This document shows, in pieces, positions 1-64,000 of a stretch of 64,000 nucleotides of DNA. Below the pieces are notes generated by a model. That model was not told where the DNA came from. It saw only the letters and a program-made list of their open reading frames with translations, and did not search any database. Every line of letters begins with the position of its first letter. The stretch's first letter is position 1. The translations under genes and the position numbers were made by a program. This DNA is from Eutreptiella sp. 'Long Island Sound 2002' (lineage: Eukaryota > Euglenozoa > Euglenophyceae > Eutreptiales > Eutreptiaceae), in NCBI GenBank assembly GCA_964036045.1, contig OZ038391.1:39412232-39476231 (forward strand), written 5' to 3'.

Positions 1-699
1 GCAACCCCCGTTTTCCCAGTGGACTCACATCTGTGATCTCTGACAATGGGCAGACGCGATCAACTTGGTCAGACAATGCCTTGCTGGTGCAAATAGGAAG
101 GGATAGCCATCCAGCCATTGGCTGGTACTTTTTTGACTCCTGTGCCTGCAATCGGCTGAACACAAAGTGTGTCTTGAAAGGTTTCTCTTGGAATCTGCAA
201 TAAACTACAGCCAACCAACAGGGCCAGGCCGAGCAGCAAACACATACATAACCCAGGTCCTTGCTACTGAAGACGCTGCGATAAATACGTACTATCATGC
301 AATTCTATGTGATTGGCATGAATGGCCCAGATTGCGTTGTTCCTAGCAACCATTAATTGAGGCGTTGGAGGGGTAAGTGTGCTGAGTATAACACTGCAGG
401 AGTTTTCGACCACCACAAAGGCCCTGGAATGCCATTCCGAAAATATGGTTGTGAAGGTTCACACAGCAACTGGGGGGAGGGGGGAAAGCTATCTGTCACA
501 CAAAGATTACCCATACCCGCCCTCAGCCTTTTCAAATGCCTTGTCCATCAGCAAAACAAAACACATCCATGGCGATCATGAGGCTCGACAGCAAATACGC
601 CCAGTCCAGGCAGGGGCCTCGTCAAACTTGCACACACATCCCTGGTGCCCGATCTAGAGCATTAATTCCTCAGAACATGCCCCCCACAACCCTGCGCAC
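1..699. other. No gene recognised
   Basis: Short overlapping open frames occur on both strands, but none shows a recognisable motif, splice-consistent exon or coding-like composition. No repeat longer than a few units is visible. Confidence 0.5.
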
Positions 700-1990
700 C
701 AACTCCTGATCACATCAACAAATGAACAAACAACTGGCATATGCACCCGAGCATTCGGACAAATAGACGCTGATGTACTTGAGGACAAAATAGATGAGGT
801 GTACAACACTCATGGGTCTTAAATGGCGTCAAAAAGAAACTGCCGTGTGAGGCGACACAACTTAACAACTGTTGCTCCAATGCTTTGGTTATTCTATCTA
901 ACGTATCTGATTTTGTTTGTGCAGGTTGATGATTGTTTGTTACATCCGTCACCCCCATGGAAAGATTGTTTCCCAGTGTGTGTGTCCCTTCAACGCCCCA
1001 ACGGAGGATGAATGGCTGTAACAACTCTCTCTGCAATGGAGCTGCAGGGATGAACAGAGAGGCAACTGCGCAAAGTCTTCAGCATATTGCACAAAGGCCT
1101 TCGGCACAGGGGCTGTTGCCAATTTGAAGAGCAGGGAGACACTAGCCTAAGTGTACACTTCACATCCACCATTCGCTTCTGGCCTGCAATGTCCAGCAAA
1201 ATGAAGAGGTCTGAGACGCCGCGGTTCTCCACCACATCGATTCACAGCCGACTGCCGATGGTCAGTCGGAAACGCCATCAATGTCGCCCCGACCATACGA
1301 GGGGATTTGGATGCACATCTGCACCATCGGTGCAATTGCTCATCATCGCCCAACACCGTACGCCGCATACCATGGCCCAGTGAATCAGCGACGACACTGC
1401 GGTGCTAATACCCGTGTGCGGTTCCCAATAAACACACTGCACATGCGTCCGCATAAGGTGGCCAGATCCCACATCAAACAATCAACGGCCCAGGTTACGA
1501 CTGCAGGCTGGTGGGACTCTGGAGGTCTGGAGAACTCAAACAATCGTAAATGACCCATGGCAGGATGGCAGATGCTCCTGGCTGCAACGCTCAGGCGCAG
1601 TCCTCTCAAGGATCGGCGGTAGTGAGGTCTCCACCCACTGGTCCCCAGATGTTCAATCAAACCCAACCATTCAACCCCCCATGTGAGAACTCGTTGAAAG
1701 CTCTGTCAAGACACGTGCTTCCAGTGGGGCTTTGCCGGTGTAGCACTGCCATGAGGCTTTGTGGAGGATGGTTCCTCAACCGCGGCCCCAAATGTAGTGT
1801 ACGGCGATTGCACCATCGCCAACTGCCATGCACCACTTGCCAACGCCGTCGGTGATATGCGTTGCTGGATTGCCACATCACATTTCCGCACAATACGCCC
1901 CCCCCCCCCTCACTCCAACCAGTGTCAATAAGACCTGTTGCAAAAAAGAGCCTTTCAAGAGCCGCTTGCCAATTTTTCCCGGTCACATGC
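700..1990 (-). pseudogene. Decayed coding-like region, possible mobile-element remnant
   Basis: Several minus-strand open stretches follow one another in different frames (about 1986-1657, 1666-1385, 1235-990, 1036-710), as expected of an old coding sequence broken by frameshifts. The piece at 1193-1155 reads DIAGQKRMVDVKC, which resembles the D-x(n)-(D/E)-x-K spacing of PD-(D/E)XK nucleases found in some retroelements. That resemblance is weak and is inference only. No start codon, no splice pattern joining the pieces and no flanking repeats were found. It could equally be chance open frame. Confidence 0.2.
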
Positions 1991-2275
1991 CCTCTGACCT
2001 TGCTTCATGTTTTCCACGGCAACTGTGGGTCAACCTCTTTACATCAGCCAATCGAGTTTCGGTGTGATCGTGCAACACAGCGTCACCCCCTGTGTGCTCC
2101 TTTGCTCCGCCCACAACTCGTGGGTTCCTTTATCACCGATTTGAAGGCCTTCAGCACTCGCTTGATCCGCTTGCGATCGGCGTTCATGAAACTTGTATGC
2201 AGCCACAACTGAAAAGGGGATGCCACAGCGTTGAAAGCAACGGATTGAATGTACGTTATATGCAGGCGTGCAATG

Positions 2276-2394
2276 CGATGTGATGTGATGTGATGTGATG
2301 TGATGTGATGTGATGTGATGTGATGTGATGTGATGTGATGTGATGTGATGTGATGTGATGTGACGTGACGTGATGTGATGTGATGCGTGATTTG
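2276..2394. repeat. TGATG pentanucleotide array
   Basis: About 23 tandem copies of the 5-base unit TGATG, with a few T-to-C changes near the right end. The array creates His/Ile/Thr/Ser-rich artefact frames on the minus strand. Confidence 0.95.
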
Positions 2395-2429
2395 CAGCAG
2401 GCGTGTGGAATGATGCCATGCTACACAAC

Positions 2430-3893
2430 ACCTACTGGTGCCACCTAGTACACAGGGCCAAAAGGTAACGAAACCAAAGAATGACTCATGTTATGTTTAC
2501 CTTGGTCATCACCCTCATCCAAAAGTGGAAGCCATGCACCATCCACTCGAGAGGCACTATACAGGCTCATCAGGGGATGATTTTCCATATCCCTATGCTA
2601 ATCGCTTGGGAGGGCATTCTCTGCGTTCACCACAAACGTTTCTCGTTTCACCGCTTCCCACTTTCCCATTGCCCCTTCTTGCCCTCCCTTTCTACCTCCT
2701 GGTGCCCTCCAAATCCTCTCACTTCACATTCACCTAGGGGAAGCATGATATTTGTTGACGGCAGGAAGAAAGGCTGGGTGGGGTCTGCAAATCTGGGCTG
2801 TTTGCCTCCTTCACTCCCATCACTTCCCTACTCTGCGTTGTATTTTTGCCGCAGCAAAGATTTCGATTCGCGCAAAAACTGAGCCACAGCCTTTGTGATC
2901 ATGAAAATCCTGCCCATTGAGACCAACATCCAAACTCACCACCCCCCGCCCGCCAAAGCAAAATTGTCAACCTTCCATGGCCGTCGTGCCATCAATGTTA
3001 CAGGTAAGAACCGGTTGTAGCATTACCTGTGACGCTGTGGCAAAATCGACCCTAAAATGGTCAGAAAAACCCCAAAAAACACTATCCTGTGCTCCAAATC
3101 ATCCCAATCTTAAGCCCGTTTGAAGATCCAGCCTCATCAAACCACAGAACCATTCAGCATGGTGCAGCAGCCCATGTCAGGGGGTGCAATAAATTGGCCC
3201 CCCTCCGAGTATTGCGAGACTTTCCACAGCGAAAGCTTGGTTTGTTGGTTCGATATTTTTGCTGTTTGCAGGTTACAACAGCAGAAAGGCATAATTTCAG
3301 GGGAGGACACCGGTCAGCCGGTCTTTTTGCTGCCTACTGTCAGGCCTCGTGGTGGGGTCCGCAGTTAATTGATGAAGGAGGTTCCCCGGCAAAGAATCTC
3401 CATGTGCTCTATCCTGTGTCAAGGTCCTGGGAGTCCCCCATCCCGGCCAAGGGTTCACTGTCCGGAGTACTTACACCCTCAAGCAGTTCACCATAGAGAC
3501 AAGGAGTGGAGCCCCGGGCCAGGCTCCAGGGCTGCCATTGAGGCAGCAGCAAGGACCCGTGAGAGGAAGGGACGGGGACAGGCCCCACGGCCGATTGCGC
3601 CCCCCTCTCCTTGCCCTCTGCGGACTGTCAGTCCGCAAACAGATTGTGGTTTGCTGTCACCGTGCCTGACGGGGCCGCATGGCACCACAACTGGGAACGT
3701 GGCATAGCCAGCGGTGGCAATCTATTGAACGGAATTTGCAGGCTGCACTATGAACGGTCGTTTCCACCAAAATGGAATCTAGGGGGGACCCCAGAAGTTG
3801 CGGCCGGTTGCGGCCGCCGGATAAGTGTATTATTCTCCCATTGAGCCTTGCCTTTGTCGTGTTGCGGTGTGTTGCAGAGATACACACCCACGG

Positions 3894-3924
<31 letters not shown>

Positions 3925-6070
3925 GTGTGACACAGAACGAAACACAACATGAGTTTTTCTACAGCAATATAACATATCGATGTGAGGTCAATCTTTTGGA
4001 ATGGGCAGGTTCGATGTTAATGTCCACGTTGAAACACAAGACCCCAACAATTTCGTTTCAATTTCCGTCCATGTCTTGTTTTGTTGCATACTTGATTGAG
4101 GGCAGCTGAGAGAATGGAGTGGGGTGTGGTTGGTGTTTGAAAACCGGGAAAATGCCTTTTTCCTTGAAGCCCAGGTCGCGGCTGGTCGCGGCCGGTCACG
4201 GCCGCTGTGGTCCCCCTAGGCGACATGTGTGCAAAAACTAGCTGTACAGGGTTGTAGAAAAAAATCCGTTTCCCGGATGAAAGATGGAGGGGGCAGTTTT
4301 GTGTTTGGAAATCAAAACATGTGGGAAAATGCACCGAGATCATTTGGGGCATTCTGAGGGCTGAATCCCATGTTCTGCTTGATAAAGAGCAGTCCGATTT
4401 CAGGATTGAGCTTTTTGGGTTATGGCTGACGGTAATTCGGTTTGAAACATCAGCTTGGGGATCTAGAGGACAATCAGCGGAAGGGGAGGTGATGACAAGG
4501 CTGCGTACTATGCAAATTTAAATTTCAAGATGTGCAAATGAGGAGGAGGTCCCCAAATCGGTGTAAATTTTTTTTTGTAATTTTTAGGGTCTTTCAACTA
4601 AGTGACGTGGATTTGACATGTGACATCGCAACCATGTGTACCTGCAGCCTTACCACTGACCGCAGTGAAATAGAGACATGGACAACAGTCTTTCCAGGAG
4701 CATTTGTTCCCAGGACTGTTTTGATACACTCCTCTTCCCAATGTAGCTGCTTGGCAGGTTTTGCAAACATTGCAAGAGGCCGATACTACCAGAAAAGAAA
4801 AAAATTCACAGAGGATTATGGTGTTCCTCATGATAATCAAGAGAAATATGCCCCAGGTTCCTGGTTGTTTGCTGTACATCTTCCTTTGCATGAGACATCA
4901 TTGAGTACTCGTGGTGGTGGATGTCTACAACCAACCTCGTGCAACCTGCTACTTGTCATCACCCACAATCTGAGCAAAACCACATATCACAGGAAATTAT
5001 TTTGGGACGCCCCCCTTTTTTTGCATGCGAAACGTGCTTTTCAGGAAAAGACCTGTCCAAAACCACCACTGGTGTTGAACTTAGTCCTTTTTGGCCACAG
5101 GTTGGTTTGAAGTCCTCTCCACTTGTCGAGGCTCGTCCTTGTCCAAGCTACACTCCCCGTAGCGATCCTATCTTTTGGCACCAGAACAGTGTCCATACAA
5201 AGTTTGTTGCCACCATCAGAAACCACTGTTTCTCGTGGTACCTTCACAGTTGGATATATGTAGACCATTGGCTATATGCAACCCATTTGAGTCTGCTCCA
5301 GATGTTTGCCTGTTCCCCCCATCCCAAACCATGCTATCACAACGAAGAAACACCATGGGCAGCAAAAAACGCAACAACGGATCTCTATTTGTCTATGGGC
5401 TGTACGTAAGCTATGCCTTGCCAAATGTACATGCCCTGTGCAGACCGCATTCCTTTTTTTGGGACCTGTGGTGGTCAGCAATAGTACATTGTGTGCACAA
5501 AAATTGTCACTGTTGCCAAACTTCCCAGTCCCCCCCCCCACAATCTACAGACCACAGAGTGCCATCCCCATGTGCACCAATAAAATAAATGTTGTTGTCG
5601 GACTGCGTGCGCGAAGAGGGCTGCAGGCCGGCTGCCCCAATATCGTCTCTTTGCGTCTACAACATGCTGACAGTGTCTACAATTAGCAGATCGCTCCTAC
5701 CTGTAGCAGATAGTGCCTTCCAACCACAGAAGGTGTGATCATCCCCCCCCCTCCCACCTCCAACATGGGGGCTAGGCTTTGTGCAATGTACTGGGGGGGC
5801 CAGGACGGAGGGGGGGGGGGCAGAAGCTAAAGCAGACAACCTGACACCCCAGCACCCCCAGCCCCCCAGCATCGTGTGAAGCAGTGTGCAGGCTGCCGTC
5901 CAAGGTCCTGTCGTGGGTTGGAGGCTTCTCGAGATCCAATACCTTCAAATCGGGGGCCGAAAACCTCTGTGGAAACATTTTTTTTTCGTGTTGCAAATCA
6001 CAAATGAGCACTTGATTGGGCTACGCAAGAACGAATTAGATGGGATTCAACCTGATGCAAAAAAAAGAAA
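2430..6070. other. No gene recognised
   Basis: The longest open frame (plus, 4532-5110, 192 codons) has no recognisable domain and lies in AT-rich sequence. Homopolymer runs (T at 4568 and 4580, C at 5530 and 5745, G at 5812) are common. A (CA)n tract sits at 3893-3917. Undetected short exons are possible. Confidence 0.4.
3893..3917. repeat. (CA)n microsatellite
   Basis: A short dinucleotide CA run preceded by CACCCACGGA. Confidence 0.9.
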
Positions 6071-6292
6071 ATTTTTACACAGGCTGTAGAGAATGCACCC
6101 ATACCGAGGCCGCATACCCCCAAAAGGGGTAAATGGCGGCTTTGTATCTGTGCACTGCAAAAATATTGTAGTCAGAGAACTGCTTGTGCCTGAAAATAAA
6201 AATACAACCTGAGGAGTTGGTCCTTTTTGTGGTCCGTACTCTGAGCAATTTTTGTTTGATGTCACCATGAGTACCAGCAAACAAATTATGGG

Positions 6293-6375
6293 TGTGGTGT
6301 GGTGTGGTGTGGTGTGGTATGGTGTGGTGTGGTATGGTGTGGCGTGGCGTGGTGTGGTGTGGCGTGGAGGTGTCG
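6293..6375. repeat. GTGTG/GTATG pentanucleotide array
   Basis: Tandem 5-base units (GGTGT, with GGTAT and GGCGT variants) run for about 80 bases just downstream of the last clear FkbM exon on the opposite strand. Confidence 0.9.
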
Positions 6376-6595
6376 TGGTGCCATCGAACCATCCATGGGC
6401 ATCATGCTTGGGTGCTTACATCCCGTAATAAAGCATTCGAGTAACAGGAATCTGGACGAAGAATGGCATTGTTCATTCGTTCCTCGCAATCATATGAGCT
6501 ACTGGTGCCGTAAAAACATTCAGGGCAACCCAGAATGACCACTAGAAGTATCGTAGACGCCACCAGAATTGGCGTGGCACCTTTGGATACAGCAG

Positions 6596-9260
6596 CTATT
6601 CATTTCTCTTTGCGCTGTGTTTGGTTGCTTCCTGCTCAACGTCACCCTGTCCATCCCCTTTTGCTCTTTCTGCTCCACGCACCTGGTCATTGTATGGGCC
6701 CATGGTTTTCGCATGCAAATACCCCTTCTGCACGAGCAGCTCAGATAGTGCTGCCTTCGGCCGCTCGATACTTAAGATCCGAAACTGCAGATGAATGGGA
6801 CACAGACATTTTGGGATGATACATTGCAGGTACCATCATGAAGCAGTAGGGACAAGACAGGCAGACCACAACGTGCAGAACAGGGCAAGGCTGGGCAGCA
6901 CTTCCCAGTGAAACATTGCCAAAAACAAAGCGGTGGTGGAAACACAGGACGTGGCTTCTGTCTTGATGATGTTCATGGCTGAATGAACCTAGCCAAAAGA
7001 AGACTGGGCTGGAGTGAGCATTGTATGAGTTACTGTGCACACTACCGTTATGACGTTATGAAACAGCGGGCCAACTGCTTTTGTGGAGGACATTGCAGGC
7101 ACACATGCACGGCTTCAACGAGAACTAGGAAGCTTTCCTATAGACAACGAACAGAATCTGACGGAGAGCCTGTTATTTCCCTTATATCACCTCCACATAC
7201 CCACTAACCGCCTAAAGAGCTCCACCTCTCACACCCCCTTTGCCCTAGTTGGTTTTATGGATCATGGTGGAGAGCATTGTGGAACTGCAGCAAAAGGGCG
7301 CCCAGAGCTTAGAGAATGCCCACATTTGCACGTATTCCAATGTGGCGTGCGTAGGATACGGTCGTGATCGTCATACATTCTGTCTCAATCTAATGCCAAG
7401 GCGTACCTCGGGGGGAGTCAGGAGAGGTGTTTCGTCATCCTTCCGGAGGCAAATATGCTGTTTAGCGAGAAATGCGCACCACAACTCTATGGGCGCCCTC
7501 ATCATGCAACTCAAAAGCCCTCGTGCCTTGAGATAAGGACATGGCACAACTCCCCATTACTGCCTAGTTGCTATCTCATGTGGGGCTACTTCACTGGCTC
7601 GGGCTGCGCTACCTCGTTGCGGCTTCTTATCGTGTGTGGAGCCCTATCGCTAAATGTTGCGGTGCTGCAAGCAACGTGCCACATAGAACCGGCACGGCAA
7701 ACGAAAACCTGATACCGATCGAACGGAAATTGGTGCATCACTCGCCACTCTGCGCCCTCCACATCCAAGGATAGATAATCCACCACTTTGGGGCTGCAAT
7801 GGGCATCTAGAATTCCTGCCAAGGTTTGAGTGGACAAAGTAATAAGCTTCTTCTTGCTCTTTCCGGGTTTATTGTCCGTATTGCGGGACACGATACCTCC
7901 TGCGGAGAGTAGCAAGAAATTGTGAACGGGGATCCCACGAGCCGCACGAAACGATTAGCAAAGCTGCAATTGAGTGAAGCGTGTTCCACCTCGGGGAGGC
8001 AGCTATGCTATAGGTTTGAGTTTCAATAGGTGGGGTTGAGGATAAAGACGAGGTTGAGCACACAGTTGCACAGGTGAGGAGAGGATTCGGCAGCGATCTG
8101 CAACTCAACTAGCTTTTTTGTGGTCTTGCCACGGCATGATTTCTCTCTGGGGTAAACAGTCGTCGGTTCGCCGGGTGGGAGTTGCCCGGGCCCGGGCAAC
8201 CTTTTTCTCGACCCTTTGAAGCCTCGAGGTTGGGCCATGCATCAGCAAGAACGAGCACATCAACATAGATAGCACAATTCTGCGAGATCGATGATAGATT
8301 GACAGTGTACTGCGCACACCTGCCCATGTGTTGTCCACTCGAAATTGCACTGTACGGTTTGGATACGTATCTACTGCAGCGTGTATGACCGTGCAATTCC
8401 TTTGTTGATGCAACTTGGGTATGTACAGCGGATTGCCTTCGATGCACAGTCCTGGCGGTTGGTGCAACACATCTGCAAACTCTTTGATAGCAACGTCACT
8501 GTGCAACGGGCGAATCACTCATGCATGTCAAATATCTAAAGGCAAGACGATTCTCAATGACCTAAATCAAAGTTGCGTTGCATATCAACGCGCCGCATAG
8601 CACCAAGAAAGGAAGAAAGGCACACCATGCCATCTGTACCATTTTTCTAACGCAAAAGAATTGCTGATACAAACAGGATCATTTGCTGCAAGATCCACAA
8701 AAAATCCATCCATCTTCTCATTCAGCAATTGCACCACCATGCGATCTTGCCCCACTTGAGATTGATACTAAGTCAAAGCGGTGTCGTGGCAATTTGAACA
8801 CGTTCTAACACGCACCCATGGAAGCGCGAAATCTCGTTGTCGGAAAAATCGCATGTAACTTCATTTACATGCCATTTGCACAATTCACCTATGCGATTGA
8901 TGCACGCCTCATCACGCACCGCCGTAGCACCCCGTGGGATGACGCTTGGAGCGGTACCTGAGGCCGGCCATTTCTCGCAACGAGTGAGGGACGTGAAGGG
9001 CACGTTGTTGCGCGATCATCTGTAGCGACCACATCTGAAGGTAGAATGTTCTTAAAGGGCTTCTCGTTGGACAGCTCGTTGGACGACGAGTTCCGAGTGG
9101 GCCCGGAGTTCAACAAGTCCCTTTGGTTGTCGAGCGGCAAATTTTTCGTTGACGAGATGCCATCAGCAGCACCTCGGCCTTTGTCGACAATCGAATGGAA
9201 TGAGGAAATGCCCACAAATACCACGATACAAACAACAACCGCAAGGATGGGTATCACCAT
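6596..9260 (-). CDS. FkbM-family methyltransferase with N-terminal membrane anchor
   Basis: Predicted S-adenosylmethionine-dependent O-methyltransferase of the FkbM (Methyltransf_21) family, probably a type II membrane protein of the secretory pathway; the substrate is unknown. Five exons join in phase: 9260-8958, 8767-8626, 8451-8320, 7899-7709 and 6784-6683, with GT-AG introns of 190, 174, 420 and 924 bp. Exon 1 starts at ATG with a hydrophobic segment (residues 4-20), then a polar stem. Exons 2-3 give the cofactor-binding region: SQVGQD, GFFVDLAAND, SNSFALEK and LCIEGNP, all typical of the family. Exon 4 carries the hallmark YLSLDVEGAE. Exon 5 reads LSIERPKAALSELLVQKGY. The five exons encode 290 residues. 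The C-terminus is unresolved: reading through exon 5 adds 28 residues and stops at 6596, but a VWVHS motif near 6100, typical of FkbM ends, suggests a further exon whose phase I could not match. Confidence 0.8.
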
Positions 9261-10817
9261 GACATCTTCGAAAACTATCTACGAAATACATCGACATAGG
9301 AAACATGTAACACATTTTTCGTCTTCTTGTTGCTTCGACCGCTCTTCGCAGTTGCAAGAAAGCCGAAAGACACTACACAAACATGGATTACGGCAATATA
9401 GACATATTCATGCTTGACCATAGGCGCGTACTACGCTTGTGCGCTCAGCGAGGTTGCGACGAATCGTACACACCGGTGTCCCCATCACACGTGTTGAGCC
9501 TCAAATGCATTTGAGAGCACCGTTTGCCCTCCTCTGCCCTCACTAGCACCCTAGTCCAATTGTGATGTGGTAGCGAGTGATGTCTTTGGTGGAAGGGTGG
9601 TTTGTGGGTCCATTGGTTGGGCGCATGCCCCCTTGCGAATCGTGAGTTTCGTAGGTTTCCACAAAACATGTGCAAAACTACACGAAAATTTCACTTCATA
9701 TTTCACTGAAATGATGAAATTTTTATCCCACAAGGTTGTATGGAACATGAGAGGTGAAAGAAAAGGTCGGACCTTGCACGGGTTTCGAGGATTCCACACA
9801 AGGAAGCAAGGCATCGCTCAACCGAGGGACAAGCTCGCGAGGGGATTGCCGAAAAGCCGCTTTTTGTGTTGCGTCAACGGAGGTGACGGCTTAGTGAGTG
9901 TGACTCCGTGTGAGGTGACGGCTCAGTGAGTGCGACTGCGTGTGTGTGCGTGTGTTTGTGTGCCTCGTGTTGCGTGCTTCTTTCACAAGCCCCAACCCGT
10001 CGACCAATTTTTCTCTAAAGCGCACGGCCTCAAGGGGGCAGGGCAAGCCAAGGAGAGGCAAGACCAAAGGCATGTTTGTAGAGACTGTCGTCGAAGATTT
10101 CCTTGTTTTTTTGCTTGCTCCTTCTCCGCTCGCGCCCCATGCCCCACGGTGGCGTGCCGAAACGATGTGGCTCACCACCTCGAATCGTCGTAAATCCACA
10201 AGCACGAATACATTACAATACTACGGGGGAGGCGACTGGGACTAGCCCCGATTGCCGAATGATGGGTGTGTTTTTGAGGAACCTTACTTGTTTCAATCCC
10301 CGTCCCCGTTCGACTGTTATATTTTCAGTCACACGGAAGGGGGGAGGCAGGGAGTAGAGGGTTAGTTTCACGGAAGTAACATAAGGTATTTTGAAACGTA
10401 CCGTTGCATTGCAAATGTGCCGAGCGAACACATGCTCTTTTAGGCTGCATTGTGGGGACCCTTTCTTTCACCCCTCATGTTGAGGCAGCAACCTCGCAAG
10501 GACACTTAGCACCCAGGGAAAAGTGTGACTCAAGGGTTCTAGAGTTTCCGAGACAATGCAAATGGTCGATAATCTGAATCATTGCTGAAGCATTACAATC
10601 CAGGACGCATGCACCAAAAACAAAAACAGCAGTTTCTGGCATGAAGCGCACAAAACGACAACCGATGCGACTCTTCAGAAAACAATCCTTTCGCTTTGCA
10701 CCGAATCCGTTACCGGTCGCGCGCAGATGGAGGAAAAAGACTTTGATGAACCCTGTGTATCTCTCCGCTGGTTCTTCCTCCCCCATTCTTCCTCTCCATT
10801 TTAGTTTTCCCTTTCCC
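9261..10817. other. Divergent intergenic region between FkbM and kinesin genes
   Basis: The two flanking genes are transcribed away from each other, so both promoters should lie here. A 32-base unit starting GGTGACGGC is duplicated in tandem at 9882-9913 and 9914-9945 with few differences. I see no obvious TATA element. An open frame at 9567-9929 (plus) has no recognisable domain. Confidence 0.5.
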
Positions 10818-13800
10818 ATGCCATCGAAATCCAGAGCCAGCGTACAGGTGCTTGTACGATGCCGACCCTTCAACGCACGAGAGGAAGCAGAGGGGGAAAA
10901 GGGTTGTACCCAGGTGATGCAGGTGCAGGGCAACACGGTTCGGATGTTCAACCCGAAGAAAGATATGGAAGCCGTACGCGAAGAGTTCGTTTTCGACCAC
11001 TGCTTTGACAGCACACGCAATGGGCGTAACGACCAACAGATCGACGTGTACCAGAAGTTGGGGCCACAGATACTGGACAACTGCACATCTGGTTACAACG
11101 CCTGTCTCTTTGCATATGGACAAACAGGTATCTGTTCCGTGAACTTAGGTCCTTCTGGCTTGAAGCGCTGGATGTACCTCCTCCTTCACTTGTGTGTCAG
11201 GTAGCGGGAAAACTCACACGATGCTGGGCAACATCGACGACCCAGAGGCGCGCGGAGTCATTCCTCGTCTCATGGACGAGCTTTTCGAAAGAATCGAAGC
11301 CAAGAAGCAAGAAGCAGGTGTTGCAACGTTCAAGCTTGAGGCAACATACATGGAAATTTACTGCGAGAAAGTGAAGGACCTTCTCGTCAAGTCGTCGGAC
11401 GACTTAAAGGTTCGGAGTACGCCTGACAAGGGGGTTTTTGTCGAGGGACTGACTTCTCGTAAGGTGGAAAGCTCCGCAGAGATATATAAGCTTTTGAGTG
11501 TTGGCGCCAAAAACCGAGCTGTAGCCGCGACTGCCATGAATAAGGACAGCTCGCGGTCGCACGCAATATTCACGCTCGTTTACCAAGAGACTTCGTTTGC
11601 CAGCAGCGGTGACCATAAAGTTCAGACCAGATCCAAAACTAGCCATATGTACCTGGTTGACTTGGCTGGAAGTGAACGCGTTGAAAAAACTGGGGTGTCA
11701 GGGAGCGGTCTGGAAGAAGCCAAGAAGATCAACCAGTCCCTGACTACGCTGGGCAGAATCATTGACATGCTGGCCAACCGGAAGCCCGGGACGAAGTGCC
11801 CGCTACCAGTCCGAGAGTCGACGTTGACTTGGTTACTCGGGGACAGCTTAGGTGGCAACAGTAAAACCATCATGCTTGCTGCTATTAGCCCTTCAGCGTC
11901 GTCGTACGACGAGACCATCAACACTTTGAGGTATGCTGCTCGCACGAAGTGCATCGTTAATGAGGCTTCCGTCAATGAGACGGTGGACATGAAGCTGATG
12001 GACGAGTTGCGTGGCCAGATTGACGAGCTGCAAGGAATGCTGAAAAGTCAAAACGATCTCAGAGGACAACTTCAAACCAATGAGGAAAAGATGCAAGCGT
12101 TGGAGCAGATGTTGGAGCAGGAGCGTTTGGCAAAGGAAAAAAGTGACGCTGAGCTGCGGGAACGTGCCGAAAAGGAGAAACAGGACTTGATGGAGAAGCT
12201 GCAACTTGAAAAAGAACAGGTCGAGGAATACCTTTCAAAGGAGCGTCAGGAACTGCAGGGAAAAATCGCAGAGCAAGATGAAACGATCGCTCAATACGGC
12301 AGAGAGAAGCAACTGCTGAAAGAGCAATTTGAACGTGCTCTTCGCGACCTTACCAACCAAACCATGCGAGAGAAGCAGGAGTTGCAAGAGAAGTGCAACA
12401 GTGTTTCTCAGCACGCAACCAAGCTGGAAACCATGGCGGCAGACCAAGAGAAAGCCCATGCTAGTGAAAAAAGTACCTTGGAAGCTCAGATCGAAGATTT
12501 GAACAAAAAGCTGACAGGTGTGCAGCAAGACCTATCCTTTCAGCAGCAACGCTGGCAGCAAGAAAAGGAGTTATTCGACCAAAAAGTCGCTTTCAGCACA
12601 CAGAGGGCCGGGGACATTGAAAGTGATTTGCAAAAGAAAATCGCGCAACTCGCAAAGGCTAGAGAAGAGTTGGAAGCTCATCACGAAGCTGAGCTGGCCA
12701 AGACGGATAATGCCAGAAAAGCGAAGATTGCTGAACTCAAGGAGGACCACGAGCAAGCGGTGAAAGCCATGCAGCAGCTCAATGACGAGCGTTTCCAAGC
12801 GTTGAAAGCAGAGATGCAGCAGCAACATGACGCCTCCAAACAACGCGCTTCAGAGCAGCAAGAGGCTGCCGCAAAAGAGCGCGAAAACACGGAAGCGACA
12901 TATAAAGGGAAGATTGCTGAGTTGAAGGCTGAGATCCAGCAGCAGCAAGATACCAACAACCAACGTACACTGGAACAGCAAGAGGCCGCAGCAAAAGAGC
13001 GCGACACTTTGAAAGCGCAAATTGCCAAGCTGAAACAAGAGTACGAGCAGGAGTTGGAAGCGAAACAGAAGCAGGGCCACGAAAAGTCCCAGCAATTGGA
13101 GGCAGATATGCAGCAGCGGCACGCGGCCGAAAAAGAGCGTTTGCTGGAGCAACATGAGGCAGCTTTAGGAGCTGTCAAGCAGCAGCACGCCGAGGAGTGC
13201 GGTCGCCTGAAACAGGCGCACCAAGCGTCGACGGATGAGCTGCAAAGCGTCAAGTCTGCCCTGGAAGCGACTGAAGCTGACTGCAGCAAAGCAAAGCAGT
13301 TGCATGCGCAAGCGCACAAACAGCTGTGTGCGGACCGCCAATCGCACGACGAGGAGACAGAGAAACTGAAGGGGAAATACGCGCAGGATGTGGAGCTGGC
13401 AAAGAAGCACTACGAAGAGGAAGTGCAGCGCGTTTTGCAGCAACAGGCGGAGGCTGTCAAGGATGCACAGAAAAAGGGCGAGAGTGCGGTGATAGATGCC
13501 AAAAAGAAGTTTGCCGAGGAGCTGGAAAAACAAAAGAAAGATCAAAAGAAAGCCCACGATGAAACACTTGCTGCTCTGCAGGGGAAAATAGATACTCGCT
13601 GGGAGCATCAGAGGCAGGAGCACAACAGAGATTTGGAGAGCCAACGTAGACAACATGCTCTTCAGGTTGAGAGCCTTGAAGCAGCGCTTGCTGATGCCCA
13701 AGGCCAGCTTGCATCAGTTCAGGAAGAAGCCGACAGGACGAACGATATGAGCAAAGCATACATTCGAGACTATCAATTGAAGTATCAGAACCTTGAGCGA

Positions 13801-14415
13801 AAGCACACTGACGAGATGGGCAATTTGGCTCAAATTATTACCACCCTCCAACGGTTGTTGCACAAGCAATTAGATGAGTCCAAACGAACCGAAAATGAAC
13901 TGAAGGCTCATCAGCGTCGTCTCGAGACCACCCGAACGAGTGCGGCCAAGGATGCACAAGACCTTCTGCAACTAATGCCACAAGAGATTCAGTTTGCGCT
14001 TCAGCTCAAGAGTCCTCGGGTGGACTCAACACCTAAGAAACCCGATTCACCCTTCTTCCTTCGGAGAAACACATCGCTATTGGATTCTGGGTCTCCCTTG
14101 AAGTCCCCGAACATGACCCCTAAGTCTCCGATGATGACCCCCCCGCAGAAAGATGGAATTGTGAGTCCAACTGGCCTGCTCCGACATGGCGCAGAGGACA
14201 TTGGATCCCCTGATATCCTGCGCACCTACAACAAACTAAATCCAAGTGGCACTCCGACTTCACAGCAACGCACCCTTAAATCACCCTCCAGCTACCATGA
14301 GGAGGAAGAGGACAGTCTCGACAACACGATGGGGTCGTTTAACGCAGGTGACAGCTCACTTGACACCCATCCTGATGAAGTGACCCGCACTGAATTTTCC
14401 CTCAATCTGTTTTAA
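10818..14415 (+). CDS. N-terminal-motor kinesin with long coiled coil and SP/TP-rich tail
   Basis: Microtubule motor ATPase of 1174 residues from two exons (10818-11127 and 11201-14415), split by a 73 bp GT-AG intron inside the P-loop codon. The start MPSKSRASVQVLVRCRPFN matches kinesin motor N-termini; an in-frame ATG at 10641 would add an unconserved leader. Motor landmarks are P-loop GQTGSGKT (residues 101-108), switch I NKDSSRSH (217-224) and switch II DLAGSE (257-262), followed by LTWLLGDSLGGNSKT. The motor ends near residue 357 with RYAARTKCIVNEA, somewhat like kinesin-3 neck sequences. A long Glu/Gln/Lys-rich coiled coil covers roughly 365-1030. The last 140 residues hold about a dozen SP or TP sites, suggesting regulation by proline-directed kinases. 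No FHA, PH or other cargo domain is visible, so subfamily and cargo are unknown. Confidence 0.95.
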
Positions 14416-16560
14416 TGCCAAGAATCAAGTTTCGTGGACACCTGCCACTTCGGAGATCTCCCCCGCAAGCTTTGGCAAACGGCCCCTGTTTTTTCTGAAC
14501 AAAACTTTTGGCATGCGAGGAGGGCTTATCGGGGAGCTTTATCGGCAACACGAAAACATTCCCCCTGTCGGAGCGGTTGTACTCCGAGGTGTCCCAGGAT
14601 TTCCACCACAAAGGCGACCCATCGAACCCTGACGGACGTTGCTGACTCCCAAATTCTCTAGTTTTGTTTGGGTTTCTCAGCACAGTGTAATGTTGGTGGT
14701 GGGAATGGGGTAGTCAGTGTGGTACTGCAGAAGGAGACCGAGAGGCACTCACCACGTTTGTTGGCATGTGAAATGGGTGTATTGCTTGGGGATTTTTTTT
14801 TTTCACGTACGACTCCCTCAGGATTGAGGTTATGATGGCTGTACCATTTCATGTTTGTAACGTTTTGCGAAGACAATTTTCTCCCTGGTGACAGTTTTTT
14901 GCAGTGTAGTGTTTTGCAACACTTTCTGATATTTTTGTGCACTCAAAACAGGTTTGTTAATAGACAACCTGACCAGGATCCAGTCCCCTACGAATTGCTA
15001 AGATTGTGCCTCATCCCCACTGGGCTTTCCGCGAAACAGCAGTGAATATGTAAAAAAAATGATTGTCATTCCTGCTTCAGCCCATTATTGATGTGGGGCT
15101 TTCAGATCTCCACTGGAGCTCGAGCACACGATTGTGTTTCTTTTGCTGATCTTTTGATCAGGTTATCAATTGTGGTTGGCGGATGATCGGCAGCGGAGAG
15201 ATGCCTCTGCCAAACTGAACTCCAATTGCATTGTAATGATTCGTCCATTGACAGCTCCTTCGAGTTGGCAATCAGTGTTTCTCTTTTCTCTAATCATTGA
15301 CCTGCTGTACATCAGTTTGCGGGCGACCAACACAACCCACTAACCTCTGACTTCGTTTGGGTTGCTGCTCTGCAGATCACAACACATACCGATGCGCTGC
15401 CACTGTGAAGTGCATGCAACCTCAAAAGATATCTTCCTTTGATGGTTCTCATGAATGGATTCAGCAGTGTATGGTGCTTGCATGTGAAAGGCCGAAGAAA
15501 GGAAAGGCATTTTTTGCAAGACAGAATCTACACAATGCTGCTTCACAAAAATGGAGTCAGCGACAAACACATCAGGTTTAGATGTTTCTCTGCCATCTGG
15601 GTTTGGTCTCCCTCTACAAGGTGCTCACGTACTCCACCAGCTGCGCCCCGCGCGCCGGGAGGTGCCTGCCACGGGGGTAGCAACAGGGCCGTGACCAGCC
15701 AACCGAGCACAGGACAGTCCACGTTGCACGGAGATGTGAAACCTTCGTACGGGGAGGGGCAGGCGGGTGGGACAGGAGGGTGTGCGCGACAGAGGCACCC
15801 AGGAGCGCCAACAGACAGGGGGAGGAGCAACACAGACACACAGAATGCGGGAGCCACACCAGGAGGGACAAGGGCGAGCACAGCAGACAAGGAGGAGGGG
15901 CACAGCAAGGCAGGACAGGCAACCAGAACAGTGGGAACAGGGAACCAGAATGGAGTGGATGGGAGAGCGTGCGCATGGGAGGCAGCGACAATACAGGGGA
16001 TGGCTTGGCCAGCCAGCCCTGTCGCTACCGGGTTCCAGGGCAACCCCTGCTCAACCGGCATCAGGTAGGGGGTGCCTCCCGCAGCACAGATGAGCTGTTT
16101 GCACAACAGGAGCAGGAGCCCATCAGGGGTAGACCAGCCGCGAGGGGGAAAAGGACATATGGTGGACGGCCGGGACAGCGCGTGGAGGAACAGGGCACCT
16201 GGGCCCTCACGCACACAGAAACACAGCGAGGCAGGCCACGGACGGCCTGTGGACAGAGGTGCGTGGACGGCGAAAACAGTCAAACGACCCCGCCAACAAC
16301 CAGCACATCCTCAATACGCCAAATATTGGGCGCCGCTGGTGCGCAAACGGCACACCATGCCACATTCAGCACAGCCCCAACACACCAACTGCTGGGCTCC
16401 ACAAACGCGGAAACAACACCAGCCGCAGCGGCTGACAGAATGCAGCGACCCGATTAAACATGCGAAGGGAAGAACGGGTGACTGTCCAGGCCCCCATAAA
16501 GCGCAACAACCGCACAGGAGGTCACACAAGGGGGATGGGGTTTAGCGCAGGTTTGGAACT
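14416..16560. other. No gene recognised
   Basis: The kinesin 3' flank. A GC-rich stretch at 15.6-16.5 kb is open in several frames on both strands (up to 246 codons), but all are Arg/Gly/Pro/Gln or Cys/Leu/Ser-rich with no family signature, as expected of GC-biased non-coding DNA. Confidence 0.4.
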
Positions 16561-16786
16561 GGTGATCTCTTGGAGGTGTTTACCAGAATTGGTTAGGGGG
16601 TAATTACCCGGAAATGTTTACATTGAGATTGCGGTTTTCTGGGTCCCCCCTCCCCGTTTTTTTTTTGAGATACCACATGCCATGCCTAAGCTGTTTTGCT
16701 TCGGGGGGCCAGGGACCATGGTAGGAGCTGTTTTCCATATTGATTCCTGGCAACATCAGCACCCGGCGTCACACACATCATACATA

Positions 16787-18415
16787 GGCGTAGCTTTGGC
16801 TGTCCAACCCCCTGATCAACGCACAATTTGCGTATAACGACACAACACATGGGCTAAGCACACCACTTTGAGCGTATGACATGTGCATATGCACATGACA
16901 TGACATGTGGTAGAGCACACAGATTTGAAATGGAAAGCACAATTGGGAGCTGTGCACATGCGGAACTCTTCGTACTCCTGATAACACATGCAGGATTTCT
17001 CATTTGCCTTTCATAAAACACTATGCACCAAGACCACCTACTTCATGATGTACCTTTTGTTAAGCACAAAATGTTGAGTGTTGCATTCTAGTTACTAGTT
17101 GCCAATTGGCAGTAACTATTTCCGGAAATCATGATTTAGGTGGACAAGTGTGAGAGGTGGTCATTGTCCAAAAATTAAAGATTTTTAAAGTGCAAGAAAC
17201 ATTTGGTTCTGAATCCCCCGCCCTCCTTGTTTGTATAAGCTACGCCGTTCTCCAAGCAACAATAAGTTTATAGACCGTATTCATTTGGTACCTAATTTTA
17301 ATTCGGTACCAAACGTAGTGCACCTACATAAAACATGGGTTTGGCAAATTTGCCAAGTCACATAGGGTCATGGACACATTTGCTGTGAGTCTTTGTCCAC
17401 TTGAAACCACCCCATTTCCGAGTTTTTCTTTCAAGTGATCCGATGATGTTTCCATTGAATTTGTCTGGGCTAAGGCTGCCCGAGGTGTTTGGGCGAATGG
17501 CCCATGTCTTTGATGGGAAGTTGTATTTTACAAGACACCACATGCAAGGAAATTTCATTCCCAAGAATTTGCAGTTGCCTGTGCCCAGACCAGCCCCTAA
17601 ACTTCAGGCAAAGGCATCTTCAAAGGCATCTTCAAGTGTGTAGTCGTTCCGCATGGTGTATGATTGCAAGAAAGCCTAACATTTGTAGGGCTCTCATGCT
17701 TCATTGCATGTGAAAACATGGGTAGGAACTTGAATTTCCATGTTTTAAACACTTTCTTGCGTTTGCATGCATTTGGGAACATTGGTGGAGGTTGAGGTTT
17801 ACTCATACCGTGATACCGTGTGCTCATTTATGTGTGTGTCGGTAGTTGCATATGTTGAGCGCAAGCTACGCCCGTGTCCAAGTTATAGTAGGCGCAGAGA
17901 CCGTATTAATTTGGGACTTTGGCGTAGCTTATACAAGGAAGAGGGGGGTACAGCTGTTTGGTAATCTAAACAAAATGCTTCTTTTCAATATGAATTGCAC
18001 CAACACATTTTCAGTTAAGCATTCATCGCTTCATGTGGACCCTACTTTTTGTTAAACACCTTTTTTTAAGAAATGGAAGATCATGGAGGCAAAGCAGCGA
18101 AAAAAGATTTTTGTGCTAAGTGCGCGTGGCAGCCTCCCACTGCATAACCTGGCTTCAGACTCTACACATCTTCGTTACGTGTTAGATCCGCTAGATTCCA
18201 AGCTAAAAGAAGGAAATTGGTGTGTCATTAGTTAAATCATGACCATTGGTGATCGCTCATTCATTCATTTGAGTCAATTTTCCAACTTACTGGTTGTGCC
18301 TATTGTTTGGACAAAAGTCTGCAATAACTGCCGATAACCGCTTTTTTCAATTAATTGAAAAACCGGTTACAAACTTTACATAAGCTGCATGGGCACTCTT
18401 CCCAAAGGCTACGCC
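16787..18415. repeat. Recurrent AAGCTACGCC motif, direct and inverted
   Basis: The 10-mer AAGCTACGCC or its complement occurs exactly at 16787-16796 (minus), 17237-17246 (plus), 17863-17872 (plus) and 17921-17930 (minus), with a one-base-longer variant at 18405-18415 (plus). The third and fourth copies form an inverted pair 48 bases apart. Around the second and third copies the similarity extends to a shared GACCGTATT-ATTTGG block. Confidence 0.7.
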
Positions 18416-19379
18416 AACAAATACCACAAATTTGGGGCCGACACAAAAAAAATTCTGGTGCCTAAGATCAAAAACTTCCGAGAACAGTTGTTTTGCACGC
18501 CGGAAAATGGATGCCAATCCTTCCAAACCATCCTTCCAATTGTACCATTTTCGTTCCATTTCCCTTCTCTCATTTCGCCTCTGTTTTTGTAACTTTCTTC
18601 CATAACCTTCCAAATCTTAAAAATTGTTCAGCCCAAAATTGGGCCTCTTTTTTCTTTTCCAGACCAAAGTAAGCTGGCATAGCCCGCTCACTTCACAATA
18701 TTGGACGTGGCCCCTTGGAATCAAGGTTCAGAGCTGCAATGGCCACAAAAATGACCAATGAGGGACAAACACATGCCTTTTGGTATCAACCTTTCTATTC
18801 CAGCTTGTATGGCCGGTTTTGGGGAAAATGTGCTCAAAACTAATAATTAGCAAAGCAAGTCTTTTGCAAAACACGTATGAGAGACCAAAAAGTTCTCTTG
18901 AGGATTTTCCAAAAGAAATGTTTGCAAACCAACAACACTACCTCTTTTCACAAAAATTATGTTTTTTTTGATCCCTTACCTTCGGTTTTTTTTTGCAAAA
19001 CTGGTATGATAGCTGAAAAAGTTTTCTCATATATTTTGAAAAAGAAATGCTTGCAACCCAAAAACATCACCTTTTTTCACAAAAAATAACGTTTTTGAAC
19101 CCCTTGCTTTCCAAACTGTACCATGCTCCAAAGTTCGACAAACTTAAGATTTGGAACCTCTTAGCTGTCCAAACCACTAAGCTTTTTTGTTTTTTTTTCA
19201 AAACAACCGATTTTGCATGATCAAATTTCAAAACAACCGTAAAAAGTTCCAATATGTAAAAACGGTACCAAACGTTTTGTACCTTTTGGCTCATTTTGTT
19301 AAAACGGCTTCTATGGCGACTTTGGTGATGTGCTAGGGACCTAGTGAGTACCAAAAAATCCCCACTGGCCGTTCTGGCG

Positions 19380-20330
19380 CAAGGTATGCTAAAAAACTCC
19401 TCTGCTAAAATGTACCAAAAAACTCTCCAAAATGTACCAAACAACCCTTCGGGGTTGGTTTGGCACATTTTCGGGAGTTATACGGGTGTTTTTTTGTGAT
19501 ATTTTGTTTTTTTTGTTTTTGGCGAGGGTTTTTTGGTACATTTTGATGGGTTTTTGGTACATTAAGGGATGTTTTTTGGTACATTTTGTTGGGGAGGAGT
19601 TGTGGTACATTTTTTTTCGGGAGTTTCGGTCCAATTTGGGAGTTTTGTGGCGCAATTAGGGAGGTGTATGGTACAATTCAAGAGGTTTCAAATACACCTT
19701 TAGGGCTTTTCAGCACATTTTGTCTGGTTAGCTTCTGGGACTTTTTTTGATACCCCCGGGAGTGAGTGGGGTGTGGAAGCCCGGGCAGAGTGTTAGGTGC
19801 ATCCTCATAACTATTAACCCCACCCAAAAAAAAATCCTATGCCAAGGTCTAGCTTTGCTTGTAGTGCATGTGGCTGGTCCATTCAAGCAAATTTCAGGCA
19901 TGGAGGTAGGGGAGGGAATGGAAGGTCATGGAATGAAACCTCCGTGTCCTCTCCGGGTTTTGCTTCGGTGCAGGAGGGGTGTGTGAGTTGTAGAAATTGG
20001 TAGAAAGGAGGAAACTCCGAAGTAACCCATCCTAGGTTTTTTTTTAGTATGAAAAGGGGGAACCAAGTTGGTTTTTGGGACACAACGGCCCACAAATGTA
20101 GCATACATGGGGAAGACAACTGTTCTTTTTTGGTGGAAAAACTGTTTTTGTGGTGCATGTGGGATTTGTAGGGTCCCATTCCGGCAGCGTCAATAGGGGT
20201 TTTCGTTTGGTACAAACGGTGGTTTTTGGGTACATTTTGGGGTGTTTGTGGGGTATCTGCCACGGAGTTTTTTGGTACAAAATGGGAGTTTTTTGTGGTA
20301 CAAAGTGGGTTTTTTTTTTGTAACCACGAA
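19380..20330. repeat. Degenerate GGTACATTTT-rich repeat
   Basis: The motif TTTTTGGTACATTTT and close variants recur many times in both orientations at 19390-19700 and again at 20200-20300, with irregular 20-40 base spacing. This looks like an old short-unit tandem repeat or simple-sequence drift. Confidence 0.6.
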
Positions 20331-21200
20331 GGACCATGTCAAAAAATTGTTCCCAAAATTCTATTTGTGGGCTACAAAAAGTACAAGAATGCGGATGCAT
20401 ATTGTGCATAAATCCTCCAAATAAAGGGCACTTTGCATAGCATGTGGGATCATCATGAAGCACAACGTATAAATAAAAACCTCCACAAAATAAATGAATG
20501 AATGGACAAATCATGCATTGTGACAATATGAATTAAACACGGCCTCGAATATGGTTTACTTGGAATGATTTTAGAAAATTTCCTTTTTGAGTTGTATAAA
20601 ATGGAAAACAATTTGTTTAACAAAGATTGAGTTGTACTGTGGTGTATCGTACGCCATAACGTATGGAAAAAAACAACAACCACCCAACTCATAGAATTGG
20701 AGTTGGGAAATGTGAAAAACGGCTCCCCTACAACTTCTACAACATGAACAATCTCTGATGTCTATCACTGTTTCCTCAAGCAGAAAAAACAAACTCATTT
20801 TCCGAGCGCAGCAAAACGAGCTAGGTGCAAAAAATCCCGCCTCCACCATCAACATATGTCGTGGTGTATTCTCCTGGTCCAACTATTCCACCTTTGCACT
20901 CCCAACATAAACCTAGCCATAGAACAACACCTAGCGCCCAGCAAACATATGCAATTGGATGTGAGAAAAACATGTGTTTTAACAGAACATTAAATAATTT
21001 GACCGAGCACACAAATTTGGACCCCCACCACAATAAATGACAAACACACGAACAGTGTATGTATCCAGCAATGCATTCACATAAACTCTGCCCATTCATC
21101 CATCCTTCCCAACTTAACCATATCTGCAAACGAAACGAATCATGATGAAACTTCATGTCAAAATTGGTTTTGCTACTTGTGGAGGGAACATGAACCCTTG

Positions 21201-24200
21201 TGTTGAGTGTAGCACTGCAATGCGATCAATGAGGCATCAGTGAAACAGCAGGTGGATATGGAAGCCCCCCTGTTGCGGCCGTTTTGAACACCTCTGCTGA
21301 AATGGGGCAGGGGTGCCAAACCCAGTAATGCTGTGCCCCCAATCCATCGAATGGAATGATAATAAAGAATCTGTTCGAAAATTGTGGGGGGATATTAATT
21401 GCAGTAAGCAGCGACCCTGTTGAGAGAGGGCCCAAACCCTTTTGCTTGGAGGTTGCAAAAGCCACTCTGGGGCAACACTATGCCACAAAAGACGTTTTAC
21501 GTTATCCTTGGCTGCCTTACAATGCTTCCCTTTGTCTCCTTGCCACCTTGGGAACATTCCTCCCTGCCCAGAGGGGAAACAAAGCAAACACCAGCCCACA
21601 CATGTAGAGCCAATATGCTACATGCATTTTGACGTCCAAAGACAGTGCAAAAAATTTACAAAGCACCAAAAAAAGATTTGCTGTAACAAGCAGGACCATG
21701 CAAAATGCTACAAAATTGAGCAGATTGATGCAGCACTGGCTGAACACTCTATCAAACAGAGAGGAAAGTATACCCACCACCAAATGCTTGGGCTGTGAGC
21801 ACTTGCGTGTCTGCCCATATTGACCATATGCCCTTCAGTCATTTGGTCTTTCTGTACATACCGGATTAACCTTGTGCTGGTTGTGCATATCTGCTTTGTT
21901 TCTGTGCTGTATGGCATACCCCCAATGTGCAATCTGTAGTGCAAAAGACACTGGTGATGAGACCTGTTGCACATGCTCGTCTCACATGCCACATTTATGG
22001 CAGTTCCTCGAAGGTCATGAAGAATGAAATCAGTGGAATATGGAGTGCAAAAGGACACTGGCAGGTCGATTGTTTGGCCTCCTTCAAAGGCTTCATGACT
22101 GTCACCCCTTCCTTGTTGCCTATCACTGATGATGAGTATGATTGCAGCACTCACCCACAGACACCGAGGGGGAAGGGGTATCGTGAAAGGGACACAGACC
22201 CGTTAGTGCGCGGGGGAAGGGGCTATTTGGGTGGAGGGATGGGTGGGTGGGTGGGTGGGTGGGTTGGCCACAAGCCCCCCCTTCCCCGCAGAGGTCATTA
22301 AGCGATGGATTGGCTGTGCACTGGCTGCCACGCCGTCCAGAGGATGTGCATGTGTGGCACGCAGCTTGAAGGGTCCTCTGTTTTTTGGCTGCCTCAACCC
22401 GCCGCTGATGGACAAACAGAGCCCATGGGACCAAAACAGGGGCTTGGCGGACATTTCAATGGACAATGGGTGACCATTCGGGTCCCGTGAATTTTCATTA
22501 TGGCACTTCTGATCGAACCCACATCCAATCTGACCCACAAAACTGCATCCCACGCACCCCCTCCCCCCCTCACAAACGACCTTGATCAACAAAAGCAGGC
22601 CACACAAAGGATATGGCATTCAATACCATTTGTCCGACACGGTGCCTCCCCAGTTCTCGCCCCCTTCCCCCCTTCACTGCTCAAAGGCTGGCAAAGCGCT
22701 TGCCAGTGCCCCAAAAGTGCGATCCGACGGGATTGCGGTCTGTCGACAAGCCCGACAATGGAGGGGGTACGCGTGCAACACCATTCCAGACTGCGCCCAG
22801 CCTTCGCCTCCCACCTGCCGCCACACCATCCTCCCCTTCCTGATCCTGTACTCGGCCCTCAGCCGTGGTTGCTCCTAACGGCCTCTGGCCACACGTGCCA
22901 CAGGGGAGACTGTGTTTCAGCGTAATTCTGGACCCCATCCTCCGCAGCGAGCGAAAAGGGGGGGGGCAGCAGCGTTCGGAAGAGAGGGGCCAGGGCGTCG
23001 GGAAGAGAGGGGGTGGGGGGGGCTGCACAACAACAGTGGCGTAGACCTGTCGGCTGGAACTTCCGCTTTAACGTACTTGGGTGTGTTTAGGGGGGGAGGG
23101 TGGCAATATTCTACTTCTTTTTCAGGCATATTTGATTTCCCCATGAAACTCTGAGCATTTTGGCCCTGAAGCGGGGGTAAATTTGCAAAAACCTTCCATC
23201 ACTTTCGAAACTTCATTGTGACGCGAAAAAAACGTGCTGCTGCCTCTGAGCGTAGGTATTGGGATTCTGGAGGAACACTGAAACATCCCGCTGAGACTCG
23301 CTGGGTCTGTGTACCGCAGGCCATCTGAAACCCCCGAACACCTACTCCCACAATCACACACACACGATCACACACAATCACGCACAGGACCGCCGCACAC
23401 CGCATGACGAGACACCCCACCTGACCCACCCCTCAGGCAAAGAAAAATGAGAGCCAGATACGGTTAAGAGACTGTCGAGCTCGCGTACGGTTTGATAGCG
23501 CCATGCGCCATCCCGCGCCTTAGTCCAGCGGCACTACCAAACCAACAGCTGTCAATAGAGGCTCATCTTCCTGATCCGCTGTCGGTAAATGAGCGCAGAC
23601 GGCTCGGTAAGCATCGGGAGCAAGACCGGCAGCGGAAAGGAGGGGCAAAAAAAAACCCAGCGAAGACAAGAAGAGTGATGTCCCCGGGGTCATGGAGGCC
23701 CAGTGGACGAGGAGGGAGGGCGCTGGCCCCCAACACCACGTAATTGTGTCCAGCTTCAACCCCCGACCCGCAGCATGACACATTACTCTGCATTGTACAG
23801 CGACCTTGACACTCGGGCTCTGCCATCAGTCGGGGGGAAGGGGAGCGGGGGCGCCTGTAGTCCCCAGTCCAACAGTTTGCCCAAGCTTTCATGGCCCAAA
23901 ACATAGCGCACGCCTCCTTGGGAGAGAGTCTGAGCGTGCATGCGCTGTAACAATCAGAACTGTCGCCACACAAATTAAACATTGTGGCTGAACTTGCCAC
24001 TTTCTGGCTCAGACTTCGCGCGCATTTTTTGTGGGGCAGTCCGTTACTACTACAGAATACCACAGAAAACACACGCCCTGCACTCGTAGTGCAGGCTCGC
24101 GCCCTTCGCAGTGCATTAGAGAGGGTGGCGTTTTGCTTCAAACTAACTGGACATCTCCTTAGAATCAGGGATTCCAACGACGCAGGGGCACAGTAGTAAC

Positions 24201-24211
24201 GCGGCCGGGCC
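21201..24211. other. No gene recognised
   Basis: Mixed-composition sequence downstream of the coronin-CAP stop. Several open frames exist (for example plus 21356-21607 and minus 23563-24177), but none could be joined to a neighbour or matched to a family. Undetected exons remain possible. Confidence 0.35.
22238..22265 (+). repeat. (GGGT)n tract, G-quadruplex-forming pattern
   Basis: Seven consecutive GGGT-like units give more than four GGG runs with 1-base loops, the classic intramolecular G-quadruplex pattern. Confidence 0.7.
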
Positions 24212-26034
24212 TCAGGCCTTGTGCTCGGTCGGCACTGTCACCAGCTTTCCGCCCACAATCTTGGTGATGTACTGCTCTGGTAGAGCCCCTTCTACCGGAT
24301 CCTCCCCCTCCGCTTTGGGCGGCATCGTGACATTCACCCCCGTACTCGCGCAGGTCGTGATGGACGTGGTCTCCATCGCCTCTTTGGAGAGGAACACCAT
24401 GACATCATGGCTCTTCTCAACGAAAGCGCAGGGCATATTGCCGCTTGTTTGCAGCTGCACACCGCTGCTGTTTGTGACGTCCACGGAGGCAATAACGCTT
24501 GTGAACATGATATCCACCTTCTTGCACGCCACAACCTGGAATGATGTGGAGGATAGCGGAGGGTTGCGGACTGTCGTGGAGGGCTGTGGGAGGGTTGTGA
24601 GAGAGTAGTCTAAAGACAGTGGGGTGCCATGGAGTGTTGTGGAGTGTTGTGGGGGGTTGTGGAGGGCGGCGTAGGGCGCAATGGTGTCCCTGCCAAACAT
24701 TTTGTTCCCCTTTGTGGTGACAAACCGGGGGGAAATGGGGGAAAGTAGGGGAAAACAGGGACATGCAGTACTCGTTACTGGTGCTTGTTCCGGTTCCACT
24801 GGTGGTTGTAACGTTGTGGTACACATGGTGCACTGATGCTTGTAATGTTATCTCTGGTGATACATATGGTGCACAAACCTCATGTGCAGCATGTTGTGCA
24901 GCAGCCCCCACGGCAGCCCCCAGGGCAATACTTCCCACGTCCACCACCAATTGAACCAATGTCAATCACAATCTCAACATCGGTTCCTTGTGCTTGGCCA
25001 GCGTACCACCAGAAATCCAATCCGTCAGAAAACTGATCTTCACGTACCAAACATCATTATGTTGCACAAAATTTGACATCAATGTGATAACATGCAGGGT
25101 GGAGGTAACAACAACGAAAACCAGAGAACCATGATGAGCACAATCCCCAAAAAGATAAATCTTCCCAATGTTCCCACCATTTCCCCCAATTTTCCCAATC
25201 CCCTCCCCGCCCCTGGTTCCCCCTGTCCCCCCGCCCCCCCGGGTTTCCTCCCCTTTGCTTCCAGATTTCCTGTCTCCCAACATTTCGCCTTTGCATTCGC
25301 CTTTGCGAATACTTTGTGGTGTCCTGAGGTGTCCTTGATTTTGGACACCATCGACCCCTGGCGGTGGGGGTGTGCAGGCTTGTGGAGGGTAGGAGAGGAT
25401 TGTAGGGGGGTTGCAGAGCGGAGTGCAGTGTAGTGGAGGGTTGTTGAAAATTGTGAAGTGTTGTGCGTTGTGGTGGGCAGGCGCAAATGAGCCATGCCAC
25501 CCATTTCAGGGGTCCGCATGTAGCACACCCCACGGGGTTGAATTGGTAATGTTGTTTTCTGTGCAAAATTATTAATCCACGAGAGACAAAAATTCCCAGA
25601 TTCCTGTTTCGAAATTGCCCCACAGCCAACCCCTTGGATTGACAACCCCATTTTTGTCGCGCTAGGTGGGGCAAGGGGGGCAAAAACAGCTGGCCCAAGG
25701 GCTGCAGAGATTGTATGGCCCTGGAAGAAGTGTGCGGTGGCAGCGAGCTGAAGAAACCTGGACAGAGTTGACCTTGCCCTTCACCTCCACGAAAGCGTTC
25801 TCGCACTTGTACACGTAGACGCACTGGTGGTTCTCCAGCTGCCCCTCTTCCAGCACCACGTTCTTCTTCTCCATCCGCGTGCCCTTCTGCTGCTCGATCT
25901 CCCATGTCTTGTAATCCACACACTCCACACGGCCCTTAGGCTCCTCTTTAGCGGGGGCGGGGGCGGGGGCGGGGGCAGGAGTGGGCGTGGGTGCCGTGGG
26001 TGCGGGTGCTGGGGCTGTGGGTGCTGCAGGTGCT

Positions 26035-26111
<77 letters not shown>

Positions 26112-29100
26112 GGTGGGGGCAGGTGCTGCAGGAGCTGACGCGGGAGCCTCGATGGAGCCGCCCATGCCCTGCAGCTTGTCCTCCTCCTGCTTCAGCTGCT
26201 CCTTCAGTTTGGCCACCAAATCCCTTTGGGCCAGCAGCTCTGCGGAAGGCTTTTTAGCGGCTTTCGGGACATAGGCCCCCGTCGGGGCAGCCCCTGCCCC
26301 CCGGTCCTCGGGGTTCATGCTCATGCGAAGGGGCTCGGCGCTCTGCCCCGCGAAGAACGCGCTGGCGCCGAGGGCCGGGGTCGTGGAGAATGTGGGCGGG
26401 TAGATATCGGCCTGGAACTCCGTGGCGGCCTGTTTGCGCGGGCACACGAACGCCAGGGGGACCACTTGCTTGTCTTCCAGCTTCAGCATGCGGAGGACCT
26501 GGACGTGATATGGGCTGTGCAGGGGCATGCGGGGGTACGTGGGGGTTTACAAGGGTGTGCCCACAGTCGCGGGCGGTGGGCGAGGCCACCCGTTTTGATC
26601 ACAGCAAATGTTATTGAGGTGCCTCGGAGCACCATCGTGCAGGACCGTTGTGCACCAATAAATGTACCACAGCCAAACCGCGTACAAAAATGCCTTCAAA
26701 AGTCGCACGCACAGGTACGTGACGTTCACGGGGGTGCGGGTGTGCGGCGGCATATGGGTACATTGTATGCGGGTGCAATGCACAGCGGTGGCACTTCACA
26801 GCGTTTACAAGCCATCAACAGCGGTCCTCAAGCGCAGACAAAATGGGACCATGCCTACTTTGTTCTGTGGTGTGTGTAGAACGGGTGAAAGGAGCAGAAA
26901 CAGGGCTGAAGTTGAGCAATTTGTTTTTTGTTGACTTCCACTTTACTGTAAATTCGTTGCCATGGGTAGGGACCACAGCCAGGTAAGGGGCAGGGGGTTT
27001 TCGGGTTTGACGTATGCAGTAGGGGGCAGCGCAGCGGCCGCACCGCCCCACATCGGGCCTGAGATTTCTATTGCCGGGATCATCCGAAATAGGGATTTGC
27101 AAGTTGAGTAGGGGGCAGCTGATGAGGGGTCAGCCCAAGATGGGGTTTGCAAATCCGGTAGCCCCCTACTTATGGAAACGAATTTATAGTCCCCAACAAA
27201 TGCGCACATGACACGCCGACGGTTGGCGGTTAATCCCAGAGGGCTGTCCTTAAAGGCTGTCCTTAGCACAAAAGAAAGGGGAAAAACGCGTTGATTAAAG
27301 ACAGTCCTGGGCAGAAGTGCGAGGCAGAGGAAGAGGGATTGACCTGTCCAGTTACCCCTCTCCGCTTGTCAAACATACGGCCACGTGCCAAATCAATGCG
27401 GTACACATACGCCCTGTCCCTCAGACGGGGCGTACTGGACGCAAACGACTGCAACTTGTGTTCTATCGCCCCCGGCCCACGACGAAGTGTACGGGAGCCA
27501 AATTGGTGGAGGACGGTCCGCCAAACCACAACAAAACCCGCGTCGCACAGCGAACGAACCGAAAACGCACACAAACCGGGCGTCTTGGCCCACACCCAAA
27601 AATCGGGATCGAAAAGCAATCACGTCCCAAATTCATCCGATACAGACACTCTCCGTATCTTGTACAAGCGTTGTCCTGCACAGTGGGGGGGGGGGATGGC
27701 TAGTACGACATTAAGGTCAAAAGGGCACGCATACCTCGCCTGAACCCTACCACCAGACTTCTGCGCCTATTCCATGAACCGCTCCCGCAACGACCACATA
27801 GACGGTACCCACATGGGAGGCTGAGGGTTCTTATCACGGCATTACCTACGTTATAATTCACAATGAAACTACTTTTTTCATCAGACTGAGGTACGCAGCA
27901 GCACAGGGCACGCAGCTTTGCAAAGCAATGTAACCTGGGCCTTCTTCGTGTCGCAGGCGATCTTGGGAAGGCAGCACAAGCCACGCTGCGGCGTCTTCGA
28001 GCCAAACTCTGTGAGCATGTTCAGGGGCGGGTCGTGCTCCCAGAGGTCGAACACTCGGATGTTGCCGTCGCCCTTGCCGCCGACGTACACCAGCCCTGTG
28101 TCCTCATCAACAAAGGCCATCAGCACGCCACTCTGCGTGTCCAGCTCGTGCTCGTAGATAGGCTTAACCAGATTGCGTGGGTCCCAAACGTGGATCTGCG
28201 CCGAGGGGAGGACGAGGCAGGGCAATGCATCACCACTGTCCCCAGAGCATGATGACTTAAAGCACAAGAAAACACTTGCTGCCTTGAGGGCTCGACGGAA
28301 AGCGGGGGGCTAAAGGGTGGTTCAAGAATGGATGCAAAAGCGGTTACCAGCCGTTGGGAAGGCGTTTGGGGGCTATTTCAGCAGGAGACAAATCGGTGGA
28401 GGGCCGTGGGGCGCGGGCAAAAGCAATTAGCGGGGCTGACCGTCACCACGGCAGAGGGTTAGCCGTCCGCCCGTCCAAGCGTACGCCTAACTGCCGCATA
28501 AGTGTGTGTGGAGGTGCAAAAAAAAAAAAAAAAAATCCCCCACCCAACCCACGACACTGCCCCACATCTACACACTTACATATCTCGGACACATGGCGGA
28601 AAAGAAAACCACCACCTTCACAAAACAGCGAGGGGTCCACTGCAACGTCAGGCTTTCTGTCATGTTCCTGTCGTGCCGCCTGCTCTGACATAAAACTGTG
28701 TATTCAGCACCGGTTCCACTTAGCGTTCCCAGGGTCCATGTGAGTTCAAAAAAACACAGGCGCCTCTCTGTCACGCATGATCAGGACCTAAAGCGGCAGT
28801 TGACGAACGATACGGAACGAGCCAACGTTTGCTGGCGCGGGTCTGTGTGTTGGGGACCAGGCCAGAGCCTTTGCATTGGCAATTGACCGCGGTTGATGGG
28901 CTGTCCTCAGAGCAACAAAAAAGAAACCGAGCCACAACAGATCGCCACAGCCTTGAAACCAAAATGGATGAGGTATCGGCCCCGACCATCGGGCAGGAGG
29001 CTCATCCATGGAAGCCGGATATTATGGACGCCTAGTGGGCAATGTAGGCAGGGCCACCCCAGGCCGCTGCACAGGGACAAAGGGCCGGCAGAGGCGGCCA

Positions 29101-30715
29101 AGCACACAAGCAGACCTGCCGATCCAACTGCTTCCCAAAGCCCAGCGTCAGGATCTGATTGCGCACCTTGGCCCAGTACGCCTTCTGGGCCTTGGAACCG
29201 GGATGGGCTGGGGCCTGCGCAGTAACCCCTCCCCCGCGCGAGTCCACGACACGGAGCTGCTTGTCCTTGGCACTGGTGCAGAGGCATGTGCCATCCAAAT
29301 TCCAGTCGAGACTGAAGATCTGGTCCATGTGCCGGTCCAGGGACAGCTGCGGGGCTCCCTTTTCGATGTCCCATAATTTGATGGTGTGGTCCATGGAGGC
29401 CGAGGCCAGCACATGCTCCGCCGAGGGATGAAACCGGAGGATACCCACCTTCTTGCCGTGCCCCTAAACCACATTACGTAGGATCACAGGCACTGCTACG
29501 CGGCGACACGCAAAAAAGGAAGAGCTCAGGCCCTGCCCTGCACAGCTCAGCATCAGGCATTTCTTGCTGAGGAACCATGGTTTCAAAAAGCGTCTTGGGC
29601 TTTTGCTCAATGTGCTTTGGACCTAGTTTTTGGACCCTTCTTTCAAAAAGAGCATCGAAACTTGAGTCCAAATCCTGTGAATTATATTGTGCATTTCTAA
29701 GTGCAGATGGAGGCGCAGGGCTGGGCCCGAACACTTGAACGCCATGGGCCAGACCGAAACGGTGTGGTGTCGTTCTCCTGCGGGGCTATCCGTCTGGAGG
29801 GCGGGGTGTTCCGTAAAGGCTGGTGGATTACCGCGTGTACGGCCCGCGTCCAGGGCTTTTGCACCTTTCGTCAGGGCTGGGGACTGCCAGAATGGCGTGG
29901 ACTGATCCGGCAGGGACAACCCCACACCCATGACGCAATGGTGGGCTCCCTGTGCAGAGCTTGAGGCATGCGTGGCATGAAACGAAGCGCTGTAGCTTTG
30001 TGTATTAAAGCTCGTTTTTTCAATACAACCTCCAATACAACCTCCAATACAACCTCCTATACAACCAGCATCCTGTGCGGGGGATTCGTTGTATCACATC
30101 TAGTTTTGTGGACACGTGGTTCCCGAGACAGATGTGAGCCAGGACCCCAACGATAGCGGCCTCTGGCAACCCATGCTGCAGGGCATTGGCCGGTTTGGAT
30201 CAAAACTCACCATAAATCACGGAAATTCCATGGGAGGTCAAACGTAGCTTTGCCCGCAAATCAGCTGGGGATGAGCCATCTCGTGCTGGAGATCCCGGGT
30301 GCGATGAGGGAGAAGGCACTTGGGGCAGACTGAAATGGCACACCTCCAACGTCTGGACAGCTGTCTCCATGTTCTCAGTAAGGCCAGTCTCAGGAATGCT
30401 CCAAATGCGGACCGTCGTGTCTTCTGATGCGGTCGCCAGCAGCATCTCATTAAACGGGTGCCACTGCCAGTCTAAAACCGGAGCCGTGTGCCCTACGACC
30501 CCCGGCGGATTGCTCGGCATTTTGCCGGGCTTGTCGTGTGGCAGCACCGCCACTTTGCCGCCTCCGCCCACAGCCCAGGCCATGGCAAAAAAACGGCTGT
30601 TGGCTGCCAGGAAATTGCTGCAGTCCCAGATTGTGGAGCTGCAGCGCGTGTCCATGAACGCCTCCTGCGGTCGTGGTGCCTCCGCGAACACATGCTTGAA
30701 CTTGGAGGTGGGCAT
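24212..30715 (-). CDS. Coronin-CAP fusion protein (WD40 propeller plus C-terminal CARP domain)
   Basis: Predicted actin-filament turnover factor of 681 residues. Five exons join in phase 0: 30715-30344, 29463-29116, 28195-27935, 26498-25758 and 24535-24212; introns are 880, 920, 1436 and 1222 bp, all GT-AG. Residues 1-390 are a coronin propeller: SKFKHVFAEAP at the N-terminus, GHTAPVLDWQWHPFNE, SEDTTVRIWSIPETGLTENM, SASMDHTIKLWD, SAKDKQLRVVDSR, then VGGKGDGNIR, TPQRGLCCLPK and DIYPP of the conserved C-terminal blade region. A short coiled coil (about 412-437) is followed by an Ala-Pro linker (445-515). Residues 516-681 match the CAP C-terminal beta-helix domain: VYVYKCENAFVEVKGKVNSV, VVACKKVDIMF, MVFLSKEAM and PEQYITKIVGGKLVT. 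The CAP helical-folded and WH2 regions are absent. Known roles are actin/Arp2/3 binding for coronin and ADP-actin nucleotide exchange for CARP; joint action is inferred. Confidence 0.93.
26038..26110. repeat. AGGAGC hexanucleotide array inside the coronin-CAP exon
   Basis: About 12 copies of a 6-base unit that on the minus strand encode alternating Ala-Pro. The array forms the pure core of the linker between the coronin and CARP domains and is the part most likely to vary in length between individuals. Confidence 0.95.
28520..28536. repeat. A homopolymer in coronin-CAP intron 2
   Basis: A run of 17 A residues within the intron, which would be a T-run on the transcribed minus strand. No function is implied. 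Confidence 0.85.
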
Positions 30716-32650
30716 GGCAAAGAAAATGAGAAAGGCTGAGAGAAGGGAGATGAGAATTGTAAGCGTAACAATGTGCTGATCCCTTTGATGGAAGGGCCAC
30801 AGAAATCATTGGTGTTCAAGGGCCCGCCGCCACCAGGAGCCGGAGCGGTCAGGGCGCCTTCCCTTGCCTCCCTGAGTGGGATAGCAACGCAACCCACACA
30901 CAGCGTCGTTTTTAACCAACCAAGAACAATACCGTGCCAACTGTTTGAGAAGCTCTCAGGCATCATATGCTCTCAAAGTAAAAAAAGAGTTGAACGGGAA
31001 GATTTCTCTTTTCTGAACAGGGTTGGATGCACTCCGCAGCTGCCACACCAGAGGCCATTCCCAAACTCATCTCGGGAATGAAACAATCTACACGCAACTG
31101 ATCAGGCGGACAACATGTCAGGAATCTTGCAATACAGATAATGAATGTGAGTCCCAACCGCGGTTTCATCTGCTCACAGAACCAAGACCCTCGTGCAAGA
31201 GGGATGGGCTTTTGCGGAGTTCTGTTATCCAAAGTGAAAATATTTGGCATGCTGCCCTACAGGCGATGGGGATGCTACACTGGCCAAAGCCTCTCCCTTT
31301 GCAGTGCCCATGTTGCATTTTCGCAATCATTTTTTTGCCCTTCCCCATGAATCAGCTGTGGCACGCTTGGCACGCAGACAGGGCCATTGTGTCTGATTTC
31401 TGCAGAGGCATCGTCCAGCCGTCCAACTGACTGGTCCAGTCTTCCCCACGGGGGCAGTACTGCCTTTGGCAAGGTGGGAGGGTCCCGCCGAGCCACAGCC
31501 ACAAGTAAGGTGCAGGGCGCTCGAGTATGACGCGCCAAGGGCCATTGCTTGCACTCGGACATTTGTCGTTGTTGCACGCTGTGTTGAGTATGCGGTAGTC
31601 GCCGGTCAGCCGATCCGGGGGAAACGTGAGTGCAAAGGTTCGAAAAAGACTGGGAGGTCATATTCACCTGGAAACCTCCCCCCCCCCCGCCTTGCTCAAA
31701 GACCATTGCCACTGGATCTTGGCAGAGTTCTTGAGGGGCAGGGCGTGGGTTGTTGCGTCACAGACTTGGGGGGGGCAGGTGAGTGGGTCCCATGTCCCAA
31801 TAAAGTGTCAACGAAACAAGGCTGGTCGGGGAAGGGGTGGAAAGGTGCAAAAATAACCCTGGCACAAACGCAAAAGTGGCAAATGGTGAAGCAGTCACAA
31901 AGATTCGTTACGAACGACCCGATAGGTTGTGGCGTTTAGTGGGCACAAAGGAAGTGGTTACTTGGGTACCCAACTGCGCCCATAAATCACTGTTACGTGG
32001 CCATGTTGGCGCAGGCAATTCAATGGCATATAATGCCGCACGCTAGGTACAATCGGTGCATCAGCCAGCGCGTGCTATGCCATACCACCGCACAGGTTCT
32101 GTCCCATAGCAGGTGACCCACGGAACCTTGCAGGCAACATCGAATCAGGCACCACAAGGGTGCTGGGAAAAAAGAGTTGGATGCCTGCGCCCATAACTCT
32201 CCTTACGTGGACACATTCAATGTAGAGCTCTGGGCTTGGTGGACCCTTGACACCAATGGATGACAAGCAAGATTGTGCGTGCAGGAGTCGTGCATGAGGT
32301 TGCACACATGCGGTTGCACCTTGGAAGCAGGAATCGTTGAAAGTCAACACAAGCCCCACCAGGCTTGGGAGAAAAAGACTGGAGATTGCGGGACCATCGT
32401 AGTGTGTATATACATCATTTTTACATGGCCACGTGTGGATGTCAAGCCCCGTGTATTTTGTACTTGATCAAGTATTCGATGATACCTAGCACGCACGAAA
32501 TCGTGCACAAGGTTGGACCCGGACCGCTGCAGTATGCCACGGCAATTTGTTGAAAGTCAAACCCAGCAGCACCAGGCTAGCGAAAAAAATGTGGGGTGTA
32601 TAAGCGTGCGTGTAACTCCATGGCGTGCGCCCGCGTGCATGCGCATGCGT
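30716..32650. other. No gene recognised
   Basis: The upstream flank of coronin-CAP. Open frames on both strands (up to 157 codons) lack motifs and could not be joined into a gene. The coronin-CAP promoter should lie near 30.7-31 kb. Confidence 0.4.
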
Positions 32651-32651
32651 G

Positions 32652-32653
32652 CG

Positions 32654-32726
<73 letters not shown>
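32652..32726. repeat. (GT)n microsatellite
   Basis: About 36 GT units, preceded by GCGT variants and followed by a G run at 32741-32753. Confidence 0.95.
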
Positions 32727-32727
<1 letters not shown>

Positions 32728-32729
32728 GT

Positions 32730-35500
32730 GTGTGTGGGGGAGGGGGGGGGGGGCACCCTATTCTTTCAAGCATCTCTCAGGCCTATTCTTTTCAGCATCT
32801 CTCAAGTGTTCATACTGCACAGCACAACTACATGCTTGTCCGTAATTGTGTGTATGTGTGTGGGGGTATGCGGCCACCCGCGGATGTGACACACACAATG
32901 CAACTGCATAATAAAGTGCCTGAAATGTGTCGGAAATGAAGGTAAATGTGTACCATTGCGCGATGTGACGGAGACCTGTTAGAAAGCACACTGAGTCGCA
33001 CAACGCAACCCCGATAAAGGCAAGAGATTGCGGGGCCATCCCAGCGCGCCCATAATTCAATGTTACATGGCCACCTCTGGGGATGCTGTTGACACAATGT
33101 TCTCCTACATGGCAACCTTGAGGGGCACCTAACGCAGTTTGATGCGCAACACATGCACGCAAAACTTTGGGACCTGTTGGGCCCACTTTTTCGAATTCTC
33201 TCTGTGTTGTGGTGTTCAAACCTTAATGTGCACGAGGAATTTCCCCTTCGTCTTCTTGTAGTTGAGCCCCCAAACCACAAACACCCTGTAGCACTGTGCC
33301 TTCTACATCTCGTGCTGCCTCAACATCATATGGTACAGCTCCTTGTACGAGTTACCATGGCAATTGATGCCCCTTGCTGGGGGTGCCCCTGTGGCAAGCC
33401 TCCATGCCACACTCCAAACCGTGGTACACAGCTCCCTTCCAACCACCCGCCTCGCCCTCCAGGTGGATCGAGAGGTTTGGCTCGATGAATGCATCTGGCC
33501 TGATATTGCACCTAGGAACCAGCCCTTACTTCTCCTTGCCAGTCGGCTTTGCTGAAATTATCTTCTTTGCTGAAATCATCTTCTGGCAAAAAATGCTTTG
33601 GTTTTTCGCGCCATCCTTGAGGCACATTGTCATTTGTATTTGCAATTTCAATCGCCGCCACAAAATGCTTCACAAAAGTGGGGGAAACAGTGGATTTTCT
33701 CCCCCATACTGGCTCGCTTCCTTGGCTCGCTTCCTTGATGTGCTGTGACGGCTGTATATTTCAGCATTTTTCTCTAAGATTGTCAAAAACAAGAGGGAAC
33801 AAACCAAGTGGACCCTTGGACAGCCTGGACACCTCTACACCCCTTTTAATATCATGAAAAAGGAGCAGTCTGGAATGAAAAACTTGATTCATGAAATAGG
33901 ATGAAAAATTGCATCATGAACAGGTTCCAATTTGAATCCCACCCTTTATGGAATGACCATGTTCTGGTCAGACAGTGCCAGAACACCACCAGAACTGTGC
34001 GCAGTTGCCACTCGGGCCACTGCTGGATTGCTGGTGGCTGGCCATACCTGATGCACCCTGTGGCATACATTCCTTATTGATGCCTAGTTCCCCCAAAATG
34101 CACTCAAACACGTTGCAAGAACACCTCAAATTTGGCAGCAAGCATCAACCCTAGATAACAGCCCCGCGAATTGTTTGAAAGAGGTGAAAAGCCAGGTCCA
34201 GGAAATGTGGCAAGGTCGGGAATGATGAACAGTACTAAATGGAGGGAGGGTTGCCATGGCCTCACCACTGAATCGCCACAAGAGAAATTCCAGCCATCTG
34301 ATCGTTGACAGATGAAATCAAAAGGCATCGTGCACAATACCACAGAAACCCATTTGCTGCATGGGATGGCCAGTTGACAAGAAAGTGGGAAAAGGGTTGA
34401 CCTCCCATTGCTTATTGTGAATCCCCCCCCCCAAAAATGGGTGATAAAACCGCGATTAAACCCCCCCAGGGAGCACCTTTGGGAGGACACAACATGCCCC
34501 CCCTATGTCTGAGGAAAGGTCCGCAGAGAGGCTACCCTCAGGGTGCCTCCTCCAGTGGCAGCTACAGGGTTATGGGCCTACAGTCGCCGAGGGTTGTCCA
34601 TTAACCGCCGGCAGTTGTGTATCAGTGTAGACGTGCTTGGGATAGGGCAGTGCAATCTCAGCGGTGGGCTGCCCCACTGCTAGGGCCTGGAGCACCGTGC
34701 ACACACAATAATGACAACCAACTATAGAGCAAGCAGGTGTGCCAATATCCTCCAGCCCTCATGCACAGGTGAAAACAAGGGAGGCAGGAACTGGCAACAC
34801 CCCGTAGCTCCCTTCATGTGCTGTGGTGGGGTTTGGGGACTCATTCAGTCTGGCAGGCCTCGAGACAGAACATTTGGATATGCCAGTGCCAATCTGCTCC
34901 TGAGGGGACGGGAGCTGTGACCGTGGAACCTTGACTACCGGAATGGGCCGCAACCCAACCCAACCCTACCCAAACCTACCCAACCCAGTGCAGCCCTGTG
35001 GGGCTATACAACCCCCCACCACCCACCAACACCAAACCACTTAACCTCCTCCCCCTTGGGGGCACAACGCCCGCACCCACCAAAGCACGGAAGGACTTCA
35101 CCTTGCACCCACCTATACATTATGAAGAGTACGAGACATCAAAGGGCATTCCTCCTCAAGATGGGGGCTGGCTGACACAGCAACACATTGGGGTGTTAGC
35201 ACCTATGGACAAGAAAGACTGAGACGGTAAACTATTGAATACACACCAGGAGCGAATGTCAGAGAGATATTGGTAAGCTTGGAGGCCCCGCCTTCTCATA
35301 GGCACGTGCCATGTTGTGCCAAATCCCACACAAGATAAGAAGAGGTAAGAGATTTGGTGACGAATGAACTAAAACATTTCCAGGTTATGTGTACGAGGAC
35401 AGAGCATTTGTCCGAAGGCTTTCGATTGTCTCTCAAGGGGCACCTGCAGCTACACTGGCCCACTGCTCACCTGCTGTGCAAACAGTGTGTCTGATTGAAA
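32730..35500. other. No gene resolved; possible decayed coding at 33.1-33.6 kb
   Basis: At 33230-33555 plus-strand frames run open behind a good acceptor-like sequence ending at 33261, but the best frame changes along the stretch and no donor or partner exon fits. Short local duplications are seen at 33551-33580 and 33711-33740. A 74-codon open frame at 34998-35222 is protein-like in composition but unrecognised. Confidence 0.3.
34951..34987. repeat. Short CCCAA/CCTACC-rich tract
   Basis: Irregular repeats of CCCAA, CCCTA and CCCAAA resemble a degenerate telomere-type sequence, but it is only 37 bases long and lies internally. Confidence 0.6.
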
Positions 35501-35520
35501 TGACAGGGATCCGGCATTTT

Positions 35521-35650
35521 GTCAAGCCAACTTGACCTCTCAGACATCCACTATTTATAAAGCCCAACTTGACCTCCCAGACGTCTATCATTTGCAAACT
35601 CAACTTAAACTCTGACGTCCATCATTTTTTCAAGCCCAACTTCATGTCTC
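35521..35650. repeat. About 40-base tandem repeat (AAGCCCAACTTGACCTC type)
   Basis: Four diverged tandem copies containing AAGCCCAACTT followed by CAGACGTC and TATCATTT. Identity drops in the third copy. Confidence 0.75.
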
Positions 35651-36097
35651 CACGTCGTCCACTTCGTTCGCTGTCTTCCTTGTGAGCCCAAGCCGCATAC
35701 TGAAGAAAAAGACGTCCAGCTGATCCTCTCCTGTGTGGCTAGTTTGACAGCTGCTACACATGTAGGTGTACCTGCCCAACATGTGCCATCCATCTGCGCT
35801 CCTGTGCTCGGCACCCACGGTGTGGCACCCGAGCACCCCACCGCCCCTTTAGTGAGTCTCAAGCCCAGCGAACAACCGTCGTCTCACTCGAACTCCTCAT
35901 TTGACTGCAGGACATGGGTTTGCAGAGATTACAGAATACCTGAATCCACGTCCATGTGTGGTCTTGACTTACACATCTTCAGGTAACTTCACAGGCTCCA
36001 ATGGGGTCTCCAAAAGGCACAACCCATAGCACTACTGCCTCAAGGGTGCCCACACACTGATGAGCACCTTTGTGGCAGGCAGATGCATCCGGACCCA

Positions 36098-36335
36098 CTA
36101 GAAAAAGGAGGGCCTGCCTGCTGCAGCAACAGTGCGGTGTTTTGTATAGTGTGAAGAGCAGGAGTGCAAGAGATGGTCTCGGGCTGCAGGAATACCGCCA
36201 GCAAAAGCCATCATGCAGACTGGGCATACAACAGGAGCTGTCCGCAGCCGCCCATCAACCACTGACTTTGGAGGCACACGCAGAGATCCCATGCGCTTCA
36301 ATGCAGCAACCCACTGATTGGGATGGATGAACATC
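36098..36335 (-). CDS. Probable terminal exon with a C2HC zinc-finger-like motif
   Basis: An acceptor (pyrimidine-rich CCCCCTACCTGCAG) precedes an open frame that runs to a TAG stop at 36098. It encodes about 79 residues including MFIHPNQWVAALKRM and then CPVCMMAFAGG...RDHLLHSC, with the C-x2-C-x(n)-H-x4-C layout of a small zinc-binding finger. The composition is protein-like. I could not find the preceding exon: 36.4-37 kb upstream is mostly repeats. It could be a gene fragment. Confidence 0.35.
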
Positions 36336-36599
36336 CTGCAGGTAGGGGGCAGGGGGCATGGACACAAATGGTCACCACAACATTGATTGATGCAGGCTGT
36401 GGAGCGGCGTCGGAGTGGTGTCGGAGTGGATCGCTAGACATTGAGGTGAGGTTTTTGAAGGTCAATGAGAGCCGTTGAGCGGTGCTGATGGTCGCCAAGG
36501 GACGTTGAGCAGCGTTGTCAGTTGCGGAGGGAAGTTGGGTGATGTTGACGGTTGGTGAGTTAGTTATGGCGAGGTTTGGAGCTCTCTACATCTTCAGGG

Positions 36600-36770
36600 G
36601 TTTCAGGAAGTAACCCCTGCCGTCTTTGGGAAAATTGAAATGGCTGCATAACCCCTACCATCTTCAGGGAGAAGTGAAATGGTTGTGTATTCCATGCTGT
36701 ACCGGGGAGAAATGAAATGGGTGTGTGACCCCTGCCATCTTGGGGAAAAGTGAAACAAGCTTGAAAATCC
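36600..36770. repeat. Diverged tandem repeat, unit about 55 bases
   Basis: Three to four copies of a unit reading roughly AACCCCTGCCATCTT-GGGAAAA-TGAAATGG. Related segments occur at 37690-37795 and, reversed, at 63765-63850, so this is a dispersed family. Confidence 0.7.
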
Positions 36771-37059
36771 AGCCTGAGAATGGCGCAAAAATATGGTTCA
36801 TGGAGAGAGGCTGTGGTGGGGGTGGGGATATGCAAAATCCTCATCACATGTAACAAGTTTGCTTCCCACAGAATGTATATTTGGACTGGGGTATTGCTAC
36901 ATCTCTTCGCTGGTATTCACAACCGACTTTTTTAGTTGGCCCATGCAGACAACAATCACTTCCACGCGATGGTGTGCTGTGGTATTGTTGGAACTACCTT
37001 TCCTAAGCACTCCTTGGTAGGAACACCCCTAACACTTTTTCTGTGTATTGACCTGAGGC

Positions 37060-37235
37060 AATTTCCAAGCATCAATCCCAGCCCAGCCCACCCGGCAACC
37101 TCACTTTTCCCAAGCACCTCCGCCCATCAAAATTTCCAAGCACTTTTCCCAACCTCCTGGCTCACCCCCTTTTCCAAGCAAAAATCCCAGCCAAGCACAC
37201 CCGGCAACCTCGCACCCAACCTCGCAAGCACTTTT
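37060..37235. repeat. Partial tandem duplication rich in TTTTCCCAAGCAC
   Basis: The phrase ending ACCCGGCAACCTC appears at about 37090 and again near 37200, each followed by CACTTTTCCCA-type text, giving a unit of about 105 bases. A non-coding stretch with long T, A and G runs follows to 37.4 kb. Confidence 0.55.
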
Positions 37236-37439
37236 CCCAGGGGGGGAGGGGGGTAGAAAAAAAATTTGGGTACCGGCGTATAGGTTTTTTTTTTTCAGGG
37301 GGTACCCCTGGAGGAAGGGGGGTACAAAAAATTTGCGTAAATTTTTTTTCCGGACCCCAAAACCTGAAATTCCTTCAAATCTACCCCACCTCTTTGGGTT
37401 TGGAAGGTGCAAGGAGGATATTTTTCAAGGTAACCATTG

Positions 37440-38394
37440 ATGTTTCAGCCGATATGGGTGGTAATTGTGTTTCAGGGCACGAAGACCCCTGGTCTGTTCC
37501 GGCTGCAGTGCAGCGCCCACTGTCTGAGATTTTTTTTGACCCATGCGACTTTTCGGCCCTCGCTTAGAATTGCACCTTGCAATTTACAACCAATACTCAA
37601 ATAAATTCTCAGGCATTGTCAAGGTAACAAAATATTTCATGCCGAGGGGATTTGCGACATGTGTGGCATACCACCCCGCAAATCCTAGGCCCCGTTGGCA
37701 TAACCCTTGCTGTCTTGGAGTCCCCAAAGCGGGGAGGAATCAAAATGGCTTCACCAAGGATGGAGGAATCAAAAAGGCTACATAACCCTTGCTATCTCAC
37801 CCCCCACCCCCCAAGTTGGGGAGCCGCGTCAGATGGGCCTGGATAGGGGGCCTCCACAACCGGGAACTGCTTTGGCAGATGCCCCTCCCGGGGAAGGTGC
37901 GATCTGGATGGGGCAGCAGTAGGCACGGCCCAACAAAGGGACAGGCAAAAGGCAGCGATTTCTCTTCGTCAAAGGCCCTCTGATGCTGGCGCCACAGGGG
38001 GGGGGGGGGGGGGGGGGCATGGATAGCAGGGTGCCCCCTGCAAATGCGGGCCTGCCTCGTCGAATTGGCCCTATGCGCGCACCTCCCAAATTGTGTGTCG
38101 GAACCCTCCAGGGACTCCGATGGGGCCAATAAGTTTCCATTGGAAAAAATGAGGAGAGTGATGCGCCAATATACAATTCCTGTTGCCTATAATTACATCA
38201 TTTTGCATTTACTTCTGGTTGGAAGGTGGAACACTGCAAAATACATTGTGCCCCCCTCCCCCTGATGACAATTCTGTGAGACCTGTTGTGTTTCCACCAA
38301 GCGGCGCATACACAAACACACACCATGGTACAGCAACTCTGGAAACAGTGGTAGCAGTCAAACGCCAACAAAACGCCCACAGACACCCCCCGTG

Positions 38395-38446
<52 letters not shown>

Positions 38447-38880
38447 TCTACGGGCATTTGTCGTGGCATATCACACACCAGTCACACGTGTACATATTCC
38501 ACTCCGCTGGCTCGCGGATGTATGTGAAATCCCCAGAGATGACGTGTAAATGCAAATGCCTTTCTCCGGATGCGGCATGGAATCCAATGCGAAACGGCAC
38601 AACCGCCTGTGTGATTCAGTGGAAATTGCGCCGGGTACAATTAATAGAGCACTCTCCCACTGCAGACTTCAGTACAGATTTAAATCATTTGCGACAATAC
38701 GTGCTATTTATAATCACGAGGATCCTGCTCTAGACCTACCTCCCCCCGACAAGAATTTTCAGCATCCTGCAGGTATGAGGTTGCAGTGGGGTGGCTGTGG
38801 GGCGGCTTTGGGATAGAGCCTCTTGAATAAATGCAGCTTTCAGCCCTGCATGAACCACACGTTCAGGGTCAGCAGCTCGG
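37440..38880. other. No gene recognised; G-run and (CA)n microsatellite
   Basis: Contains a run of about 21 G at 37997-38017 and a (CA)n tract at 38399-38444. Open frames are short and lack motifs. Confidence 0.5.
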
Positions 38881-38890
38881 GTGGTCACGG

Positions 38891-41716
<2,826 letters not shown>

Positions 41717-41819
41717 GGTCAGTGAATCCGACGCATTTCGCTGTCGCTTTGTGGCGCACACCGTGGCGTGTCGTTGTGTTGGTATGCGTGCATGGTGCTT
41801 TTCTTGCTGTGGTGTGTGC

Positions 41820-41873
41820 TACCCCAGTGGTTGAATCGCTGGGCTCGTGCCGTGAAGGCGCCGGTTCGATTCC
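41820..41873 (+). other. tRNA-like Pol III promoter boxes (tRNA pseudogene or SINE head)
   Basis: A-box-like TACCCCAGTGG at 41820-41830 and a perfect B box GGTTCGATTCC at 41863-41873 have tRNA-like spacing. The T-stem has one mismatch and no convincing anticodon or acceptor stem folds, so this is not a working tRNA gene. Confidence 0.45.
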
Positions 41874-41994
41874 CGCTGTGCGCGTGGCTGCACTGCCGAA
41901 GAGAAGACTCGCTGCAGGAGCCCGGCTGCAGCGAATGCGCCCCCCTCGCCACGCTGCCGGGGTTCAAGACGCGCAAGCGGCGCGCGCTGCCGGA

Positions 41995-42140
41995 GGGGGC
42001 GGTGGTGCGTTTTTGTGGGGCGCGTGTAGGGGGTCGGGGGTTTGGGGGGGGTTGCCTGAAAAAGCGAGGCGCACCGCCCGCTGCCGGTGCCCGTGGACTC
42101 GCTGGCCGCGTGTGCTGTTGTAGGGGGCGGTGGTGCGTTT
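41995..42140. repeat. 18-base direct repeats flanking a 110-base segment
   Basis: GGGGGCGGTGGTGCGTTT occurs at 41995-42012 and again at 42123-42140, between the two tRNA-like sequences. This could be a target-site-like duplication or a local tandem duplication. Confidence 0.7.
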
Positions 42141-42149
42141 ACGACGATA

Positions 42150-42206
42150 GGAGGATTCGAACCTCCGCTATAGGCAGACGAGTCTATGTCGCTGACCACT
42201 GGTCCA
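42150..42206 (-). other. tRNA-like Pol III promoter boxes, second copy
   Basis: On the minus strand, A box TGGACCAGTGG (42206-42196) and B box GGTTCGAATCC (42163-42153) sit in a perfect 5 bp T-stem with 7-base loop. The flanking bases do not form an acceptor stem, so a tRNA pseudogene or tRNA-derived SINE is likelier than a tRNA gene. It lies about 50 bases past the stop of the RT-like ORF, on the same strand. Confidence 0.5.
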
Positions 42207-42253
42207 CTCCAGGCCTCTTACATGTCTGTGGCACGAACATGCACATTCATGGG

Positions 42254-44555
42254 TTACACACACATTGTCTCCCAAGGGGGGCAGTCATGGTTGCTGGGTT
42301 TAACTTTGGCGGCGTGGAGGTGGAGGATTTCCCAGTCTCCGCACCAGAAGCCTGTGGTTCCGTCTGGTGACAGGGATGGGTCCAGGTGCCAACTGCTGTA
42401 GCTGTCCCCCGCCCAGTGTGCGTGACGCCGCAGCCACGCGGCGCACAAGGTGAGGTGGCAGCAGTGTGGCATGGGGAGGAGGTGGCGAACCGTGTACAGG
42501 TAGCGGGTTGTGGCTGTATGGTCGTTGGGGCTGGTAGACAGGCCCCGCGTGACCGCCGGGTGTGCCGCCCTGGTGACCTGTGGCAGTGCATACCCGCTGA
42601 GAAGCGCTATCTGTAACCAAGCAGAGAGGGACAGCAGCTCCCCCGCCCACGTCGTGGCCCAAGGGCGTGCATTGCTCAAAGCGCCCGTCATGATACCCGG
42701 CAGGTAAGCAGGATAGGCGCTTGCAGGGGACAGGAGGGGGGGTGCACTCTTCAGACTCCAAGTTGATGAGAGCGCGCTGGGGTGTAGGTAAGCTAGTCCT
42801 TTACCCGTTTTCCCCCGAATCATGTCAAAGCCGAGGGCTGTGGTGGACGCTGAGTGGCAGTGATGTTTGCAGGGGTCCCCTGGCCCCGACATACACTCAC
42901 AGAGCACATCCAGGTTCCATGCCTCGCCCAGCAGGTTACACACTGTAGAGACGATGGGGTGGGAGGCGGTGTCTGGGTAGGTGGTGGCAATCAGGATGTT
43001 GTCTCTAAATTGACATAGGGCGGTTATCCCCTGCGGGGACTCCCAGTAGGGGAACCCTGCCTCGGAAACAGTGAGGGAGCCCAGGCGGCGCAGGAGGTGG
43101 CGATTTGAATAAACCTGCCATAGGCTGTGCAGATCGGCTGCCTGGGCTGAAAAAGAACCGCCCATTGGAATGCAACCGTGGCGGCACCATAACCCCCCCA
43201 CTGCCCTGATGAAGTTATTGCAGTGCATCTCAAACGTGATTGTGTCTGACATTTGGGCATGGGTGATGTACCAGAATTTCGTTGCCTTTGCACGTCCCGC
43301 TCTGTCGAGCATTTTGGAGTCTTTGTGAATGGACCACTCAATATCTGTCATGCGCCACTTGCGGCGTTTGGCGAGCCACTTGCTGGCTGCCGTCAGGTGG
43401 GATTCGATGTCCGTGGGGCATATATTATTGAATTGGTCCTTGCAATCCACCTCACTGATGAACCGGGCGTTTATGGTGTCTAACCAGTGGAACCATTGGC
43501 TTACTTCTGAGATGCTCTGAGCTAGAAAACAGCAGGGGACTTCTTGACACAGGAGTCGGAGGAAGGCTGTGTTGGCGCGTGCGGCGATGCGCAGCGATTT
43601 TTTGGGTAGCAGGGGTTGGGGGAGGGAGGTAATGCCGCGCCAGAGCCACTTACCCTTAGCCAGTGATTTGAATTTGCCCAGGAGATAGAGGAGGGGAAGC
43701 TGACCGGCTGTGTTGCGGTCCCAGCCTCTGGCGTCGAGCTCTGCAGAGACGAAAGCCATGGCTTGGGGCAACGTTTTAGGGGACGGGGTGTAGCCTTCGC
43801 TCTTCAGGAACTGTTGGATGATGCCCCATACCCAGTGGCGGCAGAACGCCCATAGGACTCCCACCCCCTTGTCGACAATGCGGACATAGTGGGACTGACA
43901 GACCGACTTGGCAAATTTCCTGACTTGTGTAAGCTTGTGGCCCGTCTCTAGCCACAGGGAGTCTGGGAGCATCAGTTCGAGGAGTGGAAGACTTGCACCG
44001 ATTTGATCTGCCATCTTTTTCAGGTCAGAGAGGAGTTGGGAGCGGACGGAGGAGCCTCTGAGGGGTAGGGGGTCGTTGGGTCGGGCATAGGTGTCTGAGG
44101 TAGGTACCCACAGTGGTGTGTACGCTATGTGTCCATCGATGACTGTGGAGACCCCCGGAAATTTTGGTGCTGTGAGACACTTGCATGGGGGCTGGTCGCC
44201 TAACTTATCGAATCGCCGAGCGTGTTGCTCAAAAACGCGGCGGACGTTTACAGGGCTACTGCGGACGACTCGCATGGCCTTAGCCAGGGCTTGTTTTTCC
44301 CATGCGGGGCTGGCAACAGAAGCAATCATTTTTCTGGTGACTCTGTGAATAGCACTTTTCTGAGATGGCTGCAGATTCGGGACGATGATACTGCCTACTG
44401 AGTACAGTGGTACACTCATCTGCGAGGCCAGACTGTGAAGGTCCTGCTGCAGAAATTTAAGTCGTGGGAAATCCTTTATCTGTCGGGCCTCTTTCATGCT
44501 GTGCAGCACTTGCAGGACTCGTTGGTTCAGCCATCCTCGTGGTCCCGACCCTTGC

Positions 44556-44607
<52 letters not shown>

Positions 44608-44620
44608 TACGCACGCACGC

Positions 44621-44653
<33 letters not shown>

Positions 44654-44830
44654 CACACACACACATTCCCCCGAATATGGATTTACCTGATGTGTTGCAT
44701 CATGACAACGAGAATCCTGGTTTGTGTCCTCTTTGAATGACAATTTGTCCGGAACCATGATTTTCTTGACCCTGGGAAGGCTTTGCGTTGTTTCAAGCGA
44801 GCACACTTCGGCGACTGCAGCAGCTGCCAT
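42254..44830 (-). CDS. Reverse-transcriptase-like ORF with RDN catalytic motif
   Basis: A single uninterrupted frame of 858 codons from ATG at 44830. Palm-domain landmarks are motif A EVDCKDQFNNI (43453-43421), motif B GCIPMGGSFSAQAADL (from 43177) and motif C QFRDNILIA (from 43012), in the right order and spacing for a reverse transcriptase. A conserved-looking VDKGVGVLWAF lies before motif A. Motif C is FRDN where most RTs have YxDD or FxDD. The B and C regions recall Penelope-like elements, but this is inference. A microsatellite inserts a Cys-Val and Arg-Ala-Cys-Val run at residues about 57-92, so the original element probably starts after it, near residue 93. No endonuclease, gag or LTR was found. 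It may be a recently active retroelement or a retained RT-derived gene. Confidence 0.7.
44559..44665. repeat. Compound CA/GCAC microsatellite inside the RT-like ORF
   Basis: CA units, then GCAC and GCGC variants, then CA units again; the total length keeps the minus-strand frame open. Confidence 0.9.
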
Positions 44831-44922
44831 CACGCTGTAACTGTGCGTGCACTGACTGCAATCCCCTCCAGCGACCTACCAACCGCCAGTGCAGCTGAAG
44901 GAGGGTCTGGGGCTAAACAGGT

Positions 44923-47094
44923 TTACATATTCGTCTGTATCAAAAGTGCATAGAAGCTCCACACCCGACATGCAGCCACTGTACTGTACTTTGTGATGAT
45001 CGCGTGCGCAGCCAAGAGCATATCCTGCAATTGACCAATATCTTCAGCATTCAGTTGCGAGGGATCGTCAATAAAATCCTGAAGCCGGAAGAAAAATCAA
45101 CCAACAACACTCAACACGCCCCGAGCAACGTTCAACAACTCCCAACATAACTGCACCACTGCAGAATGCAGAGCGCCCCCCCCCCCCCGCCCGCCCGCCA
45201 GTTCCGTTTTAACCAACAAATCCATGCGTCTGCAGCATGTCCCTCTGCGGACAAGTAAAAGAGAGCAGGATGGGCAGGCACAAAAGACTGCGGCTAACAG
45301 AGAAAAGAGCGGACGGGGACGAGGGCAAGATGTCATGGGAGGCAAGGGCCACGTAGACCTTGGGCAGCACATAAAAGTGCAGAAGGCTCAGCTTGGCGGC
45401 ATTGAAGACGACCAAACAGGACTCAGTCTCTGTGTGGATGTACTTGTGATAAGCGGCACTCTGTGGTCCATCCAAGGCCGCAGGGGACAGGGTGCAGCGT
45501 GTGCACATGCGCAGGGCCGGAAACACACGCAAAGCAGAACGTGCAACAGGCCGCACACACAGGAGGCTGCAGACGGATGCAGGGCGGTGAGAAGGCTGCA
45601 GACGGATGCAGGGCCGCAATGCTGGGGGCAGGAGGCCCGTTAGCACTGTGGTGGGCAAAATTTGGTTGGCCTCTGGCCGCCACTGTCTCTCTTCGAGGTG
45701 CCTTGCCGGAGGCAATAGATTTTTGGGTCGCGACAGTATTTCACTGATTTGGGTCCATTCGGGCCCAATAAGCATCACGAAGAGGGCTTAGCTGGTGCTA
45801 CACGGCTCCCCATGGCTTACGCACTCCCATTGTCACCAAATGATCACCCAACAACGGCCAAGGGTCCCGGGGGTCGTCAGGGGTCACCCCAAAATCGCGA
45901 TTTTTCAGCCAACGTACCCCGGCCTGGAAAATTCTTCACCAGTGAGGCCCCATCAGGGGGCCAATCTTGGAAAGTCGGAGATAGCACATGGGACCGCCGC
46001 CATTGGTTAGGGGGTCTATATAGAAGAAAATAGTGGAATGGGACCTGGGTCTGAATCAACGCACAGTGGTGGCTACAGGCCAACCAAATACCAAACCAAA
46101 AACAGCCGTTTCGGGGCTTTTGGGGGCCTAGAGGCCACTACTTGGGTCCCTATGGGTGCCAGAGTACCCGTATTGTCACCAAGTGATCACCCAAGCCCAT
46201 CCCAAAGGCAACAGAAGGATTTTGGAAAAAGTCAAAATTTGGAAAATTGTCAGCCACTGAACAGCCTACAAAAAAAAACCAGCAATTTTAGGGCTTTCGG
46301 GGGGCCCATTGCTCTGGCACCATGGGCCCAATGCCCACTTCGTGGGTCTCCATGGGTGCTAGATCACCCACATGGTTACCAAATGATCACCCAAACTCGT
46401 CCCAGAGGCGACACAAGGATTTCGAAAAAAGTCAAAATTTTGAAAATTTTCAGCCGACGCATGCCAACCTGAAAGCTGCCAAGTCCTCATTGGCAAAGGC
46501 CTGTAGCGGGCCAACCGGGGGTACCCGGCTCAAGACCCTGCCATTGGCTAGGGGGTCCATGTGAGAGAAAAAAGTTATGCAGGACCTGGGTCTAAATCGA
46601 CGCACAGCGGCCACAATTGCAGCAACACAAGAACACTCAAACATGGCAACACAAAATGCGACCCATCAGTCAAACATCGCTGGGAGCGCCGTGACCCAAA
46701 ATCAGTCCAAAATCGCAGCACGACACCCTCAACCGGAAATGATGAGTTCCGGCAGGCGCCTGTGCCTCTGCTACTACAAACCATTTGAACTTGGTTTGCC
46801 TCATGGGCAGTCATTGAAGTTCGCCATGCCAAATGCCAAGAGGCTGAAACACACGCCACACCAATTGCAACGAGCGGGCAGCAGAAATACCTGCGGGTTT
46901 AATACCAAATGCCGCAGCCACTCCGAATCCCACTGACCCTTGGCCTCGCGATGCACGCGCTTTGGGAGTGAATGTACATCGCTTATACTGCGCACCGGCT
47001 TCACGTCGCCCGTCCCTGTACCACAATTGTGTAAGACTGTGCTGATGAAACTGAACCCTGTGCCTGTCCAGTCTGGCAAGGCATCTGAGACCAT
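44923..47094 (-). CDS. Three-exon gene of unknown function (153 residues)
   Basis: Exons 47094-46891 (from ATG), 45460-45359 and 45078-44923 (to TAA) all join in phase 0 with GT-AG introns of 1430 and 280 bp. Exon 1 contains DALPDWTGTGFSFISTVLHN and SLPKRVHREAKGQWDSEWL; exon 2 HKYIHTETESCLVVFNAAK and LLHFYVLPK; exon 3 DFIDDPSQLNAEDIGQLQDM. Acceptors are pyrimidine-rich for exon 3 (TTTTTCTTCCGGCTTCAG) and weaker for exon 2. I recognise no family. Hydrophobic residues are scattered and no clear membrane segment is seen. The first intron contains the diverged tandem repeats at 45.8-46.6 kb. The true 5' end could be further upstream, since an exon-like segment occurs at 48502-48574. Confidence 0.45.
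45830..46620. repeat. Diverged long tandem repeat, unit about 210-540 bases
   Basis: CCAAATGATCACCCAA-like text recurs at about 45837, 46172 and 46378, each followed by AAAGTCAAAATTT- or AATTTTCAGCC-type text. The longer block ending in GACCTGGGTCTGAATCAACGC recurs at about 46050 and 46590. Confidence 0.75.
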
Positions 47095-48840
47095 GAGTTC
47101 ACAGACCGGCCCCCCTCTTCCAAAACGAGTCGCCTGGCCATCAGAGCCCCTCCCCCGCACGTCGTACTTTCATTATGAAGGGGGGTCCAGTCCCCGCCCC
47201 CCGCCTCCCCAAAAGGGGCGCAATTGGGCAGTGATCATAAAACCCATCAACCCGCTCCTATCTCGAATGGCGGTCGTATTTGTGTTTAGGTGTACACGGC
47301 TGCTGGTCACTGCAGGCTACACAACCGTGTTTAAATGGAGATAGGGAGGGAGGGAGACAGGAATGGAGTATTGGATTGGTTGGATTGGATTGATAGGCAT
47401 CACAGGGGGGAATCCCTATGTCTGTCCCCATCCAAGATGGGTTGGCTTGTCGTAAAGGACATGGGGCAGGGTCGCCAGGGCAAAATTTCACGACCGCTGG
47501 AAATGGCGAAGACCACAATGCCACACAGTGCCCCAACCCGCATGACCACCTCCGGGAACGGGGAAATGTCCCCGTGAGACCTCCCTGCCCCTTACATCGA
47601 CCCTTCGACCGCGCTGCCGCCTGCGCCGTCTATACCGGCACCATCCTCCTGAATACCCGGCCGTAGCCCAAGCCGCGGTTTCGTAAGGGCTAAGCCACGC
47701 AGGAAGTGGGTTAGCTCGGGCTGAGCAGCCTGTGAAGGGCGAAGGTGTCCATTGCTGGTCGCACCACAGGTAGCGCAGCTGGTGCCGGTCCAACGTTTCA
47801 CTGGCGACTTGTGTGCGGGTGTGCGCGCGCGTGTGTGTGCAGTCATGAGCACAGAGATCCTTTGGGGGTAAAGAGGGCGGTTCAAGAAGTGCGAGAGGTG
47901 GGGAGCCCGCTCGGCTACCCCCAACAACCAGGGAAGAATGCTTTTACTCGGGGAGAGTGGGTGTTCCAGCCACTCACAATTGCTGCTGCTGCCCCTTGGC
48001 GTCCCCCCCCCATGCCGGCGCCGACACGATCCACACAAGTGTTTCCCAAGGCAACAGAGTTTGGAGGGTGCTCACCACCTCCGATGTACCACAGGGCCAG
48101 GTGTTACCCATCAGTGGTGCGCAGCATACTCGGGCATTTTTGCCAGTTGTTTCGGGAGCTCACTGCCTGTGCAGTGTACCAGTTTGCTCCACCAAGGCCC
48201 TGCAGTGGGGTACAGGTAGGTACGTGTTTCCAGCGTGTGCCCCACCAGGACCCAGGGGGGGAGGTCAATGGGTGGGCAACCAACCCACCTATCAATGAGT
48301 GGAGGATTCCCTCCTGAAAAGGCGGACATATGCACACACTTGGAAGTGCCAACCGGCATACTCATTGGCACACACACCCTCTCACCCAGATAGTGGGCCG
48401 CTTAAGAACAGTGGGGGGCAGCCCCATTGCCTCCAAACAACGTGCTTCGGTGCTACACAGACAACGCAGCGGCTGCAGCTCATCCCACATTCACAGAGCA
48501 CCTGCATACTTGGGCGCAGGCATGGCCAAGCCGGCTGGCGCCTTCTGCTTCTGGCGCACACGAGCAGCTGCTGCCTGCAAAGCGGTGCGACGCCATGCTT
48601 GAGGACGCGGGTTGTGGGGGCACAGGAGGAGGAGGAGGAGGAGATGCGGTCCCCCGGCAGGGCGCACCCGCGGCACATCCCCATGGTGCCCGCCGGCCCT
48701 CTCAGGCTAGGTGAAGAAGGTGTGACATGCAAACAAGAGCCACAACAATCTGCTCCATGGTTGGGAAGAGCACATGCTTGTGTACACATGCTAATTCACC
48801 AATACTTGTATATGCATGCAACTTCACCTGTGGTGATAAG
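47095..48840. other. No gene resolved; exon-like segment at 48502-48574 (minus)
   Basis: A 73-base minus-strand segment between TTTGCAG and a GTGCTC donor encodes AARVRQKQKAPAGLAMPAPK and reads as protein, but no partner exon was found. Stretches at 47862-47915 and 48270-48372 resemble 39.9-40.06 kb at about three bases in four, the second in reverse orientation, so a dispersed repeat is present. Confidence 0.3.
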
Positions 48841-51280
48841 CGACCTAAGGCGTATCAGATCAAGTACTCATGAGGTCTAAAACGTAGTATACTGAATACG
48901 GATGAGACCAAAATGAACTTGACCCAGTAAATCTTACATCAAATGCATATGAGACACTCTGAGGTATGTTGAATCTGATACGCGTAGGATCTTACAATGG
49001 GTCCAATGGGCCCTGGGTGTAAATAGCTTTGTGTCAAATGCGCATTAGAGCAAAACTGAATTAGCTCTGATATACAATTGATCAAACACATTTCAGCCAG
49101 TGCATGTGATACGCAGTAGATCTGACATGCATTGAATCCGATGGGTCTTTAGACAGATTGGATGAATCACGCATTAGTGTCTAATGTGTTTTCAGGTTCA
49201 AAACACAATATTGGATATGATAGTTCTTTAGATCTGATACGTATGAGACCTAAATGTGCTGGATCTGAAATGCATGAGACGTAATGTGGCTTACATCTAA
49301 ACAATGTATTACATGCAAGACACATGACATTTTATCAGATCCAATATGGTTTAGGTTTAATGCCTTGGTACACCTGAGACTCAATGAGCAGTGTTGAAAA
49401 TATTCAGATCAACTATGCTTTATATTTTTTTCCCGAAATCCAAACAATGCCGAGTTCCGAGACCTAACACATTTTCATAATAAATCCACAGTTTATTAGA
49501 TTTGTTGTTTGGTTCAAAATGTGCTACGACTATTTCGTTTTCGATGAGGTCGTCAGATATTATACGCATTAGATCCGAACCAAATCGGGTTGAATATATA
49601 TTAGATGCATTACATTGTGGATCCAAAACATATTAGATCTATGTGCGTTGGATCTGAACTACTTCATATATCATACATTTTTTATCTGAAATACATTGCA
49701 TCTAGTATATTCCAGTTCTCACATGCCAGATATTGAAAGCACGTTGCATCTAAGACATATTGGATTCGATGCATATCAGATCTGATCCACATCAGATCTG
49801 AAACACATCAGATCTGGAATCCATCTAATGCAATATGCATTTCAAATAATATGCGTAATATCACAAATGTGTAGTCCCAATATCTTTTTTTTTCTGATAT
49901 GTTTTGGGTCTAACATTCACTACATTGAAACCGTTTTCAAGGTAACAGGTGTTGAATCCAACACATTTAGATGTACAATTTTTGAGTTCTATTTTTTTTT
50001 TAACTCTAAGACATGTTTCTCTCCAATAGATTCAAAATAAATTTGGTTTAATAAGCAAGACGTTGCATCTAAGATGCAATGGATGTAATGGATGTAAAAC
50101 GAAGGTATGCTGAATGTCACACACATTAGATCTCATGCATGTCAGATTTCATGAGTTTTCAATGCAATACGTTTTCAATCTGATATGAGATCTAATTCAC
50201 ATTACATCAAGAAACACTGGATGTAGTACACGTTACATCCAATGGCTATCTGATACAGAATTACAGTCAGAACATATCAGGTTTAATATGTATTCGATCC
50301 AATAGGTGTTAGATCTAATATTTTTGTACCTAAACCGCATTGGATCTTCTGCGTATTTGATTCAATGTTTGAGATCTAGAACATATTAGATCCAATTTTT
50401 TGGGGATCTAATGCATGTTAGCTCTAAAATGTAGTAGACCTAAAATGTATTACGTGAAATTGAATCTAATGTGCGTATATGCATGAGATGCAAAGCATAC
50501 TGGGCCTCATGTGCAGCAGATGAAATACATTTTCTTAAACACCTAAAACAACATCTAAAGCATAGCAGATAACGCATCAGGTCCAAATTTATTCGATAGA
50601 TACGCATTATCTATTGTGCATGAGATTGAATGCATGTGATATCTGATGCTTGTTAGATTCAATTACTCATGCGCATTAGATTCAATTACTAATATGCTCC
50701 TGATCTAATGGATATTAGATCGAAAACATCCCATGTTACAGTTGATATGTTTTTTATCTAAAAGGTATCACATCCGAACCTGCGTTGCGTCCAGTATATG
50801 TACGTTTTAGATGCCAAGGTGACTGGATGATGTTTTAAGGTGTAATATGTGCTAGATCCTAAAGGCATTAGATGCAATGTTTTGCAGTTCACGTGTAATA
50901 GATCCAAATGGTATGAGATCTAACATGTGTTAGATGTATTGGATCTGATGCCTCATAGAGTCAGAACACCGTAGATCCATGGGATCTATTATTTTCTAGA
51001 TCCAATACATTTTGGATCTAATAGGCATCAGATTTGAAATAGTAGATCAAATACAAATTAGATCTGGTACATTAGGGTCTGACATATATTAGTTTGTTAG
51101 TATGTTTAATATCATACATTTCACCTAATGTGGTCTGGATTTAATCACCAGTATAAAAATTTTTTGTTTCTGTGGTTGCTCTAAAATCTTGGAGACTTCA
51201 TATTTCATGGTGGAATACACATTGAGTCTGTTTTGGAGCTAATGGAGTAGATCTAGTACATTTTCATCTGATTTTAATCT
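48841..51280. repeat. 2.4 kb degenerate satellite built on an AGATCTAATGC-like motif
   Basis: AT-rich sequence in which short phrases such as TTAGATCTAAT, AGATCTGATAC and GCATTAGATC recur every 10-30 bases in both orientations, with AGATCT cores very frequent. It has no open frame longer than about 70 codons and no precise unit length, as expected of an old, heavily mutated short-unit satellite. Confidence 0.75.
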
Positions 51281-52204
51281 GGTGCGCCCATGGGAGTGTG
51301 GGATCTAGCCTTCATGGCAGAACCACGTGTGCTACCTGGCAGTCAAGGAGCGCGCGTCTTGCCCCAGTCATGCCAAGTGCCGCTGCTATCCCGGTGCCAG
51401 TGCAGTCGTGGGGCGGCTGGGCAGCATGTCCCTGTGACCTGCAGGCTGCAATGTCCTGGCCCCTGACTCCCTAGCGGGCTCAGTGTCAGGCTCCCAGGCC
51501 TCCCCACCGGCCCTGCGCAAGGCCCCCCCTCCCTCCGTCTCTGCCACCCACACACGCATGTGCATGCGTGTCTGGCCTGGCCGCGAGGCTTGGCACCAAT
51601 GGCATTACCTGTACCAGCACCTTGGGGGAGCAGGGCCCGACGGTATCCTGTGCAGGTGGTCCACCTTCCCTCGTGCACACACATACACACAGGACGACGG
51701 TGTCTCCCAGGCATCAACGCTCTGGTGAGGTCTCGCAGCTGTCGATAGTCTGCTTGGCGTTGGGACCAGACAGTCAGGTTGTTTGGTCTAGTGGTCCAGC
51801 AGGTAAAGAGCTCCTGTATGAGGCCCTGTCCCAACGCAACCCAACCCGCCAACCATCCACACCCCGCCCCCCTCAGGTTCTCAGAAAAGCGCTAGCTCTC
51901 ATCCCAAATATCACTCAAAGATTCCAGTTTTCACATCCTCCTCACCCAATGTCCTCACCCAAAATTGTATCGTGGCTGCTACCACTCCACAAAGGCCCTG
52001 ACAGGCACAGGACTCATACATACCTTTGGATTGGGAATGACTGATGATGTGGTGCTAGACTGGATGGAGCCAGCAGCGGCGCAGGGCAGTGAGATGGATG
52101 CAGCAGAAAGACAAGGTACGTCGGTGGGGACTGCCATGGGAGTAGCTGCAGGAGTGCAGTTCGCCTCTTCAGGCTCAGCAGCTGCCTGCCCTGGCAGTGA
52201 TCCT
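51281..52204. other. No gene recognised
   Basis: GC-rich after the satellite. A minus-strand frame at 51852-51343 (169 codons) and a plus-strand frame at 51965-52315 have no recognised motif. Confidence 0.4.
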
Positions 52205-52878
52205 GTGGTGTGGTGTGGTGCGGTGTGGTTTGGTGTAGTGTGGTGCAGTTTGGTGTGGTGTGCCGAAGGCGCTGTTACCAAATGGCAATGGCTAGGATGC
52301 CTTGCATACAGGTAATGCAAAACGGGAGGGCTGTGTGTCTGAGTGCATGCTGCGTGTAGTGTGTTGTGTGCCGGACGAAATCCGTCCCCATATCATGTGG
52401 CCCTGCCAGTCCCATATGTGCCGCCCTACGGTGTTGCAGTGGCCGACGACCATTGTTCGAGGACCGCGGAGTCCCATCGTTGGCCTTGCACCTGAGAAGC
52501 TCTTGGCCCTACGTAGGTGCTCAGCCACATGTGCAGGGCCTGCCGGGCTGGGCGCCATTCATGGGAACTGCACCGGGCATTCCCATAGGTGGCGAGCCGT
52601 TTCTGGCTGTTGCACGATAGGCACTGTGTGCTGAGCTGCACGTTGCGGTGCTCGGAGTGCTCCACAAGCACCATCATGGTGGGGAGGTTGCGCATCCGAT
52701 GGGCCACTAAGTGCCGTTGCTGGTCACTGGTGAACCCTGTCACAGGTGCGCAACACACTGCACACAGCATGCGCTCAGACACACAGCCCTCCTGTTTTGC
52801 ATTACCCGTATGCAAGGCATCCTGGCCATTGCCATTTGGTAACAGCGCCTTCTGCACACCACACCACACCACACCACT
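52205..52878. repeat. Inverted repeat with arms of about 120-130 bases
   Basis: Left arm about 52246-52367 and right arm about 52750-52878 are reverse complements with roughly nine bases in ten identical, both containing GGCGCTGTTACCAAATGGCA. A GTGGT-type pentamer array borders each arm on its outer side. The 380-base centre holds a minus-strand open frame. Confidence 0.85.
52426..52770 (-). CDS. Small ORF in the inverted-repeat centre with a CxxC...HxxxH motif
   Basis: ATG at 52770 to a stop at 52426, 114 residues. It begins MLCAVCCAPVTGF followed by QQRHLVAHR, giving C-x2-C-x13-H-x3-H, the layout of a C2H2-type finger, and later has CLSC. The start lies inside the right repeat arm. It could encode a DNA-binding part of a mobile element, or it could be exons of the neighbouring gene. 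No homologue is recognised. Confidence 0.3.
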   Translation of the reverse strand: MLCAVCCAPVTGFTSDQQRHLVAHRMRNLPTMMVLVEHSEHRNVQLSTQCLSCNSQKRLATYGNARCSSHEWRPARQALHMWLSTYVGPRASQVQGQRWDSAVLEQWSSATATP

Positions 52879-52879
52879 G

Positions 52880-53369
52880 CGTATTCAGATCTCTCACATT
52901 GCTTCCAACCCAGCGGACCCAAAGACCACAAGGCCTGCTTAAAATCATACTTCTCTTCTAAATCCTCAACACCTGTGCAGAAACCCAGGTAAGTGTTCTG
53001 CAGTTGACAAAAAATACCTGACGCGTCGCTTTGGCGGGTGGTACAGACAGCAACGTCCCCAGTTTGTGTACTTTGGCGGGGCTGTTCACTGCCTCCAAGC
53101 GGCGCTCCTGCAATTATTGGCCCCGAGGATGCGTAACCAAGCGGAGTGGGGGTATTGACGTCGGACACGACCTTCGAGGAAACGAATTCTTCGACGATAC
53201 TGCGCAAGATATCATCGGCCTGGGTCTCCACAGTAGACGACGTGGGCTGCAGAGGAGGAAACACACCGTCACATCCCCACGCTTTCTCAGCGGGGCCTGC
53301 GGCACATACGTTGCATTGCTGCTCGCTATCTGGCCAAGGCGTATTGATGCTGCCACCCGTAGCAAGTGG
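52880..53369 (-). CDS. Exon pair of an unknown gene with a 45 bp intron
   Basis: Exon A (within 53369-53018) and exon B (52972 to about 52880) join in phase 1 across a 45 bp GT-AG intron ending TTTCTGCACAG. Exon A reads QQCNVCAAGPAEKAWGCDG, then a Ser/Thr/Pro-rich stretch with TQADDILRSIVEEF. Exon B reads GVEDLEEKYDFKQALWSLG. The Cys pairs hint at a small zinc-binding site, but no family is recognised. The 5' boundary is limited by a TAA at 53372; the 3' end runs into the inverted-repeat arm. It could continue with the open frame in the repeat centre. Confidence 0.4.
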
Positions 53370-55185
53370 TTACCCACTGCTAGGGGCCAGGGTCTTTTGT
53401 GGCTGGCCCCACAAATTTCGTAAGGCAAGCTTGAGGAGCTTTGCAATTCACGTTTGGTGGATTGCTCAGAACCAAAATTTGAGGGTCATCCCCAGACATC
53501 CAGTCCAGCCGTACTGCATTTCTGGTCATGGGACCAGCTTTGCATGCTCAGCAACCAGGACACTTTCAGGAGCATTGCTGAACGGTAAAGAGGGAACTCA
53601 GACTAGACTGGCTGGGCACCCGTAGGTTCGCACCCGTAGGTTCGCACCCGTAGGTTCGCGTCCCTAGCAGTATTAGTTATGAGGGAAATGATACCTGGGC
53701 ATGAAATACCGCGGATACCCCACCTGGTGTGACCTTCGCTTTGAGAAGCATGTCCCGACCTTCACCACCCTTTGCCAAAACACAGGCCAAAAGCATGAAG
53801 GTTGGCATGCAGTGCGTGTTTGTGCGCGATACTTGGGGTCATTTGGAATCAGTGTTGAACACCATTCGATATCAACAGCTTTCAATTGTCCTTTTTGGGC
53901 CGGAAAACTGCTAATCTTGCCAGAGGCTCCATCCAGCTCACCCTCGAGGGCGTAAACCCTCTGAAAAACGGACTCGACCCTCAGCCTTGAGTGCTGGGGC
54001 GCTCAACATTCAGGTGGGTGGGACAACAGGCTGTCGGCTTACCCACAAAGCGGATGGCGAACATCAGTGGGTGCGGGCATGATGGCTTGGTTTGTTGTGT
54101 TGGACCAAATTGACCGAGAGACAGGTTGTGGGCCCCAACGAGTGCTACTTCATGGGTAGCTCAGGGCTTACCTCAAGTGTAGAGTCTCAATGTAAAATCC
54201 TTTGGGACCAGCCTCAACTGAGTGGTGGGCAGCAAAATGGTGGAACCCACAGTTTACGTGGAGCTCTTGGAACTTCGCATTGGAGCGTTCTCTTGTTGTA
54301 GTTATCACATTTGTGTGCAGGATGGGCCATCAAAATCTTCATGAACCCAAAAGTAATGGGGCCATCTTGTCGTGTTGAGGAACACAATCGTGACATGTGT
54401 GAGCCAAATAAAGAAGGCATTGGATATGGTAGGGATTGCAACGGGGGCAGTGGCGGAGGGTGGGAATGCATAGCTCAGACACATACCTCAACATGCATAC
54501 CTCAAAATGGTGAAATCTCATTGCGCTCATTTAGAGGTATACATGCTAGGGGGGAAGAAAAATTCTACTGCAGGCCCAAACCAAGCCATCTTGAGTCTTG
54601 GCCACGGCACCATCTTTGGAAATGGCGACCAAGGGGGTGGGGTGGGGTGGGGGTGGGGGTGCGCATACACGATGCAACCTGCTCCCCACTTCGTGGCGGT
54701 CGGTAGCCACTTTGGGGTCATCGGGGTGCCCACAGTCAAGGAAAGCCCTTTTCTTGTTTTCACAGGTGGTCCAGGACCCCTGACGCACTTGTGGAGCCCG
54801 GAATGTGGCCACGTCTGGGCCCAGTCGCAGTCACAAAATAGCGGTGGGGAAATGTAGTTGTGCTGTGAAAATCTTACAGGGCCTAAATTGGGCCTAGACA
54901 TGCCCAAACCACAAAACGAAACTTGGCTCTTGGAGGCGTGGCTTGCGAGCCACCCTGCGGTCTGGAGCAGTACACACCACGTACCGCCCCGATGTTCCGG
55001 CCAACACACACACACAAAACAAGTCTGGAAGTGACACAGGAAGAGGAACAAAACAATACAGGAAGGGGACGAACACACATGAAACAACACTTTCAGCGGA
55101 GCACGAAGGGGGGTCCCAGCATTCCAGCACCTCCTTTGAGGGGCTGGGGATTGGGAGGAGGGGTCATGTTTGTCATTCTGCATAC
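53370..55185. other. No gene resolved
   Basis: Open frames occur on both strands at 53.7-54.0 kb, none joinable with confidence. A 14-base unit GCACCCGTAGGTTC is repeated three times in tandem at 53616-53657. A GGGGTGGGGTGGGGGTGGGGGTG tract lies near 54640. Confidence 0.35.
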
Positions 55186-55337
55186 CCGTTTGCCTTGTGC
55201 CGCGGCCTGCGCCTCTTGCACCAAATGGTAATTCACTCTGGTCTGGTAGTAGGGGTGCAGGTGATGATCCCGCTTCAAGAACACAAAGCGTTTATCAGCA
55301 CGGTGCCGGTTGCGCAAGACTGACTCAATATCATACC
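55186..55337 (-). CDS. SURP-domain exon of a probable RNA-processing protein
   Basis: An internal exon of 152 bases between TGTCCTCAG and a CGG/GTATGC donor encodes 50 residues. The core RFVFLKRDHHLHPYYQTRVN matches the SURP (SWAP) module signature F-x-F-L...H-x-Y-Y, a domain found in splicing factors such as SF3A1 and U2-associated proteins. It is preceded by YDIESVLRNRHRADK, which fits the helix before the core. The exon starts in phase 1 and ends in phase 0. A candidate upstream exon ends at the ACGACAG/GTAACG donor near 55500, and an exon-like frame lies at 56180-56300 beyond the long CA array, but neither is confirmed. The rest of the protein is unknown. Confidence 0.55.
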
Positions 55338-55649
55338 CTGAGGACAGCCGCCATGCTGGTGGGCTCAACGAACCCCTGGCGGCTCCAAGCCCCCCGCACC
55401 CTCTGACACCCGCCTGCGCCCCCCTACAATTGGTGCGGCACTGCCCCTGTATCACACCACCAGATTGTGCGATTCAGGTCCCATTTGACTGCCGTTACCT
55501 GTCGTACATAACACCAGAATATGCCAGCGTTCAACCAAGAAGGAGTAAACAAAGCCCCATCCCAAGAGCTATTTGGCTTGCAATCAATTCAAAGGCAGAA
55601 GATTTCAAAGGAGTGTGAAGGAGGATGCCATGAGTGATACGAGCAGAAT

Positions 55650-56153
<504 letters not shown>

Positions 56154-56159
56154 ACGTGC

Positions 56160-57373
56160 TGATGCCTTGCACTTGTGACAGGAGCAACATGCGCTTTTCC
56201 AATCGTCGCACAAGCCCACGTAGGACAGGGGCCCTGCGGTCAGAGGGAGACCCTACCTTACACAACACCGCACGAATCCTCGTTTCCATACCATTCCGAG
56301 CAGGCAGCGGGCTGCAGCCCAAGGCAGAACGGTGCCACGAGCTAGCACAATTCTTTTACGCTTGAATCAGCCCCCCGTTCCCTCCCATGGGACTCACGTC
56401 CATGTCATCTTACACTCTTGAACATGGACACTGTGGTCGGCAAAGCAATGGTCAGACGGGGTCGCCGTGCTTAGAGGGCCGGGGGGCAGGGGCGGGTTAC
56501 AAGGCATTCATGCACTGAAAGGCTCCCTCTTGATGCAAGTTTCAATGGAAACACAAGTCTCTGTCTGCCTTGAACCAAAAAGTGATGCCGAGGGCACCAA
56601 GAGACATCAATGCAACGGACATGGCAATTGCGTGTGGAATAACATTGGGAGAGTGTGACCACCAGGGTTTTTAGTACAAAAGACCATGTATGGTCACAAA
56701 GATATGGCTGCTTCAGGCTGGTTTCAAAGATACCAGAAGCCTCAGCGCTGTCCATGTAAGCAGAATTGTGTGCTCCAGTCCACACACCGCAATCTGCGCG
56801 TTGCTCTCCAAAATCTTGCCCACCGTATGCCAAGGTCGCATACACCAGGTTCTTCACATGGCACAGAGCTCTACATGACCTAGAGATCCTCCTCCTGCAG
56901 ACACCCGATCTCAGATGCGCTCATGGGGTTGGGGATGGAGTTACGAGTGTCACACACAGCACTCACCTCGGAATGACAAAGCTCAGATCCAAAACAAACA
57001 GTCTGGCAGCTGCAGAAGGATCTAAGGGGCCATGACCGCCACAACCAGGTTAGTTCACGGGGCTGCAACCCATAAAGGGGGGGGGGAGGGACAAGTTTGC
57101 GAGGGGACAATTTCGACGGGGATAATTTCGGAAGGGGAAAATTTCGTCACCTCCTTGAATTCTAAAGCTTCGTGTCATTGCACGGCGGGCTCTAGATGGT
57201 TCCTGATATCTCCTGGTAGGCTCTGGATGGTCTCTCCAAAAGACACAGCTCGAAATTGAAATTGCTTCTCCCAGTGGCTGTCGCACGGACAGTGGATTCA
57301 TATATCGCTGGATATGAGTCCCATAGGAGCAGGCAGTGAAGTTGTTGGTCACAGGCCACGAAAATTTCGCTGG
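56160..57373. other. No gene resolved
   Basis: Minus-strand frames near 56.7-56.85 kb (for example GKILESNAQIAVCGLEHT) and 56.2-56.3 kb look protein-like but could not be assembled. From 57090 the text is rich in AATTTCG and AAATTTC. Confidence 0.3.
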
Positions 57374-57413
57374 GGGGAAATTTCGCCACTTTTCTTAATG
57401 GCGAAATTTCCCC
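57374..57413. repeat. Perfect 15-base inverted repeat (hairpin)
   Basis: GGGGAAATTTCGCCA at 57374-57388, a 10-base loop, and its exact complement at 57399-57413. More AAATTTC-type copies flank it at 57107-57150 and 57425-57445. Confidence 0.9.
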
Positions 57414-57921
57414 TGCGACATTCTCCCCTCCCGAAATTTCCCCCCCTCCTGTAGACCGTGCAGAGTCCAATAAGCAATCCACCTTGGCTGCTTGAATCAG
57501 TAGAAGAGAGCATCCCGCCCTTTGGCCACCAGATTTGCAGGTTCATGAGCACCAGCATGCAGCACACCTGCATGTGTGGCCACGGATGCCACCTTGTCAG
57601 CAATCACTTTGAGTTCGTCAGTACTTATCTCTGAGCACGCAAAATACAGTTGCAAAGAAGAAATATTACACTTCTTGTTCGAAAGGGGAGGGGGTTGGGT
57701 GATGAGATCAATTAGAAATAAAACAAGGCGAAAAAATGTGAAAAATGCATGCAAAAAACGTGCAACCAAACGCGGTCACTTTGTAACCACAAATAGCCGA
57801 AGACAACTACAGAGGCAAAAAGAGTAGAGTTCGGTAGAGAGCAGAGTGCCAAAGCCAAGGCTCCCATCTGCAATCACGGAACAACGAAGGGGCACAACAT
57901 AAGCTCCTCAAACCCTGCGCT

Positions 57922-58188
57922 CTAAAGAAGCACCATTGAACCAAGCCATGAAATGCATATGGATTGATCATCACTCACACTGTTCTCCATGTCCCATGTC
58001 TGCAATGGAAAGGCGTGCTCCACAGTTCCACTGGAGGTAGGGAGCACCATGAGAAACAAAAATACTTCACAGACTAGTGAAAGGTGGGGCGCCTCCAACC
58101 ATTCAGTCACACCATGTGGGCTTTTCATGTCGCTTTTTGGTGCGTGTATGTATGTTCCGGAATACCCTCCTGGACCAACAAATGACAA
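57922..58188 (-). pseudogene. hAT-transposase C-terminal-like fragment
   Basis: The stretch at 58101-57964 reads APHLSLVCEVFLFLMVLPTS then SGTVEHAFPLQ, resembling the dimerisation end of hAT transposases (L-x-x-x-A-x-x-x-L-x-x-P-x-S-s-a-x-x-E-R-x-F-S). The Arg after Glu is replaced by His and the downstream RNRL-type motif is missing, so it is probably decayed. The remainder of a transposase was not found; a minus-strand frame at 58597-58125 may hold earlier parts. No terminal inverted repeats were identified. Confidence 0.35.
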
Positions 58189-59244
58189 CCCGCCAAGGAA
58201 GCGAATGCGTCGCTCAGATTGGCTGGATCTAGCACCTGTATCTGCAGGAAAAACTCAATTTGGGTAGTCTCCTTCAAGAGGTGGTCACTTGGGGCTTCAG
58301 CCAAGTCCTGCACAATGGAGTTGATTGTCCTTTTCTCTTTGCTTTGTGGGCTACTGTAGCTTGTTGCTTTTTTCCAAAAGCCTTTCCCGGGGATATAGCA
58401 CTTTGCACCAAGATGGTTTGCTTGATGTGCCAGTGGTGTGCCACATGCCCAAACCACATGGTGGGCTGGTTTTCCAAACGCAAGTGCTCCTTAAATGGTT
58501 CATTTAGAAACTGTGCAATGGGAGGAGGAGCAACTGACATGGGCGAAGATGGGTGGCAGCTCAACCTTTGCCCAACCCATGCTTCTGCGTCTTCCATGTA
58601 ACCTCATCAGAACAAGCAGCAGAAGCGTGACATAAGGTTCGCAAAATTCAGCGTGTGAAATCATGGTGTCTAAAAGGGAAACATTGTAACTACCCTGAGC
58701 AGTTGGGCATGAAGTGTCAAAGTGTGAAGTTAGGGCACACAAGTGACAGATAATGAAGGACCAATGAAGCAAAATGCAGGGAAAAAGTGGGAAACTGCGA
58801 ACCGCATAATCCCCCTCGGCTTGTTTGCACAATCAACAGACAGTGAATAAACATGTGGGTGATGAGAGCGAGGGATTGTCTTGGGTTTTTAGCATTAAAC
58901 AATTGTCAAACCCTTGAAAAAGGTATTCTGTGTACGTCATGTAGGTGCTGTCAAAGACTTTGAATAAGAGGGGTCTGATAGCACGCATGTCATTGTCAAT
59001 GTGGGCAGGTGTGGGGTGGGACTGGGAGCAGTGTGGGAATGAAAATGCGACCAGATGGACGAGTCTAGGAGTAGGTTGCACCTCTGATCTCGGCTGCAGG
59101 TTGCACTCCTGCCTTCTTGGCTTCAGGTTTAGCTGCAATAGAGTATCAATGAAAACACACATGTGCGGGCACACGCAGAGCAGACACACACACACACACA
59201 CACACGTGAGGGAAACCAATGAAACACACACACACACACATACA

Positions 59245-59282
<38 letters not shown>

Positions 59283-59653
59283 AAACAGACACGAATGTGA
59301 TACCCCTGACATCACATGCACAGCAAAAGGATGGGATGAAGCGGGGATCAAACACACACACACACACACACACACGATGAGAACCGCAAACAAGAACAGA
59401 GCAAGAAAAGCGGTGAAAGAAAACTCCTCAGGAGCTGCAGAGCAGCCCTAAACGTCTTTCGGTCTGTTGATGAAGAATGCAATGTGCAGCTCTAGACTGT
59501 GAGTTTGGTGTGATACAGTTTTTTCCCTGTGCCCTCACCTTGTCCCAGCGTCCTGCTGCACTCATCAACCGACCAGGAAGGTATCCACGGAGGAGTTCGT
59601 GTTCTGACAGCCCAATACAACCATTTCAACCAGTGTTAGGTGCGACCACCTAA

Positions 59654-59725
<72 letters not shown>
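59654..59725. repeat. (CA)n microsatellite
   Basis: About 36 CA units without interruption. Confidence 0.95.
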
Positions 59726-59728
<3 letters not shown>

Positions 59729-60118
59729 GGAGAACCACAAAACAGGAACAGAGCAAGAAAAGTGGTTAAGAAACATGTGTAAGCCATGTCCGGAAGGGTT
59801 ATTCCAGCCCTGTGCAGGTCTGACCTGCCGGAAGCAGCAAGCGGTAAGCAACAGACAGCAGGTGACTGGTGCTCAGGGCCAGCTGCAACTTGGGTTTACC
59901 AAGGTATCTCTCTCCATCAGCGAGCACCTTGGTGTGACGTCTCACTGTCTCACTGTCACACCCACACACCCACACACCCACACACACCCACTCACAAATG
60001 AAGAAAAACGTCTCGAACCAGCCCTTGCGCACCTGTGCGTGCGCGCTTGCACACACACACTTGGTGAAGGGGATCAGAGGACGAAACCGCGGAAGCGCAC
60101 CGTCAGTGAGGGCGAGAG

Positions 60119-60132
60119 TACACACACACACA

Positions 60133-60168
<36 letters not shown>

Positions 60169-60184
60169 CCCACCCACCCACACA

Positions 60185-60240
<56 letters not shown>
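60119..60240. repeat. Compound CA/ACGC/CCA then (GA)n microsatellite
   Basis: A block of CACA, GCAC and CCCA units is followed by about 26 GA units ending in GAGCGAGCGAGCG. Confidence 0.95.
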
Positions 60241-60247
<7 letters not shown>

Positions 60248-60900
60248 GACAAGCGACAGAAGCATGGTAACCGGGACTGGTTCAAGTGGCTGATTGCACA
60301 GTATATCATGCGGCATAGGAGTACACTACACACCTTCCGTCTAGAACCACACTCTGCATGTAAAGCGCCCACTGACACCACCACCTCTGAACATATTGAA
60401 GCTAACTTTCCTTTCGCTGCATAGCCTTCTCCTTGGTAACTTCCATGCTTGATCATTGGGATCTTGATCAGTGTGTGGGCACCACTGTTTTATGCAGAAT
60501 TGCACTGGGGCAAGCTCTTTGGCCTTGCTATGCAGGGGCTCTTCTGTGGTGGATTTTGGTGGCTGTACTTCCAGTGCACACCGTACACTTTGGGCAAGAT
60601 TCGATCCGAGTGCATGCATGCATGTTGAAACGCGCTGATAATTATCTTCTAGCGTACTGGGTGTACCTGTGCCTCTGGAGGCTGGACATACCCATGTCTG
60701 CTCCCAGGCATCACGTTGCAAGTGGCAATCAGGATGCGTCTACACGCCTCTGCTCACGCCTGGCCTAGTCTTCTGCTTTGCCTACATCTATGCTATGTGT
60801 TGCCCATAACATGCACAATCTGTTGATTGGTTGCACATTCATTTCTGCAGACGGACAGTAGCACTGCATGCGATGCTTGACATTGGCAGCAGCTTCTTAC

Positions 60901-61727
60901 ATGAACTTTCTTCAGGATAATGCAACCCCCCGCGTCCAAGGTACCGCACACATGTACGCCCACCGCGCCTTGGACTGCACCCGCATAAAGCTGAGCTGCA
61001 CGCGTGGCCACACACAGAATGGGACACATGCATGTTTCTACCTGTCACCCTAACCTCCATTCAAGCGGCACAGCTCTTCCGAACTGGACTCGAAAGTGCG
61101 TGCCTGTCGAGCCCCCAGTGCACGTTATCGGGCCCCGCGAGGAAATCCACCGGGGTTTGCGGGATGCCACCCAGCAATCCTCGAGCTAACAGTGGTACCG
61201 AACTGAAATGGGGCCCAAAATGACGCAATTCAATTGCCCTACTGTACCTTGGGCAAACCAAATCCTGGACAAGAGGCGGAGGGGACTGGGTTGACCCTTC
61301 CTAAGGACTCGAACAACACTGGATTTGTGCGACCAAAAAAAAAACGAGGAAAAACAAAGGGGGAGGGGGCCGTGTGCATAAGGAGTACCCAAAAAAGGGA
61401 AATGTGGGTTGTACATAGGACAGACCTGCAGCTGCATGTGCCTGCATCAGCATCATGGTGTGGGCAAGTGACCCCTTTGGGGGCTTTTTGGGCTTCTTAT
61501 CCGGCGGTGGCATGTGGATTAAAGCCTGCAGAGTGGCAACACCGAGGGCCTCCTGACGCAGCAATGGAGATGTGCGACAATAAACATACAAACAGGTCTT
61601 GTACAGCGTCTCAACAGTTCTTGTGGAAAGTGGCTCAACAAAGCCTGGCCTCGGGTCCAAAATGAGCATGCGAAGGAAAAAGTGCCTTTTGCTTAGACCA
61701 TCCCGCAGTCCTGAGTTCGGCCCCATA
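60901..61727 (-). CDS. Exons of a gene of unknown function
   Basis: Three minus-strand exons: 61727-61426, one starting at 61179 with uncertain end, and 60995-60901. Exon 1 follows a CTGCTCCCCAG acceptor and ends in a GCAG/GTCTGT donor in phase 1. It reads HFFLRMLILDPRPGFVEPLS, then TLYKTCLYVYCRTSPLLRQE and ALGVATLQALI, helical text that could be HEAT-like. Exon 2 continues in phase as GLLGGIPQTPVDFLAGPDN and VHWGLDRHALSSP. Exon 3 reads QLYAGAVQGAVGVHVCGTLD and ends at a strong H/GTAAGA donor in phase 0. No family is recognised, and both ends of the gene are missing. Part of exon 1 has a second, inverted and broken copy at about 62.75-62.88 kb. Confidence 0.4.
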
Positions 61728-61867
61728 CTGGGGAGCAGAATCATGACAAAGCCATGGTCCCTAATGGTCTTACTTGCTGGCCTGTACTAGGTGTTGCACA
61801 AAACAGCCCCGAATTCCCTGTACGCAATAGATGTTAAGTAGAAAAACATGGAAGTGATGGTCTCCCG

Positions 61868-61882
61868 GGGGGGGGGGGGGGG
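61868..61882. repeat. G homopolymer
   Basis: A run of about 14 G, with a second G run at 61907-61916. Confidence 0.85.
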
Positions 61883-62372
61883 TTGCAAGTGGTTGGAGAT
61901 TGCAAAGGGGGGGGGGTTACTACCTTGCACTAGTAGTGGTGCACGGGTGAGGCACTGTGTTACTGTGTGTGTGGGAGAAAAAAAAGATGTGAGGGTAGAC
62001 ATAGCACGAAATCATGGGAAAACAAGGTGTTGCCTCGTACAAGATGTGTGTACTGCCCCCCTTGTCCAAGGTCAAGGCACTTGTCTGCATAAGTTGCGTG
62101 CAGCGGGCCGACAGGGCACATTGCACGCCCAACAGGATGAGTGCTAGGTACACAAGAGTTCCACACCTAGCACTAAGAAGCCTGGCATGGGTTTGTGATC
62201 CATTTACCACCTTGTTGACACTGACATTATCCTCCGAATTGCAGATGTTAACAGTGAAAACACAATCTTTGCGTGGGTTGAAAAAATTTGGCTGATGTGG
62301 AATCATCCTTTGGCACCTTCGCACACAGACCAATAATGCGGAAGCTAAAACAATGACTGCCCTGTCATGTCC

Positions 62373-62480
62373 ATGTCATGTCATGTCATGTCATGTCATG
62401 TCATGTCATGTCATGTCATGTCATGTCATGTCATGTCATGTCATGTCATGTCATGTCATGTCATGTCATGTCATGTCATG
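62373..62480. repeat. TCATG pentanucleotide array
   Basis: About 21 perfect tandem copies of TCATG. Confidence 0.97.
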
Positions 62481-62899
62481 GATGTCATGTCACCAAGGCT
62501 CCGGTCGATGGTGCATGTACGCCCCGGTGTGCTAGTACAACCAGGGGGAAGCAAGATGATACAACAGTCGAGAGTTCATTGTCCCGGAAATGTGTGGGGT
62601 GTCTTTGTTGGTTGGGCAAAGAAGCAGGCTGGGATTGTCGTGCGTCCTCAAAGTTTCCATGCTGAGAGCTGATATGGATTTGCTAATTGTGGTGGATTCA
62701 GATCCGTTGATGTCAGACAGCTTTGCTCATGTTCATGGACCAGCAAGTAACACCATTATGGACCGTGGCTTTGTCATGATTCTGCTCCCCGGTGGGGGAT
62801 GATTAAAAAAAGGCACTTTTCCTTCGCATGCTCATTTTGACCTGAGGCCAGGTTTTGATGAGCTGCTTTCCACAAGAACTGGTTGCACCGAACCACTAC

Positions 62900-64000
62900 A
62901 GATATAATCCACACGGTGCATGCTTTGTCACTGCCCAAGCCCCCTAAAACAGCCATAATATCTGAGTGCGTAAACCAGGTCACAAAGGGAATCCTGCACT
63001 GTAATGCAGACAAGCATTCCACTCTTAACCACCAAACTGCCCATCACAAATGACCTCAATCAACAAATAGTTCACACAAAGAACATTGCACTGGATCTGT
63101 GGTATCACACAGTAACCAACCAGCCTGATGCAACACCTGGACCGGGACCCAGACTCCCCAACCAATTAAATCAAATGGCTTCCCAAATCAGCCCCAATAT
63201 GTGGCATAAACCATTGGATTTCCGACTGCAGCAACAGGGAGGTCAACTTGATGAAGTTTGTTGCTTTGCGATGAGAAATGTCACTGTGCAATTGTGTTAC
63301 CATTTTGTTGACAAGCAATTCTGTTCAGAAGAGTGCTGTTTGTGGCAGCAAGGGATCACTGTTGATTTCCACAGCTGCAGGATGAATACAGGCATAGTCC
63401 TTGTTTTTCTTTTCTGGTGAGCTGACACTTCACATTTTGCTGATGCCATGTGCCAATTGCCTCGTGTGTGGGGTGGTTGCCCAACGAGGAGGCTTTTTGC
63501 AGGCCATCTGCGCCACTGAGTAATGTACTGCACTGTGGTGCACTGTCGTGAACTGTCAGAAAGAAACAGCTGGCAAGAAAAATTTTGCATGTTGATCTGT
63601 CTGCACCATTGCTCTCCACAAAGGAGAGAATACCGCCCCTGCTCAACGTGGTAGGAAAATACCCTGTTTGCCATCTTGTCATGTTTATTTGATATGCCAT
63701 CCCCTTTAGGCCTCTTCTCTTCACAAATGGTATACATGGTGCCCGGAAAATGCCCATAAGATTGCCTTTTGTGCTTTGGGGACCCCGAATATGGCAGGGA
63801 TCATGTAGCCATATGTCTCCTCCCCGCTTTGGAGACCCCAATATGGACCCCAATACCTCCTCCTGAACCACAGTAGACTGGTGGGATTCTGTTGGTTACT
63901 ACAAGAATCCCTTATAGGTGTGCACATCTAATTTACCCTGTTCTGAGATGATTGCCCAAGCGGCAAGCTGTCGGAAAAGTGGTCTTAATTCGACGTATGC
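62900..64000. other. No gene recognised
   Basis: A plus-strand frame at 63004-63420 and a minus-strand frame at 63871-63356 lack motifs. The text at about 63035-63100 loosely resembles 22553-22625, and 63765-63850 resembles the 36.6 and 37.7 kb minisatellite in reverse, so old repeats are present. Confidence 0.4.

What the first reader, a model, noticed from the sequence alone, without database searches (positions are those of the whole stretch)
24212..30715. Coronin fused to the CAP actin-binding (CARP) domain
One 681-residue protein combines a complete coronin propeller with the C-terminal beta-helix of cyclase-associated protein. Coronin, cofilin and CAP normally act as separate partners in filament disassembly and ADP-actin recycling, so a fusion would place filament binding and monomer recharging in one molecule. 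The fusion is directly visible: exon 26498-25758 holds both coronin C-terminal blade text and CARP text in one frame. CAP's helical-folded and WH2 parts are absent. I do not recall this architecture being described.
Basis: partly seen in the sequence, partly recalled or inferred. Interest (0 to 1): 0.92.

Follow-up and report, generated by a model that had tools for sequence, protein, structure and literature searches.

The report
Coronin–CAP actin recycling fusion protein
A single-celled eukaryote, probably a euglenid, carries a gene that joins a complete coronin, which binds actin filaments, to the part of another protein, CAP, that reloads spent actin subunits; a sequence from another species has the same fusion, so two normally separate steps of actin recycling may be combined in one molecule.

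Summary
Five minus-strand exons (GT-AG introns, all phase 0) encode a 681-residue protein: a complete coronin (residues 3-389, E=1.4e-100 to mouse coronin-1A), a short coiled coil, a Pro-Ala linker and a CAP C-terminal CARP domain (CAP_C 522-679, E=6e-39). Exon 26498-25758 holds parts of both in one frame. A 714-residue EukProt protein, P0001 (Trinity-style transcript label), has the same architecture: 54% identity over its length, and 99/98 clade support for its coronin part. An assembly chimera is therefore very unlikely, and the fusion is conserved. P0001 also keeps CAP's polyproline-WH2-polyproline segment, so the original fusion was probably coronin plus the whole C-terminal half of CAP, and the window gene lost WH2. 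The 2.28-Gb host genome, probably a euglenid, separately encodes a conventional coronin and a full-length CAP: the fusion is an addition, not a replacement. Most likely mechanism, inferred: coronin holds the molecule on ageing filaments and recruits cofilin, while a CARP dimer captures released ADP-actin and promotes exchange for ATP. I found no description of this architecture in the held library (some listings were capped). New variant of a known kind: other coronin fusions, such as villidin, exist.

The parts
30344..30715 (-). exon 1: start codon, DUF1899 and first propeller blades of coronin (residues 1-124)
   Evidence: donor GTGTGC
29116..29463 (-). exon 2: coronin WD40 blades (residues 125-240)
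   Evidence: 3' boundary DRQ|IHVWDP matches the intron position DRQ|VYVWDP of the conventional coronin on contig C20
27935..28195 (-). exon 3: coronin WD40 blades (residues 241-327)
25758..26498 (-). exon 4: coronin C-terminal extension (WD40_4/DUF1900), coiled coil, Pro-Ala linker and N-terminal half of the CARP domain, in one open frame
26035..26111 (-). 6-bp tandem repeat (12.8 copies, 100% matches) that encodes the core of the (Pro-Ala)n linker
24212..24535 (-). exon 5: rest of the CARP beta-helix and the C-terminal tail TEHKA, stop TGA

Best explanation
A real, evolutionarily conserved fusion gene of Euglenozoa (most likely euglenids; inferred) made by joining a duplicated short coronin to the C-terminal half of cyclase-associated protein (CAP). 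The coronin propeller binds the sides of filaments and, as in other coronins, helps cofilin load and sever. The long flexible linker holds the CARP domain nearby; as a CARP dimer it captures ADP-actin released there and drives exchange of ADP for ATP with its C-terminal tail. In effect the filament-side half of CAP (N-CAP) has been swapped for coronin. In the window species the WH2 and the proline tract have been lost and a Pro-Ala linker expanded, leaving a CARP-only recharger, as in malaria-parasite CAP. Shown: gene structure, domains, conservation in a second sequence, coexistence with separate coronin and CAP genes. Inferred: expression here, F-actin binding, cofilin recruitment, dimerisation, nucleotide exchange, coupling.
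For: Intact five-exon gene with both domains in one exon. P0001 (EukProt, Trinity-style label, ORF called complete) has the same order and 54% identity over the full length. Coronin tree of 18 rows: window + P0001 form a clade at 99/98. P0001 aligns to CAP1 220-472 across P1-WH2-P2-CARP at 5e-49. CARP interface residues of mouse CAP1 (12 named in Table 1 of PMC5951797, passages): 7 of 12 identical (Y351, Y353, K365, N367, Q399, D446, E449), 2 conservative (L339V, Y418F), 3 changed (K347H, D372V, F447P); the genome's own full-length CAP has 8 of 12 identical and its non-conservative changes fall on the same three positions (H, Q, P) (the alignment near 347 is ambiguous because of an indel). The C-terminal tail whose deletion cripples exchange in mouse and yeast is present at the same length (EHKA against EIAG, only Glu identical; own CAP EHRA). 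Literature: CARP prefers ADP-actin about 100-fold and WH2+CARP recharge monomers (PMC10692737, passages); coronin recruits cofilin to filament sides, and the two halves of CAP work in trans (PMC10638096, passages); a CARP-only CAP still exchanges (PMC5951797, passages). AF2 model of P0001: confident propeller (Foldseek to coronin-1B on actin, 9qf2_F, TMt 0.94), helix 417-443, all-beta C-terminal region.
Against: No expression data for this species. D372 and F447, each part of a combined mutant that abolishes ADP-actin binding in mouse CAP1, are V and P here. WH2, needed for efficient exchange by mouse and yeast CAP, is absent here. A homolog search with the window's CARP gave 0 of 197 candidates at E<=0.01 and did not even recover P0001, so the breadth of the family is unknown. 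Only 1 of 32 coronin rows carries CAP_C. Host cofilin was asked for nine times without an answer; profilin and Arp2/3 were never asked for. In the Foldseek answer the 50 rows shown are led by coronins and other propellers; the CARP fold was not matched separately.
Confidence: 0.55

Rival explanations
1. The CARP domain here is mainly a dimerisation and ADP-actin tethering or sequestering module: it replaces the coronin trimer motif as the oligomerising part, and does not recharge actin efficiently because WH2 is missing.
For: The coronin trimerisation hexad (R-[ILVM]-x-x-[ILV]-E, PMC3203266 section 11) is found in a relaxed, K-first form in 3 of 4 non-fusion relatives examined (KLREME in P0003, KLAQLE in the C20 coronin, KVAEAE in P0005; not in P0002) and in 0 of 2 fusions, where the aligned residues end in Gly (KLQGMG, KLASLG) at the junction. 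Loss of WH2 function lowers exchange by mouse CAP1, and tail-deleted C-CAP becomes a sequesterer (passages).
Against: A tail of the right length is retained. Plasmodium CAP is CARP-only and still exchanges (passages). The related fusion P0001 keeps WH2. The strict R-first hexad is in none of the six rows, so its loss in the fusions is weak evidence.
Confidence: 0.27
2. The gene is a relic or lightly used duplicate with no particular coupled function; conventional coronin and CAP do the work.
For: A conventional coronin and a full-length CAP coexist in the genome; no expression evidence in this species; WH2 lost and the linker overrun by a hexanucleotide repeat.
Against: All five exons open, with coding-type codon use; identity to P0001 is kept in both halves (61% coronin; 51% CARP); 7 of 12 CARP contact residues kept.
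Confidence: 0.12
3. Assembly chimera or false gene model joining two neighbouring genes.
For: No read or RNA evidence could be inspected here.
Against: Coronin and CARP share one uninterrupted exon; an independent sequence (P0001) has the same order; the window lies inside a 59.6-Mb contig.
Confidence: 0.03

Closest known systems
Short (single-propeller) coronin, e.g. coronin-1A/1B, and the genome's own coronin on C20
   Same: DUF1899, propeller, DUF1900 extension, C-terminal coiled coil; one intron at the same codon boundary as the C20 gene
   Different: C20 coronin (447 aa) ends after the coiled coil; the fusion continues into linker and CARP and lacks the final Glu of the trimer hexad
Cyclase-associated protein (Srv2/CAP), C-terminal half
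   Same: CARP domain with most actin-contact residues and an exchange tail; P0001 also has P1-WH2-P2
   Different: No oligomerisation or helical-folded N-terminal half; in the window protein no WH2 either
Class-4 coronins (villidin)
   Same: A coronin fused to another actin regulator
   Different: Partner is PH/gelsolin/villin headpiece, not CAP (PMC3203266, passages)
Coro7 / class-3 tandem coronins
   Same: Extended coronin with an extra actin-related C-terminal element
   Different: Two propellers and a CA motif (PMC12592476, start of abstract in listing); here one propeller and CARP
Apicomplexan CARP-only CAP
   Same: CARP without N-terminal domain or WH2
   Different: Free-standing, not joined to coronin (PMC4501334 and PMC5951797, passages)

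Membership tests
Coronin (short type) | DUF1899 + WD40 propeller + DUF1900 extension | tested here: met
Coronin (short type) | C-terminal coiled coil with trimerisation hexad | tested here: inconclusive
   Helix 417-443 in the P0001 model and a matching 24-residue segment here; hexad absent in both fusions, strict form also absent in the four relatives examined
Coronin (short type) | F-actin binding | not testable with these tools
   Needs co-sedimentation
CAP/Srv2 | CARP (CAP_C) domain | tested here: met
   522-679, E=5.8e-39; 6fm2 alignment
CAP/Srv2 | N-terminal CAP_N / helical-folded domain | tested here: not met
   Not among the 25 of 34 Pfam families shown for the whole protein nor in residues 328-681 at E<=10; residues 3-389 are coronin
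CAP/Srv2 | Polyproline-WH2-polyproline | tested here: not met
   No WH2 and no run of three prolines in the window protein; none in its introns; present in P0001
CAP/Srv2 | Catalysed ADP/ATP exchange on G-actin | not testable with these tools
   Tail present, 7 of 12 interface residues identical
Class-4 coronin (villidin) | PH, gelsolin and villin headpiece domains | tested here: not met
   None in residues 328-681 at E<=10; none among the 25 of 34 families shown
Class-3 tandem coronin | Two coronin propellers | tested here: not met
   One DUF1899 stretch and one DUF1900 stretch

The most novel reading that the evidence does not exclude
A natural single-chain actin-recycling machine: a euglenozoan lineage rebuilt CAP by replacing its filament-binding N-terminal half with coronin, so that filament ageing/severing sites and ADP-actin recharging are obligatorily co-localised, with the CARP dimer also taking over coronin oligomerisation; retained in at least two species beside (in the host) the ordinary coronin and CAP.
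Probability: 0.35. Interest if true: 0.8.

Novelty: new variant of a known kind. Interest (0 to 1): 0.66.

Why it matters
Coronin, cofilin and CAP are treated as separate partners in actin turnover. A 2023 review asks why F-actin disassembly and monomer recycling are linked in one molecule in CAP (PMC10638096, passage). A second, independently built linkage, using coronin instead of N-CAP, is a natural experiment on that question and gives a simple reagent: fusion versus unlinked halves. The WH2-containing (P0001) and WH2-less (window) versions also test what WH2 contributes.

Tried and rejected
Considered and rejected: assembly chimera or neighbouring-gene read-through (shared exon; independent second sequence); class-4 or class-3 coronin; a WH2 exon hidden in an intron (tblastn noise only); a fusion replacing lost single genes (both single genes are present). 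The C24 coronin-like hit is not a second fusion of this kind (kinase domain PF03770 instead). NCBIfam gave nothing useful.

Led nowhere: third homolog search, on the window CARP, 0 of 197. Literature searches aimed at the architecture or at euglenid coronins returned no paper whose listing describes such a fusion: 1 of 1 listed; 0; 20 of 68 listed; 4 of 4; 8 of 8; 15 of 26 listed; 8 of 9 listed. Of the papers, I saw passages of PMC3203266 (plus its section 11 whole), PMC4501334, PMC10692737, PMC10638096, PMC7581878, PMC12472444 and PMC5951797; the abstract and outline of PMC5014199; for the rest listings only. Subscription journals are not held.

Not answered: searches of the host genome for cofilin (PF00241), for the Euglena spliced-leader pattern, and for PF08953, PF01213 and PF16300. 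Profilin and Arp2/3 were never asked for.

Full report
What is there. On the minus strand, exons 30715-30344, 29463-29116, 28195-27935, 26498-25758 and 24535-24212 are each a whole number of codons, are joined by four introns of 880, 920, 1436 and 1222 bases that begin GT and end AG, and encode 681 residues followed by TGA. Pfam gives DUF1899 (3-65), WD40 repeats, WD40_4/DUF1900 (339-383) and CAP_C (522-679, E 5.8e-39, profile 8-157 of 157) (best 25 of 34 families shown). Scanned alone at E <= 10, residues 328-681 match only CAP_C, WD40_4 and, below its cut-off, a coiled-coil model. By sequence, residues 3-389 match coronin-1A (2aq5, 1.4e-100), coronin-6 and coronin-1C, and residues 479-678 match CAP1 (9q7o); the CARP part alone matches 1k8f and 6fm2 at about 1e-23. 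Codon statistics trained on two other genes of the genome, this gene left out, favour the coding frame over the five other frames in 5 of 5 exons; third-position GC is 75%. A scan of the window trained with this gene included puts its exons in the top seven segments, which is partly circular.

Junction. Exon 26498-25758 reads in one frame: DUF1900 region, extension, a 24-residue coiled-coil segment (residues 414-437), a Pro-Ala-rich linker of 71 residues whose core is a perfect 6-bp tandem repeat of 12.8 copies, and the first half of CARP. No stop interrupts it.

It is not alone. A search of 5.8 billion proteins scored 7996 candidates and listed 68 with E <= 0.001. In 32 of the 68 rows the printed Pfam list shows the coronin model PF16300 (five further rows, WD40 proteins, have cut lists; the weakest rows are mostly Pro-Ala matches); 1 of these 32, P0001, also has CAP_C. 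P0001 is a 714-residue EukProt protein with a Trinity-style label, ORF called complete; the tool does not name its species. It aligns to the window protein over the whole length at 54% identity (61% in the coronin part; 51% in CARP) and has the same domain order. A search with its C-terminal region returned 4 proteins among 2790 candidates: itself and three ordinary CAPs with CAP_N. A search with the window's own CARP returned none of 197 candidates, not even P0001, so that search was insensitive and the number of species with the fusion is a lower bound.

What the relative adds. Between coiled coil and CARP, P0001 has an 11-proline tract, a WH2 motif (STAALFSQIQGAGDNITSGLRKVTDDMKVYK) and a second linker; this segment and CARP align together, in one stretch, to CAP1 220-472 (E 5e-49). 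The whole C-terminal half of CAP was therefore fused to coronin. In the window protein this segment is replaced by Pro-Ala repeats, it has no run of three prolines, and no WH2 coding remnant is detectable in window 23000-32000 (best tblastn E 0.38). Loss in the window lineage is the simplest reading; gain in the P0001 lineage is less likely because the segment is colinear with CAP.

Host. G000 has 2,280,300,865 bases in 2205 contigs; the window is C14:39412232-39476231. Its conventional coronin (C20:7705731-7708080, two exons, 447 aa when joined) is 74% and 67% identical, exon by exon, to P0003, labelled EG_transcript_8691; the in-frame stops reported inside two of these matches (one in C20, one in the window gene) lie where the matches run into flanking introns. 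I take that label, from recall, to mean Euglena gracilis, and hence infer that the host is a euglenid but not E. gracilis; no call names it. A test with the Euglena spliced-leader pattern did not complete.

Paralogs. The genome has a separate full-length CAP on C1 (878-aa open frame in one exon) with three CAP_N repeats, polyproline, WH2 and CARP, and the conventional coronin on C20, which ends after its coiled coil. The intron DRQ|IHVWDP of the window gene sits at the same codon boundary as DRQ|VYVWDP in C20, as expected if one coronin was duplicated at the DNA level; short repeats at the C20 splice ends leave a few bases of ambiguity, and the other two introns in the coronin part of the window gene are not in C20. 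A maximum-likelihood tree of 18 coronin rows groups window + P0001 at 99/98, apart from the group C20/P0003/P0004/P0002 (98/98); the order among these two groups and P0005-P0009 is unresolved. Shuffled labels gave an equally compact fusion group in 28 of 500 trials, as is easy with two rows. Under vertical descent the duplication predates the split between host and P0001's species.

Function by residues. Table 1 of Kotila 2018 (PMC5951797, passages) names 12 CARP contact residues. In the window protein 7 of 12 are identical, 2 conservative, 3 changed; in the genome's own full-length CAP 8 of 12 are identical and the non-conservative changes fall on the same three positions. These departures look like a lineage trait rather than decay, though D372 and F447 belong to combined mutants that abolish binding in mouse. 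A tail of the length required for exchange in mouse and yeast is present (EHKA against EIAG, only Glu shared). Malaria-parasite CAP, CARP only, still exchanges nucleotide, whereas mouse and yeast CAP need WH2 (same passages). A relaxed coronin trimer hexad is present in 3 of 4 non-fusion rows examined (P0003, C20, P0005; not P0002) and in 0 of 2 fusions, where it ends in Gly (KLQGMG, KLASLG); the strict R-first form is in none of the six. So CARP, a dimer in the CAP1 crystal, may have taken over oligomerisation.

Structure. AlphaFold2 on P0001 with 15 relatives gave mean pLDDT 75.8 and pTM 0.58: confident propeller, a helix at 417-443, disordered linker, and an all-beta C-terminal domain at 77-88 for residues 581-660 but 60-62 before and 37-69 after. 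Foldseek's top seven PDB matches are coronins, including coronin-1B on actin filaments; no CAP is among the 50 rows shown, and the CARP part was not searched separately. The window's own spliced protein was not modelled.

Mechanism. Shown: anatomy, conservation, coexistence with single genes. From the literature: coronin binds filaments and recruits cofilin, then AIP1 severs (PMC10638096, passages); WH2 and CARP of CAP bind ADP-actin, eject cofilin and recharge monomers, and also act at barbed ends (PMC10692737, passages); the two halves of CAP function in trans. Inferred: the fusion brings recharging to the site of disassembly. The P0001 version could also hand ATP-actin to profilin through its proline tract; the window version probably cannot.

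Known or not. Coronin fusions are known: villidin-type class-4 coronins with PH, gelsolin and villin headpiece, and tandem class-3 coronins (PMC3203266, passages and section 11). In that survey's text the words cyclase and CAP occur 0 times. Trypanosomatids are reported to have separate coronin and CAP (PMC7581878, passages). Seven library searches (three of them with capped listings) turned up no description of coronin-CAP fusions; subscription literature and domain-architecture databases could not be searched.

Verdict. Real, conserved, apparently undescribed domain architecture built from two well-known families; function inferred.

Noticed in passing
L021 981-3617 (G000:C1): The genome's full-length CAP is a single-exon 878-aa open frame with three tandem CAP_N/helical-folded repeats (3 stretches), the second and third nearly identical by eye; CAP normally has one (recalled).
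   Followed up: partly
L010 262-2187 (G000:C24:29456806-29457294): A degraded coronin-like WD40 stretch (40% to P0003) lies in one 641-aa open frame with an inositol polyphosphate kinase domain (PF03770, E 3.3e-40): possibly a retrocopy insertion or another chimeric gene.
   Followed up: partly
G000:C1490:35892-36466 (L002, L004): A third CAP_C gene, in two pieces at the end of a 36-kb contig, looking different in sequence; possibly a contaminant or co-cultured organism (not tested).
   Followed up: no
window 11164-14415 (+): Large kinesin exon (motor domain PF00225, E 2.6e-81) followed by a long coiled coil, about 10 kb from the fusion gene and convergent with it.
   Followed up: partly
C20 conventional coronin intron (L006 about 2210, L007 about 1505): GTCTA(T/C)GTCTGG occurs at both splice ends, a short direct repeat across the intron that makes the exact splice point ambiguous.
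   Followed up: no
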